Shown here: piece after piece, positions 1 through 64,000 of the stretch
How the letters are laid out: the number at the start of each line of letters is the position of its first letter
Position numbering within the stretch: the stretch's first letter is position 1
NCBI RefSeq assembly: GCF_035083965.1
Contig: NC_089740.1
Location: 12,106,052 to 12,170,051 of the forward strand
Reading direction: 5' to 3'
DNA length: 64,000 bases
Source: Branchiostoma lanceolatum
Lineage: Eukaryota > Chordata > Leptocardii > Amphioxiformes > Branchiostomatidae
Notes under the pieces: model-generated
Seen by the model: only the letters and a program-made list of their open reading frames with translations
What the model was told of the DNA's origin: nothing
The model's database searches: none
Made by a program: the position numbers and the translations under genes

Positions 1-520
1 TTGCGACATATTGTACTATTTAAGGTATGTTGACCATTGCCGAAGGACAAAAAAAATTGTTTTTTTTTTCGAAATCAGGCGAAAATTAATGAGCGCGCTG
101 ATGTCATCCATAAAATTTACTTGCTGTGGCCTAAGTTCCAGTTTTTGTCACAACCTCGATCGAAAAGTTTGTCTTTCTTGGGTGGCAGTCAAATATTCCA
201 AATATTCATTCAAGAATTGGCGTCCCGATTAAATTTGACCATAGAACATGAGACCAATATGAGAAAACAGCGAAAGTCAGCCCAAAAAGTCCCCCACAGG
301 AGGTCTACACAGAAGGCCGATAACAAGTCGCCAGGGGGCCCAAAATCTAATCATTTCGAAGTCTCACAAAGACCTACCCACCTGCCAAGTATCAAGACAA
401 TTCATAGACATTCTCGAGTTATCGTGTTCACAGAAGGACGGACACGCACACGTACGAACGCTGACGAAAACATAACCTTCTCGGCGAAGGTAATCATGAT
501 GTTAGTTAGCATTGACCACA
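1..520. repeat. Dispersed repeat copies at the window start
   Basis: No credible gene. Bases about 1-140 match the reverse complement of about 60,095-60,215 (shared stretches such as GCGAAAATTAATGAGCGCG and GATGTCATCCAT). Bases about 260-515 resemble a widespread invertebrate repeat ending in the small hairpin CCTTCTCGGCGAAGG. The open frame across 37-588 follows this repeat and shows no domain, so it is not called as a gene. Confidence 0.55.
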
Positions 521-689
521 TTGTTGGGCACGTACCCGTCGTGCTTTACGGTAGAATCCAGGAATTATTTCAAGCAGCCTTGATATGATGATTAAATCAA
601 ATTTGTCAAATTTGAAATGTTCTATATACCGTGTAAGTAACATAGGCTTTCATTGAAACTATTTTAACCTGTCAAATGTCAGTGATTTG

Positions 690-815
690 TATGTAAGTCA
701 TCTTGATATTTTAATACTTTGTCTATTGTAACGAAAACCCACGCAATTCAGCCTGTGGCTGCCATGTGGTGTTTTGCTGTTTGATTGTTTGAATCGAATA
801 AAACCATTATTATTA
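690..815 (+). mobile_element. 3' tail of a non-LTR retrotransposon (CR1-like)
   Basis: Contains the tail motif AATTCAGCCTGTGGCTGC followed by an AATAAAA-type end and TTATTATTATTA microsatellite repeats. A second copy of the same tail lies at about 21,270-21,385 (AATTCAGCCTTTGGCTGC then CAATAAAAAA). I recall such tails from lancelet CR1-type LINEs. No reverse transcriptase remains here. Confidence 0.5.
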
Positions 816-819
816 TTAA

Positions 820-2030
820 CAGATTTTCGGGAAACTAGATACTAACAAAGGCCAATGTACAGAACACCAGGCCAAGACATCTTACGAATCAAAGATTTGT
901 AGACCAGATCCGAGCTGGGCTGCCAGCAAACCATATCAAATAAACCTCTTGTGTCTTAACCTTCTCCCTGCTGTCTTATTCTGTAACCAATGGGGATTGG
1001 GGTGCCAAACGGCTACTTCAGTGTGCTAAAGCGGGGTAACTGTCCGGAAGAAGCTTCAGTGAAGCTTCGCGCTCTCGCGGTGCTCTTTCGCCTTACATTT
1101 TCCGTTTCAGTCTGAGATGGCATCCAGGGACAGTTCGCGAGCCGTCCCCTGAGTTGAAGACTCCAGCCTGAAAAAGCTCCGTATACGTAAACACACACGG
1201 CACTTGTTTTCACAACCACATGGTATTACCTAAAATATCCCAGTGTCGTGGTCACATTTGTCTTCGCGATTTTGTCGTAGAATCTTTTTCGATGCTCTGA
1301 CAGAACCGACTGTAGAGAAGGATCTACGGCAACCCTTTCTGTCGCAAGACAGTTGGATTCTGTACGACGCAATCGCGACTAAAGAATTCCCTCGATTTGC
1401 GGGATCGTATTCCCATCGTACGACGAGTGTGACCCGAGCGCTGACAGCGGGTAGCTATAAAAATCAAAACGACACGACACGTGCCGAAACGGGACAGATT
1501 TTTGTTTCCAAACTGGCGGTTTTCATGGTTTGATATCGCCGCGTTTCATTCTTAGAAACTATATTAAGTTATGTTAACACGTTATCGGATGTAAAATGCA
1601 ACAAGGGTACCATTTTGGGCTATATTTGTGCTTCACTAGAATTAGACTTTGTAGAAAATGCAGTGAGTGAAGTTTAAGTATTGCAGACCAAATACTTCCT
1701 CCGTTCAACCCACTACTAAACCCCTGTGCCATCGACCTCTCGAAATGATCTTGGGCGGTCTGACTAGTTAAAAAAAAAACGTTTATCCGGATTGCAATGG
1801 ACGGGGAGGGGTTGGCACACAACAAACACCCTACACAGGAAGCCAGTGAGATACGTTTTCCCGCAACTGTCCATATTGGAAACTCAAGATCACTAGATAA
1901 CCGCCTGGTGCCGAAGATTGGGACTTGTCGAAGTGCCGTGCTCGCTGGAGATAAGGCACGAATGTGACAACTGTCACGCCAAGGACGGAGGCAACAGGAA
2001 ACATACTTGGGCCTCGCCAAGCCGACATCT
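820..2030. other. Intergenic stretch, no gene recognised
   Basis: Several short open frames occur on both strands, but none shows a recognisable motif, splice context or codon bias. The part at about 1,240-1,520 looks like a short repeat rather than coding sequence. Confidence 0.5.
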
Positions 2031-2032
2031 CG

Positions 2033-2142
2033 TAGCCTGGGTACCATGATCCTCCGTGCAGTTTGTCGCTGGCTAATTCCTTTCGCTTGCTATTAAACTA
2101 CGCGTACGGTGCGGTAAGCTACGGAGGATGATACCCAGGCTA
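2033..2142. mobile_element. Short inverted-repeat element (MITE), family TAGCCTGG
   Basis: An element of about 110 bp with inverted ends: it starts TAGCCTGGGTACCATGATCC and ends with the near reverse complement GGATGATACCCAGGCTA. A relative with the same ends lies at 56,483-56,589. It has no coding capacity. Confidence 0.7.
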
Positions 2143-2154
2143 AACTTATCATCT

Positions 2155-2405
2155 CAATGAAAGATGAAGATATTGTTTTGGGTGTGTCTGTGTGTCCGTG
2201 TTTCCGGACTTTTGTAGTTCGCATAACTTAACAACCTCTTGGCGTATTGTGATGGCATTTGGTATGTGGGTAGGTGTTGGAAGGACGAAAGTCAAGGGCG
2301 ATTTTGGGCCCCCTGGCGTGTGACCTTGGTACTGCAGCAGAACTTCCGGTTTTTGTATCTTTTGACCTAAATATGCAATGGTCTTGTTTTTGCTAGTTTA
2401 AAAGA
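2155..2405. repeat. Dispersed repeat, copy 1
   Basis: Contains GGGCCCCCTGG, then TGGTACTGCAGCAGAACTTC and ATGCAATGG. A second degenerate copy in the same order is at about 61,040-61,170 (GGGCCCCCTGG, TGGTACTGGAGCAGAACTTC, ATGCAATGG). The two copies are in the same orientation. Confidence 0.6.
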
Positions 2406-3100
2406 AAAGATCACGTGTATAATTCTAGACAAACATCAACCTCAAGGTGTCCATCTTTTGATACAATAGCTGAAGAAAGTTATTGTCTTCCTTGCTGTTC
2501 AAATTTTTTAAAAGATACCTTTAAACGTATGCTGTTGTTTCGTGATTTTGTTCAATGAATGAATCAGTACAGTGGAAGCATGGGGGTCACAGAATGCCTG
2601 ATTTTGATTTCATTTCGCCCGCTTCCTCAATTTTCTGTCCAAAACCGGGAACCAAGATATGTAAGTAAATGCGACCTTGTGTCTTGAACTGTTGTAGTGC
2701 TTGACTCACACGTTACGCTTGGTTCAGAAGCGATAACTGTGTTTAACTAAGATACAATTTCAGCGTGTTTTAAGCCTTGTCCGGTGTTACCCTGTTGGTA
2801 TTTCGAACGAAAAGTGTCAACTTCGTTTTCGGAAAGGCCATGCCCTCGATGTCCGCAAACACGTAAATCACGCTTTAAATATAGAACACAAACGTTCACG
2901 CACGGAATGCCTACGTGCCTAATAGACGTCTATTCGATCCAACACTTTTGAACCTCCTTGCCTTGAAGCCATATTTCTCCTGACAAAAATGGCCTGTCCC
3001 CGTAAATTTGATTATCTCCTGGACAGTGATACATTTGAAGCAGAGGTCTCCACATTTCCCGCGTCATTTAAAACCGCGCTAAAAATACACATGGTGGGAA
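2406..3100. other. Upstream region of the MARVEL gene
   Basis: No coding sequence recognised. It is probably the 5' flank of the gene starting at 3,475. Confidence 0.4.
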
Positions 3101-3108
3101 TCACGTGA
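3101..3108. promoter_or_regulatory. Palindromic E-box TCACGTGA upstream of the MARVEL gene
   Basis: TCACGTGA lies about 370 bp before the start codon, followed by a CT-rich run at about 3,134-3,150. It is a possible core-promoter element. The transcription start cannot be fixed from sequence, and a non-coding upstream exon is possible. Confidence 0.3.
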
Positions 3109-3474
3109 CAGGAGTGCATGACCAGACGGCCTTTTTCTCTCTCTCTCTCTGAGTTTCTCTTTGAACCCGGAGGCAGCTCTGAGTCCGCATTATGTCAACA
3201 GTCTCCACACGGAAGACCGAGATCGGCTACCCGTAACGCATTCCCCATCCCGGGACGGACCGCTAGACTTTTCCCGATATCGTCTCGGCACAACCTTCGG
3301 CCATCCCTGGCGGTACGATGGAGGAATTGCCGCAGAATTGCGCAGAGGGCTAGTTCCGAGTTGAGAGATCGCTCGTCAAAATATCAAGACTACAGTTCGT
3401 GTCCCCTCCGTTTGAGGACTACTTCTACACGGACTGCGTGTTTTTAGAAGTCTGAGTTAGAACTGCCAGTCGCC

Positions 3475-6400
3475 ATGGCGGAAAGTATTGATACCAGAGG
3501 AACTTTTCACCAAGTGGAGCCCTTTGAGGACAGTGGTGCGGAGACCAGCGTAGCCATTTTGGAACAGTTAGAATGGGAAGAAGAGCAGAGAAGAGAGAAG
3601 GAGAGGGGGAGATGTCGCTGTCATTGGAAATACCCCTGCACGATCCCTGGGATTGTGAAAATCGTGGAAATGGTAAGAAAACAAGCGCTAACTGTTTTGT
3701 AATGTTAGTAGGGCGCACTTTGTATTAGGCGCACGTACGTTCAAGTGTTTCTAACCCGTCTAAATCGGTATACACCGAAGTCGCCTGGTAGAATCGCAAT
3801 CGCTTACGTAAAGCATATCTGTGTCTTTCACTCTCTACGATACTGAAAACAATCAAACGGCTGTAGATGTTGAGATATTGAAACTCGACTAGCTTGTTTC
3901 TTATTTTTAAATCCGAGGGCTAGCTTAGCATGGAAAGTCGCCAGCGCTCGGAATGTGAAAAACGCTCGGCGTGCCACGGCAGGCATATATGGCAGTGGAG
4001 TTCATTTGAGATGTCGGACCTATATTCAGCGGAGACAAGCACTGCAGTTAAAAATAAACATGACATATTGACGAGAAATACGCGAACTGTACGACCACGC
4101 CTATCTTATACTAACACACCCCCTCCCACCAGCCGCTATGTCATATCCTGTTGGGCTTCAAAACTGCAACGTATAGGAAGTGCTTAAAACTTAACACGTA
4201 TCTGCTAGTCGCTTGACACCTTTTTGCGATAATGTTGTTTGTAAACAGTTCATGTACGTGTTGAAACAACATTTGTAGTGTTGACAAGTCGCGTCAACAA
4301 CAGACTAAATATGGTGATGCTCCTGTTTTGAGATAGTCATGAGTAACCTTTTCTTGACACGGTGGTCGTACAGTTGTTTCGTCTATAATGTTCGGTTTCG
4401 AAGAGTTGCCAGCGTTCACTCTAAAAAGGTAACGCACCAATTCGATGGCTGAGCGCCAATTTGTGGCTTGTTTTGCGTTCGGCCCTTTTTCGGAAGAGTG
4501 TCGATGTTGTAACCGAGGTCTGTGATTCATTCTGACTAAAACTAGTGACTCATTCTGACAAAAACTATTCATGTTACGTCGAATCTGGGAAACGTTTCAA
4601 GTGTAGATTTGTGCTCGAGGATGTTTTCCCCTCAAACATAATTTGGAAGGAAAGCGAAGCTGATAACACTTTAGATCTTCCTCCCTCTAGAAAAATACAA
4701 TTTGAGGGAATGTAAACAATAACATCACGTCCAACCGAACTGTCAATCGTGACTAATTGGGTCAAAGTTCACAGATAGACGAGGGTGCCGTCAAGTTCAA
4801 TGTCTCTTGATTGGACAACGCCTTTTGTCTCTTTGACATACTAGCTATATAGTACTTCACCTTGGTAATGTAAGTTTTGGCATTAAACGTCTATTTTTGT
4901 ATGTAATTTGATAGCTTTCGTGGGAATGTGTTCACAGTTTAAGAAAATGTTGACGTTGGTAACAGGAACACTTTCCTCAAAGTACAAATCTTCAAAGAAC
5001 CGTTTTGAGGACGATTTTGGTGCCGATTCTAGATTTCAAATGACGCTTCGAAAGCAAACGACTTAGCTTGGAGATATGGACATTAATCCAAGAAGAAAAT
5101 TGTCAGTCCTCTTCTGGAGGAATTTTTTCAAATCATTAAGCAACTTAACTGCATTATAACACTACAAATAGTTTTCTCTGCAGTCTCAATCAGGTTCAAA
5201 CGAACAATCATTTAGCAGAGACGGGGGACGTTATAGACTTCCTTACACTTGTACGTGAAGTCACGTGCCTTTATGGCCACACACCTTTAAGTCATTCGAA
5301 CATGATGAGGATTGCGATACTGACAGCTAGCAATTTAGCTAATCAGTGCTGTGCTTTACTAATCTTTTTCCTGTACATGTAAACATATTTTCTGTTTTCC
5401 CCCAACAGATCCTTGACATGATCGCGTTCCTGTGCGTGGCGTGCTCTGATTGGTACTCCGACTTCCACTCGACCTATCGCTTCTTCGAGTTCGTGTCCAT
5501 GACGACCTTCTGGATCACCTTGACCCTGATGGTGCTGTACATCACCTTGACTATCTTCATGTGCCCAATCAACTGGTCACTCTTCGTAAGTATCAGTATT
5601 TGTTTGTTTGTATGTGCCTTTATTTACACTAAAAATTGGTATATTCGGCCATCAGGGCCGATTTTTATAGAGGTCGAATTGGCAGGAGTGTCAAGGGGTC
5701 ATTTGGAATTAAAACGTACCGTCTTTACTATCGATAGCAAGAATAGATAATTATGTTTAGCCATACCTAGTATGGCTCAACATATTGTTATGTTTAGCCA
5801 TACCTAGTATGGCTCAACATATTGTTTTTGTTCATGTTCTTCTCCTCCTGCCAAATCTTCAAATGGCTTCTACTCCGCCATTTCTTAACCAACCGACCTG
5901 AAATTTGGTGTGGAGGTTAAGATGGCAAATACCCCCAGACCCTTTTTTAATTGTTTTGGTACAGGCCTTAAAATTCATTTTATGGAGGTTTTTTGGGGCA
6001 TTTTTAGACAATAATGACATTTTGGGCTCCTGTGGCCTGGTTTTACAAGCAAATGACCTGACATTCGGTACAAGGGCGCCTTGAACATGTCCCTACAGGA
6101 TTTCAATCACAATTCTGGTGTACATCACTTCAGAATGCTTCATTTTGGGGACTTTTGGACCCATTTTCAGACCAAAAACAGGCCAAAAGTGGTATCCACG
6201 TTCCATGTTCTATTTGCTGCTGGCCAAGGAATCCATGTTCTATCTAAGGATCCCCGCGTTCCATTTGCTACTGGCCAAAGAACACTGTTCTATTTAGGTC
6301 ACCTGAGGTCATATTGCAGGAACACACGCAAGCCTTTGCAGTAAGAAGCTCTTGGGGTCTCGCAGAACTTGTAGAGAGAGTTTTTGTACGGGTGATTTTG

Positions 6401-8519
6401 GAACAGTCCATTTATGCATCAGGAGGGAGATTGTCGAAGTATAATGCTCTCGCAAATGTTGCCTTTCTACATGCAGTTAATATTTCGATTTGCCCAGGTG
6501 TTATTTTGGGACAGCCCACTTCTTGCATGGGGAGGAGTATGGCTAAACATGCTGTATTTGCTCAGGGGCAAATGACGGCCTTTCTAGTTTTTGTTCATGT
6601 TCTTCTCCTCCTGCCAAATCTTCAAATGGCTTCTACTCCGCCATTTCTTAACCAACCGACCTGAAATTTGGTGTGGAGGTTAAGATGGCAAATACCCCCA
6701 GACCCTTTTTTAATTGTTTTGAAACAGGCCTTAGAATCCATTTTATGGAGGTTTTTTGGGGCATTTTTAGACAATTTTTATATTTTGGGCTCCTGTGCCC
6801 TGGTATTGCAAGCAAGTGACCTGAAATTCGGTACAAGGGTGCCTTGAACATGTCCCTACAGGACTTTAATCACAATTCTGGTGTACATTACTTCAGAATG
6901 CTTCATTTTGGGGACTTTTGGGCCCATTTTCAGACCAAAAACAGGCCAAAAGTGGTATCCCCGTTCCATGTTCTATTTGCTGCTGGCCAAGGAATCCATG
7001 TTCTATCTAAGGATCCCCGTGTTCCATTTGCTACTGGCCAAAGAACGCATGTTCTATTTAGGTAACCTGAGGTCATATTACAGGAACACACGCAAGCCTT
7101 TGCAGTAAGAAGCTCTTGGGGTCTCGCAGAACTTGTAGAGACAATTTTTTTTTGCACGGGTGATTTTGGAACAGTCAATTTATGCATCGGGAGGGAGATT
7201 GGTGAAGTATGATGCTCTCGCAAATGTTGCCTTTCTACATGCAGTTAATATTTCGATTTGCCCAGGCATTATTTTGGGACAGCCCACTTCTTGCATGGGG
7301 ATTAGTATGGCTAAACATGCTGTATTTGCTCAGGGGCAAATGACGGCCTTTCTAGTGTTGATTATGATTCTATACCTCGCGTTTCAGAATAATTTTCATG
7401 TGTTTCGTACACTACTTTGAGAGAAAAAAATCAATTTAGAGAGATTTTGCACAAACTGAGGGCCAATCAAAACATTCGTCGTCATCTTACACATTTACCA
7501 AACATATTTACCAAAATGTACCCTGTGTTTTCGGGTCTTTTTCAGGAGTTTATCTACTGCTGTATAGCAGTCATCCTGTACATCTTTGCCTCGTGTTTCT
7601 TGGCAGCAAGAGCTTACAACATCGGAGGACTAGCGGCGGGAACGGTAAGACGTCTGCATCTGATATCATTGGGGTGCCTCAAGGGTCGATCTTGGGTCCC
7701 CTATGTTATAACATGAAGCTGTCACTGCGTCATCAGTTTACATTTTAAAATTCCTTTCCGATACAAGTAATATGCACGCATTGAATTTTCAACTAATCCT
7801 TCGGCCCGTTCTTCAGAAATATTGACCCACAGCCACGTGACCTTACGGTTTCAGTACTGGGTCAAAAGAATGTTGAGTTCGTTGCTGTTGTTGTTGTTGT
7901 TGGATACATAGATCTTTTCTGCGTTGTTCTACATGTTAAAAAACAAGAAAGGAAACGTAAGAAAAACCTGAAATTGTTCCAAAGAAGACTTGAATAATCA
8001 GTGCAGCTGGTGTGCTGTTGTTCTGCCAGCATCATTTAGAACTACTCTAACTAAAGATCTAGCCGGCTGTATGGTCAACGGCAATGCGCCAACTATGTGA
8101 GGCCCGCTCTAATTGCACTCTGAAATCTTACCCTGACTTCTCTCCATCTGTAGGTGTTTGGTTTCTTTGCTGCCATTGCGTACGCGGTGGGTGCGCTGGT
8201 GTCGTGGTGGGAGTGTCGGCACCCCGAGTGGGACCTGCGCGGACTTGGGGAGGAGGACTCCTGGCTGCGCGGCGGAACGCCCTGGTGGGCACCCGAGATC
8301 CAGGCCAAACGTCACCCCAGAGTCGTCAGTACGTAAAACTTTGCCAATTGCTTTGATTAAGTCATTAAAAAACTAGACTAAGCGTGGCTGCTTGACGTTT
8401 CCGGGCGATTTTGTCAGTCAATTTTTTTGCGTTTACATACATTTTCACTGGGTTTTTCGTATTCTCCAAGCAGAAGTGTGTATGTGCGTGCGCGCGCGCG
8501 TGTGTGTGTGTGCGTGCGT

Positions 8520-8568
<49 letters not shown>

Positions 8569-8861
8569 CGTGCGTGTTCGCTCTCCGGGGTATTTTGCAG
8601 GGGCTCTACGTGGAATCACATTCCATATGTCTGCAGTTACTTGCTGCACAGTAGCTTCAAGTCATTGAATCTAGAGTTTATTTTCTACCTCCGTATTTTT
8701 CAGTCTCCAAGGAATTCTACGCCACGCCTATACCTGAACACTGTAGCCGACAGAACACGCCGAGGTCTACCCCGAAAGTACAGCCCAAAACGAACCTGGA
8801 CGCCCAGAACGGTCTTCAACCGCTGCCCGAACAGAACAACGTGAACGAGGCTTCTCGGTAG
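3475..8861 (+). CDS. MARVEL-domain four-pass membrane protein, CMTM (CKLF-like) type
   Basis: Five coding exons with consistent phases: 3475-3672, 5409-5585, 7546-7644, 8154-8328, 8704-8861, giving 268 aa. The start has a strong context (GTCGCCATGG). The N-terminus is charged and acidic (about residues 1-50). Four hydrophobic segments follow: about 55-79, 94-117 (after the MARVEL-typical FFEFVS at 91-96), 126-148 and 159-178 (begins VFGFFAA). The segment order and the FFEFVS and VFGF motifs match the MARVEL domain of CMTM/plasmolipin-type proteins, which sit in plasma-membrane and endosomal membranes and act in trafficking. The region after segment 4 is W- and charge-rich, and the C-terminal tail (about 217-268) is polar and cytoplasmic. 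The exact CMTM subtype is unclear, so no symbol is given. The gene converges with the MCC gene. Confidence 0.88.
5752..5825. repeat. Two tandem copies of a 37-bp palindromic unit
   Basis: The unit holding GCCATACCTAGTATGGC is repeated back to back in intron 2 of the MARVEL gene. Each unit contains that inverted repeat. The related motif GTATGGCTAAACAT recurs near 6,538 and 7,306 in opposite orientation, as if the units were element ends. Confidence 0.75.
5823..7355. repeat. Tandem duplication of about 765 bp in intron 2
   Basis: Two copies of about 765 bp lie head to tail: about 5,823-6,590 and 6,591-7,355. Landmarks repeat in order, for example TTCTTCTCCTCCTGCCAAAT at 5,839 and 6,600, and CTTGAACATGTCCCTACAGGA at about 6,081 and 6,844. 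Each copy has an open frame of about 87 codons starting MNMSLQDFNHNSG. It differs mainly by point changes, ends in the repeat and has no recognisable domain, so it is treated as non-coding. Confidence 0.85.
8477..8577. repeat. (TG)n/(CG) microsatellite in intron 4
   Basis: A TG-rich dinucleotide tract with scattered GCGCGC. It creates long low-complexity frames (C/V or H/T runs) on both strands that are not genes. Confidence 0.95.
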
Positions 8862-9737
8862 CACAACTGTTCACGCACGTCCCCTAGCGGATACCGTACA
8901 AACTTGTCGGGCACGTTACACGAAAGAATGCAGAGGGATTCGGATTCAGTTACATGATACTCTACAACATTGGTGCCAGTACAAAAACCTTTCATACATT
9001 ATGTAAGTGATGGACTTCTTACATCCCAAATGACTAATAGAATATGCAACTCACCAATTCTATAGTATTTGTCCTTGTAATTTGTGCTTTGTAAGTTTGT
9101 GTCCATGTAATCAGTTGCTTGATAACTATTATTAAGTATACCCATTTGACAAGTTCATAGCATTTCTATTTTACTCTGTGAAGCGCTATGATTTTTAATG
9201 TAGGCAAGAAAAAGTCAAGTTGTTGCAGTGTAACACTTTCAAATAATTGTAGAAGGTACACATCTGTCGAACTTATCATGTAGATATTGTAAACATTCTA
9301 CGATCTTTTGTCACGATTATTTATATTAGTTGTAATTACTCAGGAAACGTTAGACACGGAAAAAAGCTTAAGCTGTTGGTTAGAAGGCACGCATACGTGT
9401 TATTTTGTATTGTGTATTTTTTCGTTCACAACATAACCTGGTATATGATCTATACTGTTGAGCAACTCTGTCTAATGTTTTATCCTTTAAAAGAAGATTG
9501 AGAAAGTTTGTAGAAATAGTTGCCTTTCTCAGACTTCCCTGTATGTATTATGTGCGTTTTGAAAGAATACAATGTCATCAACCTTTGCATATCTTAGAAT
9601 GAAAGTTCATCTGTGTTGGTAGAACGTAATCATTTGTTTGTATTGCATACCCGGTAAACCGCATGAAGGCATAACACACCAGGTTTGTACTTAAGAGTAC
9701 AAGCTGCATATTCGGACAGATTTATATAATATACACA

Positions 9738-9845
9738 CACCGGGAAGGACCACTATTCTTTTCGATAAGTGTGTTGGGTTCTTTAAAGTGCTTGAGGTGT
9801 GGCTCTCCTCAAACATGGGACCTCCATTTCACGTCCTATCCGTCC
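9738..9845. repeat. Dispersed repeat, copy 1 (relative at 49.47 kb)
   Basis: Shares GGGAAGGAC, AAG(T)GTG(T/G)TGGGTTCTTT, CTCTCCTC(A/G)AACA and GGGACCTCCATTT, in the same order and orientation, with about 49,468-49,575. Confidence 0.65.
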
Positions 9846-11020
9846 AATAATAAATCATTGTTATTAATTAAAGTTATCAAAGTTTTGACTGAACAGTGAG
9901 AAATCACTCTCAATCCGAATTTTAGACCGTCACATTGATTTTCATCAAATACTGTTAATCTTCAAATTTATTCTAGCAGTTTTTGTGGTGACCTCTCCAT
10001 CATGAATATGTGTTTCCAATGTTCAGAATAGTTTTAACCGCGAAGTTAAACCACCGCAAAAAACTTTCCCCTCCAAATGCAAAGTCTCCACAAAAAATAA
10101 ATGAATTTATAGTATTTAATGCAGTCACTACATTTCATTTAAACATACCTTACATGGGCTTTAAAATCTGTCATCTATATGTCTACAGAATTTGACCCAT
10201 ATGGCAAGCATATATAAGTTATATAACTACATTAAAAAAAAACTTGCTTCTTTAATTTTTCTGTGTGATGTAAATTTTCATATACACTTATATTATAAAA
10301 GGAAATGACAACTATGAGACAAGAAATTGTAGTTTCCAGGGATTTTACTGAAAGTTTACGTAGAACTTAAAAACTGCTGCATGAACATACTGCACAATAT
10401 TCCGCCATGCCTTGTCAGCCTTACAAACTGATGCAAAACTCTTTCCACATTCAATAATCAAAAAATATATCCAAATCGGAGATTTTCATCCAAAATACAG
10501 GTAAATGTCGGTACTGTATAAGATAAAGTGAAATAGCTAAAACATATCTCAAACGGCTATATTATAACGTATAAGCCTATCTGGGAATAAATAATTGAGA
10601 AACATTGTTATATTGCGAGGATACAATCGAAGGTGAAGAAACTAGAATCGTTTACATGTACATGCATTAGTGGTTATTGAGTACACTTACTAAATTGTCT
10701 TCAACTTTACAAAAGAACTTGAAGAACTAACTAATACAATCTCTACAAGCTTGGTAAAATGTCACCTTCAAGCTAGCCGCCTTAACTGCATACACACACT
10801 TTCAAAGGCTATGACCGATGAGCAACCAAATAGTTGACAGAAAGAACGAAATTTCTAAACGTTTTGTGTGTTTTGTGGTCTTTTGAATTATTCTTTCTCA
10901 TCTTTCATCACATTCAAATTATAAAATATAGGGTCTCACAAATCCAATTCTGGTTGCTCAACGGTTGCTCAGTCTAGTGGAAGTGGGGTTCAGCACTATC
11001 CACTTTTGTTTTCCATCTAT

Positions 11021-11241
11021 TAGGCCACACCAATTTAATTTCTTGGTTAACGGAATTTCTAAAAAAATGCTAGATTGGAAAATCAACATGAAAACAGAAT
11101 CTCAGACAAAGGTTTGTACTTTGGTGCACACAGTTTCAGGGAGTGAACATGGTCAGGTGCAAGTTTTCACCCCAGCCTTCTGTTTTCATGATGTCCTCAT
11201 GCAAAAATTATTAACCGAGAAATTAAATTGGTGTGGCCTTA
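11021..11241. mobile_element. Inverted-repeat element (MITE), family TAGGCCACACC
   Basis: The left end TAGGCCACACCAATTTAATT is mirrored by the right end AATTAAATTGGTGTGGCCTTA. Inner sequences are also partly mirrored (AACATGAAAACAGAA and TTCTGTTTTCATGATG). It is a non-coding element of about 221 bp. A longer relative is at about 20,531-21,014. Confidence 0.75.
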
Positions 11242-12449
11242 CAGTATTGTAGAGATACAAGGGAAGCACCAATATTAACTACCGTCAACCCTGGACTATT
11301 TGCGGTGTCTTTAAGTACGTGATTTTTGCTGTGGCGCTTCTATTGTGACAGTATCAACCGTGAACTAAAAAATACAACAAACTCTTGATTTCATCCTGCA
11401 CAAACTTGTAGATATTGAGATCACTAGTCCTGACCAAATGTGACCAAGCTTCATAGTAAACACACAGACACATATATAGTTCAATCCTACATAGAACTAC
11501 AGGACCTTAAAAGGGCACTGGTGCAAGTCAGAAGCCCTAGGTTTGACTAAAGTCTTTTAGACATTACAGTTGTAGGCTCAGAAAACTGACAGAACAACCT
11601 AAAAAATTATGGTAAAAACTTCAATCTGTAGTATTTGAGAATAACATGCTCACATACCAAGTACATGCAACATTGGGGTATATTGTCCATTAAAATTCAT
11701 AACAATTAGCCAGCTTGAGAAGCCAAGGAAGACAACAGAACATCTTTGTTTTCATTAAGCACCATACTTAGAATTGCAGCCTCCCCACTGCAAAGTTCCT
11801 GAATCTTAACATTCATATTGCTGGCTGACTTTAAATGTGAGAATTAACATTAGCATATATATAACATTACATATATCATGGCAAATATATCATTACATAA
11901 TGAAAAATGAGGTGATTCGTTATCTTATCAGCATTATCAACATGAGATCTAAGTAGCTGACCAAAAGGAGACAAAAAGGCTCCCCTCTTGAGGCATCGCC
12001 AAAACAATCCTGGGTGCAGTGTCCAGTAACAGCGCAAAGTTGTGATTTTCAATCAACTGCAAGAAGCACCGGCTTTTTATTTACTACTTGTATGTGTACT
12101 GCATTATTTTACAGGTTTGACAGTTATCAGCTGTTTATCAGTTATAGTCAGTGCATGCTTTTGGCAAATCAGCAAATATAGGACAGAAAGCGTCAAGGGA
12201 AAAAGATCAAATGGTGTGGTCCAAAACGTAGTGGTCAGGTTAGGGTTAGACACACAATGTATCAACAGCGCCCCCTATTGAAAGGATGATGCACTACAGC
12301 TGTTGAAACTCCAACTTCATGCACTTGAAACTTCAAAACCTGAAGAAAATTCTTCAACGAAAATTCTTCAAAGCCACTGTAACAACTGTGTCTTAACACT
12401 GACATTTTTCCAGATTGTTTATTTTTATGTTTACATGTATGTTTTGCTG

Positions 12450-15400
12450 CTACAAGGAGGTTTCGTTGGTCTGTGGTCGAGAATTCTCTTCTTCCAGGAG
12501 CGCTATCCTCTGTGTTAACATGCGCACCTAGTGTCACATGGGGTAAGAACAGATGTTAACAACAAACCACAGATCTCATACGTCTGTGAAATATGAGTTT
12601 TTGTAAAGTTCTTGACAAATACAACGCAACCATGTTTGTCACACACGATAAATGCTTCATTATAACGCAAAGGTTCCTGACTTCACAACAGCAGGAACAA
12701 ATTTGGACCCAGAATAACAAAACACAACAAAGAAAAAAATTAAACAATACCACCATTTTCACAGAGGTAACGAGAGTGAATCCCATGATGGACAACAAGT
12801 CACAAATAGTGAATTTTCAAAAAGGAGTTTCTTTAGACAAACAAATAACAAACAAACTGACCTGAAAGTAGAATATATAATCGCGACAAGGAGGGGAAGA
12901 CAAGAGAAACACCTTGGTAAATGGAACACTCTATGTTATACTCTATGATGTCTTAGATTGATTTGCTGGATGGTGCTTTATGTACAGTAATATAATCTTG
13001 ACTAATAAAAAATTTTTTAAAAACTGACCTGTGTTTCGTGTCTGTCGACCATGGCCATCATTTGTGACTCCAGTTTCTTCAGACGACTTTGGTGTTTTTT
13101 CTTTGCCTTTTCATAAGCTGCAACAAGACCACTGTGGGGGAAAATTGCATAGATTAAATGACGAGAAATGGTCATGTATTCAACAAATAATCTTCTCAAG
13201 GAAGATCAACTTTGTACTGCATGTTGCAAGTATGACTGTCCTATGTTTTGATAGAAAGATGTGTGTGTAACAGCATTTCTTCCAACATCAATCATGCAAA
13301 TGACATCTACAATCCTGATTCATATAGTCTATGTCTAATATTGTCTTTAAACTGACTTACATAACAATGCACACCTTTTATTCTTGTCATCATACATCAT
13401 TGAGAAGCACCTATTTATTATTCAACACTAAGTCGTGATAAAATCTACCTGTTTGCCCTTTTAAGGTCGTTAACAAACTCTGCCGACTGTTGATGCCTGG
13501 TTTCATTGTTACGCTGCACTGTCTCCAAGGTGGTCACCAGTTCTTGGATGCGAGCCTTGAGCCGTTTTTCCCGGCGCAACACGTCCGCCAAGGCTTGAGA
13601 GACCTCTGTGTCACCCCCGACGTGAACACGCAGTTCTTCTAACGTCGTGATGGGTGTGGCTGTTTGAATGGGGACACCAACCTAAAACGTACAAACACAT
13701 AGTTAGCTAAAATTCTTCCCACACCTTTTGGTTTATAGGCAGTGCCCATCACCCTTTCTATAGCCCTTGGGCCATTGCTACAGCAGGGGACTAGTTCGCT
13801 GGTAGTGGTATGTGTTCAACTACCATACTCTTTCTCATAAGTGCTAAGTGAGATTCAGATTCAAGTGCTAAGTGCTAAGCAGAGAAAGCATTATGCAATT
13901 TAAAAGCCTTTGGTATGATCAAGGACATTATATAGGATCCTATAAAATGTCCTGGTATGATCAGGTCAGGTTTTGAACCCATGATCTCCAAAATGCCAAT
14001 GCAAAGTGCTGTTGTGATACATTGAGGAAACATACATTTAAGTATGGTATGTTTTGTGGAACATGGTAGCATCCATAATACTGTAAATGCAGAAATGTTG
14101 GCGGTGGTTTTATGTTCGTGGTTTTAGTGGTAAGCTCTTCGCTGAAAACTTAATTTAAAAGCACCACAAATTTTTTGCGCTCCTACACCCTTGTCTACTA
14201 TTGTCTCAAACGCGAACTTAAAAGTAAACCGCTGTGAACATTCCATTTTCTCCCTATCGCGAAATTAGAACTGTGAGAAGTCAGAAAATATTAAGACACG
14301 TCTGTGCTTGATGAATTCTCATAAACAACTGCTTTATTCCAATGAGAGAACGGGATCGGCCGGTCCCATTCAATACAACGATTTTGCTCGTTACAGAACC
14401 ACACAAACTTAAATGCATTTACAGTATCTCATCATATTCACCTGGTTGTCTTGCACTCTCTGATGCTCCTTGACTTCAGACTTGAGATGGTCGATCTGCA
14501 CCTTGTAGGCCTGCTCCTGGGCATCTCGAGACGTGATCTTCAGCTCCAGGGCTTTCTTCTCCTTCTCCATCAGATACAACTGCGCCTTCAGCTCTGCCTT
14601 CTCCTCCTGTTAGAAACAAGTTTTAGACAGTTACTGCAACTTGTAACACAAAGAAATTGGTCTTTTCCAAATTTTTAACTGTGCAACTGTCTTTGTCACG
14701 TGACCATTTGGAAATTACATACACATGGCTTGAATACTAGTGATGGATCATAAGTGCCAATTGTGAGAGATCTGGCGACTGTCCATGTCTCTGATCAGGG
14801 ATAGTTGAAATGCCCTGACACCCGACATGCACGTTACTGAAAAGGGTCACAGTCTTAACATGTCTTCTCTGTCACGACTAGTGGAAGAATAGCTTTTCAG
14901 TGAGCTAAACTGGTTCGAGATCACTTTCACTATCACTTTTTTTAACTCTTTCTTTCTTTTTCCTGACCTTCATGGCGGTCAGCTCCTGCATGAGGACGGC
15001 GTTCTCCAGGTCCAGCCGCTGAGCGCTGGGGTTGATCAGCTCCAGGGTCAGGGGGTCGGGGTCGATGTGGACCGACTCCAGCTCCATGATGGTCATTCTG
15101 ACGGACGCGCGGTCGTTCTTCAGCTGCTGGATGTAGTCCTTCAGACGAGACTCGTCCTCCTTACTGAAGTCTGTATCACAGCTGCTGGCGGTGGAGCTGG
15201 TTGTGCTGAGTGTGCAAATTAATCAGTAATCAACATGAAAAATGTCACAGCAAAGCAACTGTATTGTGTAAGGTAGAGTGGTTTTGTATTGTAAATCAAG
15301 CTTTGGTTATGGCTTATAGTAACTTTGAGATATTCTATCCTCATTGTGATGCTGTGTTGTAACCTGTGGTGTTGTGACGTGTTGTAATATGTTGTGTTGA

Positions 15401-18400
15401 CATGTGCTGCAATGTGTTGTGCTATGTTATTTTGACTTGTACTGTAAGAGACTGGTCATGTGCTGTGTTGTGTTGCATTGTGTTGCCTTACCTGGTGTGT
15501 GAATGAGAGGACAGATCCAAGCGGCATGTGTGCCGATTTAAACAAAGGTTCAAACAAACATGGTTTTGCAGTACACTGGTGTTGTGTTGAGTGGGTTGTA
15601 ATGTGTTGTGTTGTGTTGTTTTGTATTGTCTTACCTGGTATGTGAGTGAGAAGACAGATCCTCCCATGGCTGTGCAGTACACCCCTGTACCCCGCACACA
15701 GCACCACAGCTACGGTCCAGCCTCTGTAACAGCTGCTTGGCCACATTCTCTGCGGCCTTGCGGTTATCGTGGGCGCGCTTTAACATCGCGGTGGCTTCTT
15801 CTGGGTCTGTGTCACCATCGCCTGAACAGGGAAAGTACAACAGGTCAGATAACTTTCACTGACTCAAACACAAAAGTGAAAAAGTGAAAGTGATCTCGAA
15901 CGAACCAATTGAGCTCAATGAAGAGCTACTCCTCCATTGGTTGTGACATAGAAGACAGAAGATGCTACATACAGTATTTACAGTTTCATTGTATTGGGGA
16001 AAATCCCCTTGCCCTTTTTGACAGGTACAATGAACAGTAGCTTTACGTACAATCCTAAGGACTGCAACCCTTTTTAGTAGCACATGCAAATGAATGAAGG
16101 AGGAAAAGGAGGAAGGAAGGAAAGAAGAAAGGAATGAGGGAAGGATGTAAGGAGGCAAAGAAGGAATGAATGAAGTTTCTTACCAAATGCCCCTAATCCT
16201 GCAGCTCTACATGAAGCCAGGACAGATCCCAGCTCAGTCTCCTTCAGAGCCAGCTGTACCTCGAATGCCTCTAGCATCTGGTCGCTGTATGACAGGGCCA
16301 GCTGCAGAGCCGTGTTGTTGGACTCATACTTCCCACACAGCATGCTGAACCTGTTAGCGTTGGCCTTACTCTCCTCAAGAGTCAGCTGTAGGAGGTCGTT
16401 CTGTGACTTCAAGTGTTCGATACGACTAAAAATAAAAGCAACACGCTTGATCAAAGATCTATTTCAGTTAACTTGTACTTTGACAATCTTTGAGTAGTAC
16501 TATCTATTGTATCAGCCTGCAACTAAGTTCGATATCACACACAATTCTTAGTTCTTAAGTTTTGAGGAATAAAATATGTTAAGAAAGACAAAATACATGA
16601 AAATTTAATACACATGTCATGTAATAAAAACTTGCAAACATGTATGCCTATTCCACAATAGTTGCACTCCTTCCCAACACATACATCATTCACATTACAA
16701 GCCCCTTACATTTTAACATTCATTAACCTTCTTCCTGCTGCCTACTCTTGTAACCATCACAGGTTTGGTGTCAAAATGCTACATCAGCAAGAAGAAGGTT
16801 AAAGTGCCATTTTAGAAATATTGTGTTTGGACCCTTCTCCAGTAGGATTCAGTACTGACCTGTTTAACCTCTCAATCTCCACCTCAAACTCCCTGCCCCT
16901 GCTGTCTGCCATGGGACTCCCCGCCGCGTACACCGACTGGAAGATCTCCTGTACGCTGGAGCAGTCCTGTAGCGACTGGGACAGGTGTTCCGCCACCTTC
17001 GCATTCTCCACCTGCAACCAACAGGTCATGGGTTAATCCAGGTCAACAGGCCAAAGGTTAACACAAGTCAAAGGTCATGTACAGTCAATACACTACAGAC
17101 ATCATTGATTGATTGCCAGCAAGGGATCAAACTAAACAGAAATCAACAATCTATCATTGTTTCTAAGTGCTATGAGACATTTGTTGGCACAAGAAAAACA
17201 GTCTAAAAAAATTATCTTTGGGCATATAACTGTCCCTTGGGTAACTTTTGTATTGTATATGTAGCATTTACTCTTTTCGATATGTATGGTGTGTTCTCCC
17301 CAAACATGTGACATCTGGCTTAAAATTTCATCCAAAGGACTGCAATGCTTTCCAGTAGTATGCAAGTTGAATGAGTATCAACGGTTGGGATTCGAACTCT
17401 CGACTGGAGGCAGGTTATCTCAACCGTAGACCGAGCATGCCACATGAAGATTTACTTCTGACTAAAGTTGATTCTTGTGCTGTATTCACTATAAGACAAT
17501 ATTTCAACTCCAAAAAAAATCCCAAAAATATTTCAACTTTTACTTCATATAACTTAGCCTGACAAATCGCGCTCCTATCGGCCGGTCGGTCCTGTAACCG
17601 CCATCCCCCTTGGGTGGGGTTCAGTAACCTCCGGCCGAGAGCTTGTGTAAACACAGGCTACATATAACTCTGATAATCAAATACTGTAAATCAATTTAAT
17701 ATAGCGGCAGGAAAATATAGCGGTTGGGGGAAAATGGAGTAGGTCACATCACTTAATTTTAACGGTGGGAACAAACATTACTATCTGAAATATTAGGGAT
17801 CAAATATTAGCGATGACGAAATTTTAGCTGTTAACTAGTGACAGTTAAATCAGCTAAAATTAAGTTACAGCTAACAAATCAAAGAATTACGGTATTGGAT
17901 ACTACTACTCACCCCCATAGACGTCAGCTCAGTGCCCAGTACATGTCTGTCCAGGACGGCCCGGGAGGACTTAAGTCGGACTCGTTCCGCCACCTTGGGG
18001 ATGGGGAACTCTGTGGAGGAGGAGTCCCCAGGGCTGGGGGAGGGGGAAGGTCTGTGGGCGGGGGGACTGGCGCAGGCCTGGACACTCTGTAACCTGGTCT
18101 GTAGCTCCCGCACCTGAGGATGATAATAGTATTAGTCTATTCACCAATAGTCTTTGCAGCTTGAGATGGAATTAAACATGAGGGATGATAATAGTGTTAG
18201 TTTATTCACCAATAGTCTTTGCAGCTTGAGATGGAATTAAACATGAGGGATGATAATTTTAAAAAAAGTACTCCCCGCACCGAAGGTGCATAAGGCGGCG
18301 CCCATCTCCATTTCTGTAGCCCTGGGCCACACAACTTTTTGTGCAAGTCACTACAGCAGGGGGCTAGTCCACTGGTAGTGAAGTGTCTTTAACTTCCATA

Positions 18401-21400
18401 CCCTTTCCCAAATGCTGAGTGCTAAGCAGAGAAAGCAGTATGTACCATTTTTTTTAGTCTTTGGTATGACCCGGCCGGGGATCGAACTCACGACCTACCG
18501 CATGCAAGGCGAACACTCTACCCACTAGGCCATTGCACCGGTTTTGGGATGATAATAGTGTTAGTTTATTCACCAATAGTCTTTGCAGCTTGAGGTTGAA
18601 TTAAACTAGAATTAAACATTTACCATCTACAACAATGCCTTTGTATGCAAATTCATCTGTACATATAATCTGCATTTTGAGAGGAAACCGCAAGATGGGG
18701 TGCCTCATCCTACATCATCAGCATTCTTTATCTCTCAGTTGTTGAGGAGAGGCCAATAACTACCCCCAAAATTTATAACAGTCTATTCCTCACTTTTTGA
18801 ATCATCCTTTTTGCGAAGCAACCAACAAATTAAAACTCTATTCTTTTCCTTATGCTTAACATCATAATGTCTTTTACTATGGTCATTTTATATTTCACTT
18901 GCTATCTTTGTAAGAAGGGAGTGAAACATACTGCATTTGCTTGCAACTGTGGGCTTCCAAATTTTCACTTCTACAATTTACTGCAGATCAGTATTTACCC
19001 TGCGCCTTAGTCGGTCTCTTTCTTCTCTTATGGAGCCCAGAGATGCTCGGATCTTGTTGAGCTCCTCTTCTTTACTGTGCAGACTTCCCCGCAGACTGTC
19101 CGCTTCTTGTCTTGCGTCCAACAGCTGATATTCCAGACCACCGTCTCCCACGGCCCAAGACGACCGCGCAGACTGTGCCTTACGCGGCGTCCCCAGCTCT
19201 AGCCTAAGTGTCTCCACTTCTTTTACCGCCTGTACAGCAAAGTGTCATGTTAGGACTATGTAGACTTGGACATAAAGAAGTCAGCCACTAACTATGCATA
19301 CTACAGTACATTGCATCAGCACTGCATAGTGGTGAGCACTGATATTCCAATGAAACACCACACAATTAGTAGGGCATGTATTTACATTTCACTTCAACAT
19401 TACACACTTCCTGGATTAGATCTAACTTTCAGCCTTCTAAGGTGGCTGCTTGGCACCACATTTTGTATTGGTTATAAGGTAAGGCAGCAGGGAGAAGGTT
19501 AAGGAGGCTGTATGGATTAGAAAATATACTCCAGTTATGATGAGGGGGATACAAGCTTAGTCACATTTGGGACCAAACTTCTCACTGCAGCGCCACCTAG
19601 CAGCAAGAAGTAGTAATGCATTTAGCAGTACATGAATTTACATTCGTTTTGGCATTCATAAAACTAACAAAACAGCTTGAAATATATTCTTTTGTTTATT
19701 AACATAAACGTAGCAACATACATCATGTGCATTCTTTTCCATTTGCCAGCTTGCCGACGTCAGTTCCTCCACTTGTCTATCCACGTCAGCGAAACTCTGC
19801 GAACTGTTCTCCCGTAGTCGCCGTCCCTCGATGGTACTCTCCAATGTGCTGACGACTTTCTGTAGCTGTACGCTAAGGTCGTCGCACTTTGTGTTGGAGT
19901 CTTGGAGAGTTCTTGAGAAATTAAAACGGCCACTGACACTACTGCTACTGTCTTCTTGGCTGACTTGAGAAATGTTTTCTTCCTCTTCCTCCTCCCTGTA
20001 AACAGTAAATTAATACATTTTATCTATTTCGTTGAAATTTACAGAGGATAAAAGTTGGTGAAGAAAGAAATAATCATCTTGCAGAGGGCCCCCCAAACAC
20101 TGATTCACAAATCATCAAAAAGAAATTCCGTATATGTTTAAGATGACAGAAATGTAATATTGTCAAATATCTGAAATGTGATTTTGTTAAAATTCTAGAG
20201 TACAAAATAATGTAATAGACAGGATAATACATGTACGTTGCATTTTAAGGCTGCTTCTTTCATCAAGTTACTGTATACATGTAAATTTGAAATCCTACAA
20301 CATTTTCTACCTGTAGCTACTAACCTTATTGTGGCATCCTGCTCTCTGCTTAACTTTTTACGTAATTCCGCTATGACGCCGTGTAGCTCGGTGATGCGTT
20401 CCTCGTACCGTGAGGCCTGCGCGTCCGCTTTATCTTCGTGCTGCTGGATAAGCTGGACGTGCTCGCACTAAAACGCAGAAGCAACCATCTTCGTAAATTA
20501 ATCCATAAGCCACATTTAGCAGTAAATACTTAGGCCACACCAATTTTATTTGTTGATTCATGGATTTTTTCCGAAAAAAAATGGAGCAACAGGGCGAAAA
20601 AATATAAAAATAAATTTTTTTGCAAATAGTCTGGGGTAAAGATAAGGGTTAACATAACATCAAGTATAAGAGGATTTTTCAAGTTTTAGCTTTGCATGGC
20701 TTGTTTTAATGCAATGCACCCCTTTCTTTGATCTTGTACTATAATTTTAGTAACAAAATTACCCTTTGCCATGTAATATATGGATTGATATTGAGAAATA
20801 GTTTTAATAAATGAAAAATTACAACTTATAATCAATGTGACCACAGTTTTTAGGCACGTGCAAGCCTTTATAATCTATTTTAGTGGCTATTGAGTTTTAC
20901 AACTGAACTGATAGTAAAATTGGGAGTAAAAATTTGTGAATGGGAATAGTGACTAATTTTTTTTTTTTCAGGACAGGCTATTCCGAGAAGCAACAAAAAA
21001 ATTGGCTTGGCCTTGGTTCAAAATGAATGCCAGTATTCTCATTATGACATTCTTGTGTTTGGTATTACATGTATCTTGTTTTGCTGATGTCTGCACATAT
21101 CTATGTATACTGTTTGATTTGAGATTATTGTCCTATAGGTACGTGTACAGTGTTCTTTTGTAAATATCAACACAATTCAGTTGTATATACTTTGTACTGT
21201 ACATCTGGCAGTTGATTTCACAACTGCATTCTAACATAAGTATAAGTAAAACGCAAGTATATATCACGCTTTTTATTGTTTTAACGTGTAATTGAGAACA
21301 AGACTTGTTTTAATTGTGGCGGTGCACTGTGTAAAACAAACCGCAATTCAGCCTTTGGCTGCGAGTGTTTTGTTGACAATAAAAAAAAAACATTTGATAA

Positions 21401-24304
21401 TAAACATGTCTCCCTGATTACTATACTAAAGGCATATTGGGGCGGGGGGGGGTGGGGGTCGTATCCTTAGGTCACGTTACCTGAGCTTTAGCCAGTTTCT
21501 TCTCCAGTGTGTCCCGTTCACTTGCAGTAGACTGTAACCTGGTACTCAGCTCCAGAATCTCTCCTTTCAGTGAGGCTAAGGCAGCCAAGTGGAGCTGTGT
21601 AGATAAAGAAAACAATTTCCAGTTTAAGTCATCTTATAACTGTTTGCCACCAATGAATAACAAGCGCTTTGACAAAAATGAGAATGCATTCTTGGCATTT
21701 GAAGCTGCCAAAATTCTGCTAAATTTCTACCCGAAAGGACCTATATTATCATGTTTTGTGGGGTTTCATCCGGCAGAAATCTAAAATATTAAGAAACGCT
21801 ATACACAAAGGTTCAAACAAACAAAACACAACTCAAAGGATGGATGTGCATCCCTGAATGAATATGATCTTGCGAAAACAGATATCAAAATGGCATCGGA
21901 GTTTGGAAAGGGGTCTATCGTTATATCTTTTTCGTTCTTTAGCTACTGACCGTGTTAGCCAGCTCCAGGTAATTTGTTCCACCAGTATTGGCAGCAGAGG
22001 AACTGGCAGCCTCCAGTAGTTTGTGTAGGTTGCTGGGCTCGGGGCTGAGATCACGAGCTCCGGAGTCATACTCCCACGCCTCGCGTACAGGCCCGCACGA
22101 ACCTGCAAGGTAGAACCAGGGAAAGGAATGAACACGTGTACACTGACTGACGTGTGTGTAGAAAATTACATGTGTACATATACTTAAACTATGTGCTGCA
22201 TAGTGACATCTGTGTAGCTAATTACATGCGTACACTTGTGTGTTTTGTGTAGTATTACGTGTGGTCTGACTGTGTTGTGTGTAGTAACATGTGTGTTTTG
22301 AGTAGCAATGTGTGTATAGTGTGTAGTAACTTACCCAGAGTGTTATCGCTGCCTGTTGGCCAGGACTGTATGTGTTGTGTGCAGAAACATGTGTTGTAGG
22401 TACACTGTAGTTACATGTGTTATGTGCATTATGCACATCTGTGTTGCACAGAGTTCCATGTAGGTTATGTGTACATGTAGTAATTTGTGCATTGTGTGCA
22501 GTTTCATGTGTTTTGTACATGTATGTAGTAACTTGTGTGCTAAGTATGTGCAGTAAACTGTGTGCTATGTATGTGCAGTAACATGTGAGTTGTGTGTAGT
22601 TACTTACCCAGACTGTTATCGCTACCTGTAGGCAAGGACTGCATGTGTGTTATATGTCCATGACTCCATGTAGTAACAAGTGTGTTGTGTGTAGTTAACA
22701 TGTGTGCTGTGTGTAGTTACTTACCCAGACTGTTATCACTGCCTGTAGGCCATGACTGCATGTGTGTTGCATGTAGACTGGACCCAGCCTCAGGCTCAGG
22801 CTGTTCCAGTCTGGGAAGCATGTCGTTAATCTCACCTAACAGCTGGACAAAAACAGACATAATATATTACATTTATGTGCACAAAGAAGCAAGAGGAAGA
22901 AGTCAAAAAGTTGAATCCTGACAAAACTTTTTGGTGTATGGGGAAGTCCCTAGCCTGATTTCAATCAAGCTTCCTGTAACCGCTCACCGCCCTGTAACCG
23001 CGGGGAGGGGACAGAAACCCCTGGACAGCTGGAGTTTGCGTTATACAGACTAGGGAAGTCGCCATCTCCATTGCAATAGCCCTTGGGCCACACAGGGCCA
23101 TTACAATAGGGAGCTAGCCCACTGGTAGAACGTAGTGGAGTGTGTCCAACTAGTATACTGCTTCTAATCAGCTATGTAGAGAAAGCAGCATGTACCCTTT
23201 TTAAATTCTTTGATATTATGACTCAGTCGGGATTGAACCTGCGAACACAATAAGGCTGCAAACAAAGCCCACTAAGTATACAACCATAGGACAACATTCT
23301 ACTGATACCTGTACTGTACATGTACTACAATTGATGTTCAATATCCAGTTGCAGTCATGCAGACAAGCTCACAATAACCGTCCTACCTGTGTGCGACAGT
23401 GGACGAATTCGTCATACGAGATGCGGCCTCTGTCGTCGGCCCCCAACTGCTCCATAATCTCTTGTACTGAGTCTTCCATATTCAACTGACAGCACACCAT
23501 CAGCAGGTCTTGTCTGCAACAATAACGTTACAGTTGTACACATTGAAGGGTTTAGCAGTCATCCTCTAGTATTGTGGTGAAGCATGGTGCTTTTTGTATA
23601 AGCCGGTTCACAGTTTGAACTGCATATGTACAGTGTATATTGATTGAAGTCTTCACCTTTGACCTGTTCATGTGCAGTTCGACCTGTGAACCAGCTTCTT
23701 CTTCTTCTTTCCGTTGATGCCCACAATCATTACACTGATTATTCTGGCATATACAGCTTATTCAGTTATTGGCCAGTATACATTTTCTTCACCACAGCTC
23801 ATGTTTCCAGCTAACTACACCGGGTCACTTCTAAATTCTTGTGCATGCGCATACACATGCACGCATGAACACACATACACACAGGTCAGATGTACTCACA
23901 CACACACACACACACACACATGCATCAAATTGCACGCAGGCACGCACACGCACACATAGCACACACGCACACAACTAGAGTAGCCGCGACGACTGTAGTG
24001 GGAAGACGTATTTACTTGTATATTATACAGTGTCTAATATACAAGTAAATACGTCTTCTCACTCAGGCCTGATCCCACTTGAGTCGCCGCGGCTATAGAA
24101 AGAGGAGTGATGAGAGAGAGAAACCTAGTAATACCTGCTGATATATCCATCCCCATCTCCATCACAAGTCTGGAAGAGCTTCTTGATCCTCTCCTCCTCC
24201 GGCGTTGACCCTGACCCCGCTGACCCGCTGGACCCTGACCTGGTGTCTGTGGACGGCTGATCTGCTGACCGGTAGGGCTGTCCACCACCCCCACCACCGC
24301 TCAT
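12450..24304 (-). CDS. MCC: MCC orthologue (EF-hand, coiled-coil, PDZ-binding C-terminus)
   Basis: Seventeen coding exons on the minus strand: 24304-24135, 23513-23387, 22842-22725, 22102-21951, 21594-21481, 20467-20325, 19995-19722, 19229-18999, 18113-17913, 17011-16860, 16425-16184, 15821-15635, 15205-14968, 14606-14442, 13681-13449, 13131-13029, 12527-12450. All phases join, giving 975 aa; human long MCC is about 1,019 aa. A Gly/Ser-rich start leads into an EF-hand loop at residues 48-59 (Asp at 48, 50, 52 and 59, Gly 53) and a degenerate second loop at about 81-92. Long coiled coils follow. Blocks nearly identical to vertebrate MCC include WEYDSGARDL, YLELANT, EERDRLRRR, KVAEHL, RIEHLKSQNDLL and AYEKAKKKHQ. 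The end, TNETSL, is a class I PDZ ligand. Vertebrate MCC dampens Wnt/beta-catenin signalling and binds Scribble-type PDZ proteins. The ATG at 24,304 is the first in frame after a stop at about 24,365. Confidence 0.95.
13735..14040 (-). mobile_element. tRNA-derived SINE copy (family A) in an MCC intron
   Basis: Shares blocks with 18,270-18,545 and 23,050-23,290 in the same order: TAGCCCTTGGGCCA, CTAGT(C/T)C(A/G)CTGGTAGT, AAGCAGAGAAAGCA, TTTGGTATGA. The tRNA-like head at the right end is degenerate here. All three copies are in MCC introns in the same orientation. Confidence 0.6.
14813..14935 (+). mobile_element. Truncated SINE (family B), 3' part
   Basis: Matches the 3' half of the fuller copy at 58,015-58,325: ACCCGACATGCACG, GTCACAGTC, TCTCTGTCACGAC(T/C)AGTGGAAGA and GAGCTAAACTGGTTCGAGAT, in order. 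Confidence 0.75.
15340..15632. repeat. TGTTG-rich tract with a partial copy of MCC exon 12 end
   Basis: Repeated TGTTGTG/TGTTG units. Within it, 15,488-15,582 holds a degenerate copy of the 3' end of MCC exon 12 (true exon end 15,635). The donor and preceding codons recur at 15,488-15,518, and GCAGTACAC with CATGG recurs at about 15,560-15,578, separated by about 40 unrelated bases. Confidence 0.75.
15875..16075 (-). mobile_element. SINE (family B) copy, reverse orientation
   Basis: Reverse complement of parts of the copy at 58,015-58,325: GTGATCTCGAAC, CCATTGGTTGTGACATAGAAG, GGGGAAAATCCCCTTG and GTACAATGAACAGT. It lies in the MCC intron between exons 11 and 12. Confidence 0.7.
16090..16180. 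repeat. Purine-rich (GGAA)n simple repeat
   Basis: An irregular GGAAGGAAAGAAGAAAGG tract directly beside the donor of MCC exon 11 (exon end 16,184). Confidence 0.85.
17285..17435 (-). mobile_element. tRNA-like SINE fragment
   Basis: Read on the minus strand, the right end carries a pol III B-box-like GAGTTCGAATCCC and an upstream tRNA-like stretch (GGTCTACGGTTGAGATA). It is probably a tRNA-derived SINE head in an MCC intron. The flanking anticodon region does not fold as a functional tRNA by eye. Confidence 0.45.
18270..18545 (-). mobile_element. tRNA-derived SINE (family A), best copy
   Basis: On the minus strand it begins with a tRNA-like head: an A-box-like TGGCCTAGTGGGTAG and a B-box-like GAGTTCGATCCC. 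A body shared with 13.7 kb and 23.1 kb follows. A short direct repeat (GGGATGATAATAGTGTTAG) flanks the insertion at about 18,182 and 18,545, with related copies nearby. Confidence 0.7.
20531..21014. mobile_element. Longer element with TAGGCCACACC-type ends
   Basis: Starts TAGGCCACACCAATTTTATT and ends with an imperfect mirror, AAAAAAATTGGCTTGGCCTT. It has the same termini as the element at 11,021-11,241 but different internal, A/T-rich, non-coding sequence. It lies in MCC intron 5. Confidence 0.55.
21270..21385 (+). mobile_element. 3' tail of a non-LTR retrotransposon (CR1-like), copy 2
   Basis: Contains AATTCAGCCTTTGGCTGC followed by TTGACAATAAAAAAAA. It is the same tail as at 690-815. No coding part is present. 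Confidence 0.5.
22140..22725. repeat. TGTGT-rich tandem region with two copies of MCC exon 3 end
   Basis: Diverged TGTGTTGTGTGTAGTAACATG-type units fill the MCC intron after exon 3. Two extra copies of the exon 3' end with its donor lie inside, ending at 22,608 and 22,335 (true exon end 22,725). Each encodes (M/I)QS(W/L)PTGSDN(S/T)LG before an intact GTAAGT. Confidence 0.85.
23050..23290 (-). mobile_element. tRNA-derived SINE (family A), degenerate copy
   Basis: Shares CCATCTCCATT, TAGCCCTTGGGCCACACA, CTAGCCCACTGGTAG and AGAGAAAGCAGCATGTACC with the copy at 18.3 kb. The tRNA-like end is decayed. Confidence 0.65.
23885..23975. repeat. (CA)n microsatellite in MCC intron 1
   Basis: CACACA tracts interrupted by TGCATC and GCACGC stretches. 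Confidence 0.9.
23976..24098. mobile_element. Foldback MITE with two nested inverted repeats
   Basis: Inner arms of 24 bp are perfect (24,002-24,025 and 24,035-24,058; begin GAAGACGTATTTAC) around a 9-base loop. Outer arms (TAGCCGCGACGACT... and ...AGTCGCCGCGGCTATAG) are imperfect. It lies 36 bp from the donor of MCC exon 1. Confidence 0.8.
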
Positions 24305-24775
24305 GCCCCCCACCCCACCACAAGGCGGATTCAGAAATATAAAAACATCAACTTCAACCCAACTTCAAATCTCAGCGGAAGCCCTACGGAAGCTCACGTT
24401 CGTCAGGCAATCATGCCATTACATCACAGTAATGTTTACCCGCCTACATACTGTGCCTGTCAACCTCACGTCCCGCAAACGGTCTTAAATTTCTCAAAAT
24501 ACCGGCCGACAACACTTCAAACTCATCGTAATCTGGCCTGTGAAGTGGACCCACAAAAGCGCAGTCCATTACGTACAGAGATAGGGGTGTTGAAAAATGA
24601 AAAATCATGAATTCTTTATTTTAGCAATATATTCACTTGAATACTCTGTTAATAAGTTGATGTAATAGTTGTTGAGAATAATCTTGTCTTGATACAACTT
24701 TATAGTATATGATTCTGTTTTCATCTAGCCTTGTTTGCCCAATGACTTCCTCACTGTGAATGGATTTGCCCACAA

Positions 24776-24790
24776 AGGCGGAAGTGACGT
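24776..24790 (-). promoter_or_regulatory. ETS/CRE-like site upstream of MCC
   Basis: GGCGGAAGTGACGT combines an ETS-type GGAAGTG with TGACGT, typical of CpG-type animal promoters. It lies about 480 bp upstream of the MCC start codon and directly next to the boundary of the foldback element. The stretch 24,305-24,775 shows no gene and is probably MCC 5' UTR and core promoter. Confidence 0.35.
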
Positions 24791-24983
24791 TTAAATCCGA
24801 GCCGTCGTGTTACGCGCCGATTTGAGGCACAAGACATGGTCACGTAAAAACTCAATAGTCCTCGAATGAAAGGCCAAATCATGCATATAAATGTGTCCTC
24901 GTAATGTCAAGACGTTCCTCAAGCCCCTGCAATAAAGCGGGGTATCTAAACTTCTCCAAGAAGCAAGATTTCTCGAGTTAAAG

Positions 24984-25175
24984 ATGACCCATTTTCCAAG
25001 GTTTTCCCTATGGTTTAAGTATTACACTCCGGACCAAGAACGCACCATATGGGGGTTTCGCGGCATGTGGTTTGAGGGCGACACTCCACTGTTTCCGGGT
25101 CACACTCAGCGTGACGCAGAATACTGGCAAGACAAAGCAAATGAAATGTTTCGTGTTGATTCTGATGACAGTTGA
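24984..25175 (+). other. Unassigned 63-codon open frame inside the left terminal repeat
   Basis: ATG-started frame, rich in W/F/Y/D (for example WGFRGMWFEGD and AEYWQDKANEMF), so its composition looks protein-like. The mirrored right end does not keep the frame. It could be a decayed exon captured by the element or chance. No domain recognised. Confidence 0.2.
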
Positions 25176-25229
25176 CTGTGTTCGGGCGGGAAGCGCGCAA
25201 GGAGGCGGCCCAGTACACGTCTTAAAGTA

Positions 25230-25430
25230 ACGATGGCATTGTATATAATGTTCTGGCACACTTTCTAGTTATACTGTTAAAACTTTTGGCTTTTATACCC
25301 TCCGAATTATAACTTAAAACCGTTCCGTTGACAACGTTAAGATTGCATTATCAAACAGGTTATACCCGCCAACTTAAGACAGGTTTGATACTGTTCTTTA
25401 GCAAAACTTCGTAAGTGTTCTATAACATAC
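25230..25430 (+). repeat. Array-flanking block, copy 1
   Basis: About 200 bp resembling about 28,350-28,540 in the same orientation. Shared landmarks: GGCATTGTATATAATGT, CACACTTTCTAGTT, CTTATACCCT / TTTATACCCT, GATTGCATTAT / GAATTGCATTAT and CTAACTTAAGAC / CCAACTTAAGAC. Confidence 0.8.
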
Positions 25431-28095
25431 TTAAAATACTTTTCCGTTTCACGTCTGTACCTATATGGGTGTACACACGCCCTTTAGAAGGCAAGGTTGA
25501 AATTGGGTCAATGGAATGACCCAATTCTAAAAGGAAAACTTTCCGTACTACGTCCGTGCCTACATTGTTGTACACACGACCTTGAGAAAGCAAGATTGAA
25601 ATTGGGTCGATGGAATGACCCAATTCTAAAATGAAAACTTTACGTTTGACGCTCGTGCCTATATGGGTGTACACACGCCCTTGAGAATGAAGGTTGAAAA
25701 TTGGGTCAATGAAATGACCCAATTCTAAAAGGAAACTTTTCCGTCCTACGTCCGTGCCTATATGGGTGTACACACGCCCTTGAGAAAGCAAGGTTGAAAT
25801 TGGGTCAATGGAATGACCCAATTCTAAAATGAAAACTATTCTGTTTGACGTCCGTGCCTATATGGGTTATACACGCCCTTGACAAAGCAAGGTTGAAAAT
25901 TGGGTCAATGAAATGACCCAATTCTAAAAGGAAAACTTTCCGTCCTACGTCCTTGCCTACATGGGTGTAACGTTACACACGCCCTTGAGAAGGCGAGGTT
26001 GACATTGGGTCAATGGAATGACCCAATTCTAAAATGAAAACTTTTCCGTCCTGCGTCCGTGCCTATATGGGTGTACACACGCCCTTGGGAAAGCAAGGTT
26101 GAAATTGGGTCCATGGAATGACCCAATTCTAAAATGAAAACTTTCCGTCCTACCTCCGTGCCTACATTGTTGTACACACGACCTTGAGAAAGCAAGGTTG
26201 AAATTGGGTCAATGGAAATTCTAAAAAGAAAACTTTCCGCCCTACGTCCGTGCCTACATTGTTGTACACACGACCTTGAGAAAGCAAGGTTAAAATTGGG
26301 TCGATGGAATGACCCAATTCTAAAATAAAAACTTTACGTTTGACGCTCGTGCCTATATAGGTGTACACACGCCCTTGAGAAGGCGAGGTTGACATTGGGT
26401 CAATGGAATGATCCAATTCTATAATGAAACTTCTCCGTCCTACGTCCGTGCCTATATGGGTGTACACACGCCCTTGAGAAAGCAAGGTTGAATTTGGGTC
26501 AATGGAATGACCCAATTCTAAAATGAAAACTATTCTGTTTGACGTCCGTGCCTATATGGGTTATACACGCCCTTGACAAAGCAAGGTTGAAAATTGGGTC
26601 AATGAAATGACCCAATTCTAAAAGGAAAACTTTCCTTCCTACGTCCGTGCCTACATGGGTGTAACGTTACACACGTCCTTGAGAAGGTGAGGTTGACATT
26701 GGGTCAATGGAATGACCCAATTCTAAAATGAAAACTTTTCCGTCCTACGTCCGTGCCTATATGGGTGTACACACGACCTTGAGAAGCCAAGGTTGAAATT
26801 GGGTCAATGGAATGACCCAATACTAAAATGAAAACTATTCTGTTTGACGTCCGTGCCTATATGGGTGTACACACGCCCTTGAGGAGCCAACGTTGACATT
26901 GGGTCAATGGAATGACCCAATTCTATAATGAAAACTTTTCCGATTGACGCCCGTACCTATATGGGTGTACACACGCCCTTGAGAAAGCAAAGTTGAAAAT
27001 TGGGTCAATGGAATGACCCAATTCTAAAAGGAAAACTTTTTTCGTCCTACGTCCGTGCCTACATGGGTGTAACGTTACACACGCCCTTGAGAAGGCGAGG
27101 TTGACATTGGGTCAATGGAATGACCTAATTCTAAAATGAAAACTTTTCCGTTTGACGTCCGTGCCTATATGGGTGTACAAACGACCTTGAGAAGCCAAGG
27201 TTGACATTGGGTCAATGGAATGACCCGATTCTAAAAGGAAAACTATTCTGTTTGACGTCCGTACCTATATGAGTGTACACACGCCCTTGACAAAGCAAGG
27301 TTGAAAATTGGGTCAATGAAATGACCCAAGTCCAAAATGAAAACTTTCCGTCCTACGTCCGTGCCTATATGGGTGTGTACACGCCCTTGAGAAGGCGAGG
27401 TTGATATTGGGTCAATGGAATGACCCAATTCTAAAAGGAAAACTTTCCGTCCTACGTCCGTGCCTACATTGTTGTACACACGACCTTGAGAAAGCAAGGT
27501 TGAAATTGGGTCGATGGAATGACCCAATTCTAAAATGAAAACTTTTACGTTTGACGCTCATGCCTATATGGATGTACACACGCCCTTGACAAAGCAAGGT
27601 TGAAAATTGGGTCAATGAAATGACCCAATTCTAAAAGGAAAACTTTCCGTCCAACGTCCGTGCCTACATGGGTGTAACGTTACACACGCCCTTGAGAAGG
27701 GGAGGTTGGCATTGGGTCAATGGAATGACCCAATTCTAAAATGAAAACTTTTCCGTTTGACGCCCGTACCTATATGGGTGTACACATGCCCTTGAGAAGC
27801 CAAGGTTGAAATTGGGTCAATGAAATGACCCAATTCTAAAATGATAACTTTTCCGTTTGACGTCCGTGCCTATATGGGAGTACACACGGCCCTGGGAAGC
27901 CAAGGTTGAAATTGGGTCAATGGAATGACCCAATTCTAAAATGAAAACTTTTCCGTTTGACGTCCGTGCCTATATGGGTGTACACACCCGCTTGAGAAGG
28001 CGTGGTTGAAATTGGGTCAATAGAATGACCCAATTCTAAATGAAAACTTTTACTTTGACGCCCGTGCCTATATGGGTGTACACACGCCCTTAAGC
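25430..28095 (-). repeat. Satellite array, left arm (about 100-bp unit)
   Basis: Roughly 27 units. Each contains the mirrored core AATTGGGTCA-6 bases-TGACCCAATT, the palindrome GTGTACAC and a GACGTC/TACGTC site. Many units are 99-101 bp, so long repetitive frames stay open (recurring peptide HSIDPISTLLSQGRVYTHIG); these are not genes. A variant with GTGTAACGTTACAC recurs at about 25,967, 26,659, 27,066 and 27,673, showing higher-order structure. Confidence 0.95.
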
Positions 28096-28345
28096 CGGCG
28101 TCAATATTCATGCGAGCGTCGGCCGAATTCGTAGATCGCCCAAAGCTCGCCGAATTTCAAAATCGCCCGAGCATATTTAGATCAATTTGATTTCTAGAAA
28201 TCGACCGAAGCCAGCGTAATCGACAGAACGTCGACCGTCCTTCGGCCGAAAATACCCATTTGGAGCTCGCCGACACGTCGGCCGAGCTTAATTCTTGATT
28301 TGTGACGGGGGTTTAAGATGGCAAGGTTAAATTGCGTCAATAGAA
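28096..28345. other. Unique core between the satellite arms
   Basis: GC-richer sequence with repeated GCCGA/TCGGC words (GCGTCGGCCGAATTC, AGCTCGCCGA, ACGTCGGCCGAGC). No open frame of interest. Confidence 0.4.
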
Positions 28346-28349
28346 CGAG

Positions 28350-28545
28350 GGCATTGTATATAATGTCCTAACACACTTTCTAGTTTACACTGTTTTCAGC
28401 TCTTATACCCTGAAAATCATAGCTAAGAGCGTTCCTTAAGAACGTTTAGAATTGCATTATTAAGCGGGTTCTATCCGCTAACTTAAGACGGGAAACTCTT
28501 GTTTGGAAAAGTTTGTAAGTTCTATTCCATACGTGTGAGTTTTCA
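28350..28545 (+). repeat. Array-flanking block, copy 2
   Basis: Direct (not inverted) relative of 25,230-25,430. It is followed by degenerate satellite units to about 28,790 before the regular array begins. Confidence 0.8.
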
Positions 28546-28789
28546 TTGTTAGGAACTTACGGTCGTACACTGTAAGGACGGAATGTTTTTTGCACTCTTA
28601 GTGGCTTTTGTGTAATTTATACCCATATAACTTCTTTCCAAGCAGAGGTCATGGGGGAAGATTGACTTTTTTTATCATATGCCTCGTTGGTTATACACCC
28701 ACTTAGGACGGACAATTCTTTTATGTCCGAACTGTTGCGATCCTTTGAAGCGGTTTCAACTTTGCACTCTTAAGGGATTGTTTATATAC

Positions 28790-31700
28790 ACTGGTCCAAT
28801 TTCAACCGTGCATTCTAAAGGGCGTGTTCATACCCCTACAGGCACGGATGTAGGACGGAAAAGTTTTCATTTTAGAATTGGGTCATTCCATTGACCCAAT
28901 TTCAACCTTGCCTTCTCAAGGGCGTGTGTACACCAATATAAATACGGACGTCAAACGGAAAGTCTTTTATTTAGGAATTGGGTCATTCCATGGACCCAAT
29001 GTCAACCTTGGCTTCTCAAGGGCGTGTGTACACCCATATAGGTACAGACGTCGAACGGAAAAGTCTTTGTTTATAGAATTGGGTCATTCCATGGACCCAA
29101 TGTCAACCTTGGCTTCTCAAGGGCGTGTGTACACCCATATAGGCACGGACGTCAAACTTAAAAGTACTTCATTTCAGAATTGGGTCATTCCATAGACCCA
29201 TTTTCAACCTTGCCTTCTCAAGGACGTGTGTACACCCATATAGGCACGGATGTAGGACGGAAAAGTTTTGATTTTAGAATTGGATCATTCCATTGACCTA
29301 ATGTCAACCCTGGCTTCTGAAGGCCGTGTGTACACCCATATAGGCACGGACGTCAAACTTAAAAGTACTTCATTTTGGAATTGGTTCATTCCATAGACCC
29401 AATTTCAACTTTGGCTTCTCAATGTCGTGTATACACCCATATAGGCACAGACGTCAAACGGAATGTTTTCATTTTAGAATTGGGTCATTCTATTGACCCA
29501 ATTTTAACCTTGCCCTCTCAAGGGCGTGTGTACACCCAACATAGGCACGGGCGTAGGACGGAAAAGTTTTCATTATAGAATTGGGTCGTTCCATTGACCC
29601 AATTTCAACCTTGCCTTTTCAAGGGCGTGTGTACACCCATATAGGTACGGACGTCAAACGGAAAAGTTTTCATTTTAGAATTGGGTCATTCCATTGACCC
29701 AATGTCAACCTTGGCTTCTCAAGGCCGTGTGTACACCCATATAGGCACGGACGTCAAACTTAAAAGTACTTCATTTCAGAATTGGGTCATTCCATAGACC
29801 CATTTTCAACCTTGCCTTCTCAAGGGCGTGTGTACACCCATATAGGCACGGATGTAGGACGGAAAAGTTTTAATTTTAGAATTGGATCATTCCATTGACC
29901 TAATGTCAACCTTGGCTTCTGAAGGCCGTGTGTACACCCATGTAGGCACGGACGTCAAACTTAAAAGTACTTCATTTTGGAATTGGTTCATTCCATAGAC
30001 CCAATTTCAACTTTGGCTTCTCAATGTCGTGTATACACCCATATAGGCACAGACGTCAATAGAATGTTTTCATTTTAGAATTGGGTCATTCTATTGACCC
30101 AATTTTAACCTTGCCCTCTCAAGGGCGTGTGTACACCAACATAGGCACGGACGTAGGACGGAAAAGTTTTCATTATAGATTTGGGTCGTTCCATTGACCC
30201 GATTTCAACCTTGCCTTTTCAAGGGCGTGTGTACACCCATATAAGTACGGACGTCAAACGGAAAAGTTTTCATTTTAGAATTGGGTCATTCCATTGACCC
30301 AATGTCAACCTTGGCTTCTCAAGGCCGTGTGTACACCCATATAGGTACGGACGTCAAACGGAAAAGTTTTCATTTTAGAATTGGGTCATTCCATAGACCC
30401 ATTTTCAACCTTGCCTTCTGAAGTGCGTGTGTACACCCATATAGGCACGGACGTTAAACGGAAAAGTTTTCATTTTGGAATTGGTTCATTCCATAGACCC
30501 AATTTCAACTTTGGCTTCTCAATGTCGTGTATACACCCATATAGGCACAGACGTCAAACGGAATGTTTTCATTTTAGAATTGGGTCATTCTATTGACCCA
30601 ATTTTAACCTTGCCCTCTCAAGGGCGTGTGTACACCAACATAGGCACGGACGTAGGACGGAAAAGTTTTCATTATAGAATTGGGTCGTTCCATTGACCCG
30701 ATTTCAACCTTGCCTTTTCAAGGGCGTGTGTACACCCATATAGGCACGGACGTAGGACGGAAAAGTTAAAGTTTTAGAGTTGGGTCATTCCATTGACTCA
30801 ATTACAACCTTGCCTTCTCAAGGGCGTGTGCACACCAACGTAGGCACGGGCGTAGGACAGAAAAGTTTTTGATTATAGAATTGAGTCATTCCATTGACCC
30901 AATTTCAACCTGGCCCTCTCAATGGCGTGTGTACACCAACATAGGCACGGACGTAGGAAGGAAAAGTTTTCATTATAGAATTTTGGTTCATTCCATTGAC
31001 CCAATTTCAACCTTGCCTTTTTAAGGGCGTGTGTACACTCATATAGGCACGGACGTCGAACGGAAAAAGTTTTCATTATAGAATATTGGGTCATTCCATT
31101 GACCAAATGTCAACCTTGCCTTTTCAAGGCCGTGTGTACACCCATATGGGCACAGACGTCGAACGGAAAAGTTTTTATTTTAGAATTGGGTCATTCCATT
31201 GACCCAATTTCAACCTTGGCATGTCAAGGGTGTGTGTACACCCATATAGACACGGACGTCAAATGTAGAAGTACTTCATTTTAGAATTGGGTCATTCCAT
31301 TGACTCAATTTCAACCTTGGCTTCTCAAGGGCGTGTGTACACCAACATAAGCACGGCGTAGGACAGAAAAGTCTCTGATTTTAGAATTGGTTCATTCCAT
31401 GGACCTAATTTCAACTTTGGCTTCTCAATGTAGTGTGTACACCCATATAGGTACGGACGTCAAACGGAATGTTTTCATTTTAGAATTGGGTCATTCCATT
31501 GACCCAATTTCAACCTTGCCCTCTCGAGGGCGTGTGTACACCCATATAGTCACGGACGGCAAACGGAAAAGTTTTCCTTTTTTTGAATTGGGTCATTCCA
31601 TTGACCCAATGTCAACCTTGCCTTCTCAAGGGCGTGCGTACACTCATATAGGCACGGACGTAGGACGGAAAAGTTTTGATTTTAGAATTGGGTCAATCCA

Positions 31701-31995
31701 TTGACCCAATTTCAACCTTGCATTCTCAAGGGCCTGTGTACACCCATATAGGCACGGGCGTCAAATGGAAAAGTTTTCATTTTAGAATTGGGTCATACCA
31801 TTGACCCAATGTCAACCTTGGCTTCTCAAGGTCGTGTGTACACCCATATAGGCACGGGCGTCAAACGTAAAAGTTTTGATTTTAGAATTGGGTCATTCCA
31901 TAGACCCAATTTCAACCTTGCTTTTTCAAGGGCGTGTGTACACCCATATAGGCACGGACGTCAAACGGAAAATTCTTTCATTTTAGAATTGGGTC
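28790..31995 (+). repeat. Satellite array, right arm (about 100-bp unit)
   Basis: Roughly 32 units, the reverse complement of the left-arm unit. Blocks recur at about 600 bp (GGATCATTCCATTGACCTAA at about 29,283 and 29,884). The array stops abruptly at ATTGGGTC near 31,997, where the right terminal sequence begins. The open frames over it are repeat artefacts. Confidence 0.95.
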
Positions 31996-32606
31996 TGCTT
32001 TCATGAAGGTTGCCTCCAGAGTGCCGAAGCCACCGTCTTCTTTGGGCTTCTCCAACTTTTACCGGAACTCAGCCCCCTATGTCTCAACTGCTTCTGAGCA
32101 TATACGTACAAGCTTACCGCAGCGAGCACAGACACTTTTAGGTGACGTATGCCCGGTAGGTGTCGTCTGTTCCGTACTGGGCGCCCAGTAAGGAGCCGGT
32201 TACATTTGTTTATTTGCACTGCATGACAAATTCTAAAATAAGAAAAGTATTCTAACATATCTTTGGATAGAACGTGAAGATTGACCACACTTCCGTGTTC
32301 GGCCGCAAGCCCTTCTGCTACGACCCGGAAGTAAATTACGCCTGATAATGCTGAAACGGTAGCACGGAAACCCCCATGCAGTGCGAAATCTACGACAGAA
32401 TTTAACACAAGAAGGCTCATTTGGGGCCAACTTTGAGTGTGCAAATCTCGTTCGAAAATTATATTTGGATCTCCAAGTGTATCGCAGGAGCTTAGACAGC
32501 TTCTTGACATTACAGGGACACAGTTATATGCATGATTTGGCCTTTCGTGCGAGATCTATTGAGTTTTTACGTGACCATGTCTTGTGCCTCAAATCGGCGC
32601 GTAACA

Positions 32607-34060
32607 GCCGTCAGATAGAAGCGCCACCTATCAAAATATGAATGCTAACCATATTGCAGGAGCTTGATGGATTACTCATCAGGTAACCTAATACCGCATT
32701 ATATATATTATTGAACTTTATATAATACATGTACCACCAAAGTAATGCAGATGCATGTTTATATGAATCTAGCATAATAGGGATGGAATACCCTTCGTTG
32801 AAAGACCAGAATATCAAGAATTTATCAAAACTACTAGCAAATTAACTTGTTTTCACATTTTTATGATTTCATTCCCATTTGCTGTGGAATTTCCGTTTGC
32901 CTTTTTTGTCGTTTTTTTTTTAAACTTTTTTTTAATTCAAAAGTAAAATGTCAGCCATCTTTTCTTTTTTTAGTGCACGCGATTCAATATAACGCTCATC
33001 GTATCGTGACAGTTATCGGACTTTGGACCTCACGCGTTCATTCAATATGATTAAGGGCCCGGCAGTCACGTTCGTCGTTCCTATAGGTTTACTACAGGAC
33101 GTCACGGTCATCCGACAGTCGTAGGTTCGTCCTGCAAAATTCGGCTGTCTTGTGACAAGTTTGTAGATATAAACTGCAGCTGCCACGGTCAAAGATATAA
33201 ATCTAACTGCTGCATAAACACACGTGACATGTGAAACTGTGTGAGTACAGGCTGGTCTCATTCGTCATACGATATATCAAATTTAGTTATAGATTTTATG
33301 ATAGTGACTGCAAGCTCAGAGGCAGCCGTGGATGAGTAATACAAGATCTAGTTGTCTCGTGACCGAAAAGATCGTCGTATATCCTTGTTATTGTCGGGTC
33401 TGGCATAGTCGCTGAAGGTGCAAAAAATCGGGCGACGACTCACTATACGTACGGATGTGACAGCGACTTTTATCTCACGGTCATTGGTTTGCAATAAATG
33501 TTCTTCACGCGATGAGCAATCAGCAACGCACCAACACAGACCATTCCAGCAGCCATTTTTCATGCAAATGGTGAAATTGAGATTTTATTTTCAGATTTAC
33601 AAACGATTTCTTTTTCGAAGTTTCTCATTTTGACGTTATCTTACGTAACGGGTGGATCTTTTGAATTGCCGGCACCGATAAGAAGTCAATTATATTATAG
33701 TCTGCCCGCTACTCGCACGGTTGCGTAATGATATACCAAAGGACATCGTTGCCATTTATGACATCTATACATTGCCGAAATGAGAAAATGAATTGAACGG
33801 CGGATGGTAAATGCTTGGAAAGTCCACCAAATTTGGTGAATTTTCTCAATTAAATAAACAAACAAATAAGAACCTGATGGAAAAAATGAAGAGCTACGTG
33901 AATTTTCCTTCAGAGTTAAATGCACTGAATAGATAAAGTTTCCTACAACTTTTTTTAATTGTTTAAGAAAGTTCCGGAATCGGTAAAAAGCCTTGCAGCT
34001 GTTTGGGGCAAATCGCCTCATACTCACGACTCGTCATAGCATGACGTAATACACAGGAAT
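32607..34060. other. Intergenic region between the foldback element and the ZFAND promoter
   Basis: A/T-rich. Short frames on both strands, including a minus-strand frame at 33,695-34,027, show no motif or convincing splice sites. No gene called. Confidence 0.4.
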
Positions 34061-34101
34061 TCCAGCCTTAGCCAATCAGCGCCAAGGATCCGGTCACGTG
34101 A
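34042..34101. promoter_or_regulatory. Likely ZFAND gene promoter: CRE-like, CCAAT and E-box sites
   Basis: TGACGTAA near 34,042, CCAAT at 34,072-34,076 and TCACGTGA at 34,094-34,101 cluster within 60 bp, just before a plausible non-coding first exon. No TATA box is seen. Confidence 0.4.
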
Positions 34102-34129
34102 CTACCCAGAAATAGCTTGTACGTCGGCA

Positions 34130-34234
34130 GGACTACGTTGCAAAGGAAAGACGGAGGGTTGTTGTTAAATCTTTTCCTACGTTTTCTTGAGTTTCTAGCG
34201 TATATTATCCAATTCTAAAGGATCCAGATAGCAG
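34130..34234 (+). other. Candidate non-coding first exon of the ZFAND gene
   Basis: The stretch ends in a consensus donor (CAG then GTAAGC at 34,235). The next coding exon has its acceptor just before 37,414 (CCCAGCAG). This implies a 5' UTR exon and an intron of about 3.2 kb (34,235-37,413) with no other gene seen in it. The 5' limit is a guess. Confidence 0.4.
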
Positions 34235-35689
34235 GTAAGCCAGTTTATACTACGATTAAGGCACGTAAGGGGTGTTGTGGCGATGTAGTGTTGGTTTATG
34301 TCGTTTTTTTCGGGATGTATTTTTTGTTGAATATGTCTAAACACATCCGGATGACCCCCCTCCCTCCCCACAACCTCCAATTTGTAGCTTAGTCATTCTA
34401 TAATATCGTGAATCATGATCGTTTTACACCGGATATACACTCTTCCTAGTATACAAGACTCGCCTTTGGTCTACAAACTTTACCTACGTGAATCCTGTCA
34501 CATTTTTGGGTCAAATTTTGTAGAATTGAAAAGAGAAAAACAGGTTCTAGCCGTTCTGTAGAACGGGGATTGTTAGATTGTAACAAAATTCCAAAAAAAA
34601 TCGGATGTTGTTTTTTTAGAGCAACGGCCTTCCCCTGACTCTACCGAAAGTCGCTACGATGCTTCGTTTTTAGGTAGCTGATACATCTAAAACGTAAAAT
34701 GTTCTCATTTTAGCAGATCGATCTCTTAATTTCTTGGTTTTTATATGGTTGTTACGTGGGGGCGATGTAAAATGAAGACAACACAACACAGATGTTTTGT
34801 CGGTGTCTCGGGACTTTAAATTTGAGCGATTTTAGGACATACTCGGAGTAAAAAATATGATTCTTCGTCTAACGTCCTAAAAATTTTATGAAAATTAATT
34901 GATAGATAAAACGCCAGACGTGACTATACGTGAGTTCAGCCCAGTGTACTATGTCCTATTGGGAAATAATTTATTTGTTTTTTCAGAGGTCATTTTTTCG
35001 AAGTATTGTCCCCAGTTTTCCCTTTTAAAGCATGCATATTGAAGTAGAAACTATATAAGATCTCAACTGATGTATGTAGTATTGTTTATATCATAACTGT
35101 ATTGAATTTAGCATTGAAAGAAAAGCAGAAGTAGTTGAGAAAGCAGGAAATGGGGGGGGGCAGGTTGTTACTAGTATGTACGACTAATCGTAGTCACAGA
35201 AAAGACTTTCTTCAATTCTTGATGCCAAAAATATATGAGTGTTTTAGGGTTGCTACATGTCCTGAATTGTGCATGTATCAAGGTGCTGAATTTTCGTCAA
35301 ATAGAATAAAAATGAAGTGGCGAACTCGACAAAAGAGGGCAAAAATACTCTATTCTAGTCTCGCTTGATAATACTTTATAGATTCTAAACCCCAAATAGA
35401 CTACATATTGTATTCAACAATTGTTAAAGTCCTTACATGCATACCCTGCTACAATGTAACTTATTAAGTCAAATACCTTATACAACAAAGAGTAAAATTC
35501 TGACTGCAAACATTGCATAACTGTGTACGTACACCCGGCACCCACAATGATGGTTTGACGTACGTTTATGTAGCTACAGGACTTAAAAGGTATCTTATTT
35601 TTAGCATTTTGCGAGCATGCTTATGTAACTGAAGGGCGGCCAACCAAAGACCCGATGGTATATGTTGTTTTCGTACATGTAACTGCCAC

Positions 35690-36085
35690 TAGGCAACTCA
35701 AGAACCGGGGCAAAAAAATCGTTTTTTAGTAGGTGCACTGGTGAACCCCAAAATTCAGGTGCACAGAACAAATATGGGGTGCACAGCATAGAATGAAGTA
35801 GATTTTCAGCAAAACATAATTACAAACCTTACTGACGTCAGCACTTGAATATGAAATTCTATAGCTAATATTAAACAAGTACAACATATAATACAACAAC
35901 GGTTTTCGTATTTATTCTGACAATTGAATGTAATAATATGCTGTGTACAGTACAATATTTTGGAGATACGGGTAACCCTGGACAAATATCTACTGTCTGT
36001 GTAGGTGCACCAGTGCAGTACAAAAATTAGGTACACCGCTTCAATTCATCTTTAGCCTAGGTGCAGCAAAATGCATATGCACCCA
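35690..36085. repeat. GGTGCAC-rich repeat in ZFAND intron 1
   Basis: Motifs GGTGCACTGGTG, AGGTGCACAG, GGGTGCACAG, AGGTGCACCAGTGC and AGGTGCAGC recur, some mirrored. Frames across it on the minus strand are judged artefacts. Confidence 0.4.
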
Positions 36086-37421
36086 GTATTTCGATCCCAG
36101 AGGAAGTTATTTTTTTTATAGTAAAAATTAAAAACTAAAACCACCCTTTTGTTCAATGGTTTTAAATGGTATGGTTGTCAGCTGTTGCTACAGCCTTGAA
36201 TAAGGGCATCTGTGAACCAACGTTATGCACCAGTTGTATGGTCACCGTCAGTCATGTAGATGAGCGTATTAAAATTCTAGATCGTAGCCTTGCTGCTCTA
36301 GATAACTGTCTTGTGTTTCAGACATAATCCATAATTCATATATCACATTTTCTATCTTGATCAATCAAATTTAGCCATATACATCTATACTGTAAATTCG
36401 CTTATTTTTGTGGCATCTTTATTTCATTGCAAAGTGAACACAACTACACAAGAGTTTGTGATATCTTTTCCATTCGCAGTTGAATTTGAAGCAATATTAC
36501 TGCAGTAAGAACACAATTTGAACGCAGGTGTTGTGAGTGTGTTGGTGAGGGGTAACCTTCAAATTTAGAAATACCACAAATATTTCAGGATGTACAGTAT
36601 CTGTTATGTCAGCAGGCGTAAAAGGACAGTAATTATAGTCCCAGTACATAGCACAAAACACTTGGGAATTTGCATGTAGAAAAAGGTAGGGGGAGGGAGG
36701 GATACGTTAACAGTTGGTACAATAATTTTGTTAATGAACAAAGCCATAGTTCCCACAGTTAGAAGTCTCATACAAATGATTTTCACTGTCACCAATTTCA
36801 GTGAATAGAATAAAAGATGTCATTCCATATCCCTTCTTTATTGGGGACATGTGTGAAAGTCAAACTGTGAATGGTGTGATAATTCAAGAAAGCGCTCGCT
36901 ATACCAAATTTATATTTTACAATTTCTCAGTTTCACCCAATTGAAGTCTTGTTCTCAGTGACTCAGTCCCAACCATATCTTGCAAGAATATCTTGAGAGG
37001 ATTCTGAATTTATGGGTTATATAATACAAGTGATGTTATCGTGAAATGTGATTAATGTTTCAGTTCATGGGACGAGGACATGTTTTTCGTGCTCTTGTAC
37101 AAATGTATCATATATTAATTTCAGTGCTTTCATGAATTTCAACTATCAAGCTAGATTGACTTGAAATTTTCAAGCAGAAAATTGAAAATGTACTAAACAA
37201 CTGTTGAAAGTGAAATCTACAACACAACTGTTTAGATAAGAAGAAATGTTTAGTCAAAACTGTTGAACAGATACAAGTATATTTTGTAGTATGATACTGC
37301 AGGTCACTCTTGGAGTGCCAAATATGGAAGGAGAGAGTTCCAAATATGGGAGGAGACAACCGTATATGGTAACAAACCAAGTGATTGACAGCTTATCCCA
37401 AATTTCCCAGCAGGTTTGAGA

Positions 37422-39323
37422 ATGGATCAAGCACAGGCCAATCCCACACTTTGTCGGAATGGCTGTGGGTTCTACGGCACTTCAGCCAATGACGGCATGT
37501 GTTCCAAGTGCTATAAGGACACTCTCAGGAGAAAACAAAACTCCCCCAACTCTGGAAGGATAAGCCCAGCAGGTAACGACTTCAGAACTAGTTTAATATT
37601 GTTACCTTTGCCGTGAAAGTCATGTTTGTGGTAGTATTTGTGCTTTTGTTGTGGTTTAACAGTATAGATGAAAAGAAGCCGTGCGTGGATTGCTACCATA
37701 AGCTGGTAAGTTTTAGACCTATCAAAGAAACGGTTCGATTTTGGCTCCTCTAGTGACTCTCTTCAGTATCACATCCGAGCTCCAGTTGTGTAATTTTGTC
37801 CTTGCATTCTTATAGCGATGTTATGAAAGAGGTATTGGTACATGTAGTTACCACCATTGCATCTATTCTTATGTAACTGTCTACCAGTAAAGCTCATCCC
37901 ATTCACACTTCATGTTATGTTTCACAACATGTTCCGGAACTGCCATACAGCACAAATTGAAATCTCTCTTGTGTAACAATGCTGTTATGCATTGTGAGTT
38001 TCATGTAATAGTTTCACATTTGCTGTATGTGGGAGTTGCATGGATGTAGAACGTTACGAATTACAAAGAATTTTGCTGTAAGTGATTGGTGAATCAAAAA
38101 ACGTGTTTGGTGTTGTTTGGAAAATGCCATTACTATTCATTACATATCCATGTATGTACAAACCCACTTTAACACTGGTACCTTGCACTGTGTTGCACAC
38201 ACAGGTAACAGCAGTAGCACTTCCAGCAACAATGTGCCCCATGAAGAACCGTCGCCAGTCTGGGACGACGCTGCCGATTCGTCTACGAGTCCACAGGCAG
38301 CGGAGGCACAGGCAGAGGTAGAGGGCGCCGTGGCACCAACAACAACGAACGCAGCCGACAGTACGACCTTACAAGAAGACGATCAGTCAGACAGGTCACA
38401 GAATAGTCCCGATTCACAGAAAGGCAAATCCAAGAAAAATCGCTGTTTCACGTGCCGGAAGAAAGTAGGACTTACAGGTAAATATCAGGTCATTGTTTTA
38501 AAAACAGATGCATGCTAGAATAAAATTATGTCCCGGTATAAAGACGACTAATTTGAAACTTTGAAAATTTAGCATCGCTGATGTAGACCCCATAAATTGT
38601 TTGTTGCTACACTGCAGAATGAAAAGATATCATCATATGTGCTGTATATGATGTATATGATATATATTACAAGGTAGAGATTGTAGTTTGACAGAATCTC
38701 CAGTAGAGATGGTGATCGGAGTCTATGTCGACAGAGATCTTGATCCGGATCTCTGCCAGTATATTTGACGATTCTACCAGTTGAGATCCTGATCATAGAC
38801 TGTAAATGTTTCTGTCCATGTGGATATTTGCTTGAAAGACAGAACTTTTTAACTTTGATTCATGTCACTTTATATCATTGGACTGGCTTGAAATTTAGGA
38901 GTTATAAATAGGAGACTACCCTAATACATTCTTAGCATCCTAGTGGGAATGCTAGTACTGTACTAGTACATGTAGTACTCAGATCAGGATCTCTACCAGT
39001 AGAATCAGCGATTCTGTCAGATCACAATCTCTGTTCTGACATATATATGTATACTGTATATGTATATACACATGTATTTGTGTCGGTACTGTTAAAGTTC
39101 CTGTTGAAACTGTTATTGAAGGTAATTTCTTTTTAAATGAAAGATAACAGCCAAGTGTTTCCCTTGTGTTTCAGGTTTTTCGTGTCGCTGCGGTGGTTTA
39201 TACTGCGGGCTTCACCGGTATTCCGACAAACACGATTGTACGTTTGACTACAAGGCAGCTGGACAGGAGCAGATCCGCAAGAATAACCCGGTCGTTGTTG
39301 GAGAGAAGATCCAGAAGCTTTAG
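37422..39323 (+). CDS. A20/AN1 zinc-finger protein, ZFAND5/6 type
   Basis: Three coding exons, 37422-37572, 38205-38477 and 39175-39323, phases consistent, 190 aa. The N-terminal A20-type finger has Cys 11, 15, 27 and 30 ([15 protein letters not shown]). A low-complexity Ser/Ala/Glu/Thr linker follows (about 51-125). The C-terminal AN1 finger has Cys 131, 134, 145, 147, 152, His 155, His 161 and Cys 163, and ends in the family hallmark [12 protein letters not shown]. Vertebrate ZFAND5/6 bind ubiquitin through A20 and modulate proteasome and NF-kB signalling. Length and domain order match the family (about 210 aa). It is a single invertebrate form, so it cannot be assigned to 5 or 6. It has a long 3' UTR, with a possible ATTAAA at 40,214 followed by GU-rich sequence. 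Confidence 0.93.
38640..39075. repeat. Imperfect inverted repeat in ZFAND intron
   Basis: Words such as GACAGAATCTCCAGTAGAGAT and GATTCTGTCAGATCACAATCTC, together with repeated GGATCTCT(G/A)CCAGTA, appear mirrored across about 38,690-39,040. It is probably a decayed inverted-repeat element beside TATA-rich microsatellite. Confidence 0.4.
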
Positions 39324-42300
39324 ACGGAGTACGCGGGAATTTCAAAGTTGTGAATGGAGACTTTGTGTGCACATTCATCAATAATGAGACCAGCAGTGAT
39401 GGAATCATTTCTTAAAAAACAGAAAAAACAATGATATCTTGACATAGGCATGTATTACGTATTACCTGACTTCGGCTATTTCAGTCATACCTTAAGCCAC
39501 AGTGTTCTGCTTACTGTCGTGTCTTAGGTTATTTGACATATTATATTCTTTAGTGTAAACGAGCAATTGGATATTAGAAAAAAAGGATTGTAATTGGACA
39601 TACTGTAATAGACACTTCCTAGTTGCATGCAAAAAACTCATGTAAAAATGTGCATAAAGCGAGAATAGTGCAAAAAAATAACTCCATGTTATAGCAGAAA
39701 CATTTTGACTGCATTTATCTGGGTTTTAACAAGTGAAATATCTGAAAAGGGGAGTAATTTGGGGTGGTTTGTAACTAGCCTTTGCTTCGATTCATATATC
39801 CTGTACGATCGTCCGTTAGCTTACAAAAATCCCTTCGCTTCAAACAACTTTGCAAATGTATTACCTACACTGTACTTCGCATCCTACTCAATAGGTGTCT
39901 CTTCTGCAAGTGAGGTTGATAGTCAATAGCTGTGTGTGACATAACATCCTTGCAGCCTGTATTTATTGATAACACCATCCTCTTCTATGTAGTGGATAAT
40001 TACTGTGTTTGATTTATCATAGTTTATGAGAAAGAGACCTTTATGATTGCTAGCAGCTCTTTGTTCTAGTAGATTTGAGACCTGTGTATGGTTCTCAAGC
40101 TATAATTGTATGTGACAATTTTTTTCTTCAGTTGAGGGGGGATGCCATACAGTGATCTCTCGGTACTGGGGGAAACACTGTCAACAGAGGGAGGCCCTGT
40201 TGTGTTTGTGTTTATTAAAGCATTTCAGTGATACTAACAGAGCACAGCGTACATTTCTTTGTGTGCAGTATGAAGGATGAACTCACCATGTTAAAGTCTT
40301 GAAATGACACTAGTCGTTGGATTTGAAAAAAAAATAATAATCAGTTCTAACAGAAAGATAGTGAAATGTAAAGCAGTACATGTGAAGGGGAGGTGGGCAT
40401 TGCATTACCCTTGGTGTTATTGTATTGACGAACCAGTCTTGATTTTATCAGCGGGAATCTAAACCAACAGCAGTTCAAACTACATATTTTGTCTTGAATG
40501 AACAATGACGCCTTAAAATCATGTGAAGAAAAACATTTGTTCATAACTGTTGACCTGCTTCCTAACAATGTACCCAGTGCAACCATGATGCCAAAGGAGG
40601 AAGATGGTTTAAGGCACCCAGAGCATTTTATGAGGCTTAAAAACTGGAAATATTCTAGTTGCTGTAATCTTTGTGAAATTGATATTCAATGCCACTGTCT
40701 ACCACATTTGCGTGCGGATTTCTTATCAAAGGTGCTCAAAAGCGGCACAAAAATAAGCTACATGGTGATCTTTTAGTTTCATGTGCCTAGTGTAAATAGA
40801 CCGATACAATAGCCCCGCCCTCCTCCGTCAAAACGTAGAAATGCAAAATTAAAACATAAAAATGCAAATATTTGACAGACATGCAGTCACTCTCTCATTG
40901 GTCGAACTGCTAATTGTGATGAACAGTCAGGATCAGGCTTGGATTTTCATCAGTTCTCACCACACAACGACATCGTATCTTAGCTCCTTTAATGTTGATA
41001 TGTAATGGTACAGTGTTATTAAAACTTACTATGTGTAGGAATGACTAGAAATTTGATTTTTTTTTTATTCAAGTTTCAAGCCTCGCAAAATACTCTGGAT
41101 GCCTTTAAAAGTCATTCAACATGAGAGTATGCCGACTGCAAGAAGTGATGTGATTGGCTGATGGTGGATTCTTCTTGTTCATAAGAGGCAACATTATTGG
41201 CCAGGTACAAATACCTTCAAAAGGACAGAATTTTGGCTGCTTTAAAAGGGCCGTTGCTTGTGTATTGGCTGATAAGCAAAGTTGTCATCCTCAAACTAAT
41301 ATTGTTAAGTCAAAAGTGAACATTGACTAGAATGAATAAACATCAAAATCACTTTTATGACCCAAGGCAGTTTTTTTTATTTGAACACAATTAATGGTAA
41401 TGACTGGATTTAATTGCATTCGGAGGCCTCGAGAATGACTTCAGGGACTTTTTTTTGCCATGTCACCTCTCAAAATTTACATTTGTATTGATATTGATAT
41501 TAAAGATTCATGACGCCACCTATCCAGTATACGCCAGTTATGAATGCAGTCCTAAGGGAGAGTACATAAAATGGCATCATTATCTCACAACATGAAAACC
41601 CCTAATGCTAACCTGCTATAGAACTATCAACTCATAAAACATTTCCGAAAAATTTATAGAGCCTTTTAGCAGAAAGAAATGCAGAGCACTTACCTTGGTC
41701 CATTTGGCATCAGCAAGGAGTTTTAAATCCTTGGCATCAGAGAGCCAGCCGATGATCAGTCCACTATCTCATGGGGGTGCCCAAAACACCAGGTATGAGA
41801 AAGGTCAATTTTCAAAACTAATTCAACAAGTATATAGTCTCTCCTCCCATAGCCAATTAAAAACATCAACGATTCAACAAAAAAACAAAATGCTTTGCAA
41901 TGTTCTTGATTTTCTCACTGTGGGGTCTTCTGTAGGCAGGGACACTTATATATCTATCACCTCTAAGCCAAGTGACCTGGAATTTGGTATGAATAACTTT
42001 TCAATATAGAATCAAATTAAAACTGTAATGACCTTGCATTTGGTAGGGAGCTGGTCAAAGACTCACAGTCACACCTTTATGGTGAAGGGAGTAGATTCCT
42101 TTTTTTTGTAAGGGCCATAGTCAGTTGTTTTGATTGAGCATAATGATAAATCTGGGATGTTTTTGAATTTACGGAAATTTGTTATGATTGACGAGAATTT
42201 TACATACATCACTTAATCTAAAACACAACTCATAGTGGTGATTTTTTTAATCAAAGATGAAGTGAAAATGACAGAATCCACGATATCCTAATGTCTTGTT

Positions 42301-44010
42301 TATTTCTTGGGAAACCAGAAAAACAAAAGTTGCTAGCACTGCTAAACTGAATAGCACTTGGGTACATTTGCACATACATGTATCATATAACCTTGACAAA
42401 CCATATTATATCTATTTTGTTACTGGTATACAAAATGTATAACCTGACAAAAATAACTACAATAGCATTCTTCAACTGAAACTAAAAATATCTATATATA
42501 TCTGTGCAACCAATAAGCCATAAACTTGTACTTGAAGATGACATCTGTATAAATAGTGTTTGCTAACACTAAGGGAACACACATTATTTATTGGACTTTC
42601 ATTCTACAGAGTAGGGTAGTCAGACACTTTCATAATAAACATGAATTTTTCATTATTTCATAATTCATGACAATTTGCTAAACGTCAGTTCTTCCTTATT
42701 ACCCTGCAAATTCATAAGACCTTTCCTAAAATGCAGTCAATAATCTCCATTGCTATTATGTAATAGAGGGATGTAAGAAACACTTATTGAAGTATTTATG
42801 ATACCAATAGATGTTTATCACACTTTAAAATTGTGTCAAGTTGCAAACTTGGTGCATTATTTTAATATATAACAAGACTACGGTGTATATATATCTAGTG
42901 CCACTCTGAGAATTCATATATTGGAGCAAGGAGGTTAAATATTTACCCTCCTTGATTGGAGTTTATATTTCACTCTCTCACAATATTTCTATAGCATTTT
43001 CTGAGATTTTCTATGATTATGTACAGCACAAGGATATCATGCCAAATACATAGATGAAAAAAAAAAAACATTCAATTGGGTAAATGTGTCAATACATGTA
43101 ACGTTAGAACAGAAAATATCATAAAAACACAGTTTTTGCCTATGTATGATAGATCACATGCGTTAAACGACATGGTCCCAACTGAACTCCAATCTTATGC
43201 CTTTTCAAACAACTTGAAATGTTGATATATGTTTGTCTGTAACAAGTATAGTCTATCATATTTCAACTTATTTGTTGTCCTGAAAATGTGAATTCTATAC
43301 TTTTACTAAAACTGTAAATCTTGAAACTTTTGCAGTGGTTTTATTTTAATTCACAGTGACCCCTCCACTGCAAATTCGTAACATAGCAAATTTGGCTCCC
43401 TTATATTATAAGACTAATCAAGGACATTATTGGACTAATATACTACAGAATTGTTTCCACTGCGAATTTAAAGGCAACCAAAGCAATATTAGGGCCCAAA
43501 ATATGGAAATAAAAAGATGGCTGATATCTTTGTGGTAGTGGCATTTACTAACACTTTTAGCACATCTGCGTAATAACTTCATACTTTGAGCATTTTAAAA
43601 CCACGCAAAATCGTGCTGTACGATGATCCCCTTAGTTTTGTGAGCCTACAAAAACTCTGCCACAATTTTCAGTGAGTTCTCACATCACAACAACGTAGTA
43701 TTTTGCATCATGGCCGTTGCTATACATTGTGATAGTGTTGTTTGAACTAATCATATATACAAATGACTAAATAAATTGACTTTCAAAATCCGACTTTGGG
43801 GCCCTAATATTGCTTGGGTTTCCTTTAAAACACAGAGACAAGCTCCTTCTTCCTCCTACCACAAAATAAAACCACTGCGAAAGTAAATGAACTTCCTGGT
43901 ATGTTTGACCAATTGCTGACGTCACGTATCCTTAATGACACGTGTAAATTAAGTCACTTGTCTGTAACTCTCGCGAGTTTACGTTTGGCAGTGATTGGTC
44001 ATTATTGATC

Positions 44011-44037
44011 CTGAAGAAGGCGACAGTGGTTGTCGAA
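44011..44037 (+). other. Penelope-type hairpin / hammerhead-like core
   Basis: CTGAAGA, then a CGACA/TGTCG stem, then CGAAA. This resembles the CUGANGA...GAAA layout of hammerhead motifs reported in Penelope-like retroelements. A minus-strand relative at 47,047-47,082 has CTGAGGA plus a 7-bp stem GGTGTCT/AGACACC. Core positions are imperfect, so activity is doubtful. Confidence 0.3.
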
Positions 44038-44545
44038 AATTCGATCCGTGAATACATTTGTGTTGGAAGAAAGTTTAGCACTGTATTATTAATTTACAGT
44101 ATCTTGACATTTTGGAAGAATGGAGTTGGATGTACATGTAGACCTTCAGTTTAATCCTAACCATTCTTGTGCAATATGCACTGATATTGTCCAGCCACTG
44201 GAATGTCTCAGGAGCCCCTGTTCACCTTCTAAAAGCACAGCAATGATAAAGGAGCTGTCAAATTCACTGTACCATAAGTTTGTCATGAGTTTTTATGCCC
44301 GTCACACAGTCGACGAGCTTTGTCTGTATTTGTCGATTGCCAGGACTGGTCACCAAATTCAAAAATCGCCTCCGGCTGTAGCATATTTTTCACCTAAAAA
44401 TCTACCCCATCGCATTGGATGGGATTGGGGACCTGCGAACATCAGATGATCTCTAAAAATCATGCTATGATCGAGAGGACATTGACATATTACTGCCAAA
44501 AATGCCAATTAGAGCTCACAGACTCGATGGCCGATTGATTTACCT

Positions 44546-44721
44546 TAGCCTCCGTTGTAGACTCTTTCCGGCTGTTTCCTTTTTCAAGTTGCAGTTTTAC
44601 TTTTACCTTTTTTTTTCTTATTGGAGACTCCTTCCCGGCCAACAATAAGAAGAAAAAAATGTAATAGTAAAACTGTAACTTGAAAAAGGAAACAGCCGGA
44701 AGGAGTCTGCAACAGAGGCTA
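44546..44721. mobile_element. Foldback MITE with arms of about 55 bp
   Basis: The left arm starts TAGCCTCCGTTGTAGACTC. The right arm mirrors it and ends GAGTCTGCAACAGAGGCTA. About 55 bp pair with few mismatches and the centre is partly mirrored too, so nearly the whole 176 bp can fold into one hairpin. Confidence 0.85.
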
Positions 44722-45401
44722 GATTTTCCTGCTGGGTAACAGGGGCATTAGCGAGGCTAGACAGAGCAGACTGTCACCAAGGAACTAGCACAACCTTGTC
44801 TATCACAAAGTTTGAATGACACATCCAAAACTGTCTCAAGAATAACAGTTGTAAACCTTAGTGTACAACGACTCACCCCTACCTGTGACCCCATACACCC
44901 CAATGAGCAACACTGACAGTACTCGACCTCGAAGGACTACCAAGACAACGACTGGAATATTTGCACAAAGGCAAAACTAGTGAAATATGCAGTGCATCGG
45001 CTATGTGCGTGCAACAGAGTATAGAATTTATTACCACAGCATTGTCTAAACACTATCTACATCAAACTTTAAGCAAAAGATCTAGACATTTAGGATAAGA
45101 TTTTTTTTTCTTATAACCAACAGTGCTGTAGTATCATGTTTTCATGACTCTAAACCCTTTGGCCATGATCTATATTGATATCATATTAAATATTGTTGTA
45201 TCCATTGATATCATAAATACTGTTGAAAACACTCCTACAGGGCACGAGGAATAAAACACTTGGACACAGCAACCTGAAGTGGATCTTTTCTTGGGTCTCC
45301 ACAGAATCATCTTAGATTTACTTGGAATGCAATTCCTATGGATACCCATCGATACTGATATGTTCTCTTTTCTGGAAGAAGAAAAAAAAAACAAGGACAT
45401 C

Positions 45402-47940
<2,539 letters not shown>

Positions 47941-49467
47941 AGATACTCCAGAATTCTGCCTGCAAATACACAAAATAACAACAACCATATTGTAATATAC
48001 TGTTGTATTGTATATATCAATTGCATTATGATAAAATTTGGGTTAGTGTGTGGTTTTTGGACCACTATAGCTAATGTAGGGTACAGTAGGGCCACCTAAC
48101 AACTTGAACTTGTACGAAATCTATTATTTTGCCTACAGTAAAATATCACGTAATTGTTTGTAATGAGATCTACATTTTCATTGGGCAAAAATCAAATCTA
48201 CATGGTTTGGGAATACCATAGGTAGAAAGTCCAATGTATTTCATGTACAGTGCACCTTGTAGAAAATATAATATGTATAATATTGACCTTAAAGATGCAA
48301 ATATTAGTCCATATCATGTATATTTAGCATTAGATATTCATACTTAGGCTAATGCTTCCATTCCGGATCTTGTGAATATACAAGAGCAATGTATGCTTGG
48401 GAAAAAAGGGAACTCAAAACTAATTACATGTATTTAGAAAAATATATGTAACATTTAAAAAATAAATGTTATATGCATGTTTTGAGGTTAAGAAATATCA
48501 TATAGCAGTAAGATATCTTTGTGATGAGTCACCTCTTTTGTTCATACTAGTAAGTAGTATTCATAGATTGAACCTTTTTAAGGCTTAAGATCTTATGGAT
48601 TTTGAAAGAGCAGCTATCAACTAGGCGGGTTCGTAAACAGGGAACACCTGCTACTACATGTAATTCACACCAGGTGTCAATCAAAATGACATTTATCTTT
48701 CACATCAGTTTGAACGTCCATGTAACCAATCAGAGATGAGTACTACAGTATGATTATACAACATGTATTTGAAGGCCAAGGTTACCTGAACTAATTGTGT
48801 TCCAAGCTCTGATTGGTCAATACACTAATTCAATCACGTAGATGGTATATTTGTTTCTGTGAATCATCAATCAGATTGACATTTATATCTATTTACCTGG
48901 AAGTGCGTCAGATTAATATTTTCCATCTCTACCAAGCAACACTTCTCTTTGCCGCAAATATACCAGGAAGCATTGTTTGCACAAGGGGAGTCTAAATTAC
49001 TTTTTGTTCTGTCTCAATAACATGGCTAATATCACCGCACGCAATGCACACCTAGTCCTAGGGCACGTCTGTCACCATTTTTCTGTCACTACAGCTACAG
49101 CTTTTATGGTAAGGAATGGTAAAATATCTGTAAAATCATATAGAAGCATACTTTGTGAGTAACCCCTTGTATTGAGAGTTCAAATACGGAATGTTGTTGC
49201 TCACCAGACTACTTTTCTGTTTTACTCAATGGTCACTACATATGTACCAAGACCTGAAGGTCACTTCAATGTGTGGCCCAAGGTCACTCCAAGGTTACTG
49301 GTCACATGAAAAATACCCTAGGTCAGAAACGTCATGATTAAGACCAGCTCAACTGCTCACTTAGAGTTAGGACTTAAACTGACCCAATAAAATAGGAAAG
49401 GCAAGGTCGCAGGGGTTATGAAGGCTGTTTGTGAAGTTTACGGACCCAACTTATTGCTTTTGATCCA

Positions 49468-49730
49468 CTCACACTGGGAAGGACTACTACTCTTAAGCTT
49501 TCTGATAAGTGTGGTGGGTTCTTTTACATACTCCATGTGTGACTCTCCTCGAACACGGGACCTCCATTTAATGTCTTTTCCAAGGGACACATCTCTGATT
49601 AAAGCTAGGTGCTGACATTTCCACCTGAGTGAAGTGAGGTATTCGTGTTAAGTGCCCTTCCCGTTTCCCAAGGGCATAATCAGGCATGTCAAGAGATCTA
49701 GATTCGAACCTTGAGGTCAAACAGCCTAAT
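49468..49730. repeat. Dispersed repeat, copy 2 (relative at 9.74 kb)
   Basis: Shares CTGGGAAGGACTACTA, AAGTGTGGTGGGTTCTTT, CTCTCCTCGAACACGGGACC with 9,738-9,845, and extends further right with a tRNA-like B-box remnant (GATTCGAACCT). Confidence 0.55.
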
Positions 49731-50138
49731 ACCACATTTATTGCATGCTACTGGAAAGGTATACGTACATGTAGTTGTCTGTCCCGCATAAGAAGAGAGC
49801 CACACCTCGAGCATGTTAAAGAACCTACCATTTTTGTATTTTAGGTGTTAAGAAATTACATGGTAGGGGTTAAGGGCCGTAGCGGTATATGCCCCAGGGT
49901 GCACGTGACTAGATGAAACCAGTCACTCCAGTCTTACGTATTTTGTGTGATATGCCTTGAGGCAGTTAATTCCATTGATTATCCAATTGAAACGAGCAAA
50001 AAACAAAATCAGCTATTCTTCCAACCTCCAGCAACAATGCCTTATTCATACCTCTTGCAATTTTTGCTAGCGTCACAGGGTGTTATTTGTGTCTGAAACA
50101 GCTGTCAAAACCTGATGTCAAAACAGGCCTGGGCCCCT

Positions 50139-50343
50139 GGCCTCTAACAGGCTCCTCTGATCGCTGGGAAAATAGTAGAAATCGACCAAATAGAGTGAAT
50201 AGTATGCCAAGGGTAGTCCGCTATGCAGGGAAGTTGGTCGCCTATTGAACTTCCCTGCATAGCGGACTACCCCTGGCATACTATTCATTCTTTTGGCCGA
50301 TTTTTACTATTTTCCCAGCGATCAGCGGAGCCTGGTAGAGGCT
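50139..50343. mobile_element. Long hairpin element with arms of about 95 bp
   Basis: The left arm (CCTCTAACAGGCTCCTCTGATCG ... GGACTACCC core as TAGTCCGCTATGCAGGGAAG) is mirrored by the right arm after a loop of about 12 bases. Pairing covers almost all of the 205 bp with few mismatches. Non-coding. Confidence 0.85.
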
Positions 50344-50625
50344 ACTACTAGGCCTCTGGGTTAATCACCTTAAACCACCTGTTGGCTGGCCAATGATATC
50401 ACAGCCCAATATCCATAATGGAAGCTCCGGATTGGTTCAAATCATCAGACATGTATAATGTTAAATGATGAAGCAACAGAACTTAAATACAAATGTAGTT
50501 CTACTATATACCGTACTTATACATGGGGTTGATCAATTTATGACTATATACTTTGAAGCTTCCCAATGCGTTATGTAACAGTGGGGGTTCAAGCGCCTCC
50601 GACTGACCAGTCTAACTGGTCACGA

Positions 50626-50720
50626 CCTTTTAGCCTAGTGGTTAACGTGCGTGCCTGTGATCTGGGCTGCCGGTTTCGGCGTGGGTTCGAATCACGGTTG
50701 GGATCACTTGTTTCTACTCG
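50626..50720 (+). mobile_element. tRNA-derived SINE head
   Basis: A-box-like TAGCCTAGTGGTTAACG and B-box GGTTCGAATCACGG at tRNA-like spacing. The 5' and 3' acceptor strands do not pair convincingly, so it is a SINE head rather than a tRNA gene. Confidence 0.6.
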
Positions 50721-52493
50721 CTCCTTTGATTTGTTTCAGTTACACAAAGTAAACAATTTCGTGAAATTACAGTGGATCTGTACAAAAAAATCTTGAATTG
50801 AAAGGACTGACTCATAATGCCATATGGTAAAAGAGTGTGGACATCTAAGAGGTTTACGTAGCCATGTGACCGATGTAAGCCAATGAAAATTGGTCTAAGG
50901 TAGTTTCTTGCATTCTGGGAATCTATATACATCTAGTACTTGGATTCCAAGAAGGCATGACATTGAGGACAATTTTTCTTTTGCACACAAAATCAACTTA
51001 TATTTTTCAAAAATCACTCCATCATTTTGAAAAAAATTGCAAGAACCTATTAAGTTGCTTTACAATATTGTTGTTAGTGTTCTTCCTGTCAATCGTTAAA
51101 TATATCATCATTTTTTTTGTGGTGGGCGTTAGCAGTTACTTTTTGTATACGTTGTGCATTAAAATTCTTAACGACTGTAGATATTTCATACAGTCTTTAA
51201 GTAACGTTTATCGTTCTTAAACCCTTCCCAAGTGCCCTGTAGACCGTTGTACCGCCCATAACTAACGTTAGACGCCGTGAAGTCATCTGGGCCAGAACGT
51301 AAACACAGACAAGTCTACTCCTCCAAGCAGATGTCGGGGAGGAAAATCGTAACGTTTTCTGACTTCCAGAATTTTCTGACAGTCACTCAACATCCACAGA
51401 GCTTCTCTGAGATCCATAGCCCCTACTCACTTTACTGAGTAGCTGTAAGAGCGACCGGACTTTAAGAAAACGTTAAGATCGTCCGCCCCAACATCTGCTT
51501 GGAGCAGTGCCCCACCCCTCCCTCTTGCAACAATATTGGACATTTCTGCAGAAACACGGTCACATGAGGACGTATAAAGGATCTCACCTAGCTGGAGCAC
51601 GTCACCTGCGGTCCGTGAACAGAACACAATAGTAGGGAACACAACAGGTTGTTGGCACTGATGAAATATACTCGGTGTATTTGCCTGATCAACCAGTCTG
51701 TCTGGTCCCGACTTCCGGTTTGGTCTCGCACCGCAGTTTTATGTGACAGTGAGCCAACGATACTATAATGGTATTCGTAATGCATGGCTTGGGTATTCGG
51801 AGAGTAGTCTCTGCGCCAAAGGATAAGCGAGGATGACATTAGAATGATATACGAGGAAAAAATCTTAGCTTGGGAAACATTTTACTGTTTCCAACAGTTT
51901 TCAAAACCGATGGATATTCAATTTGCGAGTTCGATATCACAGTACACCACTTTCCGTTCAGAAAATGGTTGCGTTTAGATGAATGGTATTTAAATGTTCA
52001 CGACGTTATGTGGAGAATACTTGTCACAAGGATAATTGACATAATGGATCTCAGCTGGTAAAAAGCAGCCTAAATGCGTTACCGTATAAGGATTCATAAG
52101 GGTCCTAAATTCGATATAGCCTATGATATCTTTTTCATGGCATTTAGTACATGTAGGTATTTAAGTAACATATCATTCTTTCCTTTAATAGAAAAGTCAT
52201 AAACATTATAACCTATCAACATTTTTGATTGAGAGTTGGTCAATTACACGAGTTGGTGGATGGTTTATTTAGGAGCTGAAAGAACGTAATGTAACCCTTG
52301 AGGCGCGCAAATTGGGATTCCTGACAATACTGGCGGGTATGTATCAACCTTATGATGCAAAAGCGGAGTCACTAACCACTACACCACAGGTGCTATCGTC
52401 AGCTGGAACCAATTAATGTCTTGACAGATGAAAGAAAACGCTGTCGTCGATTTATTACCGTAAAACTGTTTATAATGATTTGATTGGCATGTG

Positions 52494-52718
52494 TTAGCAC
52501 GTAACCGTAACAGTGATGCGCTGGCCATCCTCAACTTTAACTGAAAGGACAATACCGATTCTGTACGTGTCTCTTGAGAAAAACACCAGACCATTTGGAC
52601 TTGAGTTGCTCTTGTGGATGTTTGACGTGCACTTGTAGTTTGACAATCCCAGATCACTGAGTTTTTGCCATGATGGTGCTACATCATTTTCAGATCTGTG
52701 TGATGACTTTGCAATCAT
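52494..52718 (-). other. Unassigned open frame with protein-like composition
   Basis: A 74-codon frame with balanced composition. It ends YRIGIVLSVKVEDGQRI plus a V/T/C tail, which resembles a beta-strand-rich domain. No start context, clear splice acceptor or family match is evident. It may be a decayed or lineage-specific exon. Confidence 0.2.
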
Positions 52719-54308
52719 ACACGGAAAAACTTTTAACGAACAGCTTTTCGCGAGTGTGCCTTTCTCACGGTCATTGCAGTCACCGATTTGACTTTGAACG
52801 TTAAGAGGTCATAAAAACAAAGCCTCAATGACGATCTTTTTGGCTGGCGTTTAAGCATTTTGCCTTTTTTGATGGACAATTCTTGGGTCTTGCGTTCTCT
52901 ACAATTTAGCTGTACTCGTGGCGGTAGCCATCCGAGAACGTGTAACCAGAAAACAGTACTTATTAATAACTAATCACAGTGAACACTGGCAATGTAAAAA
53001 AGCTGACAGCAAAGCAAATAATGCAGTTTGCGTGTTTATTCATCTAATCTTTTATTTGAATTTACCACATCTGACTTGAAGGGGCAATAAAACAGGTGCT
53101 TAACCCCTTACAGGTTGCCTTCCCTTCCAGTAAAACAACAATATAACACGGAATTACAAATACAGAATATACTAGAATAGATCTCAGTACGAAAGCGCTT
53201 CGTTTGTATTACCAATCTGACAGCTAGACTAGATTTCGAGATATCCCAGACCTCACAACGGACATTGTCTTCTGTGTGTCGGCCCCCATATGAAAAGATC
53301 AAGAGAATACTGGAAATGTTTGTACGTTCCGAGAGTTATCATGTGTCCTCAGAAATACTCCAGGACACCGGCCCACATACATTGTACTGCCTTCAATCTT
53401 TGGCCAAAGGTGGTTCAAAGTGCACGATGGCTTTTTTTGTGTGTCAATTTAGAAAAGGATATGGCGGTTTTGTCCTATTCACTACACATGCGTAATGTAC
53501 TTTTAGTATATTGTGATTTCTAAATTAAAGTAATTTGTGAACCGCATGCGCATGTGCGTATTTTAAGCCAGCAATCAATTTGTGTACAAAAATACAAACA
53601 TCTATGTAACTGTATAACGTTTACATAAGGATTGTGGTTAATTCCATAGAAAAAAACTCTTAAATAAAGAGTAGAAATGTAAACGCCATTTTTATGACTT
53701 TTGGGCGTTCTGGATTGTGGCTGGCTCTCTCATACGTAAACATTAACCTAGCAACAATAAACTGAAGAAAACCTCCGAGGGTCTAACGGTCGTCTGCGTG
53801 GTCTCATTTTAAGAAGATTTGTTGAACATTTGAAACACAGTCACTCGGCAACCGGAGACGACTATAGTAGTGTATATGAGTTATAGGGTGTTTAAAGAGC
53901 TCTTCAATTGTTATGTTTGGAGTCTTCCGTACCTGGAACATTTGCGCTCCCTCTTCCTCTATACCGCACTCTACAATAGGTGAATTGTTAACGGAAAGGT
54001 AAATGTTACCCCGCGGTTTGCCACACGTAACCTGTCATGTGACTTGTATTTGTTATTCATCAACTATTAGGAAAGACCTATGCTCACAAGGAAAAATGCC
54101 AGCTGACGCAGAAAAATAAATTTTACGACACCATTTTAAACGAATTTGTTTCGGATCGTATATTTGCACGTTTCCTCTTTCGACCCTTTTTTTGTTTAAT
54201 AACGCAAACAAAGCTGAACTTATGACGGAGTTGCGCAAGACAAAAGTTAAATAATCACCAAATTAAAAGTCAAGCCATTTTGAGAGTTAACTATTAACAA
54301 GCGGGCAT

Positions 54309-54319
54309 GTATATATATA
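54309..54319 (+). promoter_or_regulatory. TATA box of the first receptor exon
   Basis: A TATATATATA run about 120-130 bp before the start codon at 54,439, compatible with a transcription start near 54,345. This suggests the upstream exon has its own promoter. Confidence 0.5.
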
Positions 54320-54438
54320 CCTCCACAGCTTGTCCCGTTTGATACATTATGTTTGGCTCTCTTACGCGCATCAGTCTCTGAGACCACCCAACCTTCGGAT
54401 GTTCAGGTTTTTGTAGTCGTAAATTTGAGTGTTTGACG

Positions 54439-55183
54439 ATGGAGGGTCTAACCTCAGTTCTATTACTGTTGCTTTTGATTATTGGGACAACGGGCGATAC
54501 AGTTAGGCTTGGGGTTATTCTTGAGGATGGTTCCTCACAACCATATTCGTACGGTTATGTAGCTCCGGCCGTACAACTCGCAGTAGACCGGGTCAACGGC
54601 GAAGGATGGCTCGGACCGCACCAACTGGTGGTACAGTACCAGAAAATAAAAGACCTGGGACAGTATGCGGCCATGCAGGTGGCTATGGGGATGTACTACA
54701 ACAACAGCGGGTCCAAACCGGACGCTTTCCTGGGCCCTACCTCGCAGTTCCCGGCACAGACTGTCATCCGTCTCGCAGCCTTTTGGAAGGTTCCTGTCAT
54801 GACCTGTTCGATCGTTTGGCTCCTGGGACGTAAAAACGACCCTCGAGACAACGGAAATTATGAAACGGTCATCAGAACGGTGGCCACCACGGGCGAACTT
54901 GGACAGGTAGTGCTACAGTTATATAGCCGTTATAACTGGACGCGAGGGTTCCAGTTCTACCACCAGGGGGAAAACGACGACGACCTGTGTTACTTCGTCC
55001 AGTCAGGCATTTGGTCGGAGTGGGGACAAGCGGTCTCTGAGAACCAGAGCTTGGAGGCCCTATCGTTCGAGTCCATCGGAGAGTTCAACCAAGATGATTA
55101 CGATCTGACAAACCCTGATGGTGTGAGGAAGGTGGACGAATTGTTTGCTGATGAGTTGAAACGAATGAGTGAACTTTCAAGGG
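54439..55183 (+). CDS. Receptor first exon A: natriuretic-peptide-receptor-like ligand-binding lobe
   Basis: One intact coding exon of 248 codons plus one base. Signal peptide (hydrophobic Leu/Ile run, about residues 5-18), then a type I periplasmic-binding/ANF-receptor fold start (TVRLGVILEDG, YGYVAPAVQLAVDRVN). NPR-like landmarks follow: AFLGP at about 97, VIRLAAFWKVPVM, a glycosylation site in NWTRG, and LCYF at about 188. Such receptors are membrane guanylate cyclases or clearance receptors. The donor is G|GTACGT at 55,184, phase 1. No downstream exon of its own is found before exon B at 57,163. The same phase fits the acceptor at 62,551, so this may be an alternative first exon of the gene below, or an orphaned tandem duplicate. 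The GP-x-C cysteine conserved in exon B and in vertebrate NPRs is absent here (GPTS). Confidence 0.82.
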
Positions 55184-55201
55184 GTACGTACATTTTTGAC
55201 T

Positions 55202-55204
<3 letters not shown>

Positions 55205-55271
<67 letters not shown>

Positions 55272-55690
55272 ACGCACACGCACACGCACACGCACACACA
55301 CGCACACTACACTACACGCACGCACACACACACACTACACACACACACACACGCGCGCGCGCGCACACACATAAATACACATGCACACACACACACAAAC
55401 GCACACACACATACACACACACTCACGCGCACACACAGACACACACACACACACACTTCACGCAGATACACACGAATACACACACACACACACCACATTG
55501 AGGGAGACTCGGAAAGAAAGAGGTAGAGAGGGACACACACACACACACACATGCACATACAGACACACAAACACACAGACACATAGATAGATACAAACAG
55601 GCGTACATACACACATTTATGTATATAAAGACAGACAGACAGACAGACAGACACACAGATATATGCACGTACGTACATACACACACACAA
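55205..55690. repeat. Large (CA)n / (CACACG)n microsatellite
   Basis: Begins about 20 bp after the donor of exon A: pure CA, then CACACG hexamers, then mixed CA/GACA tracts. Long H/T and C/V frames here are artefacts. Confidence 0.97.
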
Positions 55691-57162
55691 CAGTAGCCAC
55701 ATCATTCCTACTAATTCTATTTTATTTAAGGGAAGTGACGTCATTGCCTCAATCAGGATCATATCATAAAACATGTGTATTTCTTGTAGCAGATTATGTA
55801 CCGTTTAGTACCTTGGTCGGTGGACTTTGACCCACCCTCTGTATATAGTCCACCTTCTAGATTCCCTGGCTTTGCGGCAACAGGATTCATTGTTCTATCA
55901 CTATCGTTGGTAATCGCTTCTCGACTAGGCACTGGATAAATGTGTACATTATAAGTACACCATAAATCGAACCACGGATTGTTTTGTGATTTATCACTGA
56001 TCGGTTATTTACTTATTATCACCCCTTCTTTTATTCATTCTTGTTTCCTGTCTAGTTCTATTAGGTCCTGCATGATGAATTAAAGTGTGTATGTCCGTTA
56101 CCACCCATGCTCCTAGAAATGATGCAAAACATGTTGCACGTTCTTTATTTGCCCAAAACCACTGTGCAATTGGGAAATGATACCATCCTTCCGATTTTAA
56201 ACGTACAAGGTGTTGGCCTTGTAAAGGATGCATCGATCCTGTTGCCAACACCTCTCAGATTTCAGTCTGTGAAGTTTAATAAATAAAAGATGGTTTGCAT
56301 CAAGTTGAGCCGGGGGGAGCTGTGTTACTATCATAAATTGTTGTTTATTTTTTCAGATAAAGATGTTGTTTATTTGTTTAGTGAAATCTTTGCCAATTCA
56401 GGTACATGTATGCTAAACTATAAAGATCAGGTTCGCACTTCTTTGTATGCACTAACTTTACTGATGTGCTGTATCGGGGAGTTAGCCTGGGTGTCGTCCT
56501 CCGTAGTAACCACTCCCGCAATCTTTTCGCTTTCTAATTCGTGGTTAGCAAGCGAAAGGATTGAGCCAGCGGAGGATGGCATCCAGGCTTTTGGGGAGTA
56601 CAGGCAGTCAGTAAATACTAGAACAGGGTATAATTCCAGAAGAAAACAATGCCCATAGTATATCAGCCCACATTCTTTCGGATTTATATATACCTGCTTT
56701 CAGTAGGTGGTTTTCAGTGTTGTATCAGGCTGCCCGATTCGGAGAACCACTCGAAGAAAACGTGAGATTCTGCAAAATACCACTGCCCATACAATAATCT
56801 AGTTATAAAAGGATAAAAATAACGTCGAAAGCCAGAAGAGTGCTTCAAATCTGGGAATATCTCAGCTAGTTACACAGTCTAGGGGGGCAGCGGACAACAG
56901 TTATAACACCATATATCTTTCTCTTCACAAAACAACTCAAAACACTCTAACGGGTACTTGAGCACGATGTGGTGATGCCAGGCCCTCTAGTTTCTGCCTT
57001 TTTTAATTAAAAAGTCTCTTCTAGGTAGTATATTGATGGCTGTTTACTGCTGTCTTTAAAATATGACTATCACGGTGTGAGGCACTCAGAAGGAAGTGTG
57101 ATCTTGTAGGGAAGGCAGTGGTCAAAGTTTTTTGGAGAATCGCTGTTAGGATTAAGTCGAGG
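55691..57162. other. Region between receptor exons A and B
   Basis: No coding exon recognised. It contains the short MITE at 56,483-56,589. A TATA-like motif is not obvious before exon B. Confidence 0.45.
56483..56589. mobile_element. Short inverted-repeat element (MITE), family TAGCCTGG
   Basis: Starts TAGCCTGGGTGTCGTCCTCCG and ends CGGAGGATGGCATCCAGGCT. Same ends, length and central AGCGAAAGGA-type word as the element at 2,033-2,142. Confidence 0.7.
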
Positions 57163-60100
57163 ATGGCGTTTCGTGGCATGTGTGCGGTTGGTATTGTGTT
57201 AGTGTTGTTCTTGGTGGTAGAGACTAAAAAGGTGGATGTTGTACTCGGTGTCCTATTGGAGGACGATCCTAGGTTGCCGTACTCCCTGGCAAGGGTGGCC
57301 CCGGCAATCCAGCTAGCAGTGAACGTGGTAAACAAACGAGCTTCGCTGGGATCTCTACGGCTTGCCCCTCGTTTTGTCAGCAACTTACGCTGCGAGACGT
57401 TTTCCATGCAAGTAGGCGCCATGGCAATGTACTACGAACACCAGAAGGGTCAACACCACTGCAGCAAGGACAGGAATAGACCCTCCGTACTGCTGGGCCC
57501 AAGCTGTGACTTCCCCGCCGCTTCTATAGTACGGTTAGCCTCCTACTGGAACATTCCGTCTATGACTGTTGCCGTACCCTGGGCTCTGCAGAACAGACGA
57601 GAAGACGCTTACAAGACTAGTATAAGAACGTCTGTGTCGTCGGGGGAGGTCGGCAGGTTCGTCCTACGCGTTCTAGACAAGTTTAACTGGACACGATCGT
57701 TTTCTGTGGCCAGCCACGGTGGCGGGCCAGGGAACCACACATGTTACTTCCTCGTCCGGGGAATCTATGACGAGTGGAGGGTCAGAGAGGGAGTAAACGT
57801 CCAAGCCAATGTCTTCAGTGAGTTCCAAGAAGTCGATTTTGATTTGGAAAGTGAAGAAGGTTTGAGTCGCCTCGATGAAAAACTTCGGAACACGATGACT
57901 GAAGCTAAGGGAAAGGCTAGAGGTAAGACTACTTCAAGTGTTGAATATTACTGATATTACAAACTCTCATTGCCCCAACCGTACTATTTCCATGATATTA
58001 CAGACTCCGTATAATGGTAGCGTGCGTAGTCCAGTAGTTAACGATCTTGCCTCTGGAACTAGAAGCCCCGGGTTCGATCCCGACTGTGTCGCTCACCCGA
58101 CATGCACGCTACCGGAAAGGGTCGCAGTCGGGACGGGACGTTAAGCCCTGGTCCACTGTTCATTGTGCTTGTCGAAAAGAGCTAGGGGAATTTCCCCGGT
58201 ACAATGAACCTGTAAATACTGTACATAGCGTCTCTCTTCTCTGTCACGACCAGTGGAAGATTAGCTCATCTGTTCATTGAGTTCATTTGAGCTAAACTGG
58301 TTCGAGATCACTTTCCTTTCATTTCACTCCCATTGCCCCAACCGTACTATTTCCATGGGTGTCATCCATAACGTCACTTTTTTTTTACTGTTCTGGCATA
58401 ACCTTGGTTGGAAATTATTGATAATGGTACATCAAGTACACTTTGCACAATGACTTACTAGTAGTAAGGGGAAGTACTAGTGTCGTGGTATCTTTAAATA
58501 ATGCAGAAACTTTCTTTCTCATTATATACACATTGGGCATAGTCATTAAGTTATTTTTAGTGATTATGCAGGAAAAAGGAATACCGGAAAGCTAGGAGTG
58601 AGTTTGTCAATGGCGGCTCGTGTATGCCATCTTTTGTGCCCGAAATACACAGTGTAGGATTCATAAAAAGGTCACTTCTTGCAACTTGTGAATCCAATGT
58701 TGATTAGCAATGTTCAACATCATGAGCATTATGAAGTTGGCTTCTTTGGCTTCATCAAATGATTGTTGAAATGAGTATTGAAATGTTTGTTTACGTTACA
58801 AAAATGCCATTTACAACATTCTAGACTACTCACTGAAAGCTAGCTCCACTTGCCAAAAATAGTTACCCAATCAACTGGATAAGATTTTGAAAATCTTATC
58901 CAGTTGCTTGAGTAACTATTTTTGGCGTATTTTACTACCTGGATATCTAACTTTCATCAACGTAGCTCCACTTGATGTTACAGCATTCACCTGCTTTCAA
59001 GGGGCTAGAAACATTCCTAGTTGCTAGCGACAGCGACTTCTACGTGCTCCAGATCACAAAGCCTCCTCAAAATGTCCCTAATATAGGCTCAAGGGTCAAG
59101 GTTGAGCATAGGTATAGTGTCGACTTTCTCGAAATGTTTCGTCGTTGGGTTTTCACAAGATGAAAACTATTGGCAAGGCTTGAAACCACCGAAAGACATG
59201 TGGTAAAAGAGTGGAAGGGTGATGAAATAACCCGCACAGCGTAAGGAGAAGCAATTCTAATTTAATTTTGGCACACACCACGCATATATCACGATGACAG
59301 AAGGCAAACTTTGTGAGCCACTTCAAGCAGGTAATATTTGTCAAACCCACGTGTACGTGTTCACCTCAAGCGTCACCAGGAGGCAGCAGACTTTTATTCT
59401 CTTCTTGTCCAATTCAGTTACTGCTACTTTAACGTCACCTTGATTTATAACATAACAACTGTCTGCGGAATATTGATAATTTCCGTGTTTAGTAACCTTT
59501 TGTACGTTATATACGTTTGAAGTTGGAACAGGTGGCCCATTTAACAATTCTCAAATATGTTTTACTCGCTTTCGCCTACCCTCAGACGCCGTTGATGTTT
59601 TAACGTCGCTCACTTCGATTTATAACAGTCCTAGAAGCCTGTCTGGGTTATATTAATTGTTTCCGTGTTTAGGAACCTCCTTCCTGGTGATATATTTCAT
59701 ATTGAGGAACAGGTGTTCCATTTAGCAGCTCTAAAATACGTTTTACTCGCTTCTACTTAAGTCCAGACGGCGTTTGTGTTTTAGCGTCATTCACTTCGAT
59801 TTACAACGTCCGGGGATAGTTTCCGTGTTTAGGAACCTCTGCCCTGGTTGCACATCTATATGGATTAACAGCTTGTCCCTTTAACAGTTTTCACGTTCTG
59901 CAGATCATGACAGAAATATTTTACATTCTAAGTGTGGACGTCAAACGACGATTGTTTACTTAGTCGTTTGTTTGTTTGTTTGTGTGTTTTACTTGTTTAT
60001 CATGGGCCAATCCCTTCTGTCGAATGTGGTGATATTCAACGTGCAGAAAGTTACTATCTATTTTGGACACTGTGTTGTCGATTTAGTTTATAATTAGGCC

Positions 60101-60849
60101 ACAGAAGGTAAATTTCATGGATGACATCGACGCGCTCATTAATTTTCGCCGGATTTTGACAAATTCTTTACCCCCGGAGATGGTCAACACGACGAGAAAG
60201 TACCAAAATAGGAAAGTATGTCATGTTGTAACCTTGATTGTACTTGTAGAAGTAACACTAGTGAGGTAGCCATAACTATAGGTTTATAAGTGAAACTAGT
60301 TCGATTGTTGTAAAAGTAACACCAATGTGTTAGCCATGAGTGTAGTTACCAACTTGGTAAATAATACCAGTCTAACAATACTGGTGTCACTTTGTGCACT
60401 TCTTGAATACAGGGATAAAAGACTTGTTGGATATAATACCATATTTTGTCGCTTCAATTCTTGTTAAAACGGTCAAGGTGTCTATTTTGAAAAAAATGTA
60501 TCCATCATTTAGCCCTCTGGCAATAAATTTTGAGTCTGTAGAGGATGTCCTCCATAAAATGTACTTGCTGTGGCTGATAGTTGCGACTTGTAGTCTTAAT
60601 AGAAAGGACTTCTTTAGTGAGAATGTTAAATATAGCCCATTGACTGACAGCCTATCAGAGTGCAGGGATCCTTTTTGACGTGTTTGTTGTTTCAGTACTC
60701 TTCACTAATCCCGTGTCAGGGCCGACCGGTCCAAAAATGTCTGTCAAGTCAAAGAACTGACATCACGGGGCGGTACCATCTGGTTTCTGTGTTGCATGTC
60801 TTCTTCCTCGTTATCACATTCGCCAAGAAGGTTATGTTTTGGGTAGCGT

Positions 60850-60927
<78 letters not shown>

Positions 60928-63825
60928 GCGTGTGCGTGTGCGTGTGCGTGTGCGTGTGCGTGTGCGTGTGCGTGTGCGTGTGTGTGAAGAATGCCTGCAT
61001 GGATTGTTTTCATATTTAGTCGGTAAGCAAGTCTTGGTGAGACCTCTAAACTTTAGATTTCGGGCCCCCTGGTAACTTTCTATGGTACTGGAGCAGAACT
61101 TCCAGTTTTAATATCTCGTGTTCTGAACATGTACATGCAATGGCCCTGCTTTGTTTTATCATACACTGAAATAAATCCTTTAAACGTGGTGCCATTTCTT
61201 TTGTCTTCATTATCTTAAATACTCATACGCCAAATATCATATTGGGAAACATTACAGACAATAATCTTTTACATCTGGGATAAACGCGCGCCAAATCCCA
61301 TGGCCTCAGCCTGCTTTGTTTTGTCATACATTGCCATAAGTCCGAAGGCGTTGCCATTTCTGATCATCATTTCTCCTTCTTCTTTAAAATATTCATACGA
61401 CAACATAGGTGCACCAGAAACCCAAATAGTGCAATGTTTATCCACATGATTGATAAACAAACCCCTCTCCTTTACTTTTACCCGAGTAAAAAATTAACGT
61501 TATAAAGATAAAATGCAACCTTTGACAGGAGGTGTGTCCCTCTGACGTCACCACTGCCCTTTGTACAAAGGAGACCTTATGTGTGACTTGCGTTAATGCA
61601 ACACTTAAGGGGTTAAAGGTCGACACAGTGATTTTTTCTGTCATTACGCAATGGTGCTTACATATCAATATGTTTGTAAGTTGTTAAAGGTGGATGTATT
61701 CAACACATTACCATATTGTATGGAAAACAGTGACATGATCCAAGTTGCATACACATACGAGCGTACGTTTGTATTAGATGAACGCATTTATCAGTTTATT
61801 ATTCAAGTAATCAAAGGCGTTGTACTAGTGAAAAAAAATTTAATCAATCAATCTACACATCATATTAGGACTATTGTCACATTTAACATTTTCGTATGTT
61901 CATCAGGTATTCATTCGAATTTGACGGCATACGAGTTTTACGGAATACACAGGAGTTTTACAAAATACATACGAATTTTGAGGAATCCATACGAGTTTTA
62001 CAGAATACATACGAATTTTACGGAATGCATACGATTTTACGGAATTCATACGAGTCTTACTATTAGTAAGGATCGTATGGATTCCGTAAAACTCGTATGA
62101 ATTCCGTAAAATTCGTATGAATTCCGTAAAATTCGTATGAATACTTAGACACCCCTGTTCATCGGTACTACCAGTGGACTAGCCCATGCTGTAGTGCTTG
62201 TCCTGCTCTATACACTGAAAGGCGTGGAAAGGATTTTAACTTAACTGAACTTAACTGTTCTTCTGTAAAAACGAGACATTGTTTTACATTCCTGACACAT
62301 CTACATCTACATCTACATTGAATACTATCATCATATACTACACAGAATACTATCATCGTCATCATTACATTGTATACTGTTTTAGCCGTTAGAATACACA
62401 TTATTAGATCGATTGATATTCATGTTATAGATAAGTTCTTTGTAATTGTTAAATATTAGAAATAGTCGATTTTTATGTATCTACAAATTGCCATACATTG
62501 TACTCGTTACAATTATCGCGCAATAAAGTTCTTCTTCTGTACCCCACCAGTGATCATCACGTGCGCCAGCGCCCCCTATGTGTGGCGACTGATGAAGGTA
62601 GCCGGCCAGATGGGCATGACCAATGGAGACTACGTCTTCCTCATCTTGGACATGTTCGACCACGCCTACCTCCAGCGGGAGACTTGGGTCGGATCAGAAG
62701 ACAACCTGCAGGAGCAACAGGACGTCTTAGACGCCTTCCGCGCCGCCTTCATTATCACCGTCCCCCGGCCAAACACAGCCACCTTCAGGAACTTCTCCGA
62801 ACAAGTCCGAAAAATAGGGGACCAGAACTTCGGCTTCGACTCACAAGAAACGTTGGTAAGTGACGTCATCAGAGTCTGATAATGTTCTTATAACGCAATG
62901 AAAATGACCTTCATGTGCATAGCAAACGTTTCCGCAAGATGTCAAACTTGCCTGAAAACTGATTGCGCATAAAAGTCTGCTAGGTTGTGTTAAAAGAGCC
63001 TTGTTTTCCAGAACCTGCCAATATGATGAAACTATTCGTGATCTTTTTAATCTGTCTGATCATTTTTTGCGGCAATGTGACGACAAAACTTCAACGTTGT
63101 AAAGCCGTGTTAGTGAATGTTGTTGATATTTTCTCCAGGCAAACCCGTTTGTGGAGTCTTACTACAACGACGTGATGCTGTACGCAACCGCCTTGAACCG
63201 CACGCCCGGCTATAACTACAGCAACGGCACAGAGATGGCTCTGAGAATGCGCAACCTTTCCTTCACCGGTAAGGAACCTATCATACCTTGGCCGAGTTCT
63301 TTGAGCACAAGCAGTTGACTTCGTCAGGGCGAAATGAATGCTGCTACTTTGACTCGCTAGGGAGCGTTGCGGTCAGAATGCATGCGGTGCCAACTAACCT
63401 CACATTAGAATGAACTTGAGAAAACTTAAGCCCCTGTCACACTTGTGCGTATATACAAGTCCGCATGAGTTGCGTATTAACATGTTTCTGGTTTAGGTTA
63501 AGTTTGCAGCCGAAGAAGTTATTTCTTAGGTTCGATCACTTGGCTGCAGAATGGTGGGTCAAAGTATAAAACAACTTTGTCCCCGCAAACTTTACTTAAA
63601 CCAACAAAAATGTTGATGCGCAACTCACGCGCACTTCAATATACGCACAAGTGTGACAGGGCCCTTACGTGAATGTACAAAGAAATATGTGCATCTCTCT
63701 CGTATATATATATACGCTTTTGTATCGACACAGGCGCAGACGGAGAGGAGGTCGTCGTCAAGAATGGAGATCGTGTCTTTGACTTCATCGTCTTGGATCT
63801 GAACCGTTCAAGCGAAAGTTTCGTG
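57163..63825 (+). CDS. Natriuretic-peptide-receptor-like protein, extracellular part (3' end outside window)
   Basis: Exons 57163-57922, 62551-62855, 63139-63268, 63734-63825; phases join, 429 codons so far. Signal peptide (MAFRGMCAVGIVLVLFLVV), then the ANF-receptor/type I periplasmic-binding fold: VDVVLGVLLEDD, RVAPAIQLAVNVVN, VLLGPSCDFPAASIVRLASYW, FNWTR (N-glycan site), HTCYFLVRGIYDEW. The second exon starts VIITCASAPYVW and contains GMTNGDYVF, as in NPRs (VIMCASS, GMTSGDYAF). The fourth contains KNGDRVFDFIVLDL, matching the NPR block around NGDRYGDFSV. The transmembrane, kinase-homology and cyclase parts, if present, lie beyond the window. ATG 57,163 is the first in frame. Whether it is a guanylate cyclase or a clearance-type receptor cannot be decided here. 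Confidence 0.88.
58015..58325 (+). mobile_element. tRNA-derived SINE (family B), fullest copy
   Basis: tRNA-like head with A-box-like TAGTCCAGTAGTTAACG and B-box GGGTTCGATCCCG. The body contains CACCCGACATGCACGCTACC and GGTACAATGAAC, with the tail GAGCTAAACTGGTTCGAGATC. Partial copies at 14.8 kb and 15.9 kb show it is a family. The core resembles lancelet Deu-type SINEs as I recall them. Confidence 0.75.
58326..59390. other. Receptor intron 1, left part; includes a perfect hairpin
   Basis: No exon found. Contains the short palindromic element at 58,852-58,926 (arms GCCAAAAATAGTTAC and GTAACTATTTTTGGC, inner arms CAACTGGATAAGATTTT mirrored). Confidence 0.55.
58852..58926. mobile_element. 75-bp palindromic element
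   Basis: GCCAAAAATAGTTAC...CAACTGGATAAGATTTT is followed directly by the mirrored arm. Only a few bases in the loop and one small arm offset are unpaired. Confidence 0.8.
59400..59900. repeat. Three-copy tandem repeat of about 160-180 bp
   Basis: TTCCGTGTTTAG(T/G)AACCT recurs at 59,481, 59,661 and 59,821. Each copy is preceded by TTTAACGTC/TTTTAGCGTC and GATTTATAACA/GATTTACAAC, and followed by GGAACAGGTG and TTTTACTCGCTT. The copies are diverged. Confidence 0.8.
60095..60215 (-). repeat. Dispersed repeat related to the window's first 140 bases
   Basis: The reverse complement of this segment matches bases 1-140 (CTTCTGTGGCCTAA-type end, GATGTCATCCAT, GCGCTCATTAATTTTCGCC). Confidence 0.65.
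60851..60984. repeat. (TG)n / (TGTGCG)n microsatellite
   Basis: Pure TG followed by GTGTGC hexamers. Composition is complementary to the (CA)n/(CACACG)n tract at 55.2 kb. Frames across it are artefacts. Confidence 0.97.
61040..61170. repeat. Dispersed repeat, copy 2 (relative at 2.2 kb)
   Basis: GGGCCCCCTGG, TGGTACTGGAGCAGAACTTC, ATGCAATGGCC in the same order as at 2,305-2,395. Confidence 0.6.
61908..62144. repeat. Hairpin built of mirrored short tandem repeats
   Basis: Units of about 18-20 bp reading CATACGA(G/A)TTTTACGGAAT run rightward to about 62,060, turn at CTTACTATTAGTAAG, then run mirrored as ATTCCGTAAAACTCGTATG to 62,144. The left arm is longer and more diverged than the right. Confidence 0.9.
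62145..62550. other. Intron immediately upstream of the common receptor exon 2
   Basis: Nothing coding seen. It ends in a pyrimidine-rich acceptor (CTTCTTCTGTACCCCACCAG at 62,531-62,550). Confidence 0.6.
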
Positions 63826-64000
63826 GTACGTTCGTGCTTGACAACAAAGGCATTCTATAAAATACTATATGCAAGACGGGGATGCGCCAGGTCTTCCGTC
63901 CGGGTGAATGGTGTAAATCACCGTATGGCTGATACGTGATAAGTTTATTCAAACAATGCATGAAGACTTTTACCATGAAATTTTTGTCTGTTGTGTGTCT

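Follow-up and report, generated by a model that had tools for sequence, protein, structure and literature searches.

A probable foldback-like DNA transposon with opposed satellite arrays in Branchiostoma lanceolatum

The sequence considered here is a window of 64,000 nucleotides (the whole stretch of Branchiostoma lanceolatum DNA that was analysed), in which positions 24808-32606, i.e. 7,799 bp, are taken up by an element with inverted ends and two opposed arrays of a tandemly repeated monomer (table 1). Elsewhere in the window, three open frames (54382-55374, 57067-57954 and 62466-62879) match the ANF receptor ligand-binding family, which suggests, as far as sequence similarity goes, a cluster of natriuretic-peptide-receptor-like genes; USHBP1-like and Ras-like matches are also present, and two direct copies of a segment of about 790 bp, 94% identical, are found at 5824-6610 and 6587-7378. 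A small foldback-like structure lies at 61928-62142, where a 20-bp unit forms opposed arrays of 6.7 and 3.5 copies with 12 bp between them, and three palindromic stretches of about 175-250 bp, at 50140-50342, 44546-44721 and 63424-63670 (with 89, 84 and 74% identity, respectively, between each stretch and its reverse complement), are possibly MITE-like.

Table 1. Components of the element and of its immediate flanks, in window coordinates.
Feature	Position	Strand	Basis
Left target-duplication copy, GCCGTCG	24801-24807	+	Flank comparison, 6/7 against the right copy
Left terminal inverted repeat, 51 bp exact	24808-24858	+	
Left flanking domain (about 370 bp), likeness to the right arm fading inward	24859-25228	+	
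Repeat X, first copy	25229-25430	+	Direct repeat; copies 75% identical
Left satellite array, 26 full monomers of about 100 bp	25438-28091	+	
Insertion of about 220 bp within the last left monomer	28095-28317	.	
Repeat X, second copy	28344-28532	+	
Decayed inner edge of the right array	28533-28795	-	Earlier part by eye only
Right satellite array, 31 full monomers of about 100 bp, inverted relative to the left array	28796-31995	-	
Right flanking domain (about 560 bp)	31997-32555	-	
Right terminal inverted repeat, 51 bp exact	32556-32606	-	
Right target-duplication copy, GCCGTCA	32607-32613	+	Flank comparison

The ends of the element read TGTTA...TAACA, and the description given in an earlier, sequence-only reading, namely 51-bp identical inverted ends that diverge inward, is borne out: beyond the 51 exact base pairs, 100 of 145 alignment columns (69%) are identical when unit bases 52-190 of one arm are compared with the inverse of the other. 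At such a rate, 51 identical bases would occur with a probability of about 6e-9. By BLAST, 24784-24990 and the inverted 32424-32627 are 76% identical over 208 columns, in an alignment that takes in about 24 bases external to the element end. Identity of the 51-bp ends, against 69% over the next 140 bp or so, fits a constraint on the ends; it is as if only the ends were held constant, a pattern that would follow from a transposase having to bind both of them. Within the window, the first 20 bases of the terminal repeat, with up to 3 mismatches allowed, match the two element ends only, and 100 shuffles gave no occurrence. No viral contig among those searched contains the exact 20-base end, and in prokaryote genomes it is matched in one bacterial contig, where the resemblance stops there (by eye) and is taken as chance. 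A literature search with the end sequence returned no match, by which absence from print is not claimed, and 24808-28808 (4,001 of the 7,799 bp) gave no useful match to phage records.

The near-perfect target duplication of 6-7 bp proposed at the same time also stands. The flanking words GCCGTCG and GCCGTCA are identical at 6/7 positions, with the mismatch adjoining the left end, and a match of at least 6/7 is found by chance in 0.19% of site pairs drawn at random from the window (200,000 draws; about 1 in 500). Alternatively, an exact GCCGTC is repeated on both flanks, on the left separated from the element by a further base; an exact 6-mer, shifted on either side by at most one base, is found in 0.14% of random window site pairs. 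Adjoining words of 5, 6, 8, 9 and 10 bp have at most two matching positions (0/5 for 5 bp; 2, 1 and 2 for 8, 9 and 10 bp, respectively), and the adjoining 4-bp words, GTCG and GCCG, match at 3/4. That the inverted ends might extend outward beyond the duplication was rejected, the score of the 40-base outer flanks being reached by 590 of 2000 random pairs.

Internal to the terminal repeats, the flanking domains are alike when one is inverted, with a likeness that is patchy beyond base 190; counting the end repeats, the sequence outside the arrays amounts to about 630 bp (left) and about 610 bp (right). A repeat of about 200 bp (repeat X) is found on either side of the left array and, since its copies are direct and not inverted, the two halves of the interior do not simply mirror each other. 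The possibility that repeat X consists of decayed monomers was not retained: it is missed by the monomer profile, and its resemblance to the monomer, equalled in 7 of 500 shuffles, is suggestive only. At the decayed inner edge of the right array, monomer matches are found at 28725-28784 and 28787-28864. In the last left monomer, the profile breaks off near 28099 and picks up at 28313, and TTAAG is found (by eye) at both junctions (28090-28094 and 28313-28317). Thus, the split monomer and the repeated TTAAG probably reflect the later insertion of a smaller element, possibly a non-autonomous one of the TTAA type.

The unique parts contain 25 stop-free frames of at least 35 aa, and for the 20 longest of them a Pfam search gave a few weak matches, all under the family cutoffs. 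The longest frame (184 codons; 32004-32555, minus strand, in the right flanking domain) and an ORF of 63 aa on the left (24984-25175, within the flanking domain) have no Pfam match, and the latter gave, against viral contigs, one pattern match that was not confirmed.

One satellite, of about 100 bp, makes up about 75% of the element, and the opposite orientation of its two arrays, also claimed earlier, is confirmed, with a period of 100 in both and copy numbers of 26.5 (left) and 31.9 (right) according to Tandem Repeats Finder. The layout is of the foldback type, tandem repeats being opposed within inverted ends, with the arrays internal to the perfect 51 bp. For the comparison of monomers, 57 full units were retained from 115 profile matches (more than 35 bits, at least 80 bp), leaving out the edge pieces (28049-28099, 28312-28355, 28725-28784, 28787-28864 and 31977-31996) and weak opposite-strand profile matches within the arrays. 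In the window outside the element, the profile matches on the forward sequence all have E >= 5, and a search of viral contigs with the exact 22-base monomer core was without result. A derivation of the monomer from the element end was rejected, since the score obtained with the terminal 101 bp of the element (12.5) is equalled by 220 of 1000 Markov shuffles.

The monomer consensus contains a core hairpin, AATTGGGTCA-6-TGACCCAATT, with a folding z of -3.9 (0/200 shuffles), and the 26-bp core is slightly better conserved than the remainder (0.946 vs 0.899). All 10 hairpin pairs are intact in 17 of the 57 monomers and, of 563 hairpin cells, 502 are paired, 61 broken and none compensated, so that a constraint on pairing is not supported. 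A dyad spanning the whole monomer (equalled by 35 of 1000 letter shuffles) was rejected, as without the 26-bp core it is equalled by 449 of 1000 and no second dyad is left. An age order of two monomer types, A and B, was likewise discarded: the identity of same-type monomers between arms exceeds that of different-type monomers within an arm only if the diagnostic first 20 bp are counted.

How the two arms came about can be read in part from the monomers. Mean identity is 84.0% within the left arm, 84.7% within the right and 83.4% between arms, and the left and right consensuses disagree in 2 columns; from the near-equal identities and the small difference between consensuses, both arms derive from one monomer stock. 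At the same time, the nearest relative of a monomer lies in its own arm in 45/57 cases, against 28.3 by permutation (0/2000). In the right arm, 8 consecutive monomers are at least 92% like those 6 units off (0/1000 order shuffles); the left arm repeats 3 consecutive monomers at lag 7 (4/1000 shuffles at 95%, 34/1000 at 92%), and its own duplications are weaker evidence than those of the right. The lag periodicity of mean monomer identity is weak on the left (83/1000 order shuffles) and better on the right (15/1000). Collinear runs between arms do not exceed chance, with 335, 59 and 500 of 500 shuffles equal at 88, 90 and 92%, respectively. Since duplications are found within each arm and inter-arm collinear runs are not found beyond chance, amplification was separate after the arms parted: blocks of monomers multiplied within each arm, more clearly in the right one, and no long stretch has recently passed from arm to arm. 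Together with the inverted ends and the duplication-like flank, these within-arm block duplications uphold the proposal of the sequence-only reading that this is a single bounded unit, with arms grown by tandem amplification.

On these grounds, we consider it likely that the element, known here from one copy, is an old, non-autonomous, foldback-like cut-and-paste DNA transposon, moved by a transposase made elsewhere. Given that no coding sequence was recognised in the frames compared with Pfam, the transposase would be supplied in trans by another element; it would recognise the 51-bp ends and perhaps also sites in the repeats, the unit being moved as a whole and inserted with a target duplication of about 7 bp. 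The arms may have been enlarged by unequal exchange or repair synthesis, processes akin to those discussed in the work on Galileo and Tetris. By analogy with Galileo, the monomers may possibly act as extra transposase-binding sites, a role that sequence comparison does not support, as monomer and end share no sequence beyond chance. If so read, the element shows clearly, though in a single copy, how satellite arrays can grow within a transposon, with arms that share an origin and were later amplified separately; if the family were abundant in the host genome, it could provide a route for the spread of a satellite along chromosomes.

Two other histories have been weighed. In one, an ordinary transposon had its interior later invaded by a genome-wide satellite, so that the arrays do not share the history of the ends. 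The terminal 101 bp indeed show no more likeness to the monomer than chance would give, the between-arm identity is close to the within-arm values, as for two samples of a large family, and repeat X flanks the left array on both sides; however, two opposed arrays between facing ends require two insertions or one inversion, and the monomer is not found in the rest of the window at a forward profile E below 5. We hold this history to be distinctly improbable. Still less credible, and in our estimate very improbable, is that there is no single element and that unrelated inverted pieces were brought together by an assembly join inside the satellite. The unequal lengths of the arms and the direct orientation of repeat X speak for a join, and inverted arrays are difficult to assemble, but an internal mis-join leaves the matching 51-bp ends and the flanking duplication unexplained.

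If the element is, as preferred here, a non-autonomous cut-and-paste transposon, the kind of transposase it depended on is a further question. Helitrons and Helentrons, which are without target duplication and without a long terminal inverted repeat, were set aside in view of the 51-bp inverted ends and the target duplication; HINE/Helentron insertion, too, occurs without target duplication. Dada elements, which are described as lacking terminal inverted repeats and as inserting into small RNA genes, were also dismissed, given the 51-bp terminal inverted repeats; moreover, the window contains neither a tRNA nor an Rfam match that reaches the gathering score. The statement of the sequence-only reading that the ends match no superfamily it could name was too strong: TGTTA...TAACA fits the TGTNR of Ginger elements, and the duplications described are of 6 bp for GingerRoot, 7 bp for Galileo and 4-10 bp for MuDR/IS256, so that GingerRoot-like, P/Galileo-like and Mutator-like transposases may be taken as leads.

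An integrase-type element (GingerRoot/IS3EU or Ginger group), which lost its gene and kept TG..CA ends, is a tentative and rather doubtful reading. Ginger elements share the TGTNR ends, and the 51 bp fall within the 40-270 bp usual for Ginger1 inverted ends (PMC2836005); GingerRoot has 6-bp duplications and occasional TG..CA ends (PMC10045372), and GCCGTC includes CCGT, which with CCGG is a target word of Ginger1 (PMC2836005). On the other hand, Ginger1 and metazoan Ginger2 duplicate 4 bp, and TDD-4 and TDD-5 5 bp (PMC2836005), lengths at which the flanks match here at 3/4 and 0/5; the ends of IS3EU are always TA..TA (PMC10045372); an integrase sequence is not seen in the element; and satellite arms are not described in the passages on GingerRoot/IS3EU and Ginger1 (PMC10045372, PMC2836005). 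A Mutator derivative is to be regarded with similar reserve, as somewhat unlikely. Most foldback elements are assigned to Mutator by the authors of the Tetris work (PMC4079207), and the range of 4-10 bp quoted for MuDR/IS256 duplications (PMC10045372) keeps Mutator a candidate; against it, no transposase sequence is recognised in the 20 frames compared with Pfam, although a non-autonomous copy has no need of one, and Tetris and Tm1 duplicate 8-10 bp (mostly 9 in Tm1), lengths at which the flanking words match so poorly. A derivative of the P superfamily, to which Galileo of Drosophila belongs (PMC3573991, PMC3688188), is unlikely: the duplications of Galileo are of 7 bp and its ends are long, with internal repetition, but no P-type transposase is recognised in the 20 frames of the element that were compared with Pfam. 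It is quite improbable, finally, that the element represents a new family with an integrase-type (GingerRoot/IS3EU-like) transposase, whose foldback arms turned into true satellite arrays of about 26 and about 31 units; in that case, a transposon outside the Mutator and P groups, which are known for this, would be both nursery and carrier of a satellite.

The layout is already known from a few other elements and, by analogy, the plan most closely recalls those of Tetris of Drosophila virilis and of the repeat-bearing Galileo subfamily. Tm1 of root-knot nematodes (Mutator/foldback), of which both transposase-coding and non-coding copies exist, also has composite ends with tandem repeats, but the duplications are mostly of 9 bp and the repeats of about 14 bp, as compared with 7 and 100 bp here (PMC3169594). 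The oyster HINE/Helentrons, for which satellite spread has been proposed, have in common with the element the association of a mobile unit with a satellite-like array; they differ in that their array is a single one, placed between two modules, and in that they have a 3' palindrome and inverted repeats in subterminal position (PMC7492417). The 7-bp duplication (6/7 here) and the long, internally repetitive ends are shared with Galileo, where the tandem repeats of each end expand independently and hold extra transposase-binding sites, and where internal sequence is recruited into the ends, post-excision repair or ectopic recombination being suggested; the ends of Galileo F have two or three repeat copies, against 26 and 31 here (PMC3573991, PMC3688188). 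Tetris, a non-coding foldback element described with no known autonomous partner, shares with the element a flanking domain, a tandem-repeat domain, a variable middle and the lack of coding sequence, and differs from it in the repeat unit (about 220 bp vs 100 bp), the duplication (8-10 bp vs 7) and the length of the ends (at most 1,735 bp, vs about 3.3 kb on the left and 3.8 kb on the right for end plus array; PMC4079207). In the passages on Tetris, its tandem repeats can feed satellites, the origin of satellites from transposons is linked to unequal crossing over, and the spread of a satellite along chromosomes by means of a transposon is proposed (PMC4079207).
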